DNA of 64,000 nt from Deferribacter desulfuricans SSM1 (GTDB lineage Bacteria > Chrysiogenota > Deferribacteres > Deferribacterales > Deferribacteraceae). Positions 1 to 64,000 of this stretch are shown here, in pieces (positions within the stretch are counted from its first letter, which is position 1; each line of letters opens with the position of its first letter). Location of the stretch: positions 1 through 64,000 of the forward strand of contig NC_013939.1 of the NCBI RefSeq assembly GCF_000010985.1. Reading direction: 5' to 3'. The notes under the pieces are model-generated. The model worked only from the letters and a program-made list of their open reading frames with translations. It searched no databases and was not told where the DNA came from. The translations under genes and the position numbers were made by a program.

Positions 1-134
1 AAACAGTTTTAATAAAGTTAATCACATTAAAAAAATTTGTTAACGTGTTTTAAAATATAAAAAATTTATACTTGTAAACATTTCCAAAATACTGTATTAC
101 TATTATTACTATAAATACTTATAGGAGTAATATA
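1..134. other. AT-rich upstream region of dnaN, probably beside oriC/dnaA
   Basis: Very AT-rich leader with no open reading frame. The order dnaN-recF-gyrB-gyrA usually follows dnaA, so dnaA and the origin probably lie just left of the window; this is inference. A near match to a DnaA box (TTAATCACA at 18-26, consensus TTATNCACA) is present, but one imperfect box is weak evidence. A candidate promoter is listed separately. Confidence 0.35.
72..100 (+). promoter_or_regulatory. Candidate sigma70 promoter of dnaN
   Basis: TTGTAA at 72-77 and TATTAC at 95-100 are separated by 17 bp, resembling -35 and -10 boxes. A start site near 107 would leave a short leader with the ribosome site AGGAG at 123-127, seven bases before the dnaN ATG. 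In such AT-rich DNA chance matches are common. Confidence 0.4.
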
Positions 135-1243
135 ATGAAATTCAAATGTATAAAAAACGATCTCCAAGAATTGGTTCAACATGCAAACAATTTTACAACA
201 ACAAAAAATATAAATACAGTACTTCAAAACTTATTTATAGAAGCAGAAGGAAATACAATAACAATAAAATCAACCAATTTACAAACTGCTTTCACAGGTA
301 AATTTGAAACCGAAATAATAGAATCTGGGACAACAACCGTTCCTGCAAAAAAACTCTTAGAAATTTTAAAAGAATTACCTGATGGAAACATTATAGATGC
401 AGAATTTACAGGTTCAAAATTAGTAATTAAATCCGGTAAATCAATATTTACACTTTCCACAATATCACCCGAATATTTTCCAACAGTAAGCGAAATTGTA
501 CCAGAATACTTCATCAGGCTAAAATCGGACGTCTTTAAATCCATGCTAGAAAAAGTAAATTTTTGTATCTCAAATGATCACTCAAAAGTTGAATATACAG
601 GGGGACACATAAAGGTATTTGGAAACAAAATAGAGTTATCTGCAGCAGATTTCCAAAAAATAGCAATTGCTGAATCAAAATTTGATGAAGAATTTTCCGA
701 CGAATTTACAATAAATGTTCCTAAAAAAACTGTAAACGAACTAATAAAGCTACTTGACTACAGCGAATATGTAGAAATAGAAACTGACAAAAAACAAGCT
801 CTGTTCAAAATAAATAACATAACAATATACACTAAACTAATCGAAAAATATATACAAAGCCTAAGCAAACTTTTTGATATACAACCAAAAATTACAGTAT
901 CTATCCACAAAGAAAGCTTTTTAAACTCTGTAAAACGTGTTTCAACTCTTACAAGCGATATCACACATGCTGCAGTATTTTCTTTCAACACAGATAAGCT
1001 CGATATATACAGTTTGGAAACAGAATATGGCCAAGGGTACGAATCTATTGAAGGCATTACTTATGAAGGTGAACCAATCGAAATAATACTAAATACAAAA
1101 CATGTAATAGAAGTAATGAACCACATAAATACAGAATATTTTACAATGAAAATGATCGGTAGAAAAAATCCAGTTCTTTTTTATCCAGATGAAGACTGGT
1201 ATAAATATTTATTAACACCAATTTCAATTGAACGTCGAATTTA

Positions 1244-1244
<1 letters not shown>
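135..1244 (+). CDS. dnaN: DNA polymerase III subunit beta (sliding clamp)
   Basis: Encodes the ring-shaped processivity clamp that tethers DNA polymerase III to DNA. The 369-residue protein has the usual length and three-domain layout (about 1-120, 125-245 and 246-369). It has typical motifs such as VPAKKLLEILKELP near residue 70 and the C-terminal LLTPISI, where proteobacterial clamps end with a similar P-M-R-L-like tail. The ATG is preceded by AGGAG at good spacing. Its stop codon overlaps the recF start, and it heads the dnaN-recF-gyrB-gyrA group. The coding strand has more C than G here, unlike the genes from gyrB onward (see findings). Confidence 0.96.
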
Positions 1245-4611
<3,367 letters not shown>

Positions 4612-4620
4612 GAGGTATAA

Positions 4621-7029
4621 ATGAAAGAGAAAGGGATTATCGAAGTTAATATCGAAGATTCTTTAAAAGATAGTTATTTAGATTATGCTATGAGTGTAAT
4701 CATAGGTAGGGCACTACCTGATGTAAGGGATGGTTTAAAACCTGTTCATAGAAGAGTTTTGTATGCAATGTATGAAATGGGTGTTTTACACAATAAGCCT
4801 TATAAAAAATCGGCAAGAATTGTAGGGGATGTGATAGGTAAATATCACCCTCACGGTGATTCTGCTGTTTATGATACATTGGTAAGAATGGCACAAGATT
4901 TTTCAATGAGATATCCATTGGTAGATGGTCAGGGAAATTTTGGTTCCATAGATGGTGATTCAGCCGCTGCCATGAGATATACTGAAGTTAGGATGACCAA
5001 AATTGCAGAAGAAATGCTTTCCGATATTGATAAAGATACTGTGGATTTTTCACCGAACTATGACGGTTCTTTGAAAGAACCTGTAGTACTTCCTACTAGA
5101 ATACCAAATATGCTTATAAATGGAACAAGTGGTATTGCTGTTGGTATGGCAACAAATATACCTCCTCATAATTTAACAGAAGTTATCGACGCTTTAGTTT
5201 ATATTATAGATAACCCATCAAATACAGATGAAGAAATTTTAAATTTTATAAAAGGGCCGGATTTTCCAACATACGGCATAATATACGGTAAAGATGAGAT
5301 TTTAAAAGCATATAAAACAGGTAAAGGCGTAATAAAAGTAAGGGCAAAGGTAAAGAAGGAAATAACCACAACAGGTAAAGAACTCTTAGTTGTGACAGAA
5401 CTTCCTTATCAGGTGAATAAAGCTAATTTAATTGAAAAAATAGCTAATTTAGCAAGAGATAAAAAAATAAATGGGATTGTTGATTTAAGAGATGAATCTG
5501 ACAGAGATGGTATTCGTATTGTTATAGAGTTAAAAAGAGGTGAAAATGCAGATATAATAATAAACCAGTTGTATAAATTTACACAAATGGAAATTGCATA
5601 CGGTATAAATCTTGTGGGTATTGTAAATAATAAACCTAAGACTTTAACTTTAAGAGATCTATTAGAACAGTTTTTAGAACATAGAAAAGTTGTAGTTATA
5701 AGAAGAACAAAATTTTTACTAAAAAAAGCTGAAGATAGACTGCATATTTTAGAAGGTTTGATAAAAGCAGTTGAGAATATAGATGAAGTTGTTGCGCTGA
5801 TTAAAAGTTCTAAAAATGCGGCAGAGGCAAAAGAGAAACTGATGAATAGGTTTGAATTATCAGATAAACAGGCTCAAGCTATTTTAGATATGAGGCTACA
5901 CAGATTAACTGGGCTTGAAATTGAAAAACTTAGAAATGAATATAAAGAAACATTAAAAAATATTGAATTTTATAAGTCTATTTTGAATAACAAGTCAGTT
6001 TTAATGGGGATTATAAAGGAAGAATTAATTGATATTAAAAATAAATATGGGGATGAAAGAAGAACACAAATTGTAAATAGTTCGGAAGAAATAAATATTG
6101 AAGATCTAATTCCTGATGATGAAGTTGTAGTAACACTTTCTTATCAAGGGTTTATTAAACGTACTCCACTATCAAACTTTAAATCTCAAAAACGAGGTGG
6201 AAAAGGGAAAACAGGTGCCGGTAATGTCAAAGAAGATTTTATAAAGGATATTCTTGTAACTACAAACCATTCCACATTGATGTTTTTTACAAACAAAGGA
6301 AGAATTCATTATTTAAAGGTTTACGAATTGCCAGAGCTTGCTAGAGACGCAAAGGGTAAGTATATTGCAAATTTAATCTCCTTAGATAAGGATGAAAAAG
6401 TTGCAGCGATGATTTCCACTAAAGAGTTTGATAGAGATAGGTATATATTTATGTGTACTAAAGAAGGTATTGTTAAAAAGACATCTCTTGATGCTTTTAG
6501 TAGTGGTAGAAGTGGAATTATCGCTATAAAGCTTAGAGATGGGGATGAAATAGTAGATGCTTCATTAATTTCTAAAAACGATTCTATCTTTATATCCACA
6601 AGAAAAGGTAAATGTATTCAGTTTAACAGCTCCGAAGTAAGAAATATGGGTAGAAATGCTACTGGTGTAAAAGGGATAACGTTGACTAAAGATGATAAGG
6701 TCGTTTCAATGGAAGCGGTCAAGGGGGATCCACTTATTTTAACCGTTACTACAAAAGGATTTGGTAAATCTTCTTTAATTACTGATTATAGAATTCAATC
6801 AAGAGGTGGTAAAGGGATAAAATTATCAAAGGTTACAGAAAGAACTGGTGAAATAGTTGGTGCAAGACAGGTTAAGTTGGAGGATGATGTGATGCTGATT
6901 TCCAAGTCTTCAAAGGTTATAAGGCTCTCAGTTTCTGATATTCCTATTTTAGGGAGAGATACTCAAGGTGTGAAATTAATGGGTCTTGACGATGAAATAA
7001 TATCTTTTGATGTAATAAGAGAGGATTAA
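4621..7029 (+). CDS. gyrA: DNA gyrase subunit A
   Basis: DNA cleavage and rejoining subunit of gyrase. The N-terminal breakage-reunion domain contains [16 protein letters not shown] and the catalytic tyrosine in [10 protein letters not shown] (near residue 122). The C-terminal half is the DNA-wrapping beta-pinwheel. A GyrA box (QKRGGKG, near residue 522) marks it as gyrase rather than topoisomerase IV ParC. Length is 802 residues, normal for the family. It follows gyrB closely in one transcription unit and is followed by folD after one base. Confidence 0.97.
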
Positions 7030-7030
7030 G

Positions 7031-7885
7031 ATGGCTATATTAATAGATGGTAAAAAAGTTTCAGAAAAGATTAGAGTTGATATTAAGGAGAAGGTGTTAA
7101 AATATAAAAAGACTCATGGAAAAGTTCCTGGACTTGCTGTAATTTTGGTTGGGAATAATCCAGCGAGTAAACTTTATGTGGAGATGAAAACAAAAGCTTG
7201 TGAAGAAGCTGGTATTTATTCCATAAATCATAGATTAAATGAAAATGTTACAAAGGAAGAGCTTATATATATTATTAAAATGTTAAATGAAAACCCGATG
7301 GTTGATGGTATATTGGTTCAATTACCTCTTCCTTCTCATATTGATGAGTTTGAAATTTTGGAGGCCATAGATTTTAATAAGGATGTGGATGGTTTTCACC
7401 CATATAATAATGGAAGGTTGGTAAGAGGTAATCCTCTTTTTTCACCGTGTACTCCATTGGGTGTAATAAAACTTTTAGAAGAGTACAATATAGATGTTTG
7501 TGGAAAGGATGTTGTAATTGTAGGTGCTGGGAATATCACTGGGAAACCTTTGGCTTCTATGTTGTTAAATATGAATGCTACTGTTCAAACATGCCATATT
7601 TATACAAAAAACTTAAAAGAGAAGACATTGAAAGCGGATATTCTTGTAACTGCTGTAGGAAAGCATAAGTTGATTACTGAGGATATGGTAAAAGATGGTG
7701 CAGTAGTAATCGATGTTGGCATCTGTAAGGTAGGGGATAAAGTTTGCGGAGATGTAGATTTTGAAAATGTTAGTAAGAAATGTTCTTATATTACCCCTGT
7801 TCCTGGCGGCGTAGGACCTATGACAATTGCAATGTTGTTATATAATACTCTTTTCTCTTTTGAAAGGAAACTTGGTTTAGTTTAA
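7031..7885 (+). CDS. folD: Bifunctional methylenetetrahydrofolate dehydrogenase/cyclohydrolase FolD
   Basis: Interconverts 5,10-methylene-, methenyl- and 10-formyl-tetrahydrofolate in one-carbon metabolism. Family signatures are clear: SKLYVEMKTKACEEAGI near residue 47 with the catalytic lysine, VDGILVQLPLP near 94, CTPLGVIKLLEEY near 140, the NADP-binding segment VIVGAGNITGKPLASML, and the C-terminal PVPGGVGPMT. The 284 residues match the usual length. It lies one base after gyrA and seven before mnmE, so it is in the same operon. Confidence 0.96.
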   Translation: MAILIDGKKVSEKIRVDIKEKVLKYKKTHGKVPGLAVILVGNNPASKLYVEMKTKACEEAGIYSINHRLNENVTKEELIYIIKMLNENPMVDGILVQLPLPSHIDEFEILEAIDFNKDVDGFHPYNNGRLVRGNPLFSPCTPLGVIKLLEEYNIDVCGKDVVIVGAGNITGKPLASMLLNMNATVQTCHIYTKNLKEKTLKADILVTAVGKHKLITEDMVKDGAVVIDVGICKVGDKVCGDVDFENVSKKCSYITPVPGGVGPMTIAMLLYNTLFSFERKLGLV

Positions 7886-7891
7886 GGTATT

Positions 7892-9220
7892 ATGGATACA
7901 ATTGTAGCTCCAATTACTCCCCTGATGAGAACATCTGTAATAGTTATAAGGGTTTCTGGTCCAAGAGCTTTTGACGTAAGTAAATATTTGTATGTTTCTG
8001 GTAAAAAGATAAACGATTTTAAGCATAAATATGTGTATCATGGGGAGTTTATAGCTGATGACATTAAAGATGATGTTATCTTTTATGCATTTCATTCTCC
8101 AAACTCATATACTGGTGAAAATGTTGTAGAAATATCGTTCCATGGAAATCCAATTATTGTGCAGAAAGCATTAAAAAATATATACAAATTAGGGATTAGA
8201 TTAGCAGAGCCTGGAGAGTTTACAAAACAAGCTTTTTTAAATGGGAAAATAGACCTCATTCAAGCGGAAGCGGTCTATGAATTGATTGATTCAAAGTCGG
8301 TTACCGGCATTTATTCTTCATATGAAAAGTTAAGAAGCGGAATGAGAGGAGAAGTTGATTTTATAAAGGAGAATCTTTTGGATATTTTAAGTGTAGTTGA
8401 AGCTTATATAGATTTCCCTGAAGAGGATTTATCAGATTTTGAATTAAAATATGTTTATGAGCGATTGGATAATATAATTTTTAAATTAGAGAAGCTTATT
8501 TCTACTTTTGAAACATTTAAGTATGTAAATGAAGGTGTAAAGATTGCAATTATTGGTAAGCCTAATGTGGGAAAGTCTTCATTGATGAATTATCTTTTAA
8601 GAGAGAATAGAGTAATTGTTTCTGATATCCCTGGGACAACAAGGGATGTAGTGGAAGAAGAGATTAATATTAAGGGTTATAATGTAAAATTAATAGATAC
8701 AGCTGGTATTAGAAATTCTAATGATAAAATTGAAGTGATAGGTATTGAGTTTTCTAAAAATAAACTAAATGAAGCTAATATTGTTTTGTTTTTATTTGAT
8801 TTAGAAAAAGGTGTTGATGAAGATGACTTACAAATAATGAATCTTGTTAAAGATAAAAATATTATTAAGGTAGCAAATAAACTTGATAAGAAGATGGTAG
8901 ATATTGATTGTGATGTGGAGATATCGGTTAAAACTGGTGAAGGGGTAGATGATTTATTAAATATTTTAGAAAAACAGATAAAAAGTATTGTAGTTGTAAA
9001 TGAAGACAATAAGCAGCTTTTATCTGAAAGACAGAGAGATGCTTTTTTGGAGATACTAAATCATATACAAGATATTAAAAAGAATTTTAATGTTTTAACA
9101 CTAGATCTTTTAGCTGTTGATCTACATTTTTGTTTAAATAAAATTTCAGAGTTAACTGGTGAGATATATACGGAAGATCTTTTAAAAAATATTTTTGATA
9201 AATTTTGTATTGGTAAATGA
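7892..9220 (+). CDS. mnmE: tRNA uridine-5-carboxymethylaminomethyl modification GTPase MnmE
   Basis: With MnmG, modifies U34 of several tRNAs. The N-terminal tetrahydrofolate-binding domain (about 1-118) includes SFHGNPIIVQKAL and GEFTKQAFLNGKIDL. A G domain follows with GKPNVGKSS (near 224), DIPGTTRD and DTAGIR, then the helical C-terminus ending in the diagnostic FCIGK, whose cysteine is conserved. The 442 residues are standard. It lies directly upstream of mnmG; a parS site fills the short gap between them. Confidence 0.96.
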   Translation: MDTIVAPITPLMRTSVIVIRVSGPRAFDVSKYLYVSGKKINDFKHKYVYHGEFIADDIKDDVIFYAFHSPNSYTGENVVEISFHGNPIIVQKALKNIYKLGIRLAEPGEFTKQAFLNGKIDLIQAEAVYELIDSKSVTGIYSSYEKLRSGMRGEVDFIKENLLDILSVVEAYIDFPEEDLSDFELKYVYERLDNIIFKLEKLISTFETFKYVNEGVKIAIIGKPNVGKSSLMNYLLRENRVIVSDIPGTTRDVVEEEINIKGYNVKLIDTAGIRNSNDKIEVIGIEFSKNKLNEANIVLFLFDLEKGVDEDDLQIMNLVKDKNIIKVANKLDKKMVDIDCDVEISVKTGEGVDDLLNILEKQIKSIVVVNEDNKQLLSERQRDAFLEILNHIQDIKKNFNVLTLDLLAVDLHFCLNKISELTGEIYTEDLLKNIFDKFCIGK

Positions 9221-9236
9221 TGTTTCACGTGAAACA
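9221..9236. other. parS: parS centromere-like site 1 (ParB binding)
   Basis: A perfect 16-bp palindrome TGTTTCACGTGAAACA, identical to the canonical bacterial chromosomal parS. It lies exactly between the mnmE stop codon and the mnmG ribosome-binding site (AAAGGAG at 9236-9242). Known biology: ParB nucleates at origin-proximal parS sites, spreads, and directs origin segregation and SMC loading. A second identical site lies about 2.3 kb downstream. Confidence 0.93.
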
Positions 9237-9247
9237 AAGGAGATATT

Positions 9248-11119
9248 ATGAATCTTATTTATGATAAAACTTATGATGTTATTGTTGTTGGTGCTGGCCA
9301 TGCAGGTTGTGAGGCAGCATTAGCTGCTGCCAGAATGGGAGCGAAAACCTTATTAATAACAATTTATGTAGAAACTATCGCCCAAATGAGTTGTAATCCA
9401 GCTATTGGTGGTCTTGCTAAAGGGAATATTGTAAAAGATTTGGACGCTCTTGGCGGAGAAATGGCTAAAAATATAGATGAAACAGGTATACAGTTTAAGG
9501 TTTTAAATAAAAAGAAGGGGCCTGCGGTTAGAAGCTCGAGAGCACAAGCTGATAAAAAGTTGTATAGAGAAAGAATGATTTCTGTTTTGATGGATCAAGA
9601 AAATTTGGATGTTAAACAGGGGGTTGTTACTGATATTGTTGTTGAAAATGATATAGTAAAAGGGGTTGTTGTAGATTACGGGCTTTATTTTAAATCAGAT
9701 AAAGTTATTCTTACAACAGGTACATTTTTAAATGGACTCATACATATTGGAGATAAAAGGTATCCTGCAGGGAGAGCAAATGAGTTTGCTTCTGTAGATC
9801 TTGCTGAGGCTTTAAAAAGGTATTTTCCGCTTGAAAGACTTAAAACAGGGACACCTGCAAGACTTGATGCAGACACTATAAATTTTTCTGTTTTAGAAGA
9901 ACAGCCAGGAGATAATGAACCGAAAATGTTTTCTTTCGAAAGCAAAGGGCCTAAATTACCTCAGGTATCATGTTATATTACGTATACTAACGAAAAAACT
10001 CACAGTATCATAAATGAAAATATGCATAGGTCACCTTTATATGCAGGTGTTATAAAAGGGATAGGACCAAGATACTGCCCATCAATCGAAGATAAAGTAA
10101 AAAAATTTCCAGATAAAAGTAGGCATCAGATATTTTTAGAGCCAGAAGGGCTTGATAGTAGAGAAATATATGCAAATGGTTTTTCCTCTTCTTTGCCTAT
10201 AGATGTTCAGATAGCTATGTATAGAAGTGTAAAAGGGTTAGAAAATGTCGAGTTTGTGAGACCTGCTTATGCAATTGAGTATGATTTTGTACAACCAACA
10301 AATCTTTATCCAACGCTAGAAACTAAAAAGATAAAAGGGTTGTATTTTGCTGGACAAATTAATGGAACCACAGGTTATGAGGAAGCTGCTGGTCAAGGAT
10401 TTGTTGCTGCTGTTAATGCTGTCCTTTCTTATGATAATAAAGAGTTTATTTTAGGAAGGGATGAGAGTTATATTGGGGTTATGATAGATGATTTGGTAAC
10501 TAAAGGGGTGGATGAGCCATACAGGGTTTTTCATTCAAGGAGTGAATACAGACTGCTGCTAAGGGAGGATAATGCAGAGTTTAGATTGATTTCGAAAGGG
10601 TATGACCTGGGGCTTATTAGAAAAAGTAGGTATGAAAGATTTTTGAGAGAAAAAGAGATGTTTGAAAAAGAGATGAAAAGGCTTGATGAGATCAAAGTAA
10701 ATCCTGATAAACATAATCAAGATAAACTTTCTAAGTATAATATTAAAATAAATAATCCGGTATCTTTAAAAGAGCTTTTACGCAGGCCAGAAGTTAGTTA
10801 TGAAATAATAAAAGAGTTTTGGGGTGGTGTTGAAAATGAAAGAGTTGCTGAACAAATAGAAATTTCAGTTAAATATGAAGGTTATATAGCCAAGCAGATG
10901 CAAGAAGTTGAACGGTTTAGAAAGATAGAAAACGTTAGAATACCTGATACTTTAGATTTTTCAAAAATAAAGGGGCTCAGGAGAGAGTTTATAGAGAAAT
11001 TTGAAAGAATAAAACCAAAAACGCTTGGGCAAGCATCAAGAATACCTGGTGTTACACCTGCAGCAATATCATTACTTCATATTTATATAGAAGATGAAAA
11101 GCGGAAAAGAAATATTTAA
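9248..11119 (+). CDS. mnmG: tRNA uridine-5-carboxymethylaminomethyl modification enzyme MnmG
   Basis: FAD-dependent partner of MnmE in wobble-uridine modification. The dinucleotide-binding motif VGAGHAGCEAALAAARMG begins near residue 15. Family signatures follow: SCNPAIGGLAKG, PAVRSSRAQADK, and YEEAAGQGFVAAVNA near the second FAD contact, and the C-terminal helical domain ends with TLGQASRIPGVTPAAISLL. Length 623 is standard. The ATG is preceded by AAAGGAG, and rsmG overlaps its end by 26 bases. Confidence 0.96.
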   Translation: MNLIYDKTYDVIVVGAGHAGCEAALAAARMGAKTLLITIYVETIAQMSCNPAIGGLAKGNIVKDLDALGGEMAKNIDETGIQFKVLNKKKGPAVRSSRAQADKKLYRERMISVLMDQENLDVKQGVVTDIVVENDIVKGVVVDYGLYFKSDKVILTTGTFLNGLIHIGDKRYPAGRANEFASVDLAEALKRYFPLERLKTGTPARLDADTINFSVLEEQPGDNEPKMFSFESKGPKLPQVSCYITYTNEKTHSIINENMHRSPLYAGVIKGIGPRYCPSIEDKVKKFPDKSRHQIFLEPEGLDSREIYANGFSSSLPIDVQIAMYRSVKGLENVEFVRPAYAIEYDFVQPTNLYPTLETKKIKGLYFAGQINGTTGYEEAAGQGFVAAVNAVLSYDNKEFILGRDESYIGVMIDDLVTKGVDEPYRVFHSRSEYRLLLREDNAEFRLISKGYDLGLIRKSRYERFLREKEMFEKEMKRLDEIKVNPDKHNQDKLSKYNIKINNPVSLKELLRRPEVSYEIIKEFWGGVENERVAEQIEISVKYEGYIAKQMQEVERFRKIENVRIPDTLDFSKIKGLRREFIEKFERIKPKTLGQASRIPGVTPAAISLLHIYIEDEKRKRNI

Positions 11120-11708
11120 ATCATTTTTCAGTGATGAGACTCTGATTGAAAAATTAGATATATTTTATGATCTGCATAAAAATGCAAAAATAAATTTGAC
11201 AGCGATAAAGTATTATGACGAGTTTTATATAAAACATTATCTAGATAGTCTTTATATTTTCAAAACCAACAAATTTAGTTTCGATACATTAATGGATATA
11301 GGTTCTGGAGGAGGTTTCCCTGGTATTCCAATAGCTTTACTTTATCCAGAGAAAAAGGTATATTTAGTAGAGAGTATTTCTAAAAAAATAAATTTTTTGA
11401 AAGAAGCAATTGGTGTTTTGAAAATTAAAAATGTTGAGTTAATAAATGATAGATGTGAAAATTTAAAAGGTATAAATATTGATATGATTACTGCACGAGG
11501 TGTAGCCTCAGTTAATAAAATTCTTAAGTGGACTAAAAATGTTTCACGTGAAACAAAATATTATGTTTTATATAAAGGGGAAAAAGTTTTTGATGAGATA
11601 AAAGAAGCAAGGCCATTAATAAAAAAGATGGGATTGGAGATAAAAAATGTTAGAGTTGAGGAACCTTTTAAAAGGAGCTATATTATTCTTTATCGTAATA
11701 TTAATTAG
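11094..11708 (+). CDS. rsmG: 16S rRNA (guanine527-N7)-methyltransferase RsmG
   Basis: SAM-dependent methyltransferase acting on G527 of 16S rRNA. The motif MDIGSGGGFPGIPIALLYP (near residue 66) is the SAM-binding loop, and ITARGVASVNKIL a second family signature. Length 204 is typical. It overlaps mnmG by 26 bases, the classic gidA-gidB order. The codons for N-V-S-R-E-T contain a perfect parS site. Unlike in many bacteria, parA and parB do not follow. Confidence 0.93.
   Translation: MKSGKEIFKSFFSDETLIEKLDIFYDLHKNAKINLTAIKYYDEFYIKHYLDSLYIFKTNKFSFDTLMDIGSGGGFPGIPIALLYPEKKVYLVESISKKINFLKEAIGVLKIKNVELINDRCENLKGINIDMITARGVASVNKILKWTKNVSRETKYYVLYKGEKVFDEIKEARPLIKKMGLEIKNVRVEEPFKRSYIILYRNIN
11540..11555. 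other. parS: parS centromere-like site 2 inside rsmG
   Basis: A second perfect TGTTTCACGTGAAACA palindrome, here within the rsmG reading frame, where it encodes V-S-R-E-T and flanking bases. Two exact copies 2.3 kb apart near gyrase and dnaN are very unlikely by chance and mark an origin-proximal ParB loading zone. Confidence 0.92.
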
Positions 11709-13104
11709 TTGTTCACCTGTTAATCCTAATTTGCAGAATAAATCAATAAAAAGCTATTCTACATTGTATTATATTACCAAAAAAGCTGATACGGATGATA
11801 AAAAGTTTTTCGAAAAATTGATTAAGCATGGTTCTGATACTGACAGGAAAAATGGGTATGTGTTACTTGGAGGTTATTATTATAAAATTGGAGAGTATGA
11901 TAAAAGTAAGGAACTTTTAGAAAAGTATAAAGTGAAAGATGAATTTCTTGAATATGCAAGACATTTATGGTTATTTGATATATATATAAAAAGTAAAAAT
12001 AAGAATGATTTAGATAAAATCTTTGTAAAAACATTAAAATTTAAGAATAAGGGTGGGCTTTCATCTATTATATGTTCACAATATTCCGTTAATCAAACAG
12101 GTAATGGCTGCTTAATTACAATTTATAATAAAACTTTTTCAAAAAAAGCTGAGATAAATAATAACTCTTCTTTAAAAGAAGTTAATTCTAAAGAAGTGAT
12201 TGATGTAAAAAAGGGAACAGATAAAGTTGAAAATAATACTGATTTAGTTGGCGGTGAAAATCCAAACTTTGCTGAAGAAGAAAACAGTGTAGATGTTTTA
12301 GATGATAAAGTTATTTGCGTTAAAACAGACGATTTTAATGATAATGTGATAAAAGGGGTTCTGTTGAATATAAAACAGAATAATTTGGATATTAAAACTG
12401 ATTTTAGTGATGATTGTAATGGTAGGTGGGTAATTAATACTGAAAGCAAAAAATTAGGTGATTTAAAATATAATGATATCATAGATTTCTCATTGAATTA
12501 TGAAGAGGAATATCAAGAAATTTATAACTATCTTAGTTTAAATGAAATATATAATTTTTATGTTATTAGTAGTAAAATAGATAATGTTTCATCGGTTGAA
12601 ATAATTAATGATGATAAAAACTATATTAAACAGTTTTTTATAACCTACAATGAAGAAATTGACAATGATACAGTTAGTAACTTTGTTTATATAGGGGATT
12701 ATAGTGACACATTTATAAGTGTACCATTGATTAAATATTATGCGAAGTATCCTGATAAAGTTCATGTGATTGTAGGAACAGATTTTTTAGATAAAAAAGT
12801 TTTTGATGAAAACTTTAATGAATATTTTGTTAAAAGTATCATTGTTACACCTGTTTGTGTTGTATGTAATGAAGTAAACAAGCTTTTCAACAAAGAGTTT
12901 TTAGATTTTTATAATATGTCTCCAGATTTTGATTCTGCAGTGGGTTATGATATCGTAACTTATATAAAAAATGAATTAGATGGTTTATATCTTAAAAGTA
13001 ATTATGTAAGTGGGATTAAAGGCATAAAAAATGATAGGGTATATAGGGAATATAATTTTTATAAAATTATAGGGAAAAATAGATTAATCAGAATGTTAAA
13101 TTAG
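11647..13104 (+). CDS. Lipoprotein, degenerate periplasmic-binding/LpoA-like protein
   Basis: A 485-residue predicted lipoprotein. A hydrophobic signal segment ends in a lipobox ILISC near residue 22, so it is probably anchored in the inner or outer membrane. Residues about 45-120 look helical and TPR-like. The last 180 residues resemble the periplasmic-binding-protein fold of LpoA-type penicillin-binding-protein activators and branched-chain amino-acid receptors (FVYIGDYSDTFISVPLIKYY, then FDSAVGYDIVTYI). The middle is acidic and low in complexity. The ATG, preceded by GGAG at 11637, overlaps rsmG by 62 bases. It occupies the slot where parAB often lie. The function is inferred only by fold resemblance. 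Confidence 0.6.
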   Translation: MLELRNLLKGAILFFIVILISCSPVNPNLQNKSIKSYSTLYYITKKADTDDKKFFEKLIKHGSDTDRKNGYVLLGGYYYKIGEYDKSKELLEKYKVKDEFLEYARHLWLFDIYIKSKNKNDLDKIFVKTLKFKNKGGLSSIICSQYSVNQTGNGCLITIYNKTFSKKAEINNNSSLKEVNSKEVIDVKKGTDKVENNTDLVGGENPNFAEEENSVDVLDDKVICVKTDDFNDNVIKGVLLNIKQNNLDIKTDFSDDCNGRWVINTESKKLGDLKYNDIIDFSLNYEEEYQEIYNYLSLNEIYNFYVISSKIDNVSSVEIINDDKNYIKQFFITYNEEIDNDTVSNFVYIGDYSDTFISVPLIKYYAKYPDKVHVIVGTDFLDKKVFDENFNEYFVKSIIVTPVCVVCNEVNKLFNKEFLDFYNMSPDFDSAVGYDIVTYIKNELDGLYLKSNYVSGIKGIKNDRVYREYNFYKIIGKNRLIRMLN

Positions 13105-13231
13105 GTAGTTTTACACAATACAATAGGTGTCATTTTTTATAGAAAATAAATGATAACTATAAATTTAGAATTGAATTTCAATAAATATGTGGTAATCTTG
13201 AAATATAATCTTAAAAAGCCGGAGGTGCTAT

Positions 13232-13918
13232 ATGGCTACAATTAAATGGTTAGGGCATGCTGCAGTTTTAATCAAAGGGAGTAAAAATATTCTGATAGAT
13301 CCATTTATAAAAGGGAATCCAGTTGCCAAGGTAAATATAGATGAGATTGATGTAGATTTAATATTGGTTACTCATGGACATCCAGATCATTTAGGGGACA
13401 CCATAGAAATATCTAAAAAGAAAAATATTCCTGTAATTGCGATTTTCGAAATAACAAATTATTTACAAAGCAAAGGGATAAATGACATTATACCTATGAA
13501 TATTGGAGGGAAAAGATCCTTTGATTTTGGTTGGGTAAAGATGGTTCCAGCTTTACATTCCTCATCAATAATAGATGCTGAAGGTATTCATTATGCAGGT
13601 AATCCTGTAGGTTATGTTGTTAATATTGATGGAAGCACAATCTATGTAGCTGGCGATACAGCACTCTTTAAAGATATGGAGATAATAGGTGAATTGTTAA
13701 AACCAGATATTGCTATTTTGCCTGTTGGAGACAATTTTACCATGGACATTGACGAGGCTATTTATGCGTGTAAATTGCTAAAAGTTAAAAAGATGATCCC
13801 AATTCATTATAATACATGGGATTTGATATCTATAGATATTGAAAAGTTTAAAAAGGATTGCGCAGATAAAGGGGTTGAAACAATTATTTTAGAGGTAAAT
13901 GGTGAATATGAAATCTAA
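13232..13918 (+). CDS. UPF0173 family metal-dependent hydrolase (metallo-beta-lactamase fold)
   Basis: A 228-residue protein of the metallo-beta-lactamase superfamily. The metal-binding motif THGHPDHLGD lies near residue 49, with later ligands in ALHSSS, AGDTALF and IPIHYNTW near the C-terminus. It begins MATIKWLGHAAVLI, as UPF0173 proteins do. The substrate is unknown. A good ribosome site (CCGGAGGT) precedes the ATG, and a TATAAT box at 13204-13209 hints at a promoter in the 127-base gap. The end overlaps the start region of mqnC, so the two are co-translated. Confidence 0.87.
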   Translation: MATIKWLGHAAVLIKGSKNILIDPFIKGNPVAKVNIDEIDVDLILVTHGHPDHLGDTIEISKKKNIPVIAIFEITNYLQSKGINDIIPMNIGGKRSFDFGWVKMVPALHSSSIIDAEGIHYAGNPVGYVVNIDGSTIYVAGDTALFKDMEIIGELLKPDIAILPVGDNFTMDIDEAIYACKLLKVKKMIPIHYNTWDLISIDIEKFKKDCADKGVETIILEVNGEYEI

Positions 13919-14957
13919 TATTAAACAAAGGGTTTCAAACAGTGAAGCTATTGATCTTTTTAACAAGTTAGATTTGTTAGAAATAGGTAAAATAGCTAAT
14001 GAAATCAGAAAAGAAAAACAGCCTGAAAATATTGTTACTTTTGTAATAGATAGAAATATTAATTATACAAACATTTGTATCTGTAAGTGTAAGTTTTGTG
14101 CTTTTTATCGTGATAAAGAGGATGAAGATGCTTATGTTTTGGATAAAGATACATTAAAGAGAAAGATTGATGAAACAAAAGAGCTTGGTGGTACTCAGAT
14201 TTTACTTCAAGGTGGTTTACATCCTGATTTTGATATAACCTTTTATGAAGATATGCTTAGGTTTATTAAAGAGCAGGGGATTTGGATACACGGCTTTTCC
14301 CCTCCTGAAATATATCATATTGCTAAAATGTCAGGTTTAAGTCTCAAGGATACTCTTAAAAGATTGATTGATGCAGGACTAGATTCAATCCCTGGTGGTG
14401 GAGCTGAATTATTAGTTGATTCTGAACGTACAAGAATCAGTCCAAATAAAATTAATTCAAATTTATGGCTTGAGGTAATGGAAACAGCACACAATTTAGG
14501 ACTAAGAACTACTGCAACTATGATGTTTAAGAAAAATGATAAAATAGAATATATTATAGAGCATTTAGAAAAAATTAGAAATCTACAGGATAAAACAGGA
14601 GGTTTTACTGCTTTTATCCCTTGGCCATTTCAACCAGATAACACTGAGCTTGGTGGAGAGCACGTGACCCCTTATGAATATTTAAAAGTTTTAGCACTTT
14701 CTAGAATATATCTTGATAATATCGATAATATACAGGTTTCATGGGTAACGCAGGGGCCAAAAATTGGACAAATTGGATTATTTTTTGGTGGTAACGATTT
14801 TGGTAGTTTGATGATAGAAGAAAATGTTGTGGCAGCTTGTGGTGCGACATATAGAATTTCTTTAGAGGATATGATACATAATATACAAAAGGCTGGTTTT
14901 ACACCAGCACAAAGGGATATGGAATATAATATTCTTAGGGTGTTTGATGAAAAATAA
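13908..14957 (+). CDS. mqnC: Cyclic dehypoxanthinyl futalosine synthase MqnC (radical SAM)
   Basis: Radical SAM enzyme of the futalosine route to menaquinone; converts dehypoxanthine futalosine to its cyclic form. The Fe-S cluster motif is CKCKFCAFYRD (CxxxCxxC type, near residue 58). Other family signatures are LQGGLHPD, IPGGGAELLVDSERTRISP and FIPWPFQPDNTELGG. Three starts are possible (ATG 13899, GTG 13902, ATG 13908); GAGGT at 13892-13896 favours 13908, giving 349 residues. It overlaps the UPF0173 gene. Other mqn genes are not in the window. Confidence 0.88.
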   Translation: MKSNIKQRVSNSEAIDLFNKLDLLEIGKIANEIRKEKQPENIVTFVIDRNINYTNICICKCKFCAFYRDKEDEDAYVLDKDTLKRKIDETKELGGTQILLQGGLHPDFDITFYEDMLRFIKEQGIWIHGFSPPEIYHIAKMSGLSLKDTLKRLIDAGLDSIPGGGAELLVDSERTRISPNKINSNLWLEVMETAHNLGLRTTATMMFKKNDKIEYIIEHLEKIRNLQDKTGGFTAFIPWPFQPDNTELGGEHVTPYEYLKVLALSRIYLDNIDNIQVSWVTQGPKIGQIGLFFGGNDFGSLMIEENVVAACGATYRISLEDMIHNIQKAGFTPAQRDMEYNILRVFDEK

Positions 14958-16095
14958 AGATTTTCTTGATATTTTAGTAGAAATTTCTGAAATGATGAAT
15001 GACATCACTGATATCGATTCTTTGCTTAGTAGAATAGTGGAGTTGGCAAAGGGTTATCTAAATGTTAGTAGAGTTTCAGTTATGCTAAAAGAGGGAGATT
15101 TTCTTAAAATAGTAGCTGGAGCAGGATTAAACTTTGATTATAAAGATTTTAAAATCAAGGTTGGTGAAGGTGCAAGTGGTTTGGTTGCAAAAACTGGTGA
15201 GACATTAGTTGTAAATGAATCTAAAAATATGAATAGTGAGTTTGGTTATCAGGCAAAATCATATATGTGTATCCCTTTGAAAGTAAAAGAAAATATTATT
15301 GGCGTGTTAAATATTACAGACAAAGTAAATGACTATTTTGATGAAAATGATGTTAAGATTGGAAAATATATGGCATCCCAGTGCGCATTAGCTATAGAGA
15401 GATATAATCTTTATGAAGAAGAAAAAAAGAGTGAAAAATTAAAACTTATTGGGAAGTTTACTTCATCTATAGCTCATGATATAAAAAATTTATTGAATAT
15501 TATTCAGGGGTATGTGGAGCTACTTGAAATAGAGTTGGATGATCACCCTGCTTTAAAAGAATACATTGATTCTATTGTTACAGAGCTAAAAATGATACAT
15601 GGTCTTACACTAGATATTTTAGACTTTTCCAAAAAAAATATTATGCTTAGAAGAGATGAAGTAAGGTTAAGCGAATTAATTTCAGAGATTAAAAAACACG
15701 CAGACATTATGATAAAATTTACTGATATAGATTTTACTATTAGTTATGAAAATGATACAAGTTTATTTATTGATAAAGAGAAGATATTTAGGGTTTTTAT
15801 GAACCTGATTAATAATTCTATTGAAGCTCTAAATGGAAAAGGTGTTATTAAAATAGATGCAAAAGTTATGGATGAATATGTTGTTTTTGAAGTTTACGAT
15901 AATGGTATTGGTATTAAAAAGGAAAATATCGATAAAATATTTGATCCATTTTTTACTTCTGGAAAAATAAAGGGGACTGGTCTTGGGTTGGCTGTGACAA
16001 AAGAGATTATTATTGCTCATGGTGGTGAAATATCGGTGGAATCAGAGGAAGGGGAGTATACCAAATTTATTATAAAACTTCCGGTTAAGAAATGA
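14947..16095 (+). CDS. GAF-domain sensor histidine kinase
   Basis: A soluble 382-residue two-component sensor. An N-terminal GAF domain (about 18-155) probably senses a small ligand or redox state. It is followed by a dimerisation region with the phospho-acceptor histidine in SIAHDIKN (near 178), then an ATPase domain with N box NLINNSIEAL, G1 box DNGIGI and G2 box GTGLGLAV. No membrane segment is visible. The ATG at 14947 is preferred to the adjacent TTG. It overlaps mqnC by 11 bases and fapA by 4. No response regulator lies nearby, so its partner is unknown. Confidence 0.88.
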   Translation: MKNKDFLDILVEISEMMNDITDIDSLLSRIVELAKGYLNVSRVSVMLKEGDFLKIVAGAGLNFDYKDFKIKVGEGASGLVAKTGETLVVNESKNMNSEFGYQAKSYMCIPLKVKENIIGVLNITDKVNDYFDENDVKIGKYMASQCALAIERYNLYEEEKKSEKLKLIGKFTSSIAHDIKNLLNIIQGYVELLEIELDDHPALKEYIDSIVTELKMIHGLTLDILDFSKKNIMLRRDEVRLSELISEIKKHADIMIKFTDIDFTISYENDTSLFIDKEKIFRVFMNLINNSIEALNGKGVIKIDAKVMDEYVVFEVYDNGIGIKKENIDKIFDPFFTSGKIKGTGLGLAVTKEIIIAHGGEISVESEEGEYTKFIIKLPVKK

Positions 16096-17624
16096 TTTTA
16101 AGATATTTAAAAAAGCAAGCAAAAGATGAATTTGAAAATATTTTAAAGAATACTTATAAGCTTAGTAAAGAAAGTTATTTAATAAAAGAGAAAGACACCT
16201 ATTTAGAAGCAGAAATCAATAGTCAACACAGTTTTGATGCTAAAGTTGAGTTAAATTATTTAGATAATGATATGATATTAAAAATATCTTTATATCCAGA
16301 TTTAAATGGGAAAAATATTGAGCTAAATTATCTTTTGGAACTGATAAAATCCGAAAATATAAAAGATGTTATGATGGAGAGAGTTACAGAAGCTTACGAT
16401 CTATTTCAAAAACGTTATATTATAAAAGATGTTACAATTGCAAAAGGGATTAAGCCAATTAAAGGTAAAAATGCGAGGCTCATTTTACATTTTGAAGAAA
16501 AAATCAAAGATAAAACTGATGAACATAGTGGAGGAAAAGTAGATTATAAAGAAATACATAACATAATAAATGTGAAAAAAGGAGAATTGTTAATTACTAA
16601 AATACCTGCAACAAAAGGTGTTCCTGGTGTTACTGTTAAAGGTGCAATAATTCCTGCAGAAGAAGGGAAAGATATAGAGATTACCGTTTTAGAAGGGGTT
16701 GATGTATTAGAAAATGGGAGAAAATATGTTGCAGCTATTGATGGACACGTGGTTTTTGAAAACTTAAAACTTGCCGTATATCCCATTTATACAGTTAAAA
16801 ATGTTGATTATAGTGTAGGTAATATTGATTTTTTGGGAACTGTCCATGTTCTTGGAGATGTTTTAGCTGATTTCAAAATAAAAGCCTCTAAAGATATAGT
16901 CATAGATGGGATTTGTGAAGATGCTAGTTTGTATGCAGGTGAAAATATATATATCAATCAAGGTATCAAAGGGAAACTGAAAAATGAGATGATAGCAGAA
17001 AATGATTTTGTTATTAGGTTTGCAGAAAATGCTAAAATTGCTGCAAAAAGAAATGTTGTTGTAAAAAATTATATTTTAAATTGTAGGGTTAAAGCTGGTG
17101 ACAAGGTAGTAGCATTAGAAGGTAAAGGGCAGATTGCTGGTGGTATAATAGAAACTTATAATGGTATTGAATGTTTAGAATTAGGTAGTTTGGGAAGTGA
17201 AAAATTTAAAGTGATTGCTGGAGTGAACCCTTTCTTTATTGAGTTAATCAAAAGTAAAGAGGAGGAGTTGGAAAAATTTATTGCTAATATAAATAAGATT
17301 GATGAGGCTTTAAAGAATATAAATTTAAAAGATGAAAAGGTTAAAAAGAATGAAAATGTAAAAAAGATGTTGTTAATGAGGAAAAAATTAGGACAGAAAA
17401 TAGAAACAATTAAAAATGAAATAAATGAGTACAAAAATAAAATTTTTAATAAAAAGGCTAAAATTCGTGTAAAAGGTGTTGTATATTCAGGTATTGATAT
17501 TAAAATTTGTGAAGCATACACAAAGGTAAATGAAAGTATGAGAGAAGTTTTATTTTTTTTAGAACCAAAATACAATCAAGTAGGTTGGGTAAGTTTAGAA
17601 GGTTTAGATGAAATTAATGAATGA
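16092..17624 (+). CDS. FapA family protein (DUF342, polymer-forming/flagellar assembly A domain)
   Basis: A 510-residue DUF342/FapA-type protein. Residues about 95-370 hold the repetitive beta-rich region with short hydrophobic repeats (GTVHVLGDVLADFKIKASKD, then further turns), resembling bactofilin-like helices. Residues about 385-455 form a lysine/glutamate-rich coiled coil. The family occurs in many flagellated or piliated bacteria, but its biochemical role is poorly defined. It overlaps the kinase by 4 bases (ATGA) and its end overlaps uvrA, so it is part of a coupled operon. Confidence 0.78.
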   Translation: MILRYLKKQAKDEFENILKNTYKLSKESYLIKEKDTYLEAEINSQHSFDAKVELNYLDNDMILKISLYPDLNGKNIELNYLLELIKSENIKDVMMERVTEAYDLFQKRYIIKDVTIAKGIKPIKGKNARLILHFEEKIKDKTDEHSGGKVDYKEIHNIINVKKGELLITKIPATKGVPGVTVKGAIIPAEEGKDIEITVLEGVDVLENGRKYVAAIDGHVVFENLKLAVYPIYTVKNVDYSVGNIDFLGTVHVLGDVLADFKIKASKDIVIDGICEDASLYAGENIYINQGIKGKLKNEMIAENDFVIRFAENAKIAAKRNVVVKNYILNCRVKAGDKVVALEGKGQIAGGIIETYNGIECLELGSLGSEKFKVIAGVNPFFIELIKSKEEELEKFIANINKIDEALKNINLKDEKVKKNENVKKMLLMRKKLGQKIETIKNEINEYKNKIFNKKAKIRVKGVVYSGIDIKICEAYTKVNESMREVLFFLEPKYNQVGWVSLEGLDEINE

Positions 17625-20430
17625 TAAGATTATTGTCAGAGGGGCAAGGCAGCATAATCTAAAAAATATTGATGTAGAAATTCCTAAAAATAAGCTTGTA
17701 GTAATTACCGGTGTCAGTGGCTCAGGTAAATCTTCTCTTGCTATAGATACGCTTTATGCTGAAGGGCAGAGAAGATATGTGGAGTCTCTTACTGCTTATG
17801 CAAGACAATTTCTTGAACTAATGGAAAAACCGGATGTGGATTCAATAGAATTTTTATCCCCATCTATTTGTATTGAGCAGAAAACTATAAGTAGTAATCC
17901 AAGATCTACAGTAGGGACGGTAACTGAGATTTATGATTATTTAAGATTACTTTTCGCACGTGTTGGTGATGTTTTTTGCCCTGTGTGCGGTAAGAAAATT
18001 GAAAAATATAGTGTACAAAATATTGTTGATAAAGTTATGGAGCTTCCCTTTGGCACAAAGGTTGAGATTCTTTCTCCTGTCATTAGAGGTAAAAAGGGTG
18101 AGTTTAAACAGTTATTTAAAAATCTTTTAAAAAATGGTTTTGTAAGAGGGTATGTTGACGGAGAATTAGTAAGATTTGAAGATGAAATAGAATTAAATAA
18201 AAATGTTAAACATGAAATTGAAGTAGTTGTCGATAGATTAATTATTAAAGATGGTATAAAAAGACGACTTACCGATTCTATTGAAGCTGCACTTAAATTG
18301 TCTGAAGGGTTGATAATAGTAAAAACCGATGAAGAGAAGAAATTGTACAGCGAAAATTTTGCCTGTGCTGAGTGTAATGTGAGTTTCGCTGAGATTGAAC
18401 CAAGAATATTCTCTTTTAACAACCCTTATGGAGCCTGTCCTGAGTGTGATGGTATAGGGATAAAGATGATTTTTGATGTAGATTTGATAGTCCCTGATAA
18501 AAATCTTTCTGTTAGAGAGAATGCAATTAAACCTTGGGAAGGTTTAGATGATTTTTATTTTTATAATACTTTGCTAACACTGAGTCAAAAGTATGATATT
18601 GATTTAAATAAACCTTTTGAAAAGTTAGATGACGATAAAAAGAATATTTTATTATATGGCGTGCCAGAGCCTCTTGAAATGTTTACTTTTAAAGGTGAGA
18701 AAAAAGTTTTTTATAAAAAAAAGTTTGATGGCGTTATAGGTTATTTAAAGGAGAAACTTTATTCTGGGGTTAAATCTGATGTGGATTTTGCAAGACAGTT
18801 CATGTCCGAGATGCCTTGTGAATTGTGTAATGGCACAAGACTAAGACGAGAATCGTTGGCAATAAAGATTGGTGGAAAGAATATTGCTGAGTTATCTAAT
18901 CTTACCATAAAAGATTTGTATGGTTTTATTATTCATCTTGAGTTTGAGGGGTTTAAAGCTGATGTAGCAGGAAGGATTATTAAAGAAATAGAGAGAAGAT
19001 TAAAGTTTTTGTTAGATGTGGGACTCGATTATCTCACTTTGGATAGAAGAGCAGGTACTTTAAGTGGTGGTGAGTCACAAAGAATTAGACTTGCAACTCA
19101 GATTGGTGCTGGGTTAACAGGGGTTTTATATGTTTTAGATGAACCTAGTATTGGTTTGCATCAAAGGGATAATGATAGACTAATAAGTACATTAAAAGGG
19201 TTAAGAGATATAGGTAATACAGTAATTGTTGTGGAGCATGATGAAGACACTATTAGAGAATCAGATTGGGTTATTGATATGGGGCCTTTTGCTGGGAGGC
19301 ATGGTGGTGAAGTTGTTTTTTCAGGTACTCCTAAAGAACTAATAAAAAGCAATACTTCTTTAACTGGTAAATATTTATCAGGTAAATTATCAATAGATCT
19401 ACCACAGGTTAGAAGAAATGGTAATGGAAAATTTATAAAGATTAAAGGTGCAAAAAAACATAATTTAAAAAATATTGATGTAGAATTCCCTTTAGGCACT
19501 ATGATTTGTGTAACAGGAGTTAGTGGTTCTGGAAAATCTACTCTGGTTATAGATGTTCTTTATGATTCTGTGGTTAGAAAATTGAGAGGCCAAGGTGTTA
19601 GAAAAGAGAGTTGTGATGATTTACTGGGGATAGAATACATTGATAAGGTAATAGATATCGATCAAAGTCCGATAGGAAGGACTCCTCGCTCAAACCCTGC
19701 AACTTATACAGGAGTATTTACAGATATTAGAGAGATCTTTGCTATGACAATGGATGCGAAGAAACGTGGTTACAAAATGGGTAGGTTCAGTTTTAATGTT
19801 AAAGGTGGTAGATGTGAAAATTGCCAAGGTGAAGGATATATTAAAATAGAGATGCACTTTTTACCAGATATGTATGTTAAATGCGATGTTTGCCATGGGA
19901 CAAGATATAATAGAGACACGCTTGATATAAAATATAAAGGTAAAAATATAGCCGAAGTTCTTGATATGACTGTAAATCAAGCATATGAATTTTTTGAAAA
20001 TATCCCAAAGTTGAAAAATAAACTTGAAGTTTTAAGAGATGTTGGATTAGGTTATATTAAGCTTGGGCAGCCTGCAACTACTTTGTCAGGTGGTGAAGCA
20101 CAAAGGATAAAACTTGCAAAAGAGCTTATGAAAAGGATGACAGGAAAAACACTTTATCTTTTTGATGAGCCTACAACAGGCCTTCATATGGATGATGTGA
20201 AAAAGTTAATAGATGTATTTCAGAGGTTGGTTGATGCTGGTAATACGGTTGTAATAATAGAGCACAATTTAGATGTTATTAAATGTGCAGATTATATAAT
20301 AGATTTGGGTCCTGAGGGAGGTGAAAATGGAGGGGAGCTTGTGTTTACAGGTACCCCAGAGGATTGTATAAATTGTGAAAAGTCGTATACCGGTTATTAT
20401 TTAAAAGGGAAAATACATGCAAAAGTTTAA
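17608..20430 (+). CDS. uvrA: Excinuclease ABC subunit A
   Basis: Damage-recognition ATPase of nucleotide excision repair. There are two ABC modules: Walker A GVSGSGKSSLA near residue 36 and GVSGSGKSTLV near 635, each with signature LSGGESQR or LSGGEAQR and D-E-P boxes. Zinc-binding cysteines occur in CPVCGKK, CAECN, CPECDG and the CENCQGEGY...CDVCHG module. Length 940 is standard. The ATG at 17608 is chosen because AGAAGG sits five bases upstream. It overlaps fapA by 17 bases and the amidase gene by 14. Confidence 0.97.
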   Translation: MKLMNDKIIVRGARQHNLKNIDVEIPKNKLVVITGVSGSGKSSLAIDTLYAEGQRRYVESLTAYARQFLELMEKPDVDSIEFLSPSICIEQKTISSNPRSTVGTVTEIYDYLRLLFARVGDVFCPVCGKKIEKYSVQNIVDKVMELPFGTKVEILSPVIRGKKGEFKQLFKNLLKNGFVRGYVDGELVRFEDEIELNKNVKHEIEVVVDRLIIKDGIKRRLTDSIEAALKLSEGLIIVKTDEEKKLYSENFACAECNVSFAEIEPRIFSFNNPYGACPECDGIGIKMIFDVDLIVPDKNLSVRENAIKPWEGLDDFYFYNTLLTLSQKYDIDLNKPFEKLDDDKKNILLYGVPEPLEMFTFKGEKKVFYKKKFDGVIGYLKEKLYSGVKSDVDFARQFMSEMPCELCNGTRLRRESLAIKIGGKNIAELSNLTIKDLYGFIIHLEFEGFKADVAGRIIKEIERRLKFLLDVGLDYLTLDRRAGTLSGGESQRIRLATQIGAGLTGVLYVLDEPSIGLHQRDNDRLISTLKGLRDIGNTVIVVEHDEDTIRESDWVIDMGPFAGRHGGEVVFSGTPKELIKSNTSLTGKYLSGKLSIDLPQVRRNGNGKFIKIKGAKKHNLKNIDVEFPLGTMICVTGVSGSGKSTLVIDVLYDSVVRKLRGQGVRKESCDDLLGIEYIDKVIDIDQSPIGRTPRSNPATYTGVFTDIREIFAMTMDAKKRGYKMGRFSFNVKGGRCENCQGEGYIKIEMHFLPDMYVKCDVCHGTRYNRDTLDIKYKGKNIAEVLDMTVNQAYEFFENIPKLKNKLEVLRDVGLGYIKLGQPATTLSGGEAQRIKLAKELMKRMTGKTLYLFDEPTTGLHMDDVKKLIDVFQRLVDAGNTVVIIEHNLDVIKCADYIIDLGPEGGENGGELVFTGTPEDCINCEKSYTGYYLKGKIHAKV

Positions 20431-22054
20431 TAGATTAATAATAATACTTTTAGTTATTTTTTTTGTGCCTTTAGTATATGCAAGTATAACTTCTGAGTAT
20501 AATAGTGCGAAGCGAGATTTGAAATATGTTGAAAAATCAAAAAAGGTTTCGAGACAATCATATATCCTTATTGCTGAGAAATTTTATAAAATTTACAGCA
20601 GATACCCTAAGTCATCTTTGGCGGATGATGCTCTTTATTTATGCGCTAAAACTTATTTAAAGTCTTATTATAGATTTAAAAATCGCAATGATCTTGATTA
20701 TGCTTTAAAGTATTTCAGACTTCTTGCAGCAAATTATAAATCAAGATGGGCCGCTGATGCATATTATCAAGCTGCTTATATCTATTATGTTAAAAAGGAT
20801 TATATTAGTGCAAAATATATGATAAAAAAACTCAAAGCAAAGTATCCAAAGAGTTCTAAAGTAAAAGAGGCAAACAGGTTATTAGCAAAGATTGAGAAGG
20901 CAACAAATAAGAAAAAAGTTGCTAAAAAAGGTTCTTATAAAAAAGATAATCATAAATCAAAAGTTGCTAACAATACCAATAAAGTGTTGGTAAGAGGGAT
21001 CAGGTATTGGTCAAACAAAGATTACACAAGAATAGTTATAGATTTAAATAAAAAAGCAAAATTTGAAAAGCACTGGCTTAAAGAGAATAAAAAGTTAAAT
21101 TTACCACCAAGACTTTTTGTAGATATTTATAACTCTGATGTTTCTAAAAATATCCCTGATACAATAAATGTTAAGGATGGTTTAATTAGTAGAATTAGAT
21201 GGGGCAAATTTAAAGATGATGTTACTAGGGTTGTTTTAGATACTATTTCAGTGGAAGATTTTACAGTTTTTCAGTTAGTTAATCCAGCTAGGATAGTTAT
21301 TGATGTTTCAGGGAAAGGTGATATTAAAAGTTATGTTGTCAAAAACAATAAAAATGAAAAATATAATAATACTCTTGCATCTGTTTTCGGCCTAAAAGTA
21401 AAAACGATAGTTATAGATCCTGGACATGGGGGGAAAGATCCTGGATGTAACTATTATGGGTTAAAAGAAAAAGATATTGTTTTGGATATAGGTCTTTATC
21501 TAAGGGAACTTTTAAGAAAGAAAACGCATTTAAAAGTCTTAATGACAAGGGATAGAGATATATTTATCCCATTAGAAGAAAGAACAGCTTTTGCTAATAA
21601 ACATAAAGCTGATATATTTGTTTCAATACATGTTAATGCAAGTAGGAATAGAAGGGCAAAAGGTGTAGAAACTTATGTTCTTAATGTTACAAAGGATAAA
21701 TCAGCTCTTGAGGTAGCAGCTTTTGAAAATCAAGCTACTGAGAAGTCGTTGTCTGATTTGCAAGGGATATTAAAAGATATAATTTTGAATTCCAAATTAG
21801 AAGAATCTTTGATATTGGCTAAAAATGTACAGGATAATTTAGTTTCTCAGATTAAGAGTGTTAATCTTGGGGTTAAACAGGCACCTTTTTATGTATTGGT
21901 TGGTGCGAAGATGCCATCTATTTTAGTGGAAACAGGGTTTTTGAGTAATAAGTCTGAGGCAAGAAAATTTGCTACAAAGAGATATAGAGAGCAGATAGCG
22001 GAAGGGATTTTTGATGGATTGATGTCATATATTAAAAAATATAATGGCAAATAG
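20417..22054 (+). CDS. N-acetylmuramoyl-L-alanine amidase with AMIN domain
   Basis: Periplasmic cell-wall amidase of the AmiC type, which cleaves septal peptidoglycan. A signal peptide (about 1-24) is followed by TPR/YbgF-like helices (YPKSSLADDALYLCAK), an AMIN targeting domain (about 190-300) and an Amidase_3 catalytic domain (about 325-545). Zinc ligands appear in DPGHGGKDPG, LKEKDIVLD and SIHVNAS; the catalytic glutamate is in LVETGFLSN. The N-terminal TPR-like extension is unusual compared with E. coli AmiC. The gene overlaps uvrA and abuts tamB directly. Confidence 0.92.
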   Translation: MQKFNRLIIILLVIFFVPLVYASITSEYNSAKRDLKYVEKSKKVSRQSYILIAEKFYKIYSRYPKSSLADDALYLCAKTYLKSYYRFKNRNDLDYALKYFRLLAANYKSRWAADAYYQAAYIYYVKKDYISAKYMIKKLKAKYPKSSKVKEANRLLAKIEKATNKKKVAKKGSYKKDNHKSKVANNTNKVLVRGIRYWSNKDYTRIVIDLNKKAKFEKHWLKENKKLNLPPRLFVDIYNSDVSKNIPDTINVKDGLISRIRWGKFKDDVTRVVLDTISVEDFTVFQLVNPARIVIDVSGKGDIKSYVVKNNKNEKYNNTLASVFGLKVKTIVIDPGHGGKDPGCNYYGLKEKDIVLDIGLYLRELLRKKTHLKVLMTRDRDIFIPLEERTAFANKHKADIFVSIHVNASRNRRAKGVETYVLNVTKDKSALEVAAFENQATEKSLSDLQGILKDIILNSKLEESLILAKNVQDNLVSQIKSVNLGVKQAPFYVLVGAKMPSILVETGFLSNKSEARKFATKRYREQIAEGIFDGLMSYIKKYNGK

Positions 22055-25000
22055 ATGATAAAAAAACTCATTATAAAACTGTTTCATTCGTTATTATTAA
22101 TTTTACTCTTCGTATTTACTCTAATACTTTTGCTAAATGTATTTTCTACTCAATTAATAAATAGCTATTTAAAAAATAGTATTACTAAGGGTGTTGATGT
22201 CCATATTTCCAAAGTTAATAAGATACTTTTACCACTTTTTATAGAAGCTGAAGGCTTGATAGTAAAAACAGACGGTTTTTCCATATTTATAAAAAAAATA
22301 GACATAAATTTGGATGTTAAAGACTATTTTAATAAAAAACCTTTTATAGTTGTTAAAATAAATTCGCCAAGACTGCTTTTATCAAAAAAAGGTAATTCAA
22401 ACAAAAATATAGATCTCACATTTTTAAAAAAAATTTTTTTCTTTAAAACTGTAGAAATAAAAGATTTGGTTTTTCATGATGAAACTAATAATCTATTAGT
22501 TAGTGATGAACAAATTTTATTAAGTAATAACAATAGAATAGATATAGTTTCTAAAAATATTTTTATAAAAAAAGACGATTTACTCAGTAAAATAGAAGCT
22601 GTTTCAACAAACTGCCAAATAATATCTGGAAAGATCAGATTAAACAATTTAATTGTTAAAGGCGATGATGTTGACGTTCAATTAAGTGCTACTTTGTCCA
22701 ATGAGAGCTATGATATAGAAGGTATGGCTAACATTAAAGGGAAATTACTGAATATTTTGTATAAAGATTTAAATGGTGCTCTTTATGTTCAAGGAGCAAA
22801 GAAAAAAAATCAATTTGATGTATCTGTTTATAGCGATAATATTACTTACAAAAACAAAAAGATTGATTTTACAGTAGCATTAAAAGGGGATGATAAAAGT
22901 TTATATTTTAAAAGTGATAAAGTTGTTTATGATAACTATAGTTTCATCATATCTGGATTTAGTGATTATAAATTTGTAAACGGTGAAATAATAGGGCTAA
23001 AACCTGTAAACCTTTATCAAGATAAAAAGTATCACGTTTTATTAGAAAAATTAAAATTTGATTTAAATATTAAACAGTTAATAGGGAATGTGAAATTTTT
23101 TATTAAAAGTAGTGAATATTATCAAGTTTCTTCTGATTTTAAAATCAATGATAAAGGGTTAAATTTAGATAAAATACTATTATCTGGAAAAACAGTTAAT
23201 TTATTGGGTAGTGGTAATTACAAAGATAAGAGTCTTAGTTTGAATCTAACAGGACATTTACAAAACAATACTGATTTGAAAAAAATAATAGATATTGATC
23301 ATGATTTAAATGTAAATATTAACTTGATATTAACTAATAACAAACCAAACTTAACAGCAGTTTTTAAAAGTAATAAATCAACAACATATCATGGTTTATC
23401 GATAAATAAGATCTCTGGAGATTTGAGCTATGATGGTAAAGCACTTAAGCTAAACACGCAAGGTGTTTTAAATAGAGGTGTTTTAAATATTTCAGGTATT
23501 ATTGATAAATATGGCGAGCAATTTGATATTAGTCTGGAAAGTACCCCATTTAATTCTATTTTAAAGTACTTTGGTGTTTCTTCAAAAATTAATAATTTAG
23601 TTGATGGTAAAGTTAACATTGTTAGAGCTGGAGATAATATTTTTGCAAATGGAGAGGTTTATAATATTGAAGATTTAAATCACTTAAAATTATGGTTTGA
23701 ATATAGAGGAAAAAAATTATTAATAACAAAGCTAAAATATTTTGGAAATGAATATAATGATGTTGGTTTTTTAGATTTTGATAAAAAAATTATTAATACT
23801 GAATTAGTAGTTGATGATAATTTATGTATTTCAAAAAGCATATGCTTATCCAAAAGCAGAGTGAATATAATGGGTGATATTGAAGATCCTGATGTTAAAG
23901 TTGCTTTAAACGGTTCATATTTAAAGTATAAATTTTATGGCAATGTAAATGGAAAATTGAAGAAACTATACGGGAATATATATGTAAAAGATGAAAATAT
24001 ACACACAAGTTTTTCTTTGAGCAATTTCATAAATCTTAAAGATACATTATATATTCAAGGGTTTAAGGCAAGTAAAGATGTTGTAATTAGTTCTATCGTA
24101 AATATAAATAGTAGCGATTTAAAACATTTTGATATCTATTCATTTTCTACTTTGATAAATGTAAAAAACAATATTTTTACCTTAAAAGGAATTACTGGAA
24201 AGCTTAGTGATAACAAAGCAATATTAACAGAAGGCTTAATAGATTCAGATTATATTAAAAATATCAAGATAGAAAGGGCTGAGTTTGATAAAGAGGGGTT
24301 TCGAATAATTTTGTCACCAGCTAAAATTAATTTTAAAGATATGGTAGTATTAAATATGGATGGAGACATTGTTATTGAAGGGGATTATAAAAATATAAAG
24401 GTAAACGCAGATATTAACGGCAAAGGTGACCTAAAATTACCTAAATATGGAATAAATTTAAATATATTGTTTGCAAGTATAATATTAAAGGATGAGAAAA
24501 TCTCTTCCATAATCTATGCTAAAAAATTAGATGAAAAATTATATATAAGTTTACGCTCTGATGATTTTAAATATTTAGATAGTTATGCATTATCAGTTCA
24601 AGGGGAAAACTTTTTTATTTCTAAAAGTGGTTTCTCTGGGACTTTGAATTATAGTTTAGAAAAAAATAAGAACAGTGATACAGTAAAAGGGGAAATCTTT
24701 ATTAAAAATGGGATTTTAGATTATAAAAAAATTGATAGCTCAACAAATAGTAATGAGAAAATTTCATTACCTATTAATCTTGAAATTGAAATAGGTAGTG
24801 TGCACCCAATAATTCTTAAAGATGACTTTGTTGATGCTCAAGCGAGTGTGGATATAAAAGTGAATTATAATAAATCCCAATTGAAGTTAAGAGGTAAAAT
24901 AGAATCGGTTGAGTCTTATTTAAAGTTAGCAGGTGAGAAGTTTTATGTTGAAAAAGGGTATTTGACCTTTAGTGATGATAAGCCTCCATATATCTACACA

Positions 25001-25447
25001 AAAGCCTCTGGGACAGGATCTTTTAATAATCTTTTTATAACTGTTTATGGGCACTTACCTTCTTATGTAATAGCGATTGAGGATATGAATCCTAATAATA
25101 GTGAAACTGTTTATAATAAGTCACAAATCCAATCAAAAAATGTAATTTCATCCTTTTTTACAGGAACTCTATTGAAGGAGCTAACAAAATATACGGAGCG
25201 ACTTTTTGGTATTAATAAGATTGGACTGGAAGAGACCTCAGTTGCAGGTTCGCAAATGAAGGATTACTTTAAAATTGGTCGTAAATTTTCTGATCGTTTT
25301 GAGATCAAATATCTTGTTGATACTCAAGGGACGGGTGGTGACTATATCACAGGGGAATATCTTATATTTGATTGGCTAAAATTTAATGTAAACTATTCAA
25401 ATTTAGAGGGTACTGGTGCGGGTATTACTTTTTTTATTAATTATTAG
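22055..25447 (+). CDS. tamB: TamB-like translocation/assembly module protein
   Basis: An 1130-residue AsmA/TamB-type protein that spans the periplasm and is thought to carry phospholipids or assist outer-membrane insertion. An N-terminal membrane anchor (about 10-32) is followed by a long repetitive beta-rich body. The conserved TamB C-terminal domain (about 830-1130) carries typical segments such as GYLTFSDDKPPYIYTKASG and the final beta strands YLIFDWLKFNVNYS. It starts right after the amidase stop. Its 3' end overlaps tamA by 32 bases; the TamB-before-TamA order is opposite to that of Proteobacteria. Confidence 0.87.
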   Translation: MIKKLIIKLFHSLLLILLFVFTLILLLNVFSTQLINSYLKNSITKGVDVHISKVNKILLPLFIEAEGLIVKTDGFSIFIKKIDINLDVKDYFNKKPFIVVKINSPRLLLSKKGNSNKNIDLTFLKKIFFFKTVEIKDLVFHDETNNLLVSDEQILLSNNNRIDIVSKNIFIKKDDLLSKIEAVSTNCQIISGKIRLNNLIVKGDDVDVQLSATLSNESYDIEGMANIKGKLLNILYKDLNGALYVQGAKKKNQFDVSVYSDNITYKNKKIDFTVALKGDDKSLYFKSDKVVYDNYSFIISGFSDYKFVNGEIIGLKPVNLYQDKKYHVLLEKLKFDLNIKQLIGNVKFFIKSSEYYQVSSDFKINDKGLNLDKILLSGKTVNLLGSGNYKDKSLSLNLTGHLQNNTDLKKIIDIDHDLNVNINLILTNNKPNLTAVFKSNKSTTYHGLSINKISGDLSYDGKALKLNTQGVLNRGVLNISGIIDKYGEQFDISLESTPFNSILKYFGVSSKINNLVDGKVNIVRAGDNIFANGEVYNIEDLNHLKLWFEYRGKKLLITKLKYFGNEYNDVGFLDFDKKIINTELVVDDNLCISKSICLSKSRVNIMGDIEDPDVKVALNGSYLKYKFYGNVNGKLKKLYGNIYVKDENIHTSFSLSNFINLKDTLYIQGFKASKDVVISSIVNINSSDLKHFDIYSFSTLINVKNNIFTLKGITGKLSDNKAILTEGLIDSDYIKNIKIERAEFDKEGFRIILSPAKINFKDMVVLNMDGDIVIEGDYKNIKVNADINGKGDLKLPKYGINLNILFASIILKDEKISSIIYAKKLDEKLYISLRSDDFKYLDSYALSVQGENFFISKSGFSGTLNYSLEKNKNSDTVKGEIFIKNGILDYKKIDSSTNSNEKISLPINLEIEIGSVHPIILKDDFVDAQASVDIKVNYNKSQLKLRGKIESVESYLKLAGEKFYVEKGYLTFSDDKPPYIYTKASGTGSFNNLFITVYGHLPSYVIAIEDMNPNNSETVYNKSQIQSKNVISSFFTGTLLKELTKYTERLFGINKIGLEETSVAGSQMKDYFKIGRKFSDRFEIKYLVDTQGTGGDYITGEYLIFDWLKFNVNYSNLEGTGAGITFFINY

Positions 25448-27896
25448 TTCGTCTCTATATGCTTTAAGTGTTGATGAAATAAAAACTATATGTAAACAAT
25501 ATGGTTCTGAGACTGCAAATGAAATAGTAAATTTTTTTAAAAATGAAAAAGTAAAAGTAGCAGATAACTGTTATATTCAAACTAAAGAATTTGAAAAATA
25601 TAAAGTTAAAATAAAGGGTAATTTGATTTACTTAGATAGCACTCTGTTTAGAGTAGCACATATAAAAGGCGAATATATTAATAAAAGTGATATTGCAGAT
25701 GCTGCTAAGAGGATAGAAACTTTTTACAAAAATAATGGGTATTTAAAAACCAAAGTTTTCTATGAAATAAGAAATGGATTTTGTATTTTTAATGTAAAAG
25801 AAGGTAAACTGTATATTATTACAGGAGTGAAACTTGTAAATATACCTGTTGAATATAAAAAATCTATGATTAATATTTTCACCTCAGAAAAGATTGAAAA
25901 TGTATTAAAAAAAATAAATTTAAAGCTAAGAGAAAAAGGTTATTTTAATGTGGATTTACGGTACGAATTAGAACCTGTAAAGTATAATTATCCATTTTTC
26001 CATAAAGAGAAGATATTTTCTAGTATTTTTTCTGTGTTACCTTTTTTCCATAGAATAGTTAATCTTAAAGTATATATGGTTAATAGTAAAAAATATACTA
26101 TCAAAATAGTTGGTGTTAATGAAAAAAAAATAACTCACGAGTTAAAAAACCTATTTGTAAAAGAAGTTAAGAGAATAAATAGCTTTTATGTGGGATTGTT
26201 TAAGGTTAAAGCGAAAGATTTACTAAACAGCTTAGGTTATGAGGGTGGGTATGTATCTGTTGATTTATTAAAAAATGAGATACAAATATCAGTTCACTTT
26301 GAGAGAAGATATAAAGATGTTGTCATTGATATAAATTTAAGTCCTAATGATTCTGAATTAAAAAAATGGGTAAAAGATGAAATAAAAAAAGATATCTTTA
26401 ATATTGATCTAGAAGCTTTAAAAACTGGTTTATCAAAAAAAGCTTTTGAAAGAGGTTTTTTGAATATTGAAATCAAAAGAGCCTCTATAGTTGAAAAGGA
26501 TGCTGTTTATTTTGTTTCTTTAAAAATAGATTTAAAAGATAAAGTCAATGTTTCTAAGGTGTTTTTGAATGGTAAAGAGTTATTCGATTTTAATATAAGT
26601 AATAATGGATTAGATTATGAGGTTATCAGGTCAAAAATTGCAGAAAAGCTTAAAGAAAAATATTACTTCACTTATATAAAACTTGTTAGTGAAAAAGGTG
26701 CAAATGGTATTGCAAATTTATATTACGAATCTGATATATCAAAACCTGTATTGAGCCACATTATATATTTTGAAGATAAAGATATATATAAGCCGGCTAT
26801 AAAAAAATATTTTAATAAAGATAAAATAATTACAAATTTTAAAGTTGAAAAGATAAGGAGTTATTTGAAAAAGGTAGGGTTTTACGAAGAAAGTGGAGTT
26901 AAAGTTATTCATTTAAATAGAAATAAAGGTATCTTATTAATATATAATAAAGTGAAAAATAGAAATCAGGTTTATGGTGGTTTAGGTTTTACAAACATAA
27001 ATGGTTTAAATGTATATCTTGGTTATAAAAGGTTTGATTTATTAAATCATAATTTTAATTCGTTGGTTTTTAAATCTAAAAATGAGTTAAAATTACATTT
27101 GAGACTTCTTGGATATAATTTTATAGCAGATGATATGTACGATGAAGAGGGTATAATATACGATGATAAAAGTAAGGATAATTATGATGTTAGGTCCAAG
27201 AAACTTTATTTTCAGCTTTCAAAAAGCTTAAAGGATGATGCTTTAAATGTTGGTTTAGGCTTAGACAGTCTTAAAGAGTATAATATTGATTTATCTTTAA
27301 GTGATTATAAAAAATATGACGATAAAATAATTTATAATTTCAATATAGGCTATCTGTTAAATAGATTTGATATCTTGCTAAATCCATCAAATGGGTACTC
27401 CATTTCTTTAAAGCATGATTTGTTTTACAGTAATAGCTTCTTTTCCAAATTATCTTTATCTGCAGTAAATTATAAAACAGTAGGTGATTATTTATTAAAA
27501 TTGGGGATAAAAGTTTCAAAATATTATATTGGTGATAATGAAATACCATTGAGTTATAGATTTACTTTAGGTGGGCCTAATTATATGAAAGGGTATAGTT
27601 TTGAAAAAATTGGAAAAAGGGATAAAAATAATAATATTTATGGTGGTAATTCTTTATCTTATTTAGAACTTGGTGTTTCAAAATTTTTAAGAAGGAATGT
27701 GTTGGTAGGGTTATTTTTTGAAGCAGGCAATGCTAATGATAACTTCGATAGTTCTGTGAAGTACAAAGATATTGGTCTTCAGTTTGAAATAAGAACCCCA
27801 ATTGGTCCATTAAGACTCAGTTATGCAAACAATTATTTATTTGACAATAAAGATAAATCTCAGGCATTTTATATTAGTTTTGGTCAAACTTTCTAA
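25416..27896 (+). CDS. tamA: TamA/BamA-family outer-membrane barrel with POTRA domains
   Basis: An 826-residue Omp85-type protein. A GTG start (AGAGGG lies five bases before it) gives a good signal peptide of about 16 residues, ending SSSLYA. Periplasmic POTRA-like repeats fill about 50-500, and the C-terminal third is a surface-antigen barrel (FTLGGPNYMKGYSFEKIG, RTPIGPLRLSYANNYLF), ending in F as barrels do. With the tamB partner adjacent, TamA is the likely role. A BamA paralogue cannot be excluded from sequence alone. Confidence 0.84.
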   Translation: MRVLLFLLIISSSLYALSVDEIKTICKQYGSETANEIVNFFKNEKVKVADNCYIQTKEFEKYKVKIKGNLIYLDSTLFRVAHIKGEYINKSDIADAAKRIETFYKNNGYLKTKVFYEIRNGFCIFNVKEGKLYIITGVKLVNIPVEYKKSMINIFTSEKIENVLKKINLKLREKGYFNVDLRYELEPVKYNYPFFHKEKIFSSIFSVLPFFHRIVNLKVYMVNSKKYTIKIVGVNEKKITHELKNLFVKEVKRINSFYVGLFKVKAKDLLNSLGYEGGYVSVDLLKNEIQISVHFERRYKDVVIDINLSPNDSELKKWVKDEIKKDIFNIDLEALKTGLSKKAFERGFLNIEIKRASIVEKDAVYFVSLKIDLKDKVNVSKVFLNGKELFDFNISNNGLDYEVIRSKIAEKLKEKYYFTYIKLVSEKGANGIANLYYESDISKPVLSHIIYFEDKDIYKPAIKKYFNKDKIITNFKVEKIRSYLKKVGFYEESGVKVIHLNRNKGILLIYNKVKNRNQVYGGLGFTNINGLNVYLGYKRFDLLNHNFNSLVFKSKNELKLHLRLLGYNFIADDMYDEEGIIYDDKSKDNYDVRSKKLYFQLSKSLKDDALNVGLGLDSLKEYNIDLSLSDYKKYDDKIIYNFNIGYLLNRFDILLNPSNGYSISLKHDLFYSNSFFSKLSLSAVNYKTVGDYLLKLGIKVSKYYIGDNEIPLSYRFTLGGPNYMKGYSFEKIGKRDKNNNIYGGNSLSYLELGVSKFLRRNVLVGLFFEAGNANDNFDSSVKYKDIGLQFEIRTPIGPLRLSYANNYLFDNKDKSQAFYISFGQTF

Positions 27897-27933
27897 ATAA
27901 ACAAAATAAGACAAAATTTATCTTAAAAAAGTG

Positions 27934-27963
27934 TTGACAAATTCTAATTAATAAATTAGAATT
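27934..27963 (+). promoter_or_regulatory. Promoter of peroxiredoxin overlapped by a palindromic operator
   Basis: TTGACA (27934-27939) and TAGAAT (27957-27962) are 17 bp apart, a near-ideal sigma70 promoter. A 24-bp inverted repeat (arms AATTCTAATT and AATTAGAATT with a 4-bp spacer, 27940-27963) fills the spacer and covers the -10 box. That is where a repressor would act. Given the peroxide-scavenging gene downstream, a PerR/Fur-type regulator is the likely binder. This is inferred: the arms are AT-rich like a PerR box but do not match it exactly. Confidence 0.72.
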
Positions 27964-27993
27964 ATTATAAATAAAACAACAAAGGAGGAAGTT

Positions 27994-28587
27994 ATGAGTT
28001 TAGTAACTAAACAGGCACCACTTTTTGAAGCTGATGCAGTTTATAACAAAGAATTTACAAAAGTAAAACTTGAAGATTATAGGGGTAAATGGGTTGTATT
28101 ATTCTTTTATCCATTGGATTTTACATTTGTTTGCCCAACAGAAATTACAGCTTTAAGCGATGCTTATGAAGAGTTTAAAAAGAGGAATTGCGAGATATTA
28201 GGTGTTTCTACTGATAGTAAGTTTTCACACTTAGCATGGATTAACACACCAAGAGAAGAAGGTGGTTTAGGAGATATAAATTATCCTCTTGTGGCTGATT
28301 TTACAAAGAAAATTTCTGAGGATTATGGAGTATTATTGCCTGCTGGTATGGCTCTAAGGGCAACATTTATTATTGACCCAGAAGGTGTAGTTCAATTTGA
28401 ACTTATTCACGATTTAGGTATCGGTAGAAATGTAAAAGAGATTTTGAGAAGTCTTGATGCTTTACAGTACACACGTGAGCATGGCGAAGTATGCCCAGCT
28501 GGATGGGAGCCAGGTAAAGAAACAATGGTTCCAGATCCAGAAAAGATGAAAGAGTTTTTCAAAAAGGTCCCAGAGGGACACTTCTAA
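27994..28587 (+). CDS. Peroxiredoxin (typical 2-Cys, AhpC/Prx1 type)
   Basis: Reduces hydrogen peroxide and alkyl hydroperoxides. The peroxidatic cysteine is in FTFVCPTE (near residue 49) and the resolving cysteine in GEVCPAGW (near 168), the 2-Cys pattern. The 197 residues, with a C-terminal tail ending KKVPEGHF, match the Prx1/AhpC-like group. It is monocistronic, with a strong promoter, AGGAGG ribosome site and its own terminator. It faces rubrerythrin, another peroxide-reducing protein, which together suggests oxygen defence in an anaerobe. Confidence 0.95.
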
Positions 28588-28608
28588 AATAAAGACCTCC
28601 CAAACATT

Positions 28609-28632
28609 GCCCCCACTCTTGGGGGCTTTTTT
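28609..28632 (+). terminator. Rho-independent terminator after peroxiredoxin
   Basis: Stem GCCCCCA/TGGGGGC with loop CTCT, followed by six T residues. It is GC-rich in AT-rich DNA and 21 bases past the stop codon. Confidence 0.93.
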
Positions 28633-28702
28633 CTTTTAAACTTTGAACCTAGTATCAATTTTCATGATAATTATTAATATAACTGAGAGGATTAGAGGAT
28701 AA

Positions 28703-28733
28703 AATAAAGCAGCAATCTTATGTCTGCTTTATT
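28703..28733 (-). terminator. Terminator-like hairpin after rubrerythrin
   Basis: A perfect 10-bp inverted repeat (AATAAAGCAG and CTGCTTTATT) just beyond the rubrerythrin stop codon. On the minus strand only a short T-rich tail follows, so termination strength is uncertain. Confidence 0.55.
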
Positions 28734-28736
28734 AAG

Positions 28737-29234
28737 TTAATCTACTTGAATAAATTTTGATTTATCAGCGTTACAAATAGGGCATTTTTCTGGCAGTTCA
28801 TCAATTGCTATATAACCACAAAATGGGCAGAGATATATTTTGTCTGTATCAAGGTCTTTACCATTTTTAACAGCTTCCAGTGCTTTTTTATAAAGCTCAG
28901 CATGAACTTTTTCAGCGTCAAGAGCAAATTTAAACATAGTTTTTGCTTTATGATTCTCTTTTACAGCATCTTCATACATTGGAGGATACATCTCAGTATA
29001 TTCGTATGTTTCACCATCTATTGCTGCTTGTAAGTTTTCAGCAGTTGAGCCGATACCTTCCATTGCTTTTAAATGACCTGCTGCGTGGACTTTTTCAGCT
29101 TCAGCAGTTGTTTTAAATAGTTTTGCAATGTTTTTAAACCCTTCTTGTTCAGCTTTTTTAGCAAAAGCAGTATACTTTTGGAAAGCTTGACTTTCACCTG
29201 CAAAAGCTTCTTTTAAATTTTCTAAAGATTTCAT
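28737..29234 (-). CDS. Rubrerythrin
   Basis: Non-haem iron protein that reduces hydrogen peroxide in anaerobes. The ferritin-like helical bundle supplies glutamates (FAGESQAF, AEAEKVHA, LDAEKVHAELY), and a C-terminal rubredoxin-like iron site has CPFCG and CPICN. The 165 residues are normal. The start has a good ribosome site (GGGAGGTG). It is transcribed toward the peroxiredoxin gene and flanked by hairpins, so it is a separate small unit. Confidence 0.95.
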   Translation of the reverse strand: MKSLENLKEAFAGESQAFQKYTAFAKKAEQEGFKNIAKLFKTTAEAEKVHAAGHLKAMEGIGSTAENLQAAIDGETYEYTEMYPPMYEDAVKENHKAKTMFKFALDAEKVHAELYKKALEAVKNGKDLDTDKIYLCPFCGYIAIDELPEKCPICNADKSKFIQVD

Positions 29235-29277
29235 GTTTCACCTCCCAATTATACTACTAAAATAATATAGGATATAG

Positions 29278-29532
29278 TTATTTATCTTCAATATTGTTGT
29301 TTATCATTTGTGGTATGAGGCTAAATATAAGCGTTCCTGTAAAAATACCGTAAATTAATATATGCTTTAATGTTAGATAATTAATGGAGATAAACATAAT
29401 TGATAAAAAAGTTACAATTTGCCCAAAACGTTTTAGACTGGTTAATTTATTTTTTATTCTGTTTTCGATTTGAACATATATAAAACCACCCAAAATCATT
29501 CCTGATACAAAGATAAGGATATTATCAATCAT
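29278..29532 (-). CDS. Small membrane protein of unknown function
   Basis: An 84-residue protein I do not recognise. It has an N-terminal hydrophobic segment (about 3-22) and two more between 40 and 75, with a short basic loop (RIKNKLTSLKRFG) between them, suggesting a small inner-membrane protein. It overlaps the end of larB by 8 bases on the same strand, so it is probably co-translated. The coupling to larB is the main reason to accept it as a gene; no function is claimed. Confidence 0.62.
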   Translation of the reverse strand: MIDNILIFVSGMILGGFIYVQIENRIKNKLTSLKRFGQIVTFLSIMFISINYLTLKHILIYGIFTGTLIFSLIPQMINNNIEDK

Positions 29533-30283
29533 TTTTATTCTCTATTTGTTGAAGTATTCTAAAAGCTGCCATCGCAGCACCAAATCCGTTGTCTATATTT
29601 ACTACAGTTATCCCATTAGCGCAGCTTGTTAGCATAGCAAAAAGAGGAGTAAAACCTGAAAGCGCAGTTCCATAACCAACCGATGTGGGGACTGCTATTA
29701 TTGGTTGTGCAAATATCCCTCCAACAACACTTGGTAAAGCACCCTCCATCCCAGCAATAACAATTAAAACAGAGTGATTTCTTAAATCATCCAAATAATG
29801 CAAAAATCTATGAATACCTGCTACTCCAATATCTATATATTTTTCAAATGGGATACCAAGCACTCTTAATGTTTCAATAGCTTCATAGGCTACTTGTGCA
29901 TCAGAAGTTCCAGCAGTGATAACCCCAACAGAATTAGAAATTTTTGTTTCAGGATAAGCAAAATTTCTTGCTGTTCCACTTTCTCTGGAAAAATAAAGAT
30001 CAGGAAAAACTTTTTCCAATTCATTTATTTTTTCAGGATGAAGTCCTGTGCAAAAAAAATTTAAGTTTTTGTTTTTATAAAGATTAATTATATCAATGAG
30101 TTGATTTGTTGATTTGTTTTTGCCATAAATAACTTCATCAAAGCCGAGACGTTTATTTCTAAATAAATCGATATGAAGATCATTGTGTTTTAATATATAA
30201 TTTTGTTCAAATTGTTTTATAAAAGTATCTGAATCAATTGCTCCTGTTTTTAATTTTTCAATTAAATCGTGTTTTTTGTTCAT
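29525..30283 (-). CDS. larB: Nickel pincer cofactor biosynthesis protein LarB
   Basis: LarB carboxylates and hydrolyses nicotinic acid adenine dinucleotide, the first step to the nickel-pincer cofactor of LarA-type racemases. The C-terminal half (about 110-252) is the PurE-like domain, with VITAGTSDAQVAYEA, ALPSVVGGIFAQPIIAVPTSVGYG and CANGITVVNIDNGFGAA. The 252 residues are usual. It overlaps rlmE by 4 bases. LarC, LarE and LarA are not in the window, but a nickel importer lies about 6 kb away. Confidence 0.93.
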   Translation of the reverse strand: MNKKHDLIEKLKTGAIDSDTFIKQFEQNYILKHNDLHIDLFRNKRLGFDEVIYGKNKSTNQLIDIINLYKNKNLNFFCTGLHPEKINELEKVFPDLYFSRESGTARNFAYPETKISNSVGVITAGTSDAQVAYEAIETLRVLGIPFEKYIDIGVAGIHRFLHYLDDLRNHSVLIVIAGMEGALPSVVGGIFAQPIIAVPTSVGYGTALSGFTPLFAMLTSCANGITVVNIDNGFGAAMAAFRILQQIENKND

Positions 30284-30867
30284 TTTTTAAATCCCTGACA
30301 TACAACATATATTTCAAAAGAATTCTTCCTCGTAGCATCAGGTCTAATAATTTTGACTTTTTTAAAAGAAGTTCGAAGTTGTTTTATGAAATCTTCTCTA
30401 TCTTCACCATCAAAAAGTTTAAACAAAAAATTACCTTCAGGTTTTAGGACTTCTTTAGCAAAATTAAAGACAGTGGAGACCAGCTCAAGACTATTAACAT
30501 GATCAGTTAATTTATTCCCTGTTGTATTAGGTGCAGCATCTGAAATAACTGTATCGTACTCTTTGCATATTTCTGCTGACTTTTTTAATGTTTCTTTATC
30601 TAAAAGGTTACCTTTTATAAAATAAAAGTTTTTAGCTTCAATAGGTGATATATCTAAAATATCTATACCAACAACAAGCCCTTTATCTCCTACGATGGAA
30701 ATCGCAGCTTGAGACCATCCACCTGGAGCGCAGCCTGCATCCAAAACTTTATCCCCTTTTTTAATAATACGGTATTTATTATTGATTTCAGACAGCTTAT
30801 AGGCTGCCCTTGATCTAAACCCTTCATGTTTTGCTTTTTTATAATAGCCATCTTTTCTTTTATACAT
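30280..30867 (-). CDS. rlmE: 23S rRNA (uridine2552-2'-O)-methyltransferase RlmE
   Basis: FtsJ/RrmJ family enzyme acting on U2552 of the A-loop. The SAM-binding motif is VLDAGCAPGGWSQAA near residue 42. The catalytic K-D-K-E set is represented by SRAAYKL (lysine), VISDAAPNTTG (aspartate), FLFKLF (lysine) and NSFEIYVV (glutamate). The 195 residues are typical of the short form. It sits seven bases after rng and overlaps larB. Confidence 0.94.
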   Translation of the reverse strand: MYKRKDGYYKKAKHEGFRSRAAYKLSEINNKYRIIKKGDKVLDAGCAPGGWSQAAISIVGDKGLVVGIDILDISPIEAKNFYFIKGNLLDKETLKKSAEICKEYDTVISDAAPNTTGNKLTDHVNSLELVSTVFNFAKEVLKPEGNFLFKLFDGEDREDFIKQLRTSFKKVKIIRPDATRKNSFEIYVVCQGFKK

Positions 30868-30874
30868 GATAATC

Positions 30875-32398
30875 CTAAAATTTTTCTAGGGGTATTACTT
30901 CGTAGTATTCAATATGAAAATTATTGTTTGCTTTAACTTCGATATTAATATTGTACATCAATTCGATTTCATCAAGACATTCCTTCTCATCATTTAGCAT
31001 ATAGTCTACGACACTTGAGTGGGCTTCTACAAATATTTTTTTCTTTTCATAAAACGGTGCAATTCTTCTAATTTCTCTTAAAATATCATAACAAACTGTA
31101 ACTTTTGATTTTATAAATCCTCTACCTTCACAATATGGGCAGTTTTCACTTAATGCTTTTGTTATACTTTCTTTTACCCGTTTCCTCGTTATCTCAAAAA
31201 GGCCTAATGGCGAAATATTAACAACAGTTACTTTCCCTCTATCTTTTTTGAACTCTTGATTTAAAGTTTGTAATACCTTTTCAATATGCTCATCTTTTTC
31301 CATATCGATAAAATCCACAATAATAATTCCGCCTATATTTCTTAATTTTAACTGATAAGCAATCTCTTTTGCTGCTTCTAAATTTGTTTTTAAAATTGTT
31401 TCTTCAAAATTTCGTTTTCCCACATATTTTCCAGTATTCACATCGATTACTGTCAAAGCTTCTGCCTGATCAATAACAATATAGCCACCAGATTTTAGCC
31501 ATACTACCCTATCAAACATCCTATTTATTTCTATTTCTATATTATAATAATCAAAGATGGGGATACTGTTTTCATAAAGTTTTATTTCTATATCGAGATT
31601 AGGAAAATATTCCCTTTGGAAGGTTTTAAGTTTTAAAAAATCAGACCTGTTATCAATTATGATTTTGGAAATATCATTAGTTGTTATATCCCTTAATGTT
31701 CTATAAAGAAGTTCCAAATCTTTATATATGAGTTGTGGAGCATTAGCACCATCCATCTTTTCAGATAGCTTATTCCATATTCTAAGCAGGTAGTCTAAGT
31801 CAGATTCTAAATCCTCTTTAGTTGAACCTTCACTTACTGTCCTAGCTATTAAACCAAAATTTTCGGGCTTTATTTCTGTTAGTATCCCTTTTAATCTTTC
31901 TCTTTCTTCTTCATTTTCTATTTTTCGAGAAACACCTATATGGTTGTAATATGGCATTAAGACAAGATAACGCCCAGGTATTGTAAGGTGAGTTGTTAAT
32001 CTTGCACCCTTTTGCCCTATTGGCTCTTTTGCCACCTGAACAACTATTTCTTGCCCTTCTTGAATCATATCTTCAATGGGTATATGCTGTTTTCCGTTAA
32101 ATTCATCTTCTTGTTCTTTGTCGTTTTGTTCTTCATCAATAGATTGGACAAGCATATCTTCGTTGATATTTTCTGTGGTTAAGTCAGCTACATGTAAAAA
32201 AGCAGCTTTATCAAGCCCAATATCCACAAAGGCTGATTGCATACCAGGTAAAACTTTTACAATTTTACCTTTGTAAATATTTCCTGCAACACCCTTTTTT
32301 TTATGCCGTTCGATATAAATTTCTGAAACAGACCCATTTTCCAAAATTGCCACACGAGTCTCGTTTACCGTGGAATTTATGATTATCTCTTTTGACAT
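30875..32398 (-). CDS. rng: Ribonuclease G
   Basis: Endoribonuclease of the RNase E/G family, involved in rRNA 5'-end maturation and mRNA decay. An N-terminal S1 domain (about 35-130), with KGKIVKVLPGMQSAFVDIGL, precedes the catalytic DNase-I-like region with metal ligands in LTVIDVNTGK and IIIVDFIDM. The zinc-link motif CPYCEGRG lies near 415. Length 507 and the absence of a long C-terminal degradosome tail indicate RNase G, not E. A 22-base gap separates it from mglA, so one operon is likely. Confidence 0.94.
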   Translation of the reverse strand: MSKEIIINSTVNETRVAILENGSVSEIYIERHKKKGVAGNIYKGKIVKVLPGMQSAFVDIGLDKAAFLHVADLTTENINEDMLVQSIDEEQNDKEQEDEFNGKQHIPIEDMIQEGQEIVVQVAKEPIGQKGARLTTHLTIPGRYLVLMPYYNHIGVSRKIENEEERERLKGILTEIKPENFGLIARTVSEGSTKEDLESDLDYLLRIWNKLSEKMDGANAPQLIYKDLELLYRTLRDITTNDISKIIIDNRSDFLKLKTFQREYFPNLDIEIKLYENSIPIFDYYNIEIEINRMFDRVVWLKSGGYIVIDQAEALTVIDVNTGKYVGKRNFEETILKTNLEAAKEIAYQLKLRNIGGIIIVDFIDMEKDEHIEKVLQTLNQEFKKDRGKVTVVNISPLGLFEITRKRVKESITKALSENCPYCEGRGFIKSKVTVCYDILREIRRIAPFYEKKKIFVEAHSSVVDYMLNDEKECLDEIELMYNINIEVKANNNFHIEYYEVIPLEKF

Positions 32399-32420
32399 AT
32401 AAAACCCTTTATATTTGTAA

Positions 32421-33002
32421 TTATTTTTTTAATTTGAATATTATCTCTTTTACAATCGCTTTTAATGTGTCAAAAACGCCAATACCCTTTATTGCAACTG
32501 CTTCAAAAGATGGCACGTTTCTATAATTTAAAGCTTTTTCTAATTCGGAAACAGGCACTATATTTGGTAGATCCCGCTTGTTATATTGTAATACTAAAGG
32601 GATTGTATCCAGGTCATATCCATGTTCTTGTAAATTATCTCTTAAATTATCAAAACTATCAAGATTAGCGTCCATTCTATCAACCTGTGAATCAGCTACA
32701 AAAACAACTCCATCTGCACCTTTTAAAATCAGTTTTCTACTTGCGTCATAAAATATTTGTCCAGGAACTGTGTATAAATGAAACCTAAGTTTAAAACCCT
32801 TGATAGTACCAAGTTTTAGAGGCATAAAGTCAAAAAATAATGTTCTTTCTACTTCTGTCGCTAATGAAATCATCTTTCCGCGCATTTTAGGATCTGTTTT
32901 CTGGTAAATATATTGAAGATTTGTTGTTTTTCCACAAAGACCAGGTCCATAATATACAATTTTACAATTAATCTCTTTGGTTGAATAATTTATAAAAGAC
33001 AT
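32421..33002 (-). CDS. mglA: MglA-type small Ras-like GTPase
   Basis: Polarity GTPase of the MglA family. The P-loop YYGPGLCGKTTNL is near residue 17, and the bacterial MglA switch region TVPGQIFYDASRKLIL near 78, followed by QYNKRDLPN (NKxD motif). In Myxococcus and Thermus it sets cell polarity and controls type IV pili; here pilT is present elsewhere in the window. It starts exactly at the mglB stop, the usual MglB-MglA pairing. Length 193 is normal. Confidence 0.95.
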   Translation of the reverse strand: MSFINYSTKEINCKIVYYGPGLCGKTTNLQYIYQKTDPKMRGKMISLATEVERTLFFDFMPLKLGTIKGFKLRFHLYTVPGQIFYDASRKLILKGADGVVFVADSQVDRMDANLDSFDNLRDNLQEHGYDLDTIPLVLQYNKRDLPNIVPVSELEKALNYRNVPSFEAVAIKGIGVFDTLKAIVKEIIFKLKK

Positions 33003-33490
33003 TATTTTTCACCTTTAAAAAGTTTTTCTATATCTTCTTCATTTATATCACTAAAAATATCTTCAAGATTTTCAGATTTATTGTTTTCTTTCATTTTGTT
33101 TATAAGTTTTAATAAATTTGCAATTGTCTTTTTTACTCTAAGCCTTACCAAACCTAAAGAGGTACTTTCATCAAAAATAACGACTAGAATAAATTTTTTA
33201 TCTATTAAATTGATATGTATATGTTCATTCTCACCTTCATGAAATAGTATGGAAAACTCTTTTTCCCCCAGCAGCTTGGCCAATCCTCCAGTAGCTGCTA
33301 CATTTCCTGCAATTAAGGCTCCAAGTGAGTCTTTATCGTATTCATCAGTGTTTTTACTGTTTGATATTATCTGGCCATTTTTATCTAGTAAAAAAACCGC
33401 TTTTGAGTTTGACTCTTCCTTTAACCGGTTTAACTCTAGTTCTATTTCATTTTTCAACTCGTCAGAGAGGTACAAATAAAAGTTGTCCAT
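33002..33490 (-). CDS. mglB: MglB-type roadblock/LC7 GTPase-activating protein
   Basis: A roadblock/LC7 protein that acts as GAP for MglA. The core (about 15-125) includes AVFLLDKNGQIISNS, LGALIAGNVAATGGLAKLLG and EHIHINLIDKKFILVVIFDE. A lysine-rich C-terminal tail follows. An in-frame ATG exists at 33511, but the one at 33490 has AAGGGA just before it and gives the usual N-terminus, so I chose 33490 (162 residues). Its stop abuts mglA. Confidence 0.93.
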   Translation of the reverse strand: MDNFYLYLSDELKNEIELELNRLKEESNSKAVFLLDKNGQIISNSKNTDEYDKDSLGALIAGNVAATGGLAKLLGEKEFSILFHEGENEHIHINLIDKKFILVVIFDESTSLGLVRLRVKKTIANLLKLINKMKENNKSENLEDIFSDINEEDIEKLFKGEK

Positions 33491-33505
33491 TTTTATCCCT
33501 TGTTG

Positions 33506-33534
33506 TTGCAAATTATAAAAATATTATATATTAA
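33506..33534 (+). promoter_or_regulatory. Promoter giving a predicted leaderless thioesterase mRNA
   Basis: TTGCAA (33506-33511) and TATTAA (33529-33534) are 17 bp apart. A start site about seven bases beyond the -10 falls on the A of the thioesterase ATG at 33541, and no Shine-Dalgarno sequence is present. The divergent mglB promoter must share this 50-bp gap; TATAAT occurs on the minus strand at 33512-33517. Confidence 0.5.
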
Positions 33535-33540
33535 TTTAAT

Positions 33541-34245
33541 ATGAAATTCAAAATAAATTCAACTGTTAATTACAATGATATAGATTTAAACAATAAAATC
33601 CTTTTAAGCACCCTTGCAAGGTTACAACAAAAAGCAGCTACTTTGCATTCTGATAATGTGGGCTATACCAATAATTTTTTTGTTGAAAAAGGGTTAACTT
33701 GGGTTTTGCAAAAATTACATCTGAAAATAAATAGATACCCTACTCTATATGAAAATTATGAATTTATTACATGGAGTAAAGGTGCTAAAGGGTATTTTGC
33801 CTTTAGAGATTATGAAATGATTATTAATAATGAAACTGTAATTACAGGATGTAGTGTTTGGCTTTTGATAGATATAAACAAGAAAAAACCTATAAGAGTG
33901 AGTGATGAAATTGTAAATAGATATACCGTCGAAAATGTAGATTCTATGGATTCTGATATATATAAATTTAAAGTTTCAAAAGATGGTGAAACTGTTTTTG
34001 AGAAGAGATACACATTGAGATATAGGGATTTTGATAGAAATAAACATCTTAATAATTCAGTATATTTTGAATTTATTGAGGATGCAGTATATGAATTTTC
34101 TAAAAAGAATATCAAAGAAATAAAAATAATGTATCAAAAAGAGATCCCTTTTGGTATTTCAGATGTAAATCTTTCATTAAAAAGACAAAACAATAGTTTA
34201 ATTTTCCAGATCGAAGATTACGCTGCTGGTGAGATATTCATTTAA
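33541..34245 (+). CDS. Acyl-ACP thioesterase family protein
   Basis: A 234-residue double-hotdog thioesterase related to plant FatA/FatB. It probably releases fatty acids from acyl carrier protein. Each hotdog half shows a typical segment: the first YNDIDLNNKILLSTLARLQQ, the second YRDFDRNKHLNNSVYFEFIE, with the conserved N-x-H-x-N-N type active-site stretch (NKHLNN). No ribosome-binding site precedes the ATG. The next gene starts 11 bases after its stop. Confidence 0.86.
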   Translation: MKFKINSTVNYNDIDLNNKILLSTLARLQQKAATLHSDNVGYTNNFFVEKGLTWVLQKLHLKINRYPTLYENYEFITWSKGAKGYFAFRDYEMIINNETVITGCSVWLLIDINKKKPIRVSDEIVNRYTVENVDSMDSDIYKFKVSKDGETVFEKRYTLRYRDFDRNKHLNNSVYFEFIEDAVYEFSKKNIKEIKIMYQKEIPFGISDVNLSLKRQNNSLIFQIEDYAAGEIFI

Positions 34246-34256
34246 GTTAGGGAGTT

Positions 34257-36191
34257 ATGATTAAACCTTATATAAAAATAACATTACTACTGCTTATAAT
34301 TTTCAACTCTGCTTTTGGAGATAACAGCCAACCTATTAAAAGGTTATTTCCTGATATTTCAAAACTTGAAGGTGGTGAAAATAGGTGGCTGACTACGGCG
34401 TTTATTGAAGAGAAAAGCAATCAATGTTATAGGCTTAACAAAAAATATACATATTTTGGTGATAATGAAACTGTAATATTGGACATAAAAAGGAAAAAAG
34501 TATTTAAAGTAGATGTGGATTTGTATTTTTGCAAAAATGGATTAATTGCCAATGAAATATACGAAAATTTATTGAAAAGTATAAATAGCTTATACAAACA
34601 AGATATAGCTGTAGGGGATAAAGGGGTTATTTTTGCAGATAAAATTGGTCAAGGATTTAATGCTAACTATACACTTCTTTTTGTGATGAATAATTTTTTA
34701 GTTAAGATAAAATCAGATGATGGCTTTGCTTTGGTTGATTTTGCAGATTATTTAGAAAAGAGCATCAATTCATTTATTTATAATAACTTGACACATTATT
34801 TGTCTGATACAGTAACTTTGACCTTTATTAAGGATGGTTATATTTCAAAAAAGAAAGAGATTAACATTGGTAATAGTTTAAAAAATAATATTGAAATTGA
34901 TGGGTATGTTTTTGATTATAAAGAAAAGCCTATCGATAATGTTAATATTAAAGTTGAAAATTTGGGATTAGTAGCCAAAACAGATCAAAATGGTTTTTTC
35001 CGTCTCAAGTTAGATTTAGGTAAAAAGCAATATAAATTAATAAAAACTAAAACTTTTTTGGAAAAGATTGATTTGAAAGATAAGAATGTTAATCCGTTAG
35101 TTTATATAAAATTAATTAACAATAACCTATATCAAAACTTCTTGATTGATGCTAAAAATAAAAGTGTTTTTATAAAAGTTGATAATTCATATAAACTGAT
35201 TAATACCTATAATTTTAGTAAACATGAAAACAGAATCTCTTTTTTATTAAAATGTGGTGAAGGGGTTTTTAACGACTGTATGCTGGGAATAGATTTTGAA
35301 ATAAAAGGCAGTGGAGATGTTGAAGGCTCCTGGAATCTAAAAGGGAAAAAAGGGGTTGTAAGTGGCGTTGTTTTAACAAAAACAGAAAAGACAGCATCAA
35401 AATTATCTGAATATTGCGACATTTTAAAGTTTAAAGGCGATTTGGAAGGTCAAATAGTAGAGTCCACTAATGAGTTACAAGAAGAGAAAACGTTAAATAT
35501 GCTTTACCTGGATTGCAGTAAAATTAAAAAGGATTACTTTTTAAAAAGTCTGACGATAAGATTTCCTTTTAATGAAAAAGGGGCAAAAATTCCTTTATAT
35601 TCTGGGAGTGTAGAATCTTTAAATTATATACTATACGATTTAATAGATTATTTTAAAATAATTGATAACTTTGCGACATTATCTATCTCAAAAGATAACG
35701 TGGGTGATGGAAAATATATTGTGGTTATACCAGAAGAGTTGAGAGACTTAAATGTGGAAAATAGTGAAATTGTTCTTGTTAAATATGATGATAATATAAA
35801 TCTTCAGGCGGGTAAAATTAACAGTTACTTTTCTCACACTAACAAAGATATTGTTAGTTTTAAAAATCAAATAACAAAAGATGGGAAAAAAGATGAACTT
35901 ATTATTGTAAGTTTTGAGAATGTAGTGGGTTTGCTTACAGATATAGAAATCGTCTCTGAGGGGCTAATAACACTTAAGTGGAATTTAGATCCTTATGATG
36001 TTTATCCAGCAATTGCTGTTTTTGAAAAAGGTAAGTTTTTGGGTAATAAAATAAATATTCAGTTAGATGGTTTTTCTAAACAGCTAGATTTATATTTTGC
36101 AGGATCAAATTTGATGGACAAAGATAAAACTTTTGTTATATTAACGATAAATGGAGAAAAATACAAAGTGAAGGTGAATAATGGGGATTAG
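34257..36191 (+). CDS. Exported protein of unknown function with carboxypeptidase-regulatory-like domain
   Basis: A 644-residue protein with a signal peptide (about 1-21, cleavage near AFG-DN), so probably periplasmic or secreted. Residues about 215-265 form a small beta-sandwich like the CarboxypepD_reg domain (IDGYVFDYKEKPIDNVNIKV then TDQNGFFRLKL). The remaining segments are rich in beta strands and I do not recognise them. It has AGGGAG before the ATG, lies 11 bases after the thioesterase, and overlaps the small UGA-containing gene by 11 bases. This suggests a three-gene unit. No function is assigned. Confidence 0.72.
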   Translation: MIKPYIKITLLLLIIFNSAFGDNSQPIKRLFPDISKLEGGENRWLTTAFIEEKSNQCYRLNKKYTYFGDNETVILDIKRKKVFKVDVDLYFCKNGLIANEIYENLLKSINSLYKQDIAVGDKGVIFADKIGQGFNANYTLLFVMNNFLVKIKSDDGFALVDFADYLEKSINSFIYNNLTHYLSDTVTLTFIKDGYISKKKEINIGNSLKNNIEIDGYVFDYKEKPIDNVNIKVENLGLVAKTDQNGFFRLKLDLGKKQYKLIKTKTFLEKIDLKDKNVNPLVYIKLINNNLYQNFLIDAKNKSVFIKVDNSYKLINTYNFSKHENRISFLLKCGEGVFNDCMLGIDFEIKGSGDVEGSWNLKGKKGVVSGVVLTKTEKTASKLSEYCDILKFKGDLEGQIVESTNELQEEKTLNMLYLDCSKIKKDYFLKSLTIRFPFNEKGAKIPLYSGSVESLNYILYDLIDYFKIIDNFATLSISKDNVGDGKYIVVIPEELRDLNVENSEIVLVKYDDNINLQAGKINSYFSHTNKDIVSFKNQITKDGKKDELIIVSFENVVGLLTDIEIVSEGLITLKWNLDPYDVYPAIAVFEKGKFLGNKINIQLDGFSKQLDLYFAGSNLMDKDKTFVILTINGEKYKVKVNNGD

Positions 36192-36339
36192 TGAATACAT
36201 TGGTTTAATCCTTTTTGTTCTGGTTATTGTTTTTTTGAGTTTTTCAAAAGGTGGTGGCTGAGGGGCTACTGCATGTAGTATCGAGGATCGATACAAAGAG
36301 GACAAAAAATCAAAAAAAGATAAAAAGAAAAAAAAGTAA
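36181..36339 (+). CDS. Candidate selenoprotein: 52-residue single-pass membrane protein with in-frame UGA (Sec27)
   Basis: Read through its only in-frame UGA (codon 27, 36259-36261), this frame gives a 52-residue protein. It has a hydrophobic helix (about 6-22, IGLILFVLVIVFLSF), then SKGGG, selenocysteine, GATAC, and a highly charged lysine-rich tail ending at TAA 36337-36339. A cysteine lies five residues after the Sec, a plausible redox partner. The start has AAGGTG upstream and overlaps the previous gene by 11 bases. A hairpin suitable as a bacterial SECIS follows the UGA. I do not recognise a named family. If UGA is a real stop, the product is only a 26-residue membrane peptide. selA/B/C/D are not in the window, so Sec capacity is unproven. 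Confidence 0.6.
36262..36294 (+). other. Putative bacterial SECIS element
   Basis: Downstream of the UGA at 36259-36261 is a perfect 6-bp stem GTATCG (36278-36283) and CGATAC (36289-36294) with a five-base loop AGGAT. The loop starts 22 bases after the UGA and has G as its second base. Known bacterial SECIS rules call for a small loop about 16-37 nt after UGA with a G in its first two bases. E. coli fdhF has a similar AGGU-type loop. Confidence 0.55.
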
Positions 36340-36402
36340 AATAGTTCAAAGTGTAGTGAAATAAATCAGTACAACTTTTTAAGAATACTTTATTGACTCT
36401 AG

Positions 36403-36554
36403 GGTGTTGCACAATAATAATTGCTTAAACACCTCAGATTGCTTCGCTAACGCTCGCAATGACAGCAATTTTGGGGCATCGCGAGGAAGCGTAAGCTGAC
36501 GAAGCGATCTCAAAACTACTTCGATATCAAAAAATAGATCTATTGTGCAACATC
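36403..36554. repeat. 152-bp inverted-repeat element (MITE-like)
   Basis: Ends are near-perfect 15-bp inverted repeats (GGGTGTTGCACAATA and TATTGTGCAACATCC, one mismatch). Inside are two facing copies of a GC-richer repeat: AGATTGCTTCG...CGCAATGAC on the left and, on the opposite strand, AGATCGCTTCGTCAGC...CGCGATG. The whole could fold into a long hairpin. It sits between two convergent genes, where it may also stop transcription. It encodes no protein and resembles short dispersed repeats common in bacterial genomes. Confidence 0.72.
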
Positions 36555-36556
36555 CT

Positions 36557-37219
36557 TCATTTTAAATTTTTTACTTCATGTAAGCCAGATTGAGTAAGAT
36601 GGTAGATCTTACTGGTGATTTGTTTTACAAACTCTAAATTATGAGAAACTATCAAGACTGTTTTATCTAACTCCTTGATAATCTCCCCTATTCTTTCCAT
36701 GCTTTTATTATCGAGTCCAGCTGAAGGTTCATCTAACAATAAGATGTCAGGTTCGCATACTAAAATACCTGCTAAAGCCACTAGTTTTTTTTCACCACCT
36801 GAGAGTTTAAAAGTAATTTTGTTAGATAGATGGTTTATTTGCAACTTATTTATCATATTTTCTACTTTTTGTTGTATTGTATTTTTGACAAAGCCTAGAT
36901 TAAATAGGCCGAAAGCAATATCATCTTTTACATTTGGCAGAATCAGTTGGTCATCAGGATTTTGAAAAAGAAATCCGATTTTTTTTCTGGCTCGTTCAAA
37001 ATCTTTTTCGGTAACTATTTTTTCATGAAAAATTTCTATCTCGCCACTTTCAGCTTTTTTAAGCCCAGAAATTATTTTTAAAAGAGTTGTTTTCCCTACA
37101 CCGTTTGGCCCAATAATTGCTATTTTATCTTTATGTTTTAGATGAAAATTTATGTTTTCAAAAAGATATTCATCATTAATTTTATAACTTATATTTGTTA
37201 ATTTTAACGAGCAGCTCAT
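36557..37219 (-). CDS. nikO: Nickel ECF transporter ATP-binding protein (NikO/CbiO type)
   Basis: ABC ATPase that energises metal uptake. Walker A is GPNGVGKTTLLK (near residue 37), the Q loop LFQNPDDQ, the signature LSGGEKKLVALAG and Walker B LLLDEPSAGLD, all intact. Length 220 is slightly short for an EcfA/CbiO protein. It is the last gene of the nikK-M-L-Q-O run and overlaps nikQ by 4 bases. Assignment to nickel rather than cobalt rests on the NikK and NikL neighbours and the operator upstream. Confidence 0.88.
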   Translation of the reverse strand: MSCSLKLTNISYKINDEYLFENINFHLKHKDKIAIIGPNGVGKTTLLKIISGLKKAESGEIEIFHEKIVTEKDFERARKKIGFLFQNPDDQLILPNVKDDIAFGLFNLGFVKNTIQQKVENMINKLQINHLSNKITFKLSGGEKKLVALAGILVCEPDILLLDEPSAGLDNKSMERIGEIIKELDKTVLIVSHNLEFVKQITSKIYHLTQSGLHEVKNLK

Positions 37220-37869
37220 CTTGGTAATAAACCGTAAACAAATATTGTGAATGTTGCAAGCATAATTATATAATCTTTACAACCTGATTTACATAGTGTT
37301 AGTGTAGAAAATTTTCCATTAAAATATCTCATTGTCAAAGCATCCTGGAGAAGATTTGCTTTATTTATTGTCCTATTGATTAATGCACCTAAAATAAAAG
37401 CGATAATCTTATATGAAAAAAGGTTTGTTTTCCCTTTGAAATGCCTCATTTTAAGGGCATCATCCAGTATTTCTTTTTCCTTTAATAAAATATCAATATA
37501 TTTGAATGAAAATATTAAGATCGATTTTATTTTCCAAGGTATTTTAAGATGTATTAAGTTGATAAAAATTTCTTCGTTCGTAAAGCTATTTATTATAATC
37601 AGGTTAAAAATTAAAATAAGATTTACTCTATAAAATAACAACATAGCTGTTTTATAATCTTTGTGGAAAAGGATAACTGATAAGGATATCATAATGATGA
37701 ATAAATTTAACTTGATGAGATTTATCAGTAACTTTTTCATGTTTAGTTTTTCAAAATTGAAAAATATTAGTAATAGAATAGGTAGTAAATGTAAGTAATT
37801 AAATGATTTTGTAAAAGATAATGTGAAAGCATAAAATATTAAAGAAAGTAGCAAGAAGTTAATATTCAT
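37216..37869 (-). CDS. nikQ: Nickel ECF transporter transmembrane protein (NikQ/CbiQ type)
   Basis: EcfT-type membrane coupling component of 217 residues with several hydrophobic helices. Two coupling motifs that contact the ATPase are visible as related repeats, DDALKMRHFKGK (near 140) and QDALTMRYFNGK (near 180), of the A-x-x-x-R-x-x-G type. It overlaps nikO and nikL by 4 bases each, which fits a fixed-stoichiometry complex. Confidence 0.85.
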   Translation of the reverse strand: MNINFLLLSLIFYAFTLSFTKSFNYLHLLPILLLIFFNFEKLNMKKLLINLIKLNLFIIMISLSVILFHKDYKTAMLLFYRVNLILIFNLIIINSFTNEEIFINLIHLKIPWKIKSILIFSFKYIDILLKEKEILDDALKMRHFKGKTNLFSYKIIAFILGALINRTINKANLLQDALTMRYFNGKFSTLTLCKSGCKDYIIMLATFTIFVYGLLPR

Positions 37870-38366
37870 CTTTTTTTAAAAAGCATCAATATCCCAAAAA
37901 ATCCTAAAAGGGTTGCAATGCCCATATATATTTTATAAGGTTTTAGTGATTTTTCTATTTCAGCTTTGACTATATCTTCTATCATTTTTCGTGAAATTGA
38001 TAGATTAATATCTTTTGAATAATTATCGTGAATAGCTTCAGATCCTTTGTTTTCATTGACTTGTTCACCTTCTAATACGAATTCACCTTTATGCCCAAGA
38101 CTTTCTTCTGATGTTATTTTAATTGGCATATTCCATTTGTTTTCTATTAATAACTCCCCTTCACTATTAGTTTTACCTCGAAAAATTTCTTTGTTATTTT
38201 TGTAAAGAGTTATAGTACAATTTTTGCATGGAGTGCCATCAACAAAATATGACGATATATTTATCTTACCATTTTCTATATATGCGAAAACGTTTAGTTT
38301 ATGTGCAAAACTTATACTGACTAAAGAAAATAGAAAAATTAAAGTTATTAAAGTGATCCTTTTCAT
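37866..38366 (-). CDS. nikL: NikL-type accessory protein of the nickel ECF transporter
   Basis: A 166-residue protein with a signal peptide (about 1-21, ending SFA-HKLN) and a single C-terminal membrane helix (about 146-162, IATLLGFFGILMLF). The bulk is therefore extracytoplasmic. The mature protein starts with a histidine, and an early CKNC pair may bind metal. This matches the NikL component known from nickel-specific Cbi/Nik systems. It overlaps nikQ and lies directly after nikM. Identity is inferred mainly from topology and position. Confidence 0.8.
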   Translation of the reverse strand: MKRITLITLIFLFSLVSISFAHKLNVFAYIENGKINISSYFVDGTPCKNCTITLYKNNKEIFRGKTNSEGELLIENKWNMPIKITSEESLGHKGEFVLEGEQVNENKGSEAIHDNYSKDINLSISRKMIEDIVKAEIEKSLKPYKIYMGIATLLGFFGILMLFKKR

Positions 38367-38367
38367 A

Positions 38368-38928
38368 TTAAATAATCCCCTGGTTTTTTAGATAATTTAA
38401 TGCAAACATGGTTATTAATCCTTCTATTATCATTATAGGCAAATGTGCCAGGAAAGATAAATATGCTATTTCTAAAAAGTTTTTACCACTTAAAGCAAGA
38501 GATAATGCCAACATTATAGAAGAAACAAGTACAGATAAAGAACCAGCTAAAAATCCTGTTAAATTATTCCTTCTATAAATATAGTAAGCAATGAGGGCAC
38601 CAGAAAACATATTTAAAGTGTTAACACCTAAAGTAGTTAATCCACCATAACCAAAGAGTAAAAACTGTAAAAATAATGCTACTAAAATAGCTATTGCAGA
38701 ATGGATGCCTAATAAAGTCCCTATCAGTCCATTCATAATTAAATGAACTGATGTGGGGCCAAGGGGGATATGTATAAAAGATGCTATAAAAAAGAGAGTG
38801 GAAAGTAGTGCAGTTTTTGGTATTTCTTTGTGGCTTATTTTAATTAAAGAGAAAATTATAGGTGCAGCTATTATAATATCTGCACCTATAACAACTGTTT
38901 TACTTAAAACACCGTCTGCGATATGCAT
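38368..38928 (-). CDS. nikM: Nickel ECF transporter substrate-binding membrane protein (NikM/CbiM type)
   Basis: The substrate-specific S component, 186 residues with about six hydrophobic helices. It begins MHIADGVL; in the family the N-terminal amine, His2 and a later histidine (GPTSVHL) coordinate Ni(II) or Co(II). The segment FGYGGLTTLGVNTLNM is a further family signature. It lies six bases after nikK and one before nikL. Confidence 0.92.
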   Translation of the reverse strand: MHIADGVLSKTVVIGADIIIAAPIIFSLIKISHKEIPKTALLSTLFFIASFIHIPLGPTSVHLIMNGLIGTLLGIHSAIAILVALFLQFLLFGYGGLTTLGVNTLNMFSGALIAYYIYRRNNLTGFLAGSLSVLVSSIMLALSLALSGKNFLEIAYLSFLAHLPIMIIEGLITMFALNYLKNQGII

Positions 38929-38934
38929 ACTTTA

Positions 38935-39690
38935 TCACTTATTAGGTTCGTAAACTTTTAACCAATAAACCGCCCCAAGTTCAACAGGGTATTCTTTTCC
39001 ATCCTTTTTAATCGGTTTATCCCCTTCTAATAGTGCAGAGAACCCCCACCATCCAGCAAAAGGGAAAGAGTAAGTAAAAATGCCGTTTTTATCAGTTTTT
39101 ATAACTTGTGTTATGAAAGGATCGCTTGGAGCTTTTACCCCTTTGTCATTATATAATTCTACTTCTATGTCAACATTAGGTACTGGTTTACCATCTTTTA
39201 AAACAATTCCTCTAAAACAGTTCCCAACCCATAAACCGTAAGGTCGGGTGAGAGGTACTATTTCTGCCTTTAATCCCACAGGTTTATCCCATCCGTTTTG
39301 TAATCCGAAAGCGTTTACTGTTACTTTGGTTATGTGTTGAATAAACTTTTCCTCAGCAGGTTCAAAATATGGTTTCGGAATTACAAAAAATATATAATCA
39401 CCAGGTCTTTTTATTCTATAATCTGTTTTCCAAGCATTAAAGCTTTTTATTTTAACGTTTACAAGATTGTTTAAGATTGAATATCTTTTACCGTTTAAGA
39501 AAAAACCTGCATCAATAGGTTTTTCCATGTTCATATAGTTTTGCTCAAATGGGTGCATAAAAAGATATTTTAACTTCACTTTAGATGATTTTGATGAAGA
39601 AATAATGTCATTATCTGGCAAGATCACCTGAAAATGCGCATAAACGTTTAGTGAAAATAGGGTAATTAATAGAAGCATAAATAATCTCAT
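38935..39690 (-). CDS. nikK: NikK-type DUF4198 periplasmic protein
   Basis: A DUF4198 protein thought to bind nickel outside the cytoplasmic membrane for the ECF transporter. The signal peptide ends near LNVYA, leaving a mature N-terminus HFQVILP with histidine first. Other potential ligands occur in LFMHPFEQNYMNME. A longer frame starts at 39735, but the ATG at 39690 has GGGGGA in front and begins directly with the signal peptide, so I chose it (251 residues). It is the first gene of the nickel operon, downstream of a NikR-like palindrome. Confidence 0.84.
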   Translation of the reverse strand: MRLFMLLLITLFSLNVYAHFQVILPDNDIISSSKSSKVKLKYLFMHPFEQNYMNMEKPIDAGFFLNGKRYSILNNLVNVKIKSFNAWKTDYRIKRPGDYIFFVIPKPYFEPAEEKFIQHITKVTVNAFGLQNGWDKPVGLKAEIVPLTRPYGLWVGNCFRGIVLKDGKPVPNVDIEVELYNDKGVKAPSDPFITQVIKTDKNGIFTYSFPFAGWWGFSALLEGDKPIKKDGKEYPVELGAVYWLKVYEPNK

Positions 39691-39707
39691 TTTATCCCCC
39701 CAACGTA

Positions 39708-39735
39708 GTGTTACCTTTGCTTTTGTTGGTAACAC
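39708..39735 (-). promoter_or_regulatory. NikR-like operator of the nikKMLQO operon
   Basis: Perfect inverted repeat GTGTTACC-N12-GGTAACAC, i.e. GTGTTAC-N14-GTAACAC, 17 bases upstream of the nikK start. This matches the pattern I recall for NikR sites in delta-proteobacteria (GTGTTAC with a 13-14 bp spacer). Its position fits repression when nickel is plentiful. nikR itself is not in the window. Confidence 0.8.
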
Positions 39736-39847
39736 CCAAGTTATAAAAAGTCAATAAAAAATTAAATATATAAAAAATTATTTTTGGATTACTGAATAAA
39801 AGGATCAAGGTGCCACACAAAAGTTTAATATATTTATAATTGAACTG

Positions 39848-39930
39848 TTATTGCTATATTGCTTTGGTAACTTTTGTTGCGCGCAATGACTAGAAAATTA
39901 GTCGTTGTGAATGCTAGATAAGCAATTTAG
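39848..39930. repeat. Degenerate copy of the dispersed GCAATGAC repeat
   Basis: The gene-free stretch 39691-39993 holds the nikK operator, this element and a hairpin after lpxC. Here TATTGCTTTGGTAAC...GCGCAATGAC resembles the left arm inside the 36.4-kb element. It is followed by an 8-bp hairpin (AATGACTA/TAGTCGTT). Similarity is partial, so descent from the same repeat family is inferred. The rest shows nothing I recognise. Confidence 0.4.
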
Positions 39931-39968
39931 TGAGAAAAAACATTTATTTTGAATTAAGAATATAAAGG

Positions 39969-39985
39969 TGGGAGCAAGGCTCCCA
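39969..39985 (-). terminator. Hairpin after lpxC
   Basis: GGGAGC/GCTCCC stem with a three-base loop, nine bases past the lpxC stop. On the minus strand only a weak T-rich tail follows (CCTTTATATT), so terminator function is plausible rather than clear. Confidence 0.55.
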
Positions 39986-39993
39986 AATAATTT

Positions 39994-40902
39994 TTATGTC
40001 CCCTGTGGTTCTAAAACTAATGATTTATATGGATTAAAGTTGTATTGTTCGTCTAGCTCTACTACTTTATAGCAGCTTTTTGATTCTAATAAAGTCTTTG
40101 CAAAATAATTATTTAATTCATGTCCTGATTTATATGCTCTGATATGACCATAAAATCTATAACCAATTAAGGAAATATCACCTATTAAATCTAAAATCTT
40201 GTGTCTTACAAATTCATCGTTGTATCTTAGACCATCTTCATTTAAGATTTTATCTTTATCGATAACTATTGCATTCTCTAAAGAACCACCTTTTGCTAAT
40301 CCCATTTTCCATAACATTTCAACTTCATTTTTAAATCCGAAAGTTCTAGCTTTTGCAACCTCTTTTGCGTAAGTTTCAGGAGTAAGAGTTAAAAACTTTT
40401 TCTGCTCATTTATCAATTTGTTGTCAAAATTAATCCCAAAAGTTACTTTGAAATAACGAGAAGGGATGAGCTCTATCCATTTGTCCCCTTTTTCGATTCT
40501 TATCCTTTTTGTAAATTTAAGATATTTTCTTTTCTTTTTAAGCTGTTTTATTCCTACATTTATAAATTGATCTACAAAAGCAGCTGCACTTCCATCCAAT
40601 ATTGGTAGCTCTTCACCATAAACATCAATATGAATATTATCTATCCCAAGCCCATAAACTGCAGAGAGAATATGCTCTACAGTGGCAATTTTATAATTTC
40701 CACAGTTTACAGTTGTTGCTAAAACGGTAGATACAACATTGTAAGGGTTTAATTTTATTGGTTCACTCCCAGGGATATCAGCCCTTCTTATTGTTATCCC
40801 GTTATCTGGCAAAGCTGGATAAACAACAGCTTTAACGAACTTTCCAGAGTGTAACCCTTTACCACTAAAAATCAATTTATCTTTTATTGTTGTTTGATAC
40901 AT
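39994..40902 (-). CDS. lpxC: UDP-3-O-acyl-N-acetylglucosamine deacetylase LpxC
   Basis: Zinc deacetylase, the committed step of lipid A synthesis, showing that the organism makes lipopolysaccharide. Zinc ligands are visible: the histidine in TVEHILSAVYGLGIDN (near residue 76) and the RHKILDLIGD motif near 235. The substrate-side segment ELPILDGSAAAF is present. Length 302 is standard. It is a single gene with its own promoter, GGAGGT ribosome site and trailing hairpin. Confidence 0.96.
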   Translation of the reverse strand: MYQTTIKDKLIFSGKGLHSGKFVKAVVYPALPDNGITIRRADIPGSEPIKLNPYNVVSTVLATTVNCGNYKIATVEHILSAVYGLGIDNIHIDVYGEELPILDGSAAAFVDQFINVGIKQLKKKRKYLKFTKRIRIEKGDKWIELIPSRYFKVTFGINFDNKLINEQKKFLTLTPETYAKEVAKARTFGFKNEVEMLWKMGLAKGGSLENAIVIDKDKILNEDGLRYNDEFVRHKILDLIGDISLIGYRFYGHIRAYKSGHELNNYFAKTLLESKSCYKVVELDEQYNFNPYKSLVLEPQGT

Positions 40903-40932
40903 TGTATATTTACCTCCAAAAAAACCAAACTA

Positions 40933-40960
40933 CTTATAGCAAAGATGGTGCCATAGTCAA
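40933..40960 (-). promoter_or_regulatory. Sigma70-type promoter of lpxC
   Basis: On the minus strand TTGACT (40960-40955) is followed after 16 bp by TATAAG (40938-40933). Transcription would start about 25 bases before the lpxC ATG, leaving room for the GGAGGT ribosome site. Confidence 0.65.
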
Positions 40961-41078
40961 GTTAAATATCGATAATAAATAAAACATTGATAATTCAGCT
41001 AAAATATAGTTGTCGATTTTTAGTATTTTTGTGGTGTATAAAACCATAAACATGAAAATGTAAAAAGTGTATACAAAT

Positions 41079-42410
41079 CTATACAGTCCTGAGCTCTGCA
41101 TTTTCAAACCTTGTAAATTCTTTAAGAAAGGCAAGATATACACTGCCTGTAGGCCCATTTCTATGTTTTGCAACAATAACTTCACATAGCCCTTGAAATT
41201 TACTATCTTTATGATAGACCTCATCCCTATATAAAAATATTATTAGGTCAGCGTCCTGTTCTATTGCTCCAGATTCTCTAAGATCTGATGGTTGTGGTCT
41301 TTTGTCACTTCTATTTTCTACACTTCTATTGAGCTGTGATAATGCAATGACAGGTATATTAAGCTCTTTAGCAAGAGCTTTTAAAGATCTAGAAATTTCT
41401 GATATTTGCTGCTCTCTCGAATCTACGTTACTTCCTGACATAAGTTGTAGGTAATCCACTATCACCATATCAAGACCATGTTCTTTTTTTAATCTTCTAC
41501 ATTTTGCTCGAAGTTCCATAACAGAAATAGCTGGAGTGTCATCAATAAAAAGTTTTAAATCATTTAATTCCCCCCCGACTGAGGCAAGTCTGTTCCACTC
41601 TTCCATGTTTAGTTTACCGCTTCTGAGTTTTGATGACTCTATTTTGGCCTCAGTAGCAAGTAACCTTTGGACAAGCTGATTTGCTGACATCTCTAATGAA
41701 AAGATTGCAATAGATTTATCAAATCGATAGCTTGCATTTAGTGCTATATTTAAAGCAAAAGCAGTTTTACCCATACCGGGTCTACCAGCCACAATTATTA
41801 AATCAGAGTCTTGAAAACCGTTTGTTAATTTATCCAGATCTGTATAACCTGATGGAATACCTATAATATCTTCTTTTTTTTCGTATAGGTTTTGTAAGAG
41901 CTCAAAACTTTCGGATATAAGTTCAGAAAGTGGTCGAATATCACCCTTTAACTTATATTCTGCTAACTTAAAAATCTCTTTTTCTGTTTCATCTAATAGT
42001 TCAGTGATGTCACCAGAAAATTCATATGCTTTTGAACTTATTTTACCACTTATTTCGATTAAATTTCTAAGTAATGCTTTATCTTTTACTATTGTCGCAT
42101 AGTATCCAACATTGGCAGCATTTGGTATGATATCTGTAAGTGAGCTGATATAATCTATTCCACCAGCTTCTTCAATTTTGTTTTCATCTGTTAGCTTAGA
42201 TATCAGTGTTACTATGTCTAAAGGTTTGTTTTCTTGAGCTAATTTAATTAATGTTGAAAATATTAGTTTATGAGCAGGATGATAAAAATCATCAGCATTT
42301 AAAAGGTGTATAACTTTATCGAGAGCTTTTTCGTCTATAAGTATTGAGGCTAATACCCCTTGCTCAGCTTCTAAGTTGTGAGGAGGGGTTCTAAAATTAG
42401 TTTTCTGCAT
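41079..42410 (-). CDS. dnaB: Replicative DNA helicase DnaB
   Basis: Hexameric helicase that unwinds DNA at the replication fork. The N-terminal domain begins [18 protein letters not shown]; the RecA-like C-terminal domain has Walker [13 protein letters not shown] near residue 207 and [11 protein letters not shown] with the Walker B acidic residue, then [11 protein letters not shown]. Length 443 is standard and no intein is present. It is the last gene of the operon and overlaps rplI by 14 bases. The 176 bases to lpxC hold only the lpxC promoter. Confidence 0.96.
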
Positions 42411-42843
42411 CTACTATAACCTTAAATTCACCTTTTATTTTTTTGTATAAGTTTATCTTAACATTATATTCACCAGTTTGTTTGATAGGTTCTTGTAAGT
42501 CTATCTGTTTTTTATCTATTTTAATACCAAGCTTATTTAGCTCTTCTTCTAACTCAGCAGCTGTTACAGCTCCAAAAAGTTTCCCATTTTCTCCAGCTTT
42601 TTTGGAAAGTTTTACTACTACTTCGTTTAGTTTTTTTGCTAAGTTTTCAGCATCTTGTTGCTTTTGTATTTCTGCTTCTTGCATCCTGAGTTTTTTCTCT
42701 TCTAACTTTTTTATATTAGCGGGAGTTGCTTCTACAGCAAGGTTCTTCTTAAATAAAAAGTTTCTAGCATAACCATCTTTTACATTTTTTATTTCGCCAG
42801 CTTTTGCTACCCCTTTTACATCTTTAAGAAAAATTACTTTCAT
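42397..42843 (-). CDS. rplI: 50S ribosomal protein L9
   Basis: Two-domain protein of the large subunit. The N-terminal RNA-binding domain carries the L9 signature [15 protein letters not shown], then a long connecting helix rich in K, E and Q (about 40-75) and the C-terminal domain. Length 148 is normal. GGAGGT precedes the ATG. The usual rpsF-ssb-rpsR neighbours are missing; instead it lies between recX and dnaB. Confidence 0.96.
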
Positions 42844-42905
42844 CTATTACCTCCGTAACTATTTTTTTAGCGAGTTGGTATTCATACCCTTTTCTTATCA
42901 AAAAT

Positions 42906-43313
42906 TCAAAAAGTTTTTTTTTTTAATTTTAATCTATCTGTTTCATTTATTAAAGAAGTTTTCTTCAAAATTAAATTTTTAGCATTTTTTTCTAACGATA
43001 TACCCTCTTTAATAGCTATATCTTCGATATCGTTTAATTCTACAGAAATCCCTTTTTGTTGGAGCTTTTGTTGGATTAAGTAAGGACCATCCCCATTTAA
43101 TAACTTGTTTAATATAAATCTATATTTAAATCTATTGTCATCTATTAGCTGTAACTCTTCTAATCTCTGCAATATGTTATTAATTTCTTCTGTATTTATA
43201 CCAAATTTGTTTTTTAATTTTTGGGTTAACTCATATTTTGTATAATCTTTTTTAGCTAATAAATTAAAAATATACTTTTCAGGTGTGCTACTCCTCTTTT
43301 TCATTACTATCAT
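42906..43313 (-). CDS. recX: Regulatory protein RecX, C-terminus shifted out of frame at an A11 run
   Basis: RecX modulates RecA filaments. The 135 residues show the RecX helical repeats (YIFNLLAKKDYTKYELTQKL, then LQLIDDNRFKYRFILN and GPYLIQQKLQQKGI). The frame ends abruptly after LKLKKKTF at an 11-adenine run. With one base fewer it would continue KLFEFLIRKGYEYQLAKK, the normal RecX C-terminus, to a stop at 42824-42826, giving 162 residues like typical RecX. This is either a true frameshift, expression by slippage, or a sequencing error. It overlaps pilT by 26 bases; recA lies two genes upstream. Confidence 0.85.
   Translation of the reverse strand: MIVMKKRSSTPEKYIFNLLAKKDYTKYELTQKLKNKFGINTEEINNILQRLEELQLIDDNRFKYRFILNKLLNGDGPYLIQQKLQQKGISVELNDIEDIAIKEGISLEKNAKNLILKKTSLINETDRLKLKKKTF
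42914..42924 (-). other. A11 slippery homopolymer in recX
   Basis: Eleven T on the plus strand, eleven A in the recX message, exactly where the RecX reading frame shifts. Runs of nine or more A are known sites of RNA-polymerase slippage and of replication slippage in AT-rich bacteria. Confidence 0.8.
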
Positions 43314-44406
43314 CCCAATCTAATCCGGTATCACTGGTAAAACCCTTTACTTTGAGCTTGAAATCATCTGGTCTTTTAGCTCTTCTGATTGCTTCATCAA
43401 ATGTGATTAATCCTTTACTATATAGATCAAACAGTGATTGGTCGAAGGATTGAGAACCGTAAACATCGCGCCCTTTTTCAATATAATCATTTATAAGATG
43501 GGTTTTTTCCTTATCTATAATGCATTCTCTGATTGTTGGTGTGTTTATAAGAACTTCAACAGCAGGGACTCTACCTTTTCCATCAGCTCTTGGAATAAGC
43601 CTCATTGAAATTACAGCTTTCAAAATTGAAGCAAGTTGCATTCTAACCTGCCTTTGATGATAAGGGGGGAATACCGAGATTATCCTGTTTATTGTTTCTG
43701 GAGCATCTATGGTATGTAGAGTTGACATAACGAGATGGCCTGTTTCTGCAGCTAATATTGATGTTTCTATAGTTTCTAAGTCTCTCATTTCACCCACAAG
43801 TATAACATCGGGGTCCTGTCTTAAAGACCTTTTTAATGCTTCATAGAAAGAAGTGGTATCTGTCCCCACTTCTCTTTGTGAAATAAGAGCTTTTACATCT
43901 TTGTGTAAAAATTCTATGGGGTCTTCAATTGTTATGATATTTACACTTTTATGTTCGTTTATATGCTTAATCATTGCAGCTAGAGTTGTAGATTTACCAC
44001 TACCAGTTGTCCCTGTAACAAGTACCAACCCTCTATCTTCTAATGCTATTTTTTTGATCACTTCTGGCAAATTTAACTCTTCAATATTAGGTATTTCCAC
44101 AGGTATGGATCTCATGACTATACTTACAGATCCTCTTTGGATGTAAGCATTTACCCTAAATCTACCTAGCCCTTTAGCACTATAAGAGAAATCTGCTTCG
44201 TGGGTTTCTTTAAATTTTGCTTTAATCTGATTTGGCATAATTGCTGCAACAGTTTTCAATGTATCTTCAGGTGTTAATTTGTTAAATTCAGGTTGGGGCA
44301 TTAATTCACCGTCAATTCTAAAAACAGGTGGTTTACCCGGTTTAAAATGAATATCTGAAGCGCGTTTTTGTATAGCTTTTTTCAAAACCTCATTTAAAGG
44401 GATCAT
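43288..44406 (-). CDS. pilT: Type IV pilus retraction ATPase PilT
   Basis: Secretion-family ATPase that retracts type IV pili for twitching motility. An N-terminal PAS-like domain begins [17 protein letters not shown]. Walker A is [16 protein letters not shown] near residue 131, the Asp box [11 protein letters not shown], then [15 protein letters not shown] (Walker B) and the His box [15 protein letters not shown]. Length 372 is standard. It overlaps recA and recX. Other pil genes are not in the window; MglAB nearby could be its polarity control. Confidence 0.94.
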
Positions 44407-45419
44407 GATTTATTCTCTCCAGATATGTTTTCTGCTAACCCATATTTTGATCTGATTTTTTCTTCTATCTCTTGAGCTATTTCAGGATGTTCTTTTAGAT
44501 AGCTCCTTGCATTTTCTTTACCTTGTCCGAGCCTTATATCCCCATAGCTAAACCAAGCACCTGCTTTGTTTATTAACCCTTCTTTTATCCCCATATCAAT
44601 TAGTACGCCTTCTTTAGAGATCCCTTCTCCAAATAATATATCAAATTCTGCTTGCTTAAATGGTGGAGCCACTTTATTTTTTACTACTTTGCAGATAACC
44701 TGATTACCTACAACCTGATCTTTATCTTTCAATGAAGATGTCCTTCTAATTTCTATTCTAATTGTAGCATAAAATTTTAAAGCATTTCCACCTGTTGTGG
44801 TTTCTGGATTGCCAAACATTACTCCTATTTTTTGTCTTGTTTGGTTTATAAATATCAGAGCAGTTTTTGATTTATTAACAATAGCAGTTAATTTTCTAAG
44901 TGCCTGACTCATAAGTCTTGCCTGAAGGCCCATATGGGCATCACCCATATCCCCTTCAATTTCTGCTTTTGGAGTTAAAGCGGCCACAGAATCTACTACC
45001 ACAACATCTACAGCTCCACTTCTGACTAAAGTTTCAGCTATTTCTAAAGCAGCTTCACCGCTATCCGGTTGGCTGATGAGAAGTTCGTCGGTATTCACTC
45101 CGATTGCTTCTGCATAGACAGGGTCCAGTGCATGTTCTGCATCTATAAATGCAGCTACCCCACCCATTTTTTGAGCTTCTGCGATAACATGTAAAGCAAC
45201 AGTTGTTTTACCACTTGATTCACTACCATATATTTCGGTTATTCTACCTCTTGGAATACCACCTACTCCAAGTGCAATGTCGAGGGATAAAGCACCTGTA
45301 GGTATTACTGGCGGCTTTTCTATCGCTTTATCACCAAGTCGCATAACTGCGCCTTTACCAAAATCTCTTTCAATTTTGCTCATTGCGAGCTCTAAAGCTT
45401 TTTTCTTATTTTCATCCAT
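44403..45419 (-). CDS. recA: Recombinase RecA
   Basis: Central enzyme of homologous recombination and SOS induction. Walker [14 protein letters not shown] lies near residue 63, Walker [13 protein letters not shown] near 140, and loop regions [16 protein letters not shown] and [20 protein letters not shown] follow. Length 338 is standard with no intein. AGGAGG precedes the ATG. It overlaps thpR by 8 bases and pilT by 4, deep inside a housekeeping operon. I saw no LexA-like box immediately upstream. Confidence 0.97.
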
Positions 45420-45987
45420 CTGTTTCCTCCTGGGATAATTTTTTTATATAAAGTGGTGAATAAATTGGACCTTCTTTTGTAAGCGTACTTTGAAATAGTG
45501 TGATTTCATTTACCTGAGATGATATCTTTTTAAAATTTTCATTTATTTTATCTATAAAATCATATAAGCGTTTTTTGTTAAACACAGTTTTTATTCTTGC
45601 TCCTGTTAGATGTATTATAAATTTTTTATTATCGAAAGTTATACGATTTTTTTTTAGGCAGTTTCTTAAGTTTTTTGTGAGATTAGCAAGTTCTTCAGAA
45701 AATCCGTTTAAAAAGAAGACTGTAGGTGAGCTATTTCTTTCAAAAAAAGAGAATTTATCAAAATAAACTGTTATAGGTTTAGATTTTATAGCATCAAGGC
45801 AATTGGTTATTTTATTTACATAAGTTTTTTGCTGTGAGCCTAAAAAGGCCAAAGTGACGTGGAGATTATTTATAGCAACAGGTTTAATCTTTGCATAATC
45901 TTTGATGCTATTTGTAACCTTTTCTACTAATGAGTTTACTTTATTATCAAATTTTACTGCGATAAAAAGTCTTAGATTTTCATTCAC
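45412..45987 (-). CDS. thpR: RNA 2',3'-cyclic phosphodiesterase ThpR (2H family)
   Basis: Member of the LigT/2H phosphoesterase family; historically called 2'-5' RNA ligase. The two catalytic H-x-T motifs are HVTLAFLG near residue 44 and HLTGARI near 126. The second has glycine where L is usual, but histidine and threonine are kept. Length 191 is normal. It lies between cinA and recA, the frequent cinA-thpR-recA order, overlapping both by 8 bases. Confidence 0.9.
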
Positions 45988-47194
45988 TCAAAAGCTCCAA
46001 TAGATTACGAAAAGCAATATTAGCAGTTCTTTCACGTATGGCTTCACGGTCACCATTAAATAGATATTTTTTAATGAAAACTTTATCTTTCATATTGATC
46101 CCTACAAAAACTGTACCTACAGGTTTATCTTTTGTCCCTCCATCAGGCCCAGCAATGCCCGTAGTAGCAATGACAATGTCACTATTGAAGATTTTTTTGC
46201 AACCTGTTAGCATCTCTTTACAGCATTCTTCACTGACGGCGCCAAACTTTTCCAGCGTTTCTTTTGATACATTCAAAATATTATTTTTTGCGTCGTTGCT
46301 ATAGGAAACGATACTTCCTAAAAATGATTTTGAGCTACCAGGAATATCTGTTAATTTTTTAGCGATAAGGCCACCTGTGCAACTTTCAGCTGTGGAAATT
46401 GTAATATTTTTAGCAATGAGCTTTTTTAAAATGACTGATTCTAAAGTGTCATCATCTTCACCAAAATAGAATTTGTTTAATTTATCCTTTAATTTTTCAG
46501 CAAATGCCATAAGCTTTTCATAATTATAACTTCTGATTCTGACTATGATCATACCTTTTGAAGTATTGATAATGACTTCTGTATCATCGCTTTTCTCTGT
46601 ATTGATGATTGCCTCATCTACATCAGATTCTGGGATACCAATAAATTTTAAATCCTTTTTGTAAATAGGTTTTAAATCGAATCTATTTTTTAAGAAAGGG
46701 ACAACATAATTTTCAAACATATGTTTCATTTCATAAGGTATACCTGGTAAAGAAATTATCAAACTTCCACTGTTTTCAACACAAAAACCAACAGCTGTTC
46801 CTTTATCGTTTTGAAAAAGTATGGCATCTTTAGGTAAGTAAGCTTGATGTTTGTGGCTTTCTTTTATTTTGACCCCTCTTACAGCCAATTTATTTTCTAT
46901 CGATTTGTAAACATCTTCATAAAATATAAATTCTCTATTTGCAGCTAAAGCTACTGTTTCAGCAGTGAGGTCATCAAAAGTTGGTCCGAGTCCACCAGTG
47001 GTAATTGTGAGATCATAATTTTTTAGTGCATAAGTAAAATTATCTACAAGAATCTCTTTATTATCAGGTAGAGCCTTTATTTCAACTATTTTAAACCCTA
47101 AATCTGTGAGATGTTTTGCCAGATAAGTAGAGTTAGTGTCGGTAATACTACCTTCTAAAATTTCGTTTCCAATGGCAAATATTGCACAATTCAT
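45980..47194 (-). CDS. cinA: CinA family protein (NMN amidohydrolase / competence-damage inducible)
   Basis: A two-domain CinA. The N-terminal MoaB/MogA-like domain (about 1-165) includes AIGNEILEGSITDTNSTYLA and TTGGLGPTFDDLTAE; the C-terminal PncC-like domain (about 250-404) has STAESCTGGLIAKKL and TGIAGPDGGTKDKPVGTVF. It recycles nicotinamide mononucleotide or cleaves ADP-ribose in characterised cases. Length 404 is standard. It overlaps pgpA by 4 bases and thpR by 8. Confidence 0.94.
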   Translation of the reverse strand: MNCAIFAIGNEILEGSITDTNSTYLAKHLTDLGFKIVEIKALPDNKEILVDNFTYALKNYDLTITTGGLGPTFDDLTAETVALAANREFIFYEDVYKSIENKLAVRGVKIKESHKHQAYLPKDAILFQNDKGTAVGFCVENSGSLIISLPGIPYEMKHMFENYVVPFLKNRFDLKPIYKKDLKFIGIPESDVDEAIINTEKSDDTEVIINTSKGMIIVRIRSYNYEKLMAFAEKLKDKLNKFYFGEDDDTLESVILKKLIAKNITISTAESCTGGLIAKKLTDIPGSSKSFLGSIVSYSNDAKNNILNVSKETLEKFGAVSEECCKEMLTGCKKIFNSDIVIATTGIAGPDGGTKDKPVGTVFVGINMKDKVFIKKYLFNGDREAIRERTANIAFRNLLELLSE

Positions 47195-47640
47195 ATAAAT
47201 AGCCTCAATACCAAAATAATAATAAGAGTGTAGATTGCAGCCAAAATATCATCTAACATAATTCCAACCCCACCCTTTACACTGTTTTCAACATTTTTGA
47301 TGGGGTAAGGTTTAAGAATATCAAAAAATCTAAAAATGAAAAAGGCAAGTATAAGATTTAATAAATTATAAGGGACAAAAATCATTATGAAATAATAAGC
47401 AACTATTTCATCTATCACTACTTCAGCAGGATCCTCTTTTTCGTAATAGTGTTGATAATATTCGCTTGCAATTATACCGATGATAAACATTGCAATGAAT
47501 AGCAAAAACTTGAAAAAAATTGAAAAATTTAATGTGATTAAAACTATTGGGATTGCAACAAGAGTTCCAAATGTTCCTGGAGCGTTTGGAACAAAACCCA
47601 CATTAAAACCTGTTGCTATCCATTTTAAAAATTTGTGCAT
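47191..47640 (-). CDS. pgpA: Phosphatidylglycerophosphatase A
   Basis: Membrane phosphatase making phosphatidylglycerol. Family signatures are all present: FVPNAPGTFGTLVAIP near residue 16, EDPAEVVIDEIVAYY near 72, and FFDILKPYPI followed by GGVGIMLDDILAAIY. Several hydrophobic helices fit an inner-membrane location. The 149 residues are normal. It lies in the operon between hisA (nine-base gap) and cinA (overlap). Confidence 0.93.
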   Translation of the reverse strand: MHKFLKWIATGFNVGFVPNAPGTFGTLVAIPIVLITLNFSIFFKFLLFIAMFIIGIIASEYYQHYYEKEDPAEVVIDEIVAYYFIMIFVPYNLLNLILAFFIFRFFDILKPYPIKNVENSVKGGVGIMLDDILAAIYTLIIILVLRLFI

Positions 47641-47649
47641 AAAAACTCC

Positions 47650-48372
47650 TTAATTTTGTAATTTAAAAGCTTCTTTTAAATCTATTTTTCCTTCATAAAA
47701 GGCTTTACCGACAATACATCCGTAAATACGAGGTATTTCTTGAAGTCTTATTATATCTTCTATCCCTTTTACACCTCCAGACGCAATTATTGGTATTTCA
47801 GAATAATTAGCTAATTTCTTCAACATATCAAAGTTTAAGCCGGTTAGCATACCGTCTCTACTGATATCTGTATATATTAAAGCATGAGGTTTGAGACGTT
47901 TATAATAATCGATAATTTCAAAGATTGTCACATCGCTTTTTTCATACCAACCATCTGTTGCTACATTTTCATCTTTACAGTCAAAGCCTAATATAACTCG
48001 ATTTTCATATTTATTGATAACTTCTTTAGTAAATTCTCTGTTTTTTATAGCTGCAGTGCCTATAATTATATAGTTTATCCCTAAATTAAAATATTTTTCA
48101 GCTTTTTCAAAATTCCTTATACCTCCACCAACCTCAATCTCAAGATTGGTATTTTGTACGATTTTTGATATTATATCAAAATTAACCGTAGTCCCTTCTT
48201 TTGCGCCATCTAAATCAACAATATGGATTCGTTTTGCTCCTAAGTCCTGAAACATTTTTGCAACATCTAAAGGATTATCGAAATATTTTGTTGAGTCTTT
48301 CATTACCCCTTGCTTTAGCCTCACAACTTTCCCTTCTAAAATATCTATAGCAGGTATTACTAACATTTCCAT
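47650..48372 (-). CDS. hisA: Phosphoribosylformimino-AICAR ribotide isomerase HisA
   Basis: Isomerase of histidine synthesis with a TIM barrel. The catalytic aspartate is in VIPAIDILEGKVVRL near residue 10, the second in IYTDISRDGML near 170. Phosphate-binding loops include IEVGGGIRN and IIASGGVKG. Length 240 is usual; an in-frame ATG two codons in is an alternative start. It overlaps hisH by 13 bases. hisF and the other his genes are not in the window. Confidence 0.95.
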   Translation of the reverse strand: MEMLVIPAIDILEGKVVRLKQGVMKDSTKYFDNPLDVAKMFQDLGAKRIHIVDLDGAKEGTTVNFDIISKIVQNTNLEIEVGGGIRNFEKAEKYFNLGINYIIIGTAAIKNREFTKEVINKYENRVILGFDCKDENVATDGWYEKSDVTIFEIIDYYKRLKPHALIYTDISRDGMLTGLNFDMLKKLANYSEIPIIASGGVKGIEDIIRLQEIPRIYGCIVGKAFYEGKIDLKEAFKLQN

Positions 48373-48974
48373 TCCCCAAAATTTTTGACTATTTTTAAAC
48401 CGTTTTCAGCACTTTTTTCTGGGTGGAACTGAGTAGCAACAATATTGTCTTTTGCGGTTATGGCTGTAAAATCAATTCCGTAATTGCAGGTGGCTATAGT
48501 ATCTTCAATTACTGGAGCAGAATAAGAGTGAACAAAATAAAAATAAGAACCGTTTTTCAATCCGTTTATAATTGGATGAGATTTTAAGATATTTATTGTA
48601 TTCCAACCCATATGAGGTATCTTTTTGCCATCTTTAACTATATCTTCAGGAAATTTTTTTATACTACCATTGAAATAGCCCAACCCTTCAAAAATTCCAA
48701 ATTCGAAACTTTTCTCAAATAATAATTGCATCCCAACACAAATACCTAAAAAAGGTTTCCCCTTTTTAATGTTTTCATGGATTACTTCTACTAAATCTAA
48801 ATTCACAAGGTTTTTGTAACAATCTCCGAAAGCTCCAACACCAGGTAATACAATATGTGTTGCACTATCTATTCTTTCTTTATCATTTGTAATTATGGCA
48901 TCAAACCCTACATACTCAAAGGCTTTTTGAACACTCCTTACGTTACCAGAGTTATAATCTATTATAGCGATCAT
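48360..48974 (-). CDS. hisH: Imidazole glycerol phosphate synthase glutaminase subunit HisH
   Basis: Class I glutamine amidotransferase that feeds ammonia to HisF. The nucleophilic cysteine is in FLGICVGMQLLFE (near residue 79); the histidine and glutamate of the triad are in ATQFHPEKS near 185. N-terminal IIDYNSGNVRSVQKA is a family signature. Length 204 is standard. It starts one base after hisB and overlaps hisA. Confidence 0.95.
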   Translation of the reverse strand: MIAIIDYNSGNVRSVQKAFEYVGFDAIITNDKERIDSATHIVLPGVGAFGDCYKNLVNLDLVEVIHENIKKGKPFLGICVGMQLLFEKSFEFGIFEGLGYFNGSIKKFPEDIVKDGKKIPHMGWNTINILKSHPIINGLKNGSYFYFVHSYSAPVIEDTIATCNYGIDFTAITAKDNIVATQFHPEKSAENGLKIVKNFGEWKC

Positions 48975-49556
48975 TTATTCTAACACCCCTTTTGTTGATG
49001 AAATTTTATCGTTATTTATTTTTATCGCTTCTTTGACACTTCTCGCAAAACTTTTAAAGATAGCTTCTGCAATATGATGAGAATTTTTCCCATCCCTTTT
49101 ATTTATATGTAATGTTACTTTTGCATTTTTTGTAAATGCTTGAAAGAATTCTTCTATCAACTCTGTATGAAAATCACCAATTTTTTCAGTATAAAATTCT
49201 GCATTGAATACCAAAAAAGGTCTTCCAGAGAAATCGATAGCGGTCTCAACTAATGCCTCATCCATTGGAATTAATGAAAAACCGTATCTATTTATACCTT
49301 TTTTATCTCCCAAAGCCTGATAGAACGCTTTTCCCAAAAGGATGCCCACATCTTCTACTAAATGATGATAATCTACATGGGTGTCCCCTTTTGCTTTCAA
49401 TTTCAAATCTATAGCTGAATGATGTGTGAAAAGCTCTAACATATGGTTAAAAAAGCCTACTTCTGTTTCTATTTCATATTCACCTTTACCATCGAGGTTT
49501 ATAGTGAGTTTTATTTCAGTTTCTTTAGTTTTTCTTTCTAATGTAGCTGTTCTCAT
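48975..49556 (-). CDS. hisB: Imidazoleglycerol-phosphate dehydratase HisB
   Basis: Dehydratase of histidine synthesis, the monofunctional form (193 residues, no phosphatase domain). Metal-binding histidine clusters are FFNHMLELFTHHS near residue 31, DYHHLVEDVG near 62 and SHHIAEAIFKSFARS near 160. It is the first gene of the long minus-strand operon running to dnaB. Its promoter must lie in the 99-bp gap shared with the divergent globin gene. Confidence 0.95.
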   Translation of the reverse strand: MRTATLERKTKETEIKLTINLDGKGEYEIETEVGFFNHMLELFTHHSAIDLKLKAKGDTHVDYHHLVEDVGILLGKAFYQALGDKKGINRYGFSLIPMDEALVETAIDFSGRPFLVFNAEFYTEKIGDFHTELIEEFFQAFTKNAKVTLHINKRDGKNSHHIAEAIFKSFARSVKEAIKINNDKISSTKGVLE

Positions 49557-49579
49557 AGTTTATCCCCTAAAATAATCTC

Positions 49580-49609
49580 TTGCTTTAATAGTATAAAATA
49601 CTATATAAA
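49580..49609 (+). promoter_or_regulatory. Candidate promoter and palindrome upstream of the protoglobin-PsiE gene
   Basis: TTGCTT (49580-49585) and TATAAA (49604-49609) lie 18 bp apart. Between them is an inverted repeat ATAGTAT-AAA-ATACTAT (49588-49604), a possible operator. hisB diverges from the same gap. In AT-rich sequence such palindromes can occur by chance. Confidence 0.4.
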
Positions 49610-49655
49610 TTTTACAATAAAATTAATAAAAATAAATAAACTTTTTGAGGTTTCA

Positions 49656-50567
49656 ATGAACCTACGTAAGATTACGCCTCTTTATGAACTAAGTAAAAAA
49701 GATATAGAGCATATTAGATCTATTAAAGAAGATATGTTAAAGTTTAAAGATGATTTTGTGAACGATTTTTATAATTATATGGATAAAAAATTTGATTTTA
49801 GTGAGCGAATAGAAAAGGAAAAATTTGAAGTTCACAAAGATAAACTCAAAGTTTGGTATGATCGTTTTTTCAACGCAGATTTTACAAACGAATATTTTAC
49901 ATTTTTAATAAATGCAAGTCAAAAGCATGTCGATTTGAAAATAGAAGAAACTGCTATAAATGTGATGTTTAGCTTTTTAAGAAGGTGGTTTCATGAAAAA
50001 ATATTTTTGATTTTAAGTGATGATTATAAAAGAAAAGAGGTGTTAATCAGTGTTCATAAGGCTATAGATATGAATGCAATGATAATGAATATGGCGTACC
50101 ATGATGAACAGATAAAAAAATTTACATCTATATTTTCCCTAAGAGAGATGGTTATCTCATTTAGTGAGCGTTTTATGTTTTTTATGAACTCATTGCTGGT
50201 TTTGATATTAGTGATTTTGACTATTAATGCTACAATATTATTTTTTACAGAATTAGTAGATGCTTATACTCATTCAAGTGGAAAATTGCTCATCACAGCA
50301 CTGGGATCTTTACTTATTTTATGGGTTTTAATTGAACTTTTACATACCGAAATACAACTATTAAAAGGTGGGAAGTTTAAAATAAGTGTTTTTATAGGGG
50401 TAGCGTTGATAGCGTTTATAAGGGACTTACTTATATTAACCTTAAAACATGAAGTAACAGGTAGTGGAACTATATTTGTCCTTGCATCGATTTTTATTCT
50501 CGGTTTAATATACTGGCTTGTTGCTAGAATGGAAAAGATGGATAATGTCAAAAGGAGCGTGAGATGA
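49656..50567 (+). CDS. Protoglobin-like sensor domain fused to a PsiE-like membrane domain
   Basis: A 303-residue protein with two parts. Residues about 1-155 resemble the globin-coupled-sensor/protoglobin fold, with a likely haem-proximal histidine in [12 protein letters not shown] near 90. Residues about 165-295 hold four hydrophobic helices and the PsiE-like stretch [14 protein letters not shown] followed by [18 protein letters not shown]. This suggests a membrane protein responding to oxygen or another gas, with an unknown output. GAGG lies before the ATG. It overlaps secA by 4 bases. Confidence 0.78.
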
Positions 50568-53140
50568 TTGAATTTATAACGAAAAAACTTTTTGGTTCTT
50601 ATAACGATAGATATCTAAAAAAAATAAGACCTATACTTGAAAAGGTAAACGCAAAAGAGCCTGAAATACAAGCTTTATCTAATGAAGAGCTCAGTAAAAA
50701 AACGGATGAGTTTAAATCAAGGCTTCAAAACGGTGAAACTCTCGATGATATTTTAGTTGATGCTTTTGCCGTTACTAGAGAAGTTAGTAAAAGAACTTTG
50801 AATATGAGACATTTCGATGTTCAGATATTAGGTGGTTATGTATTACATAAAGGCAAAATTGCTGAGATGAAAACTGGTGAGGGTAAAACCCTTGTAGCAA
50901 CCCTAGCATTGTATTTAAATGCTTTAACTGAAAAAGGTGCTCACTTGGTTACTGTTAATGATTACCTTGCAAGACGTGATGCCATGTGGATGGCCCCAAT
51001 TTATCTCTTTCTTGGTTTAACCGTGGGTGTTATACAGCACGAAATATCTTATTTGGTAGAATGGGATAATAAAGAAAAGTTTACAACAAAACTTGTGGAG
51101 TGCGATAGAAAAACCGCTTATCAGGCTGATATTACTTATGGGACAAACAATGAGTTTGGTTTTGATTATTTAAGAGACAATATGAAGTATGATATAAATG
51201 ATTATGTTCAAAGAGACCTTCATTATGCAATAGTTGACGAGGTTGATAGTATATTGATTGATGAAGCAAGAACTCCATTAATTATAAGCGGACCTACAGA
51301 TGAAAGAACTGATAAATATTATGAAATAGATAGAGTGGTTCGAGTTTTAAAAAAGGATGAAGATTATACCGTTGATGAGAAAAGCAGAACAGTTAAGTTA
51401 ACAGATTCTGGTATTAACAAGATAGAAAAAGCATTAAATATAGATAATCTTTTCGATGTAAGGCATGTTGATACTCTTCATTTTGTAAATAACGCCCTTA
51501 AAGCTCATGCTCTTTTCAAAAGGGATGTTGATTATGTGGTTCAGGATGGAAAAGTTATTATTGTTGATGAATTTACAGGTAGATTAATGCCTGGTAGAAG
51601 ATTCTCAGAAGGGTTGCATCAGGCTTTGGAAGCAAAAGAAGGTGTAGAGATTGAAAGTGAAAATCAAACGTTAGCATCTATTACATTTCAAAATTATTTT
51701 AGGATGTATGAGAAACTTGCAGGTATGACTGGTACAGCGGCTACAGAAGCGCAGGAGTTTAGAGAAATTTATGGTCTTGATGTAATTGTTATACCTACTC
51801 ACAAACCGATGATAAGAAAAGACTTTCCTGATGTGATTTATAGAACTGCAAAAGAGAAGTATGATGCCATCGTGGATGAGATTGTAGAAATGCATTCTAT
51901 TGGTAGACCTGTGCTTGTAGGTACTACTTCTATAGAAAAATCTGAATATTTAAGCAAACTTCTTAGGAAAAAAGGGATACCACATGAAGTTTTAAATGCA
52001 AAATATCATGAGCGAGAAGCCCAGATTGTTGCAAAGGCTGGTGAAAAAAAAGCAGTTACAATAGCAACAAATATGGCTGGAAGGGGTACGGATATCAAAC
52101 TTGGGCCTGGTGTTGCAGAGCTTGGTGGCTTGCATATTCTTGGTACTGAACGACATGAATCAAGAAGAATTGATAATCAGTTAAGAGGTAGAGCCGGTAG
52201 GCAGGGTGATCCAGGGTCTTCACGTTTCTTTCTAAGTTTAGAAGATGATTTACTCAGGATTTTTGGCTCTGATAAAATTTCTGCGATAATGAACAAATTG
52301 GGTATGAAGGAGGGCGAGCCAATAGAACATCCTCTAATTTCTCGGGCGATTGAGAATGCTCAGAAAAAAGTAGAGGCGATGCACTTTGAAATAAGAAAGC
52401 ATTTATTAGAATATGACAATGTTATGAATCAACAAAGACAGGTCGTTTACACTTTGAGACGGACAATTTTAGAAGGGAAAGATCTTGATGACATTGTCAA
52501 CGAACATATTGAAAATGTCCTTGATGGTTTAATAAAAGAGTTTATTGATGCTCCGGATGATCCTGATTTTGAAAGTTTTGCAAAGAGTATTGAGAAGATT
52601 TTTGATATCAAAATAGATTTAACGGATAGGCAATCTAAAAAGGATATTGATGAGGATAAAAAGGTTATTTTGCAAAAAATAAATGAAAAAATTGAGATGA
52701 AGAAAAATGAAATTGGTGAGCATTATTATGGGTTTGTAAGATTTTTGCTTATTAACATTCTTGATAATAGATGGAAGGAACATTTATTGAATATGGACTA
52801 TCTAAGAGATTCTGTTGGGTTAAGAGGATACGGTCAAAAAGATCCACTTATCGAATACAAAAGGGAATCTTATAACCTATTTATGGATATGATGAATAGG
52901 ATATCTTTTGAATTTGTTGAATTTTTGTCTCATGTTCAAGTTGAAAGGGATGAAGAACTTGAATTGAAACAGGAAGAGAAAAATATTAAGGAAGAGAGAA
53001 GGGATATTTTTAGTGATGAGCAACCTAAAGAGGAGAAGAAGAAACCTATAAAACGTGCCACTCCTAAGGTTGGTAGAAATGATCCATGCCCTTGTGGAAG
53101 TGGGAAAAAATATAAAAAGTGTTGTGGTGCTAATCAGTAA
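50564..53140 (+). CDS. secA: Preprotein translocase subunit SecA
   Basis: ATPase motor driving Sec-dependent export. Walker A is [13 protein letters not shown] near residue 103, the DEAD-like box [15 protein letters not shown] near 210, and the second helicase half has [13 protein letters not shown] and [15 protein letters not shown]. The C-terminus carries the zinc-binding SecB/lipid contact motif [14 protein letters not shown]. Length 858 is normal. It overlaps the globin-PsiE gene and is followed by a strong terminator. Confidence 0.97.
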
Positions 53141-53178
53141 AACTGATTAGAGGTAAAAATTTTTTTTAAGTATATAAA

Positions 53179-53210
53179 AGAGTGTTTATGTCATAAGCAC
53201 TCTTTTTTTT
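53179..53210 (+). terminator. Rho-independent terminator after secA
   Basis: An 11-bp stem AGAGTGTTTAT/ATAAGCACTCT (one G-U pair) with loop GTC, followed by seven or more T. The remaining 220 bases to recJ are AT-rich and show no gene; TTGGAC-TATAAA-like boxes near 53247-53268 could be the recJ promoter. Confidence 0.9.
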
Positions 53211-53430
53211 CAGAAATTTATTAGCTCAAGGTAGTTATATAATAATTGGACAGTAGTAGTTGTATAAAATTAATTTGGTAAATTATAAAGGTCTGATTTT
53301 TCAATCTTTGCAAGGCATGAAAATTAATAATAATCGATGTTTTAATTGTAGCAAAAGCCTATTATGATAATCTTATTGATTTAGAAGGTAAATATCTATA
53401 TCATAATATCTAAAGGGAAGATGAAGGGAT

Positions 53431-55179
53431 ATGCTTAAAGAAATAGGTGAAACAGTAAAATATAAATGGCTGATTGAAGAGGTAAATATTGAGAAACTCT
53501 TTGATCTTATTGATAAGTGGCGACTACCTCTACCTATCGGTGTAACTTTGTTTAAAAGAGGGATACTAACATCTGATGATCTGCACGCTTTTTTCAATAC
53601 ACCTTTGCAGAGTCTTAAAAACCCTTTTCATATGAAAGATATGGAAAAAGCTGTAAGAAGGGTTTATGAAGCTATCATTTCTGGTGAAAAGATTTGTGTA
53701 TATGGCGATTATGATGTTGATGGTGTTACTTCAACTGCACTTATCTACCTCTTTTTAAAAGAAGTAGGAGCAAATGTGGGTTATTATATCCCAAATAGAA
53801 TTGAAGAAGGGTATGGCTTAAATAAAGAGGCTATCAATGAACTGAGAGCTAGAGGTGTTGAGTTATTAATTACAGTTGATTGTGGAATAACGGCATTAGA
53901 TGAAATAAAATTTGCGAAAAACATTGGTATGGATGTAATCATAACAGATCATCATAAGCCTCTTGAAAGTTTACCTGAAGCTCACAGCATCCTAAACCCT
54001 TTACAACCTGGAGATGAGTATAAGTTTAAACATCTATCAGGTGTTGGTGTAGCATTTAAGTTTATAATGGCTTTGAGATATTCTTTATCTTTAAATAATT
54101 TTTTTAAAGATAAGATACCCAACTTGAAAAAATATCTTGATATAGTGGCTCTTGGGACAATTGCAGATGTGGTTCCTATGGTTGATGAAAATAGAATCTT
54201 TGTAAAACATGGACTAAAAGTTTTATCTAAGAAAGATGTTAGGATCGGATTACAAGAGCTAAAGCGTGTTACAGGGCTTTTGAATACTAACATTGAAGTA
54301 TCCCATGTTGGCTATGTGTTAGCACCAAGAATAAATGCTGTTGGAAGATTGGGGGAAAGCGATAGAGGGGTAAAATTATTAATTACTAAAAATAAAAATG
54401 AAGCAAGATGGCTTGCTGAAGAATTAGATATAGAAAATAGATATCGTCAAGAAATGGAAAAGAAAATATTAAATGATACCTTTAATAAAATTGAAAAATT
54501 AGGACTTGCAAATAAATATGCAGGAATGGTTTTATTTTCAGATAGATGGCATCCTGGGATTATTGGCATAGTGGCTTCAAGAGTTGCAGAAAAATATAAT
54601 AAACCAACCATTGTGATTTCAGTGGAAAACGGAATAGGGAAAGGTTCTGCAAGAAGTATATCTGATTTCCATCTATATGATTGTTTACAAGAGCTGTCGG
54701 ATCTTTTTTTGAAATTTGGAGGGCATAAATATGCTGCTGGATTACAGCTTTATGAAAGAGATATTAAGGTATTACAAAAAAGATTTCATGAGTTGGTAAG
54801 GAAATATAGAGATGTAGGTTCTGAAAAGTCTTCTATTGTGATAGATGCAATTGTAGAGCCCAAAGATATTAATATGGATTTGATGAACTGGATAGAGAGA
54901 ATGAAACCTTTTGGACAAGGAAATCCTGAACCTGTTTTTTGTTTAAAAAGGGTTAGAAAGTACCAGCAGTTTGGTTTTACAGGTAGGGATAGAAGCCATG
55001 TTCGTGGTTTTGTTGAAAAAGATGGGTATATTTTTGAGATTGTTGGTTATAATATGAAAGAATATAAATATTTTTTGAAAAATTATGATAAATTTGATAT
55101 TTTATTCACCCCAGAAATTAATCAGTGGTTTGGGGATAGATCGATATTATTGAAGATTAAGGATTTTAAAAGAGCATAA
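53431..55179 (+). CDS. recJ: Single-stranded-DNA-specific exonuclease RecJ
   Basis: 5'-3' exonuclease of the RecFOR pathway. The DHH phosphoesterase domain has YGDYDVDGVTSTALIY near residue 91, VDCGITALDE and ITDHHKPLE; the DHHA1 part has KFGGHKYAAGLQL near 430. Length 582 is normal. Two AAGGGA-like stretches lie before the ATG (53412-53417 and 53424-53429), the nearer one only a base away, so the start is probable rather than certain. The relA/spoT gene begins one base after its stop. Confidence 0.95.
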   Translation: MLKEIGETVKYKWLIEEVNIEKLFDLIDKWRLPLPIGVTLFKRGILTSDDLHAFFNTPLQSLKNPFHMKDMEKAVRRVYEAIISGEKICVYGDYDVDGVTSTALIYLFLKEVGANVGYYIPNRIEEGYGLNKEAINELRARGVELLITVDCGITALDEIKFAKNIGMDVIITDHHKPLESLPEAHSILNPLQPGDEYKFKHLSGVGVAFKFIMALRYSLSLNNFFKDKIPNLKKYLDIVALGTIADVVPMVDENRIFVKHGLKVLSKKDVRIGLQELKRVTGLLNTNIEVSHVGYVLAPRINAVGRLGESDRGVKLLITKNKNEARWLAEELDIENRYRQEMEKKILNDTFNKIEKLGLANKYAGMVLFSDRWHPGIIGIVASRVAEKYNKPTIVISVENGIGKGSARSISDFHLYDCLQELSDLFLKFGGHKYAAGLQLYERDIKVLQKRFHELVRKYRDVGSEKSSIVIDAIVEPKDINMDLMNWIERMKPFGQGNPEPVFCLKRVRKYQQFGFTGRDRSHVRGFVEKDGYIFEIVGYNMKEYKYFLKNYDKFDILFTPEINQWFGDRSILLKIKDFKRA

Positions 55180-55180
55180 T

Positions 55181-57313
55181 ATGCCTGAAGATAAAAAAAC
55201 CGTCAGATTATTAGATATTCAAGAAAAGCTTGTTAAAAATGGTATTACTGATCTTGAAAAACTTCACAAGGCTTATGTATATGCAGCAACAAAGCATCGA
55301 GGCCAGCTTAGAAAAAGTGGAGAACCATACCTTTCTCATCCATTAAATGTGGCTTACATATTAGCTGAAATGAATATGGATCTTGATACCGTGGTTGCTG
55401 GGCTTTTGCATGATACTTTAGAAGATACAGATGCTACCTATGAAGAGCTTGTAAACCTATTTGGTGAGGATGTAGCTTTTTTAGTTGATGGTGTTTCAAA
55501 AATTGGAAAGATAAATTTTAAATCTCACGAAGAGAAGCAAGCTGAAGCTTTTAGAAAAATGCTGATATCCATGTCTAAGGATATCAGAGTTATTGTTATA
55601 AAGCTTGCAGATAGACTCCATAATATGAGGACAATAAATTTTCTCCCTGAAGAAAAGAAGAAAAGGATAGCAAAGGAGACTCTTGAAATATATGCTCCAC
55701 TTGCTCATAGGTTAGGTATTGCATGGATAAAGTGGGAGCTGGAAGATTTATCTTTTAGAATTTTAAATCCTGAAGCTTATTATGACATTTATAATAAAGT
55801 TAAACTTAAAAGAAGTGAAAGGGAGCAGTATTTAAAAGAGGTTATCAATATAGTTAAAGAAGTTTTAGAGAAAGAAGGGATAAAAGCAGAGGTTACTGGA
55901 AGGCCTAAGCACTTTTATAGTATATATACTAAAATGATACGTAAAAAAACATCTTTTGATGAAATTTATGATTTGCTTGCTTTAAGAGTGTTGGTTAACA
56001 CTGTGGGTGAATGCTATGCGGTGTTGGGGATTATTCACAATCTATGGAAGCCAATTCAGGGGAGGATTAAAGATTATATAGCTATGCCAAAATCTAATAT
56101 GTATCAGTCTTTACATACTACAGTAATTGGTCCAAGAGGTATGAAGGTTGAATTTCAAATTAGAACTTATGAAATGCATAGAATAGCAGAAGAGGGTATT
56201 GCTGCTCACTGGAAGTATAAAGAGGGTAAAGTATTTGATCCTAAAGAGGATACTACATTTATTTGGCTGAGACAACTTTTAGAGCAGAAAGATCTCAAAG
56301 ATCCAAAAGAGTTTGTAGAGGCATTAAAAGAGGATGTATTGCCAATACAGATTTATGTTTTTACTCCAAATGGGGATATTGTAGAGTTGCCAGTTGGTTC
56401 TACACCTATTGATTTCGCTTATGCAATACATACAGAAGTGGGGCATCGTTGTGTAGGAGCAAAAGTTGATGGAAGGATGGTATCTCTAAAGTATAAGTTG
56501 AAAAATGGTGAAAAGGTTGAAATTTTAACATCTCCAAATCAAGAGCCTCGTAGAGATTGGTTGAATATTGTCAAAACAAATAGAGCAAAAACTAGAATAA
56601 GAAGTTATTTGCGCAAGAAAGAAGAAGATAAAGCTTTGGAGATTGGTAAGCAACTTTTAGACAAAATATTTAAAGAGAATAATCTTGTTTTTGATGATAT
56701 TGTAAAAGATAAAAGCAATTTGAATAAAATATTAGAAAAATTTAGCTTACGAGATTATGATGATTTAATAAAATCTGTAGGGTATGGCAGGCTTTCTCCT
56801 AAGCAAGTAGTGCATCTTTTTTCAAAAAAAGATGAGACTACAACTCCTCAGATATCAAAGAGAACACATAGAAAAGATCCTTTCATAATAGACGGTATTG
56901 AAGATATGATGATAAAGATTGCTCAATGTTGCAAACCGTTGCCAGGTGATAAGATAAAAGGGTATATCACAAGAGGAAGAGGGATTGTTGTCCATAAAGA
57001 AGACTGTAAGAATTTTAAAAACATAGCAATTGATGAAAACAGAGTAATTGATGTTCAGTGGAATGTGGATAAAAATTTTAAAATGTCTGTTAAAATTGAT
57101 TCTATTACTGAGGATAGACCTGGAATACTGAGTGAAATTGCAAATGTGATAAAGGATATGGGTATAAACATTGTTGAGTTCTCTGCAAGACCAATAATGA
57201 AGGGGAAAGCAAGACAGGTATTTAGTGTTGAAGTTAATGATAAAAATCAGCTTAATAGATTAATAACTAAGATTAAATCTATCCCAGGTGTAGAAAATAT
57301 AAAAATTTTATAA
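55181..57313 (+). CDS. Bifunctional (p)ppGpp synthetase/hydrolase (Rel/SpoT family)
   Basis: Controls the stringent response. The N-terminal HD hydrolase domain is intact (LSHPLNVAYILAEM, then LLHDTLEDTDATYEEL near 70). The synthetase domain has GRIKDYIAMPKSNMYQSLHT near 305; the R-x-K-D form there is typical of bifunctional Rel/SpoT rather than RelA. TGS (about 385-445) and C-terminal ACT (about 635-710) domains complete the usual layout. Length 710 is standard. It is coupled closely to recJ and the DUF218 gene. Confidence 0.96.
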   Translation: MPEDKKTVRLLDIQEKLVKNGITDLEKLHKAYVYAATKHRGQLRKSGEPYLSHPLNVAYILAEMNMDLDTVVAGLLHDTLEDTDATYEELVNLFGEDVAFLVDGVSKIGKINFKSHEEKQAEAFRKMLISMSKDIRVIVIKLADRLHNMRTINFLPEEKKKRIAKETLEIYAPLAHRLGIAWIKWELEDLSFRILNPEAYYDIYNKVKLKRSEREQYLKEVINIVKEVLEKEGIKAEVTGRPKHFYSIYTKMIRKKTSFDEIYDLLALRVLVNTVGECYAVLGIIHNLWKPIQGRIKDYIAMPKSNMYQSLHTTVIGPRGMKVEFQIRTYEMHRIAEEGIAAHWKYKEGKVFDPKEDTTFIWLRQLLEQKDLKDPKEFVEALKEDVLPIQIYVFTPNGDIVELPVGSTPIDFAYAIHTEVGHRCVGAKVDGRMVSLKYKLKNGEKVEILTSPNQEPRRDWLNIVKTNRAKTRIRSYLRKKEEDKALEIGKQLLDKIFKENNLVFDDIVKDKSNLNKILEKFSLRDYDDLIKSVGYGRLSPKQVVHLFSKKDETTTPQISKRTHRKDPFIIDGIEDMMIKIAQCCKPLPGDKIKGYITRGRGIVVHKEDCKNFKNIAIDENRVIDVQWNVDKNFKMSVKIDSITEDRPGILSEIANVIKDMGINIVEFSARPIMKGKARQVFSVEVNDKNQLNRLITKIKSIPGVENIKIL

Positions 57314-57314
57314 T

Positions 57315-58028
57315 ATGTTTATTGTAAAGAAATTTATTACATATTTTTTGATACCACCAGGTGTTTTTATTTTAATCAATTTGATATTAGCTTTTTTGAC
57401 AAAAGAAAAATTAATCAAAAGGTTTTTAATTTTTTCAGCTTTAATAATTTATTTTCTATCAATTAGCCCAACAAAAGATATTTTACTTTACCCTCTTATT
57501 GTAAAGTTTGAAGATAAGAAATGCAGTGACTTTGATGCTGTAGTAATATTGGGTGGGGGTGTTTATGCTGATGGTGAGTTAAAAGAGGATTCTTTGAAAA
57601 GATTGGTAGAGGGTTATCTTATTGCCAAAAAAGCAAATAAACCGATTATTCTTTCAGGTGGCAAAGTTTTTAAAAATTTAGAGCCGGAATCATTGATAAT
57701 GAGAAATAAACTTCTCAATTTAGGATTTGATGGTGAAATTTTTATTGATGATACAAGTAAAGATACAAATGAAAATGCTACTTTTGTTAAGAAAATTATT
57801 GCTGCAAACAATTTTAATAAAGTCCTTCTCATTACTTCAGGATATCATGCAATGAGAAGCAAGATGTTGTTTGAAAAACATGGAATAAATAGTTGTGTTG
57901 TTTTGGTGGATAAAAAGATTGATAAAAAATATAATTTTGTGGATTTTTTACCGGTAGCTTCTAATTTACATACAATTTCAAAAGTAATCAAAGAATATTT
58001 GGGGATTTTATATTATTCTATGAAATAA
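57315..58028 (+). CDS. YdcF/ElyC family protein (DUF218)
   Basis: A 237-residue DUF218 protein with two N-terminal membrane helices (about 8-28 and 35-55) and a periplasmic or cytoplasmic DUF218 domain. Family motifs are AVVILGGGVYADGEL near residue 76, ILSGGKV, DTSKDTNENATF and LLITSGYHAMRS. E. coli ElyC/YdcF relatives affect envelope carbohydrate handling, but the reaction is unknown. It starts one base after the rel stop and ends at a strong bidirectional terminator. Confidence 0.88.
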   Translation: MFIVKKFITYFLIPPGVFILINLILAFLTKEKLIKRFLIFSALIIYFLSISPTKDILLYPLIVKFEDKKCSDFDAVVILGGGVYADGELKEDSLKRLVEGYLIAKKANKPIILSGGKVFKNLEPESLIMRNKLLNLGFDGEIFIDDTSKDTNENATFVKKIIAANNFNKVLLITSGYHAMRSKMLFEKHGINSCVVLVDKKIDKKYNFVDFLPVASNLHTISKVIKEYLGILYYSMK

Positions 58029-58062
58029 AAAAAAGCTGCAGTTAGGACTGCAGCTTTTTTAG
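58027..58062. terminator. Bidirectional terminator between the DUF218 gene and tsf
   Basis: Perfect stem AGCTGCAGT/ACTGCAGCT with loop TAGG, flanked by a run of A on the left and T on the right. It therefore has a U tract in both directions and serves both convergent genes. Confidence 0.93.
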
Positions 58063-58103
58063 CTTTGACAATATATTAAAAGAAACTTCTATTGGGCAGT
58101 AAT

Positions 58104-58760
58104 TTAGTTCCCCTTTGCTTGCTTCATTACCTCTTCCACAAAATTTTCCTGCTTTTTTTCGATACCCTCACCCAGTTGATATCTTACAAATCTTCTAACT
58201 TTTATATTTTCGCCTATTTTAGCGATTTTTTCAGCTATATATTGAGATACAGTCAAATCAGGGTTTTTTACAAATGGTTGATCTAAAAGACAGATGCTTT
58301 CTAGATATTTTCTCACCTGTCCTTCAACAATTTTTTCAATTATATGATCTGGTTTTCCCTGCTCTTTAGCTTTTGCTATATAAATCTCTTTTTCTTTGTC
58401 TATAACTTCTTGAGGAACTTCCTCTTTTGATACATAAAGAGGGTTTGAAGCACAAATATGCATAGCTATGTCATGGCAAAGCTCTTTAAACTCATCGGTT
58501 CTTGCAACAAAATCTGTTTCACAGTTTATTTCAACTAAAACCCCTATTTTTCCACCACCGTGGATGTATGAGGCTACCAAACCTTCTGCAGCAACTCTTC
58601 CAGCTTTTTTAGCTGCATCTGCAAGCCCTTTCTTTCTTAAATATTCGATAGCTTTTTCTATATTACCATCTGTTTCTTGCAGGGCTTTTTTACAGTCCAT
58701 CATCCCTGCGCCAGTTTTTTCTCTTAATTCTTTTACTAATGCTGCTGTTATTTGAGCCAT
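58104..58760 (-). CDS. tsf: Elongation factor Ts
   Basis: Guanine-nucleotide exchange factor for EF-Tu. The N-terminal UBA-like segment has [16 protein letters not shown] near residue 12, and the core has [19 protein letters not shown] near 78. At 218 residues it is the short form seen in many thermophiles and Deferribacteres rather than the 283-residue E. coli type. It lies two bases after rpsB, the universal rpsB-tsf pair. pyrH and frr do not follow. Confidence 0.96.
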
Positions 58761-58762
58761 TA

Positions 58763-59572
58763 TTACTCCTCCTTAGCTTCTTCTTTTTCTTCTGCTTCTT
58801 CGCTTTCTACTATTTCATCAACAGGGATATCATCATCTTCTTCATTTTGGTTGGCTGCTGCCCTAACCTCTTCTAATAATTCTTCTTCGCGTAACTGCTT
58901 ACCTTCAAGAACTGCGTCAGCAATTCTACCCGCAATGAGTTGACAAGCACGAATTGCATCATCGTTACCAGGGATTGGAAAATCTACAAGGTCTGGATCA
59001 CAATTTGTATCTACAATCGCAACTATTGGCAAACCCAATTTTCTTGCTTCAAGCACTGCGTTCATTTCCCTTTTTATGTCAATAATAAAAAGTATATCAG
59101 GGATTTCCTGCATATCTTTAATACCATAAAGATTCTTTTTTAATTTTTCGTATTCCCTTTTAAGTCTTGCTGCTTCTTTCTTAGTGTAGTTCTTAATATA
59201 GTCAGAGTTAAACATCTCTTCTAATTCTTTCAATCTCTGAATACGGGTTTTAATTGTGTTAAAGTTTGTTAATGTACCACCTAACCATCTGTTGTTTACG
59301 TAAAAGCTTTGACATTTTTCAGCTGCTTCTTTGATTGCTTCTTGAGCTTGTTTTTTTGTGCCCACAAAAAGTACTGAAGCACCACCTTTAACCATGTCTC
59401 TGATGAATTCGTAAGCCTGGTTAAAACATTGAACTGTTTTTTGCAGATCAATTATGTAGATACCATTTTTCTTTCCAAAGACGTATTTTTGCATCTTTGG
59501 ATTCCATCTTTTTGTTTGGTGGCCAAAGTGCACACCTGCTTCAAGTAGGTTTTTGATTGAAATGTAAGACAT
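58763..59572 (-). CDS. rpsB: 30S ribosomal protein S2
   Basis: Small-subunit ribosomal protein. Signatures include [19 protein letters not shown] near residue 8, [20 protein letters not shown] and [25 protein letters not shown] given here in two parts ([12 protein letters not shown] and [10 protein letters not shown]). Length 269 includes an acidic glutamate-rich tail after about 235. It heads the rpsB-tsf operon behind a structured GC-rich leader and has AGGAGG before the ATG. Confidence 0.97.
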
Positions 59573-59597
59573 ACTTCCTCCTTATTTGTTATTCCTC

Positions 59598-59656
59598 CGC
59601 CCTGGGTATTGGCATCAGCTTTTGCTGACACTCGCCAGATACCTGTTTGACGGGCG
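59598..59656 (-). ncRNA. Structured rpsB leader (probable S2 autoregulatory element)
   Basis: The 5' leader of rpsB is much more GC-rich than its surroundings. It can form nested stems on the minus strand: CGCCC/GGGCG outside, GGTAT/ATACC with TGG/CCA next, and TCAGC-AAAA-GCTGA inside. In E. coli and others an rpsB leader is bound by S2 for feedback control. Identity with a named Rfam family (for example t44) is not tested. Confidence 0.65.
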
Positions 59657-59725
59657 TGCGTTTTGGGAAGAAACTTCTAACACACAATTATTAAGAAATC
59701 AATAAAAAATTATTTAAGAAACCTA

Positions 59726-59760
59726 TTGACATTTACATATATACATATATTTATATATAC
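59726..59760 (+). promoter_or_regulatory. Promoter/operator region of the arsR-efflux operon
   Basis: TTGACA at 59726-59731 is a perfect -35 box; the -10 lies within the alternating AT tract that follows. That tract (ATATATACATATATTTATATAT) is largely palindromic, as ArsR operators often are, which fits autorepression. It is divergent from the rpsB leader. Confidence 0.5.
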
Positions 59761-59780
59761 GTAATTTTGGAGGTGTGAAT

Positions 59781-60047
59781 ATGGACGTATATGAGATTTA
59801 TTCAGAGAAATTAAAAGTTCTTGGACACCCTGTTAGGCTAAAACTTGTACATGGACTTAGCAGAAAAGAGTGTAATGTGACTAAAATGGCTGAGATGTTA
59901 GAAGTACCTCAAGCAATCATTAGCAGGCACTTAAGTCTTTTAAAAAATGCAGGTATTGTACATGGAGAAAGAGAAGGGAGTAGTATTTGTTACAAAGTGG
60001 TAGATGATAAAATAAAAAGAGTTTTAGACATTTTGTTGGAGGAATAG
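59781..60047 (+). CDS. ArsR-family transcriptional regulator
   Basis: Winged-helix repressor of 88 residues. The core has LKVLGHPVRLKLVHGL and the recognition helix VPQAIISRHLSLLKNAGIV near residue 45. The alpha-3 metal site is ECNVTKM, with only one cysteine where classic ArsR has CVC; a second cysteine lies in SSICYKV near the end. So the inducer may not be arsenite. The ATG at 59781 is chosen over the GTG at 59775 because GGAGG is seven bases before it. tolC follows after two bases, so the regulator is co-transcribed with the pump. Confidence 0.9.
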   Translation: MDVYEIYSEKLKVLGHPVRLKLVHGLSRKECNVTKMAEMLEVPQAIISRHLSLLKNAGIVHGEREGSSICYKVVDDKIKRVLDILLEE

Positions 60048-60049
60048 AT

Positions 60050-61360
60050 ATGAAAAAATCGCTTTTGGTATTACTTTTAACCTTAATATTAAGCAGTAAC
60101 ATTTTTGCAAAAGTTTTAACCCTTGATGAAGCAAAAAAATTGGTACTTGAAAATAATAGCCTCATTAAAGCTTACGAAATGGAAGCAAAATCAGCAAAGT
60201 ATAAGAAATACCAAGCGTATGGTGCTTATCTACCAAAATTAAATATTTCGGAAACTTATATGAGAAGTGATGAACCAGCAACTGCTGCTTTTGCAAAAAT
60301 GGCTCAAGGTAGATTTGATATGCAATATTTTGCAACACAATTAAAAAACCCTGAAAATGTTACGAATTTTGAAACAAAAGTAGAAATAATTCAGCCTATC
60401 TTTATGAATGGTAAAATCTTTTTTGGGATAAAACAGGCAAAAGAGCTAGAAAAAGCAAGTGAGTACAAATTATCGAGAGTGAAAGATAATGTCCTTTTTA
60501 ATACTTATCGTTCATTTTATGCTGTGGGTTTATCCAAAAAAGCTTTAGATGTGACGAAGAAATCTCTTGAGCGCACCAAAAGATATTATGAGATGGCGCA
60601 AGATTTTTACAAGAATGGTATGATAGTCAAAAGTGATTTGTTGGTAGCAGAAAGCTACTTATTGATGAATGAAGCAGCTATTAAAGATGCTGAAAAACAG
60701 GTGGAAGTATCAAAGAGTTATTTACAGCGTTTATTAAATGTTGATGAAGATGTTGATATTATCTGGAGTGAAACTGATATAAATTTAGATAGAAGTCTTG
60801 ATGATTATATAAAATTGGCTTTAGCAAACAGAGAAGACCTAAAAGCATATAAACATTATTTAAAAATTAATGATTATGAGGTAAAAAAAGCAAAAAGTTC
60901 TTTTTTACCTGAAGTAGCACTATTTGCAAATTATAAGCAAAATGATGACAAAATTTTTGGTGATGCTGGGACAGGTTTTACAGTAGGAGCTTATGCAAAA
61001 CTCAATCTATTCAACGGTTTTTCAGATTATAACAAAGTAAGGGAAAGTAAATCAAATTATTTATCACTTTTAAATAAGATAGCTGACTTAAAATTTCAAA
61101 TAAAAAGTGAAGTTAAAGAAGCTTACTATTCATTAAAAGCGTCAGAAAAGAAACTTGAAGCTGCAAAAAAGCAGGTGGAAAAAGCTTATGAAGCTTTAAA
61201 GATTACAGAAAACAGATTTAAAGAAGGGTTAGCCAAAGTTACAGAGCTTCTTGATAGAGAGGTAGAAGTAAAGGAGGCTGAGCTTCGCTTGCTTATGGCT
61301 GAATACAGTTTGATTGTGGATAAGGCGAAGCTTATGTTTGCAATCGGAATGATAAAATAA
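60050..61360 (+). CDS. TolC-family outer-membrane efflux protein
   Basis: Outer-membrane channel of a tripartite efflux pump, 436 residues. The signal peptide ends near IFA. Two related helical repeats follow (about 25-215 and 230-430), each with long amphipathic coiled-coil segments such as AEAEL-rich stretches and the typical N-terminal LTLDEAKKLVLENN. It lies between the ArsR gene and the membrane-fusion protein gene, so it is the pump's outer component. Confidence 0.92.
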   Translation: MKKSLLVLLLTLILSSNIFAKVLTLDEAKKLVLENNSLIKAYEMEAKSAKYKKYQAYGAYLPKLNISETYMRSDEPATAAFAKMAQGRFDMQYFATQLKNPENVTNFETKVEIIQPIFMNGKIFFGIKQAKELEKASEYKLSRVKDNVLFNTYRSFYAVGLSKKALDVTKKSLERTKRYYEMAQDFYKNGMIVKSDLLVAESYLLMNEAAIKDAEKQVEVSKSYLQRLLNVDEDVDIIWSETDINLDRSLDDYIKLALANREDLKAYKHYLKINDYEVKKAKSSFLPEVALFANYKQNDDKIFGDAGTGFTVGAYAKLNLFNGFSDYNKVRESKSNYLSLLNKIADLKFQIKSEVKEAYYSLKASEKKLEAAKKQVEKAYEALKITENRFKEGLAKVTELLDREVEVKEAELRLLMAEYSLIVDKAKLMFAIGMIK

Positions 61361-61379
61361 AAATTTAGGAGGATAGATA

Positions 61380-62561
61380 ATGAGAAAGTTGTATGCACTT
61401 CTTGTTTTGATAGCTTTTTTTGCTATATCCTGTTCATCTGGAAAAGAAGCTAAAAAGGAAGAGAGTATTTATACTCCAAAAAAAGTTAATGTAAAAATTT
61501 CTATGGTTACCAAGAAGAAAATAGCTGACATGGATACTTTTAGCGGTACAGTTTTTAGTGATACTACTACATTTTTAATGCCAAAAGTTGTTGGGTATGT
61601 GGAAAAGATTTATGTGCAAGAAGGTGAAACATTTAAAAAAGGTGATTTATTGATAAAATTAAAAAGTAAAGAGCTTGAAGATAAAAAAAGATTTGCTTTC
61701 GCATCGGTCAAAGAAGCAGATAATGGTTTAAAGCAAGCAGAACTTGGCATTGAAATGGCAAAAAGGCAATATGAACAAGCAAAAGCTGGATTTGAATTAG
61801 CGGAGAAAACATATAAAAGATTTCAAAATTTATTAAAAAATGAAAGTGTAAGTCAGCAAGAATTTGACGAAGTAGAAGCTAAATACAAAATGGCAAAAGC
61901 TTCTTTAGAACTTGCGGAGAAAAATTTGAATCTTGCTAAAGAGAAATATGAGCAAGTAAAGATTAAAAGAGAGCAGGCTTTGGCTGCGCTATCAGAAGTA
62001 AACACTTATTTATCATACACAGAAATCAAAGCTCCTTTTGATGGAATCGTTTTAGAGAAAAAAACTGATATTGGTAATCTTGCAGCACCTGGCGCACCTC
62101 TTTTGAAAATAGGTTCTAAAAAGACAGTTGTTTATGCCTTTGTAAATGAAGGGGTTTTAAATAAAATTAAAGTGGGTGATAATGTAAATGTTTTCATCCC
62201 TGCTATCAATAAAGGTTATGGTGCTAAAGTGTTGGAAATAAGTCCTGATGTTGATCCAGCTACTAGAAATTTCAAAATTAAACTTACTGGTTGTGATGCT
62301 TGCGTTCCTGGGATGTATGCAAAAGTGCAGGTTAAAGGTGATATGGATGATGTGATTGTTGTCCCAGAAAATGCAGTTGTTAAAAGAGGGCAGTTGGAAA
62401 TAGTTTTTGTGGATAAAAATGGTAAAGCAGAGCTCAGAATTGTAAAAACAGGCAGAAAATTTGAAGATGGAATCGAAATTCTTAGTGGATTAAAGCCTGG
62501 TGAGAGAATCGTTATCGAAAATGCTGATAAATTAAATGCAGGAGATATCCTGGAGGGGTAA
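61380..62561 (+). CDS. RND efflux periplasmic adaptor (membrane fusion protein)
   Basis: A 393-residue HlyD/AcrA-type adaptor. It is a lipoprotein: the signal segment ends in FFAISC near residue 18. A biotinyl-lipoyl half (about 65-90, PKVVGYVEKIYVQEGETF) is split by a long coiled-coil hairpin (about 95-200), then the second half YTEIKAPFDGIV and barrel and membrane-proximal domains with DPATRNFKIKL. AGGAGG precedes the ATG. It lies between tolC and the RND permease. Confidence 0.94.
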   Translation: MRKLYALLVLIAFFAISCSSGKEAKKEESIYTPKKVNVKISMVTKKKIADMDTFSGTVFSDTTTFLMPKVVGYVEKIYVQEGETFKKGDLLIKLKSKELEDKKRFAFASVKEADNGLKQAELGIEMAKRQYEQAKAGFELAEKTYKRFQNLLKNESVSQQEFDEVEAKYKMAKASLELAEKNLNLAKEKYEQVKIKREQALAALSEVNTYLSYTEIKAPFDGIVLEKKTDIGNLAAPGAPLLKIGSKKTVVYAFVNEGVLNKIKVGDNVNVFIPAINKGYGAKVLEISPDVDPATRNFKIKLTGCDACVPGMYAKVQVKGDMDDVIVVPENAVVKRGQLEIVFVDKNGKAELRIVKTGRKFEDGIEILSGLKPGERIVIENADKLNAGDILEG

Positions 62562-64000
62562 ATGATGGAAAAAGATAAAGAGTTAAAAGATAAAAATCAG
62601 GAAGTGGAAGCCTGTGAAATAAATGTTGATGAAGAGATTGAAGAATTAAAATATGGTATTGCAGAAAGGGTAGCAAAGGCATTTTTGCGCTCAAAAATTA
62701 CACCACTTTTAATTATTGCAGCACTTTTTATCGGTATAGTTTCTGTGATTATGACTCCAAAAGAGGAGGAGCCACAGATAGTGGTTCCTATGGTGGATAT
62801 ATTTGTTCCTTATCCTGGAGCTGGTGCAAAAGATGTGGAAAAAGTTGTTGTAGAGCCACTTGAAAAGCTGATGTGGGAAATCCCTGGTGTAGAATATGTC
62901 TATGGGACAGCGATGAATGATATGGGGATGGTAGTAGTTAGGTTTAAAGTGGGTGAAAATGAAGAAGAAAGTATAACTAAGCTGAAAACCAAGATTGATT
63001 ACAATATGGATAGGATGCCTCAAGGCGTAATGATGCCGATAATTAAGAAGAGATCTATTGATGATGTCCCTCAGGTTGCACTGACATTTTGGTCAGAAAA
63101 GTATGATTCATATACACTTAGAAGGATAGCTGCTGAGGTGGAGCAAAGATTAAAAGAAATCCCTGACATTTCAGAAACATCTATAATTGGTGGATACAAA
63201 AGGGTTGTGAGGATTGAGCCTGATATTACAGCTCTTAAATCATATAACCTTGACCTTTTTAGACTCTATGGCGCATTGAATATGTCCAATCAGTCCCTAA
63301 ACTCTGGTGAGATTACAGCCAACAATAAAACTTTTTATATTAGAGCGGGCGGTTTTTTTCAGAGTGTAGAAGATGTTAAAAATCTTGTAGTAGGCGTTTA
63401 TAATGGCAAACCTGTTTATTTAAAAGATGTTGCAAAAGTAAGCGATGCACCAGAGATACCAGATAACTATGTTTTAATCGGTTTCAATGAAAAGATATCT
63501 CCAAATCTTTATAATGCGGTAACAATATCTATTTCAAAAAGAAAAGGTAGCGACTCAGTTGTAGTAGCTGAGCATATTTTGGATAAACTTGAAACATTGA
63601 AGAAAACTATCATCCCTGAGGATGTGAAAGTTACAGTTACTAGAAATTATGGTGATACGGCTTATGAGAAGGTTAAAACACTCATTGAGCACTTATTGGG
63701 AGCTATCCTTGCTGTTATTATTGTTATGACTCTTACAATGGGGTGGAGAGCTGGTTTTGTAGTATTTGTGGCGTTACCAGTTACTTTTGCTCTGACACTT
63801 TTTGTTTATTACATGTTTGACTACACATTAAACAGGGTGACACTTTTTGCCCTAATATTTGTTGCAGGTCTTGTGGTGGATGATGCTATCATCGTTGTTG
63901 AAAATATGGAAAGGCATTTTAAGATATCCAATAAAAATCTGCTAAAGCGGGCAATACTTGCAGTGGGTGAAGTGGGCAACCCTACTATCCTTGCTACAAT
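62562..64000 (+). CDS. RND efflux permease (AcrB/HAE family), 3' end outside window
   Basis: Inner-membrane proton-driven pump; 479 codons are in the window and the frame is still open at the edge. After an unusual charged N-terminal extension of about 45 residues comes the first membrane helix (LLIIAALFIGIVSVIM). The periplasmic porter domain and the second group of helices follow, with LLGAILAVIIVMTL and the conserved LVVDDAIIVVENMERH (GxxxDDA-type motif). Substrate type is not decidable. The start follows GGAGGGG; ATG 62565 is an equally good alternative. Confidence 0.93.
   Translation, partial: MMEKDKELKDKNQEVEACEINVDEEIEELKYGIAERVAKAFLRSKITPLLIIAALFIGIVSVIMTPKEEEPQIVVPMVDIFVPYPGAGAKDVEKVVVEPLEKLMWEIPGVEYVYGTAMNDMGMVVVRFKVGENEEESITKLKTKIDYNMDRMPQGVMMPIIKKRSIDDVPQVALTFWSEKYDSYTLRRIAAEVEQRLKEIPDISETSIIGGYKRVVRIEPDITALKSYNLDLFRLYGALNMSNQSLNSGEITANNKTFYIRAGGFFQSVEDVKNLVVGVYNGKPVYLKDVAKVSDAPEIPDNYVLIGFNEKISPNLYNAVTISISKRKGSDSVVVAEHILDKLETLKKTIIPEDVKVTVTRNYGDTAYEKVKTLIEHLLGAILAVIIVMTLTMGWRAGFVVFVALPVTFALTLFVYYMFDYTLNRVTLFALIFVAGLVVDDAIIVVENMERHFKISNKNLLKRAILAVGEVGNPTILAT

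Follow-up and report, generated by a model that had tools for sequence, protein, structure and literature searches.

A small gene at positions 36181-36339 on the forward strand of the window, the 64,000-nucleotide stretch of Deferribacter desulfuricans SSM1 DNA analysed here, is on sequence grounds almost certainly a bacterial selenoprotein gene whose UGA at codon 27 is decoded as selenocysteine (Sec). The UGA would be read by SelB with tRNA-Sec, as directed by a hairpin at 36278-36294. An earlier note on this DNA, made from the letters alone, had put forward a tiny membrane selenoprotein here, and that reading is now strongly supported by the conservation of the UGA, the hairpin, the presence of the Sec genes and the co-occurrence of the gene with the Sec machinery. 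The host genome consists of two contigs totalling 2,542,933 bases, and the window lies on the one of 2,234,389 bases.

Gene structure and the downstream hairpin

The frame opens with an ATG at 36181, reaches the UGA at codon 27 (36259-36261) and runs for 25 more codons to a TAA at 36337-36339, an arrangement that the earlier note had described and that holds on rechecking the sequence. The predicted product, MGISEYIGLILFVLVIVFLSFSKGGGUGATACSIEDRYKEDKKSKKDKKKKK, has 52 residues including Sec. Also present, as had been claimed, are the 11-base overlap of the start with the upstream gene, hereafter c0 (34257-36191, forward strand), and an AAGGTG before the start (ribosome-binding site region and ATG, 36169-36183); a Shine-Dalgarno-like motif lies ahead of the start in 20 of the 21 Deferribacterota homologues described below. 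In order along the forward strand, the gene encodes a transmembrane helix (residues 3-24, 36187-36252), the predicted Sec, Cys32 (codon TGT, 36274-36276, outside the hairpin), the residues that overlie the hairpin and a lysine-rich C-terminal tail (36295-36336).

The hairpin, which had been proposed as a perfect 6-bp stem with loop AGGAT 22 nt past the UGA, is indeed there; when folded, it gives a stem of 7 bp capped by a GGA triloop (GUAUCGA-GGA-UCGAUAC, loop at 36285-36287) at a distance of 23 nt from the UGA. In the published model of the bacterial SECIS element, an apical loop of 3-9 nt with a G within its first two positions caps a stem of 4-16 bp, and lies 16-37 nt after the UGA (PMC13188914). 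The geometry here, with 7 bp, a GGA loop and a distance of 23 nt (29 nt in family f5), falls within these bounds. Against a minimum free energy criterion for bacterial SECIS elements of -7.5 kcal/mol or lower, we obtain -5.9 kcal/mol for the bare 17-nt hairpin, -8.7 for 36259-36305 and -19.4 for 36245-36320, and the element fits the published model (PMC13188914), the weakness of the bare 17-nt hairpin being the one exception. Of all the TGA triplets in the window, 2,401 counting both strands, the one at 36259 alone has 20 open codons before and after it together with a perfect stem of SECIS geometry (at least 7 bp, a loop starting with G, 16-37 nt downstream). The further, lower stem that is predicted around the UGA in the window was rejected, as it is not conserved as one structure.

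The host selD gene offers a comparison within the same genome. It has its own in-frame UGA, followed 17 nt later by UAGGUCC-GGA-GGACCUA, a hairpin that equals that of the small gene in stem length (7 bp) and GGA loop but has an unrelated stem sequence. In most of the phylum's other selD genes a GGA, GGC or GGG loop caps 6-8 bp, and stems are compensated, for example UAAGCCC-GGA-GGGCUUA. selD and the small gene, unrelated in sequence, thus have in common what SelB would need to recognise, and the common loop provides a ready handle on SelB recognition in Deferribacterota. Like SECIS-directed selenoproteins such as host SelD, the small gene carries an in-frame UGA and a hairpin with a G-starting loop inside the coding sequence, and like them it would depend on SelA, SelB, SelC and SelD; the two proteins themselves have no domain in common, the small one being a single membrane helix with no enzyme fold. 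In the selD genes of genus g8 (L095, L098, L100 and L102, from G026, G028, G027 and G024, respectively) the UGA is kept but the hairpin is altered, with a five-base loop or an unclear stem, and SelB recognition may be different in this genus.

Homologues within Deferribacterota

Translated searches found homologues in 21 of 51 genomes of the phylum, distributed over five families (E 1e-28 to 2e-7), all with TGA at the same codon, and a profile search confirmed the same 21 genomes; these are numbers of genomes, taken without a tree, and not of independent events. Twenty of the 21 homologues share an identical hairpin; the genomes with the gene each contain its exact string a single time (one differs by one base), and no other genome of the phylum contains it. 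The six codons AGT ATC GAG GAT CGA TAC, encoding SIEDRY, have undergone zero synonymous changes in the 21 homologues, with one ATC-to-GTC replacement, unlike the codons 5' of the UGA, which vary freely with most synonyms in use. The SIEDRY peptide is conserved because the hairpin dictates it, and its conservation is therefore not separate evidence for a protein.

Conservation beyond the UGA, on which the earlier note had staked its proposal, extends outside the hairpin: the frame is open in all 25 homologues, counting four from a second phylum, and the Cys codon changes only synonymously (TGT in 6 and TGC in 15 of the 21 Deferribacterota genes). This invariant Cys lies five residues past the Sec, or seven in family f5, where six extra bases between the UGA and the hairpin leave the frame intact. 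Nucleotide differences in the tail are mostly at third codon positions, 57 versus 21 and 19 at the other two, in pairwise comparisons that are not independent of one another. The glycine linker before the Sec, part of the layout originally described, is conserved inside Deferribacterota and not conserved in the second phylum.

The codon itself is TGA in 21/21 Deferribacterota and 4/4 second-phylum homologues. Homologues with Cys in place of the UGA, for which the earlier note had suggested a search, did not appear by tblastn or HMM search in the 51 genomes of the phylum and 334 outside it, nor did one occupy the position between c0 and kdsA, the syntenic site; the gene is instead absent where the Sec machinery is absent. 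As every homologue has the UGA and none a Cys, Sec seems, from these alignments, to be indispensable in this family, which in being Sec-only differs from most bacterial selenoproteins. A hairpin-like site in the selA-less genome G020 was dismissed as chance, having two mismatches and lying inside a carbamoyl-phosphate-synthase-like gene; a weak match in G031, which is antisense within an ftsH-like gene, was set aside too.

Co-occurrence with the selenocysteine machinery

The host genome holds all of selA, selB, selC and selD, the genes for which the earlier note had suggested a check, with selA and selB adjacent and a tRNA-Sec gene present. SelA is encoded in 20 of the 21 genomes with the small gene, the exception being G007 (73% complete), which has a UGA-containing selD and a tRNA-Sec match. 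When a Sec user is defined as a genome with any clear Sec gene (selA, a full-scoring selB, selC or a UGA-containing selD), the small gene is found in 21 of 24 Sec users versus 0 of the 27 other genomes of the phylum (Fisher p ~2e-11, uncorrected for ancestry). The Sec users that lack it are G038 and G050 (nearly complete) and G049 (64% complete). The same pattern is visible at a single locus: several f5 genomes that encode SelA carry the gene between c0 and kdsA, whereas in their selA-less relatives G020-G022, and also in G030, G033 and G038, c0 is followed directly by kdsA with no such gene between them. None of the 11 molybdopterin-oxidoreductase loci of the host (L108-L118) contains an in-frame UGA within its matched domain; formate dehydrogenase thus does not seem to use Sec in this host, and the small protein could be among a fairly small number of clients that keep the Sec machinery in place.

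Two rival readings concern the UGA itself. Were the UGA a true stop, the gene would specify a 26-residue membrane peptide, and the hairpin would serve regulation or RNA processing and have nothing to do with selenocysteine; the part before the UGA does form a complete membrane helix, and the most conserved part after it is the hairpin, which could be kept as RNA alone. However, the codon is TGA and never TAA or TAG in 25 genomes, although the neighbouring genes end in TAA 83 times, in TGA 54 times and in TAG 42 times, the Cys codon after it varies only synonymously, and both the f5 insertion and the tail keep the frame. The stem length and GGA loop that the hairpin has in common with the selD SECIS, and the way in which the presence of the gene tracks the Sec machinery, argue in the same direction, and we regard a true stop as extremely improbable. 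The gene could also encode a leader peptide that senses selenium status, with read-through versus termination at the UGA regulating the next gene, as its tiny size and its overlap with or close abutment to neighbouring genes in several genomes would allow; but the downstream gene differs among families and is convergent in Deferribacter and in G011-G013, and the reading frame of the Cys and tail is maintained, which makes this reading very unlikely.

Divergent members in a second phylum

The profile search, run over 385 genomes, gave one extra match with an in-frame TGA, at a per-genome E of 0.003 that is weak on its own. The corresponding protein, MLESLMPIVFVIGYFVLMRYVLPKLGVSTUMSSACSVEDRQKYTTQDKPEDA, has a membrane helix, the UGA and a Cys at +5, and its gene carries the hairpin CUGUCGA-GGA-UCGACAG at 23 nt. 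With a model that by then included this first homologue, a divergent gene with one TGA at the same column and the Cys at +5 was found in 4 of 4 genomes of the second phylum; in two of these the hairpins are GGUCGA-GUC-UCGACC and a variant that has lost one outer pair. When the five hairpin types are compared, three of seven pairs are changed on both sides (0-1 in slid controls), and 91% of cells are still paired (13-37% in slid controls).

An ArsR-type regulator lies upstream and a thioredoxin with an N-terminal zinc ribbon directly downstream of the gene in G286 and G386, with an FmdB-like zinc ribbon between regulator and small gene in G286; in G385 it is preceded by genes for an RND adaptor and pump, and in G148 by those for a YgaP-like membrane protein and a fragment of a pump. 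At loci L160 and L157, the ArsR regulator, in one order with the FmdB-like zinc ribbon (not always present), the small selenoprotein and a thioredoxin 2-like protein, forms a conserved cluster.

Strict peptide patterns run against 84,980 GTDB species matched in Deferribacterota only, these patterns being blind to the divergent second-phylum forms, and viral contigs and plasmids searched for the family yielded nothing. As the profile search found a second phylum where the strict-pattern scan did not, more members, and hence a distribution wider than the sampled genomes, are likely.

Predicted topology and function

Both hydropathy and AlphaFold place a helix at residues 3-24 (pLDDT ~80-87 over the first 20 residues), and in the AlphaFold model the Sec/Cys segment is flexible and a C-terminal helix is of low confidence. 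Acidic residues precede the helix and an excess of basic charge follows it in most members, a distribution that by the positive-inside rule puts the Sec and Cys at the cytoplasmic face. The product would thus be a single-pass inner-membrane protein, predicted N-out/C-in, with Sec27 and Cys32 immediately inside the membrane, in a flexible stretch that leads into the lysine-rich tail. No reactive residues other than Sec and Cys are conserved, from which we infer a membrane-tethered Sec/Cys redox pair. Such a pair would cycle between selenol/thiol and selenenylsulfide forms and be re-reduced by thioredoxin or a similar reductant, and the protein, tethered in the membrane, would serve a nearby substrate as a reductase or redox relay, a role that seems to us quite possible and the likeliest of those considered. 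A thioredoxin neighbour occurs in G286 and G386 only and not in Deferribacterota; these two genomes hint that thioredoxin is perhaps the partner.

The Sec and Cys might instead bind a metal or reactive sulfur or selenium species at the membrane, making the selenoprotein a carrier or sensor with no electron-transfer catalysis. Small Cys-rich single-pass membrane proteins are known beside metal transporters, and the second-phylum genes near ArsR-type regulators (G286, G386) and an RND efflux pump (G385), like the YgaP-like protein and pump fragment in G148, are in keeping with such a role. With two chalcogen ligands per chain only, though, a dimer would be needed, and the Deferribacterota neighbourhood (c0, kdsA, alaS and a HemW-like gene) gives no metal link; we consider this function rather unlikely.

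Relation to known proteins

The redox protein proposed here has a layout similar to that of the eukaryotic selenoproteins K and S, in which one membrane helix is joined to a flexible, sometimes glycine-rich, cytoplasmic segment with Sec, the difference being that here a bacterial SECIS lies inside the gene. The earlier note had drawn this comparison without claiming homology; the analogy of layout stands, and no Pfam match accompanies it in the 21 Deferribacterota and four second-phylum members. FeoB-associated Cys-rich proteins likewise have an N-terminal membrane helix and a Lys/Gly-rich segment with reactive residues, but the small protein has one Sec and one Cys rather than a Cys cluster, gives no match to the Pfam or NCBIfam model of that family at E up to 10 (subject to the HMMER filters), and has no feoB among the neighbours examined. 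More generally, no Pfam or NCBIfam model (June 2026) scores above cut-off for any member.

A 2026 catalogue lists 119 prokaryotic selenoprotein families and subfamilies (PMC13188914, Table 1). The small protein is the same kind of object as these, with Sec at a putative redox site and in anaerobe lineages, but none of the 119 has U-x4/6-C after a single membrane helix, in a comparison of names and listed motifs and, where NCBIfam or Pfam models exist, of HMMs. We did not find a selenoprotein family of ~50 residues with this single-helix layout in the catalogue, and it would be new relative to it. The word selenocysteine is absent from the literature on Deferribacterota genomes that we found, and literature searches returned no description of the family, although open-access coverage is incomplete and an earlier description is possible. 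Genes of this type are missed twice by annotation, being very short and having an internal stop codon, and annotation would halve the gene at the UGA. We tentatively suggest that it represents an ancient, Sec-only family of ~50-residue membrane-tethered redox proteins, present in at least two phyla, missed at the UGA and among the few clients, together with SelD, that maintain the Sec machinery in these anaerobes.

Genomic neighbourhood

The upstream gene c0 encodes a ~644-residue exported, beta-rich, CarboxypepD_reg-like protein and adjoins the selenoprotein gene in 17 of the 21 genomes. In a fold search, its AlphaFold model matched nothing convincingly over the whole length; the matches were partial and weak, the PknH extracellular domain among them. 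We considered c0 as an obligate partner and rejected it: Calditerrivibrio-type genomes have the selenoprotein without c0, and other genomes have c0 without the selenoprotein. Its homologues (~640-730 residues, with two invariant cysteines) are widespread in Deferribacterota also where the selenoprotein is lacking, often beside kdsA.

Further upstream, an acyl-ACP thioesterase gene (33541-34245) has a sub-threshold NCBIfam match (E 0.0003) to the SelT/SelW/SelH model over 44 residues, which is probably spurious. Downstream, a MITE-like element (36401-36556) lies between the selenoprotein gene and cobalt-transport genes; its 16-nt terminal inverted repeats (AGGGTGTTGCACAATA, 94%) are separated by 124 nt, and it is present as a single copy in the window.
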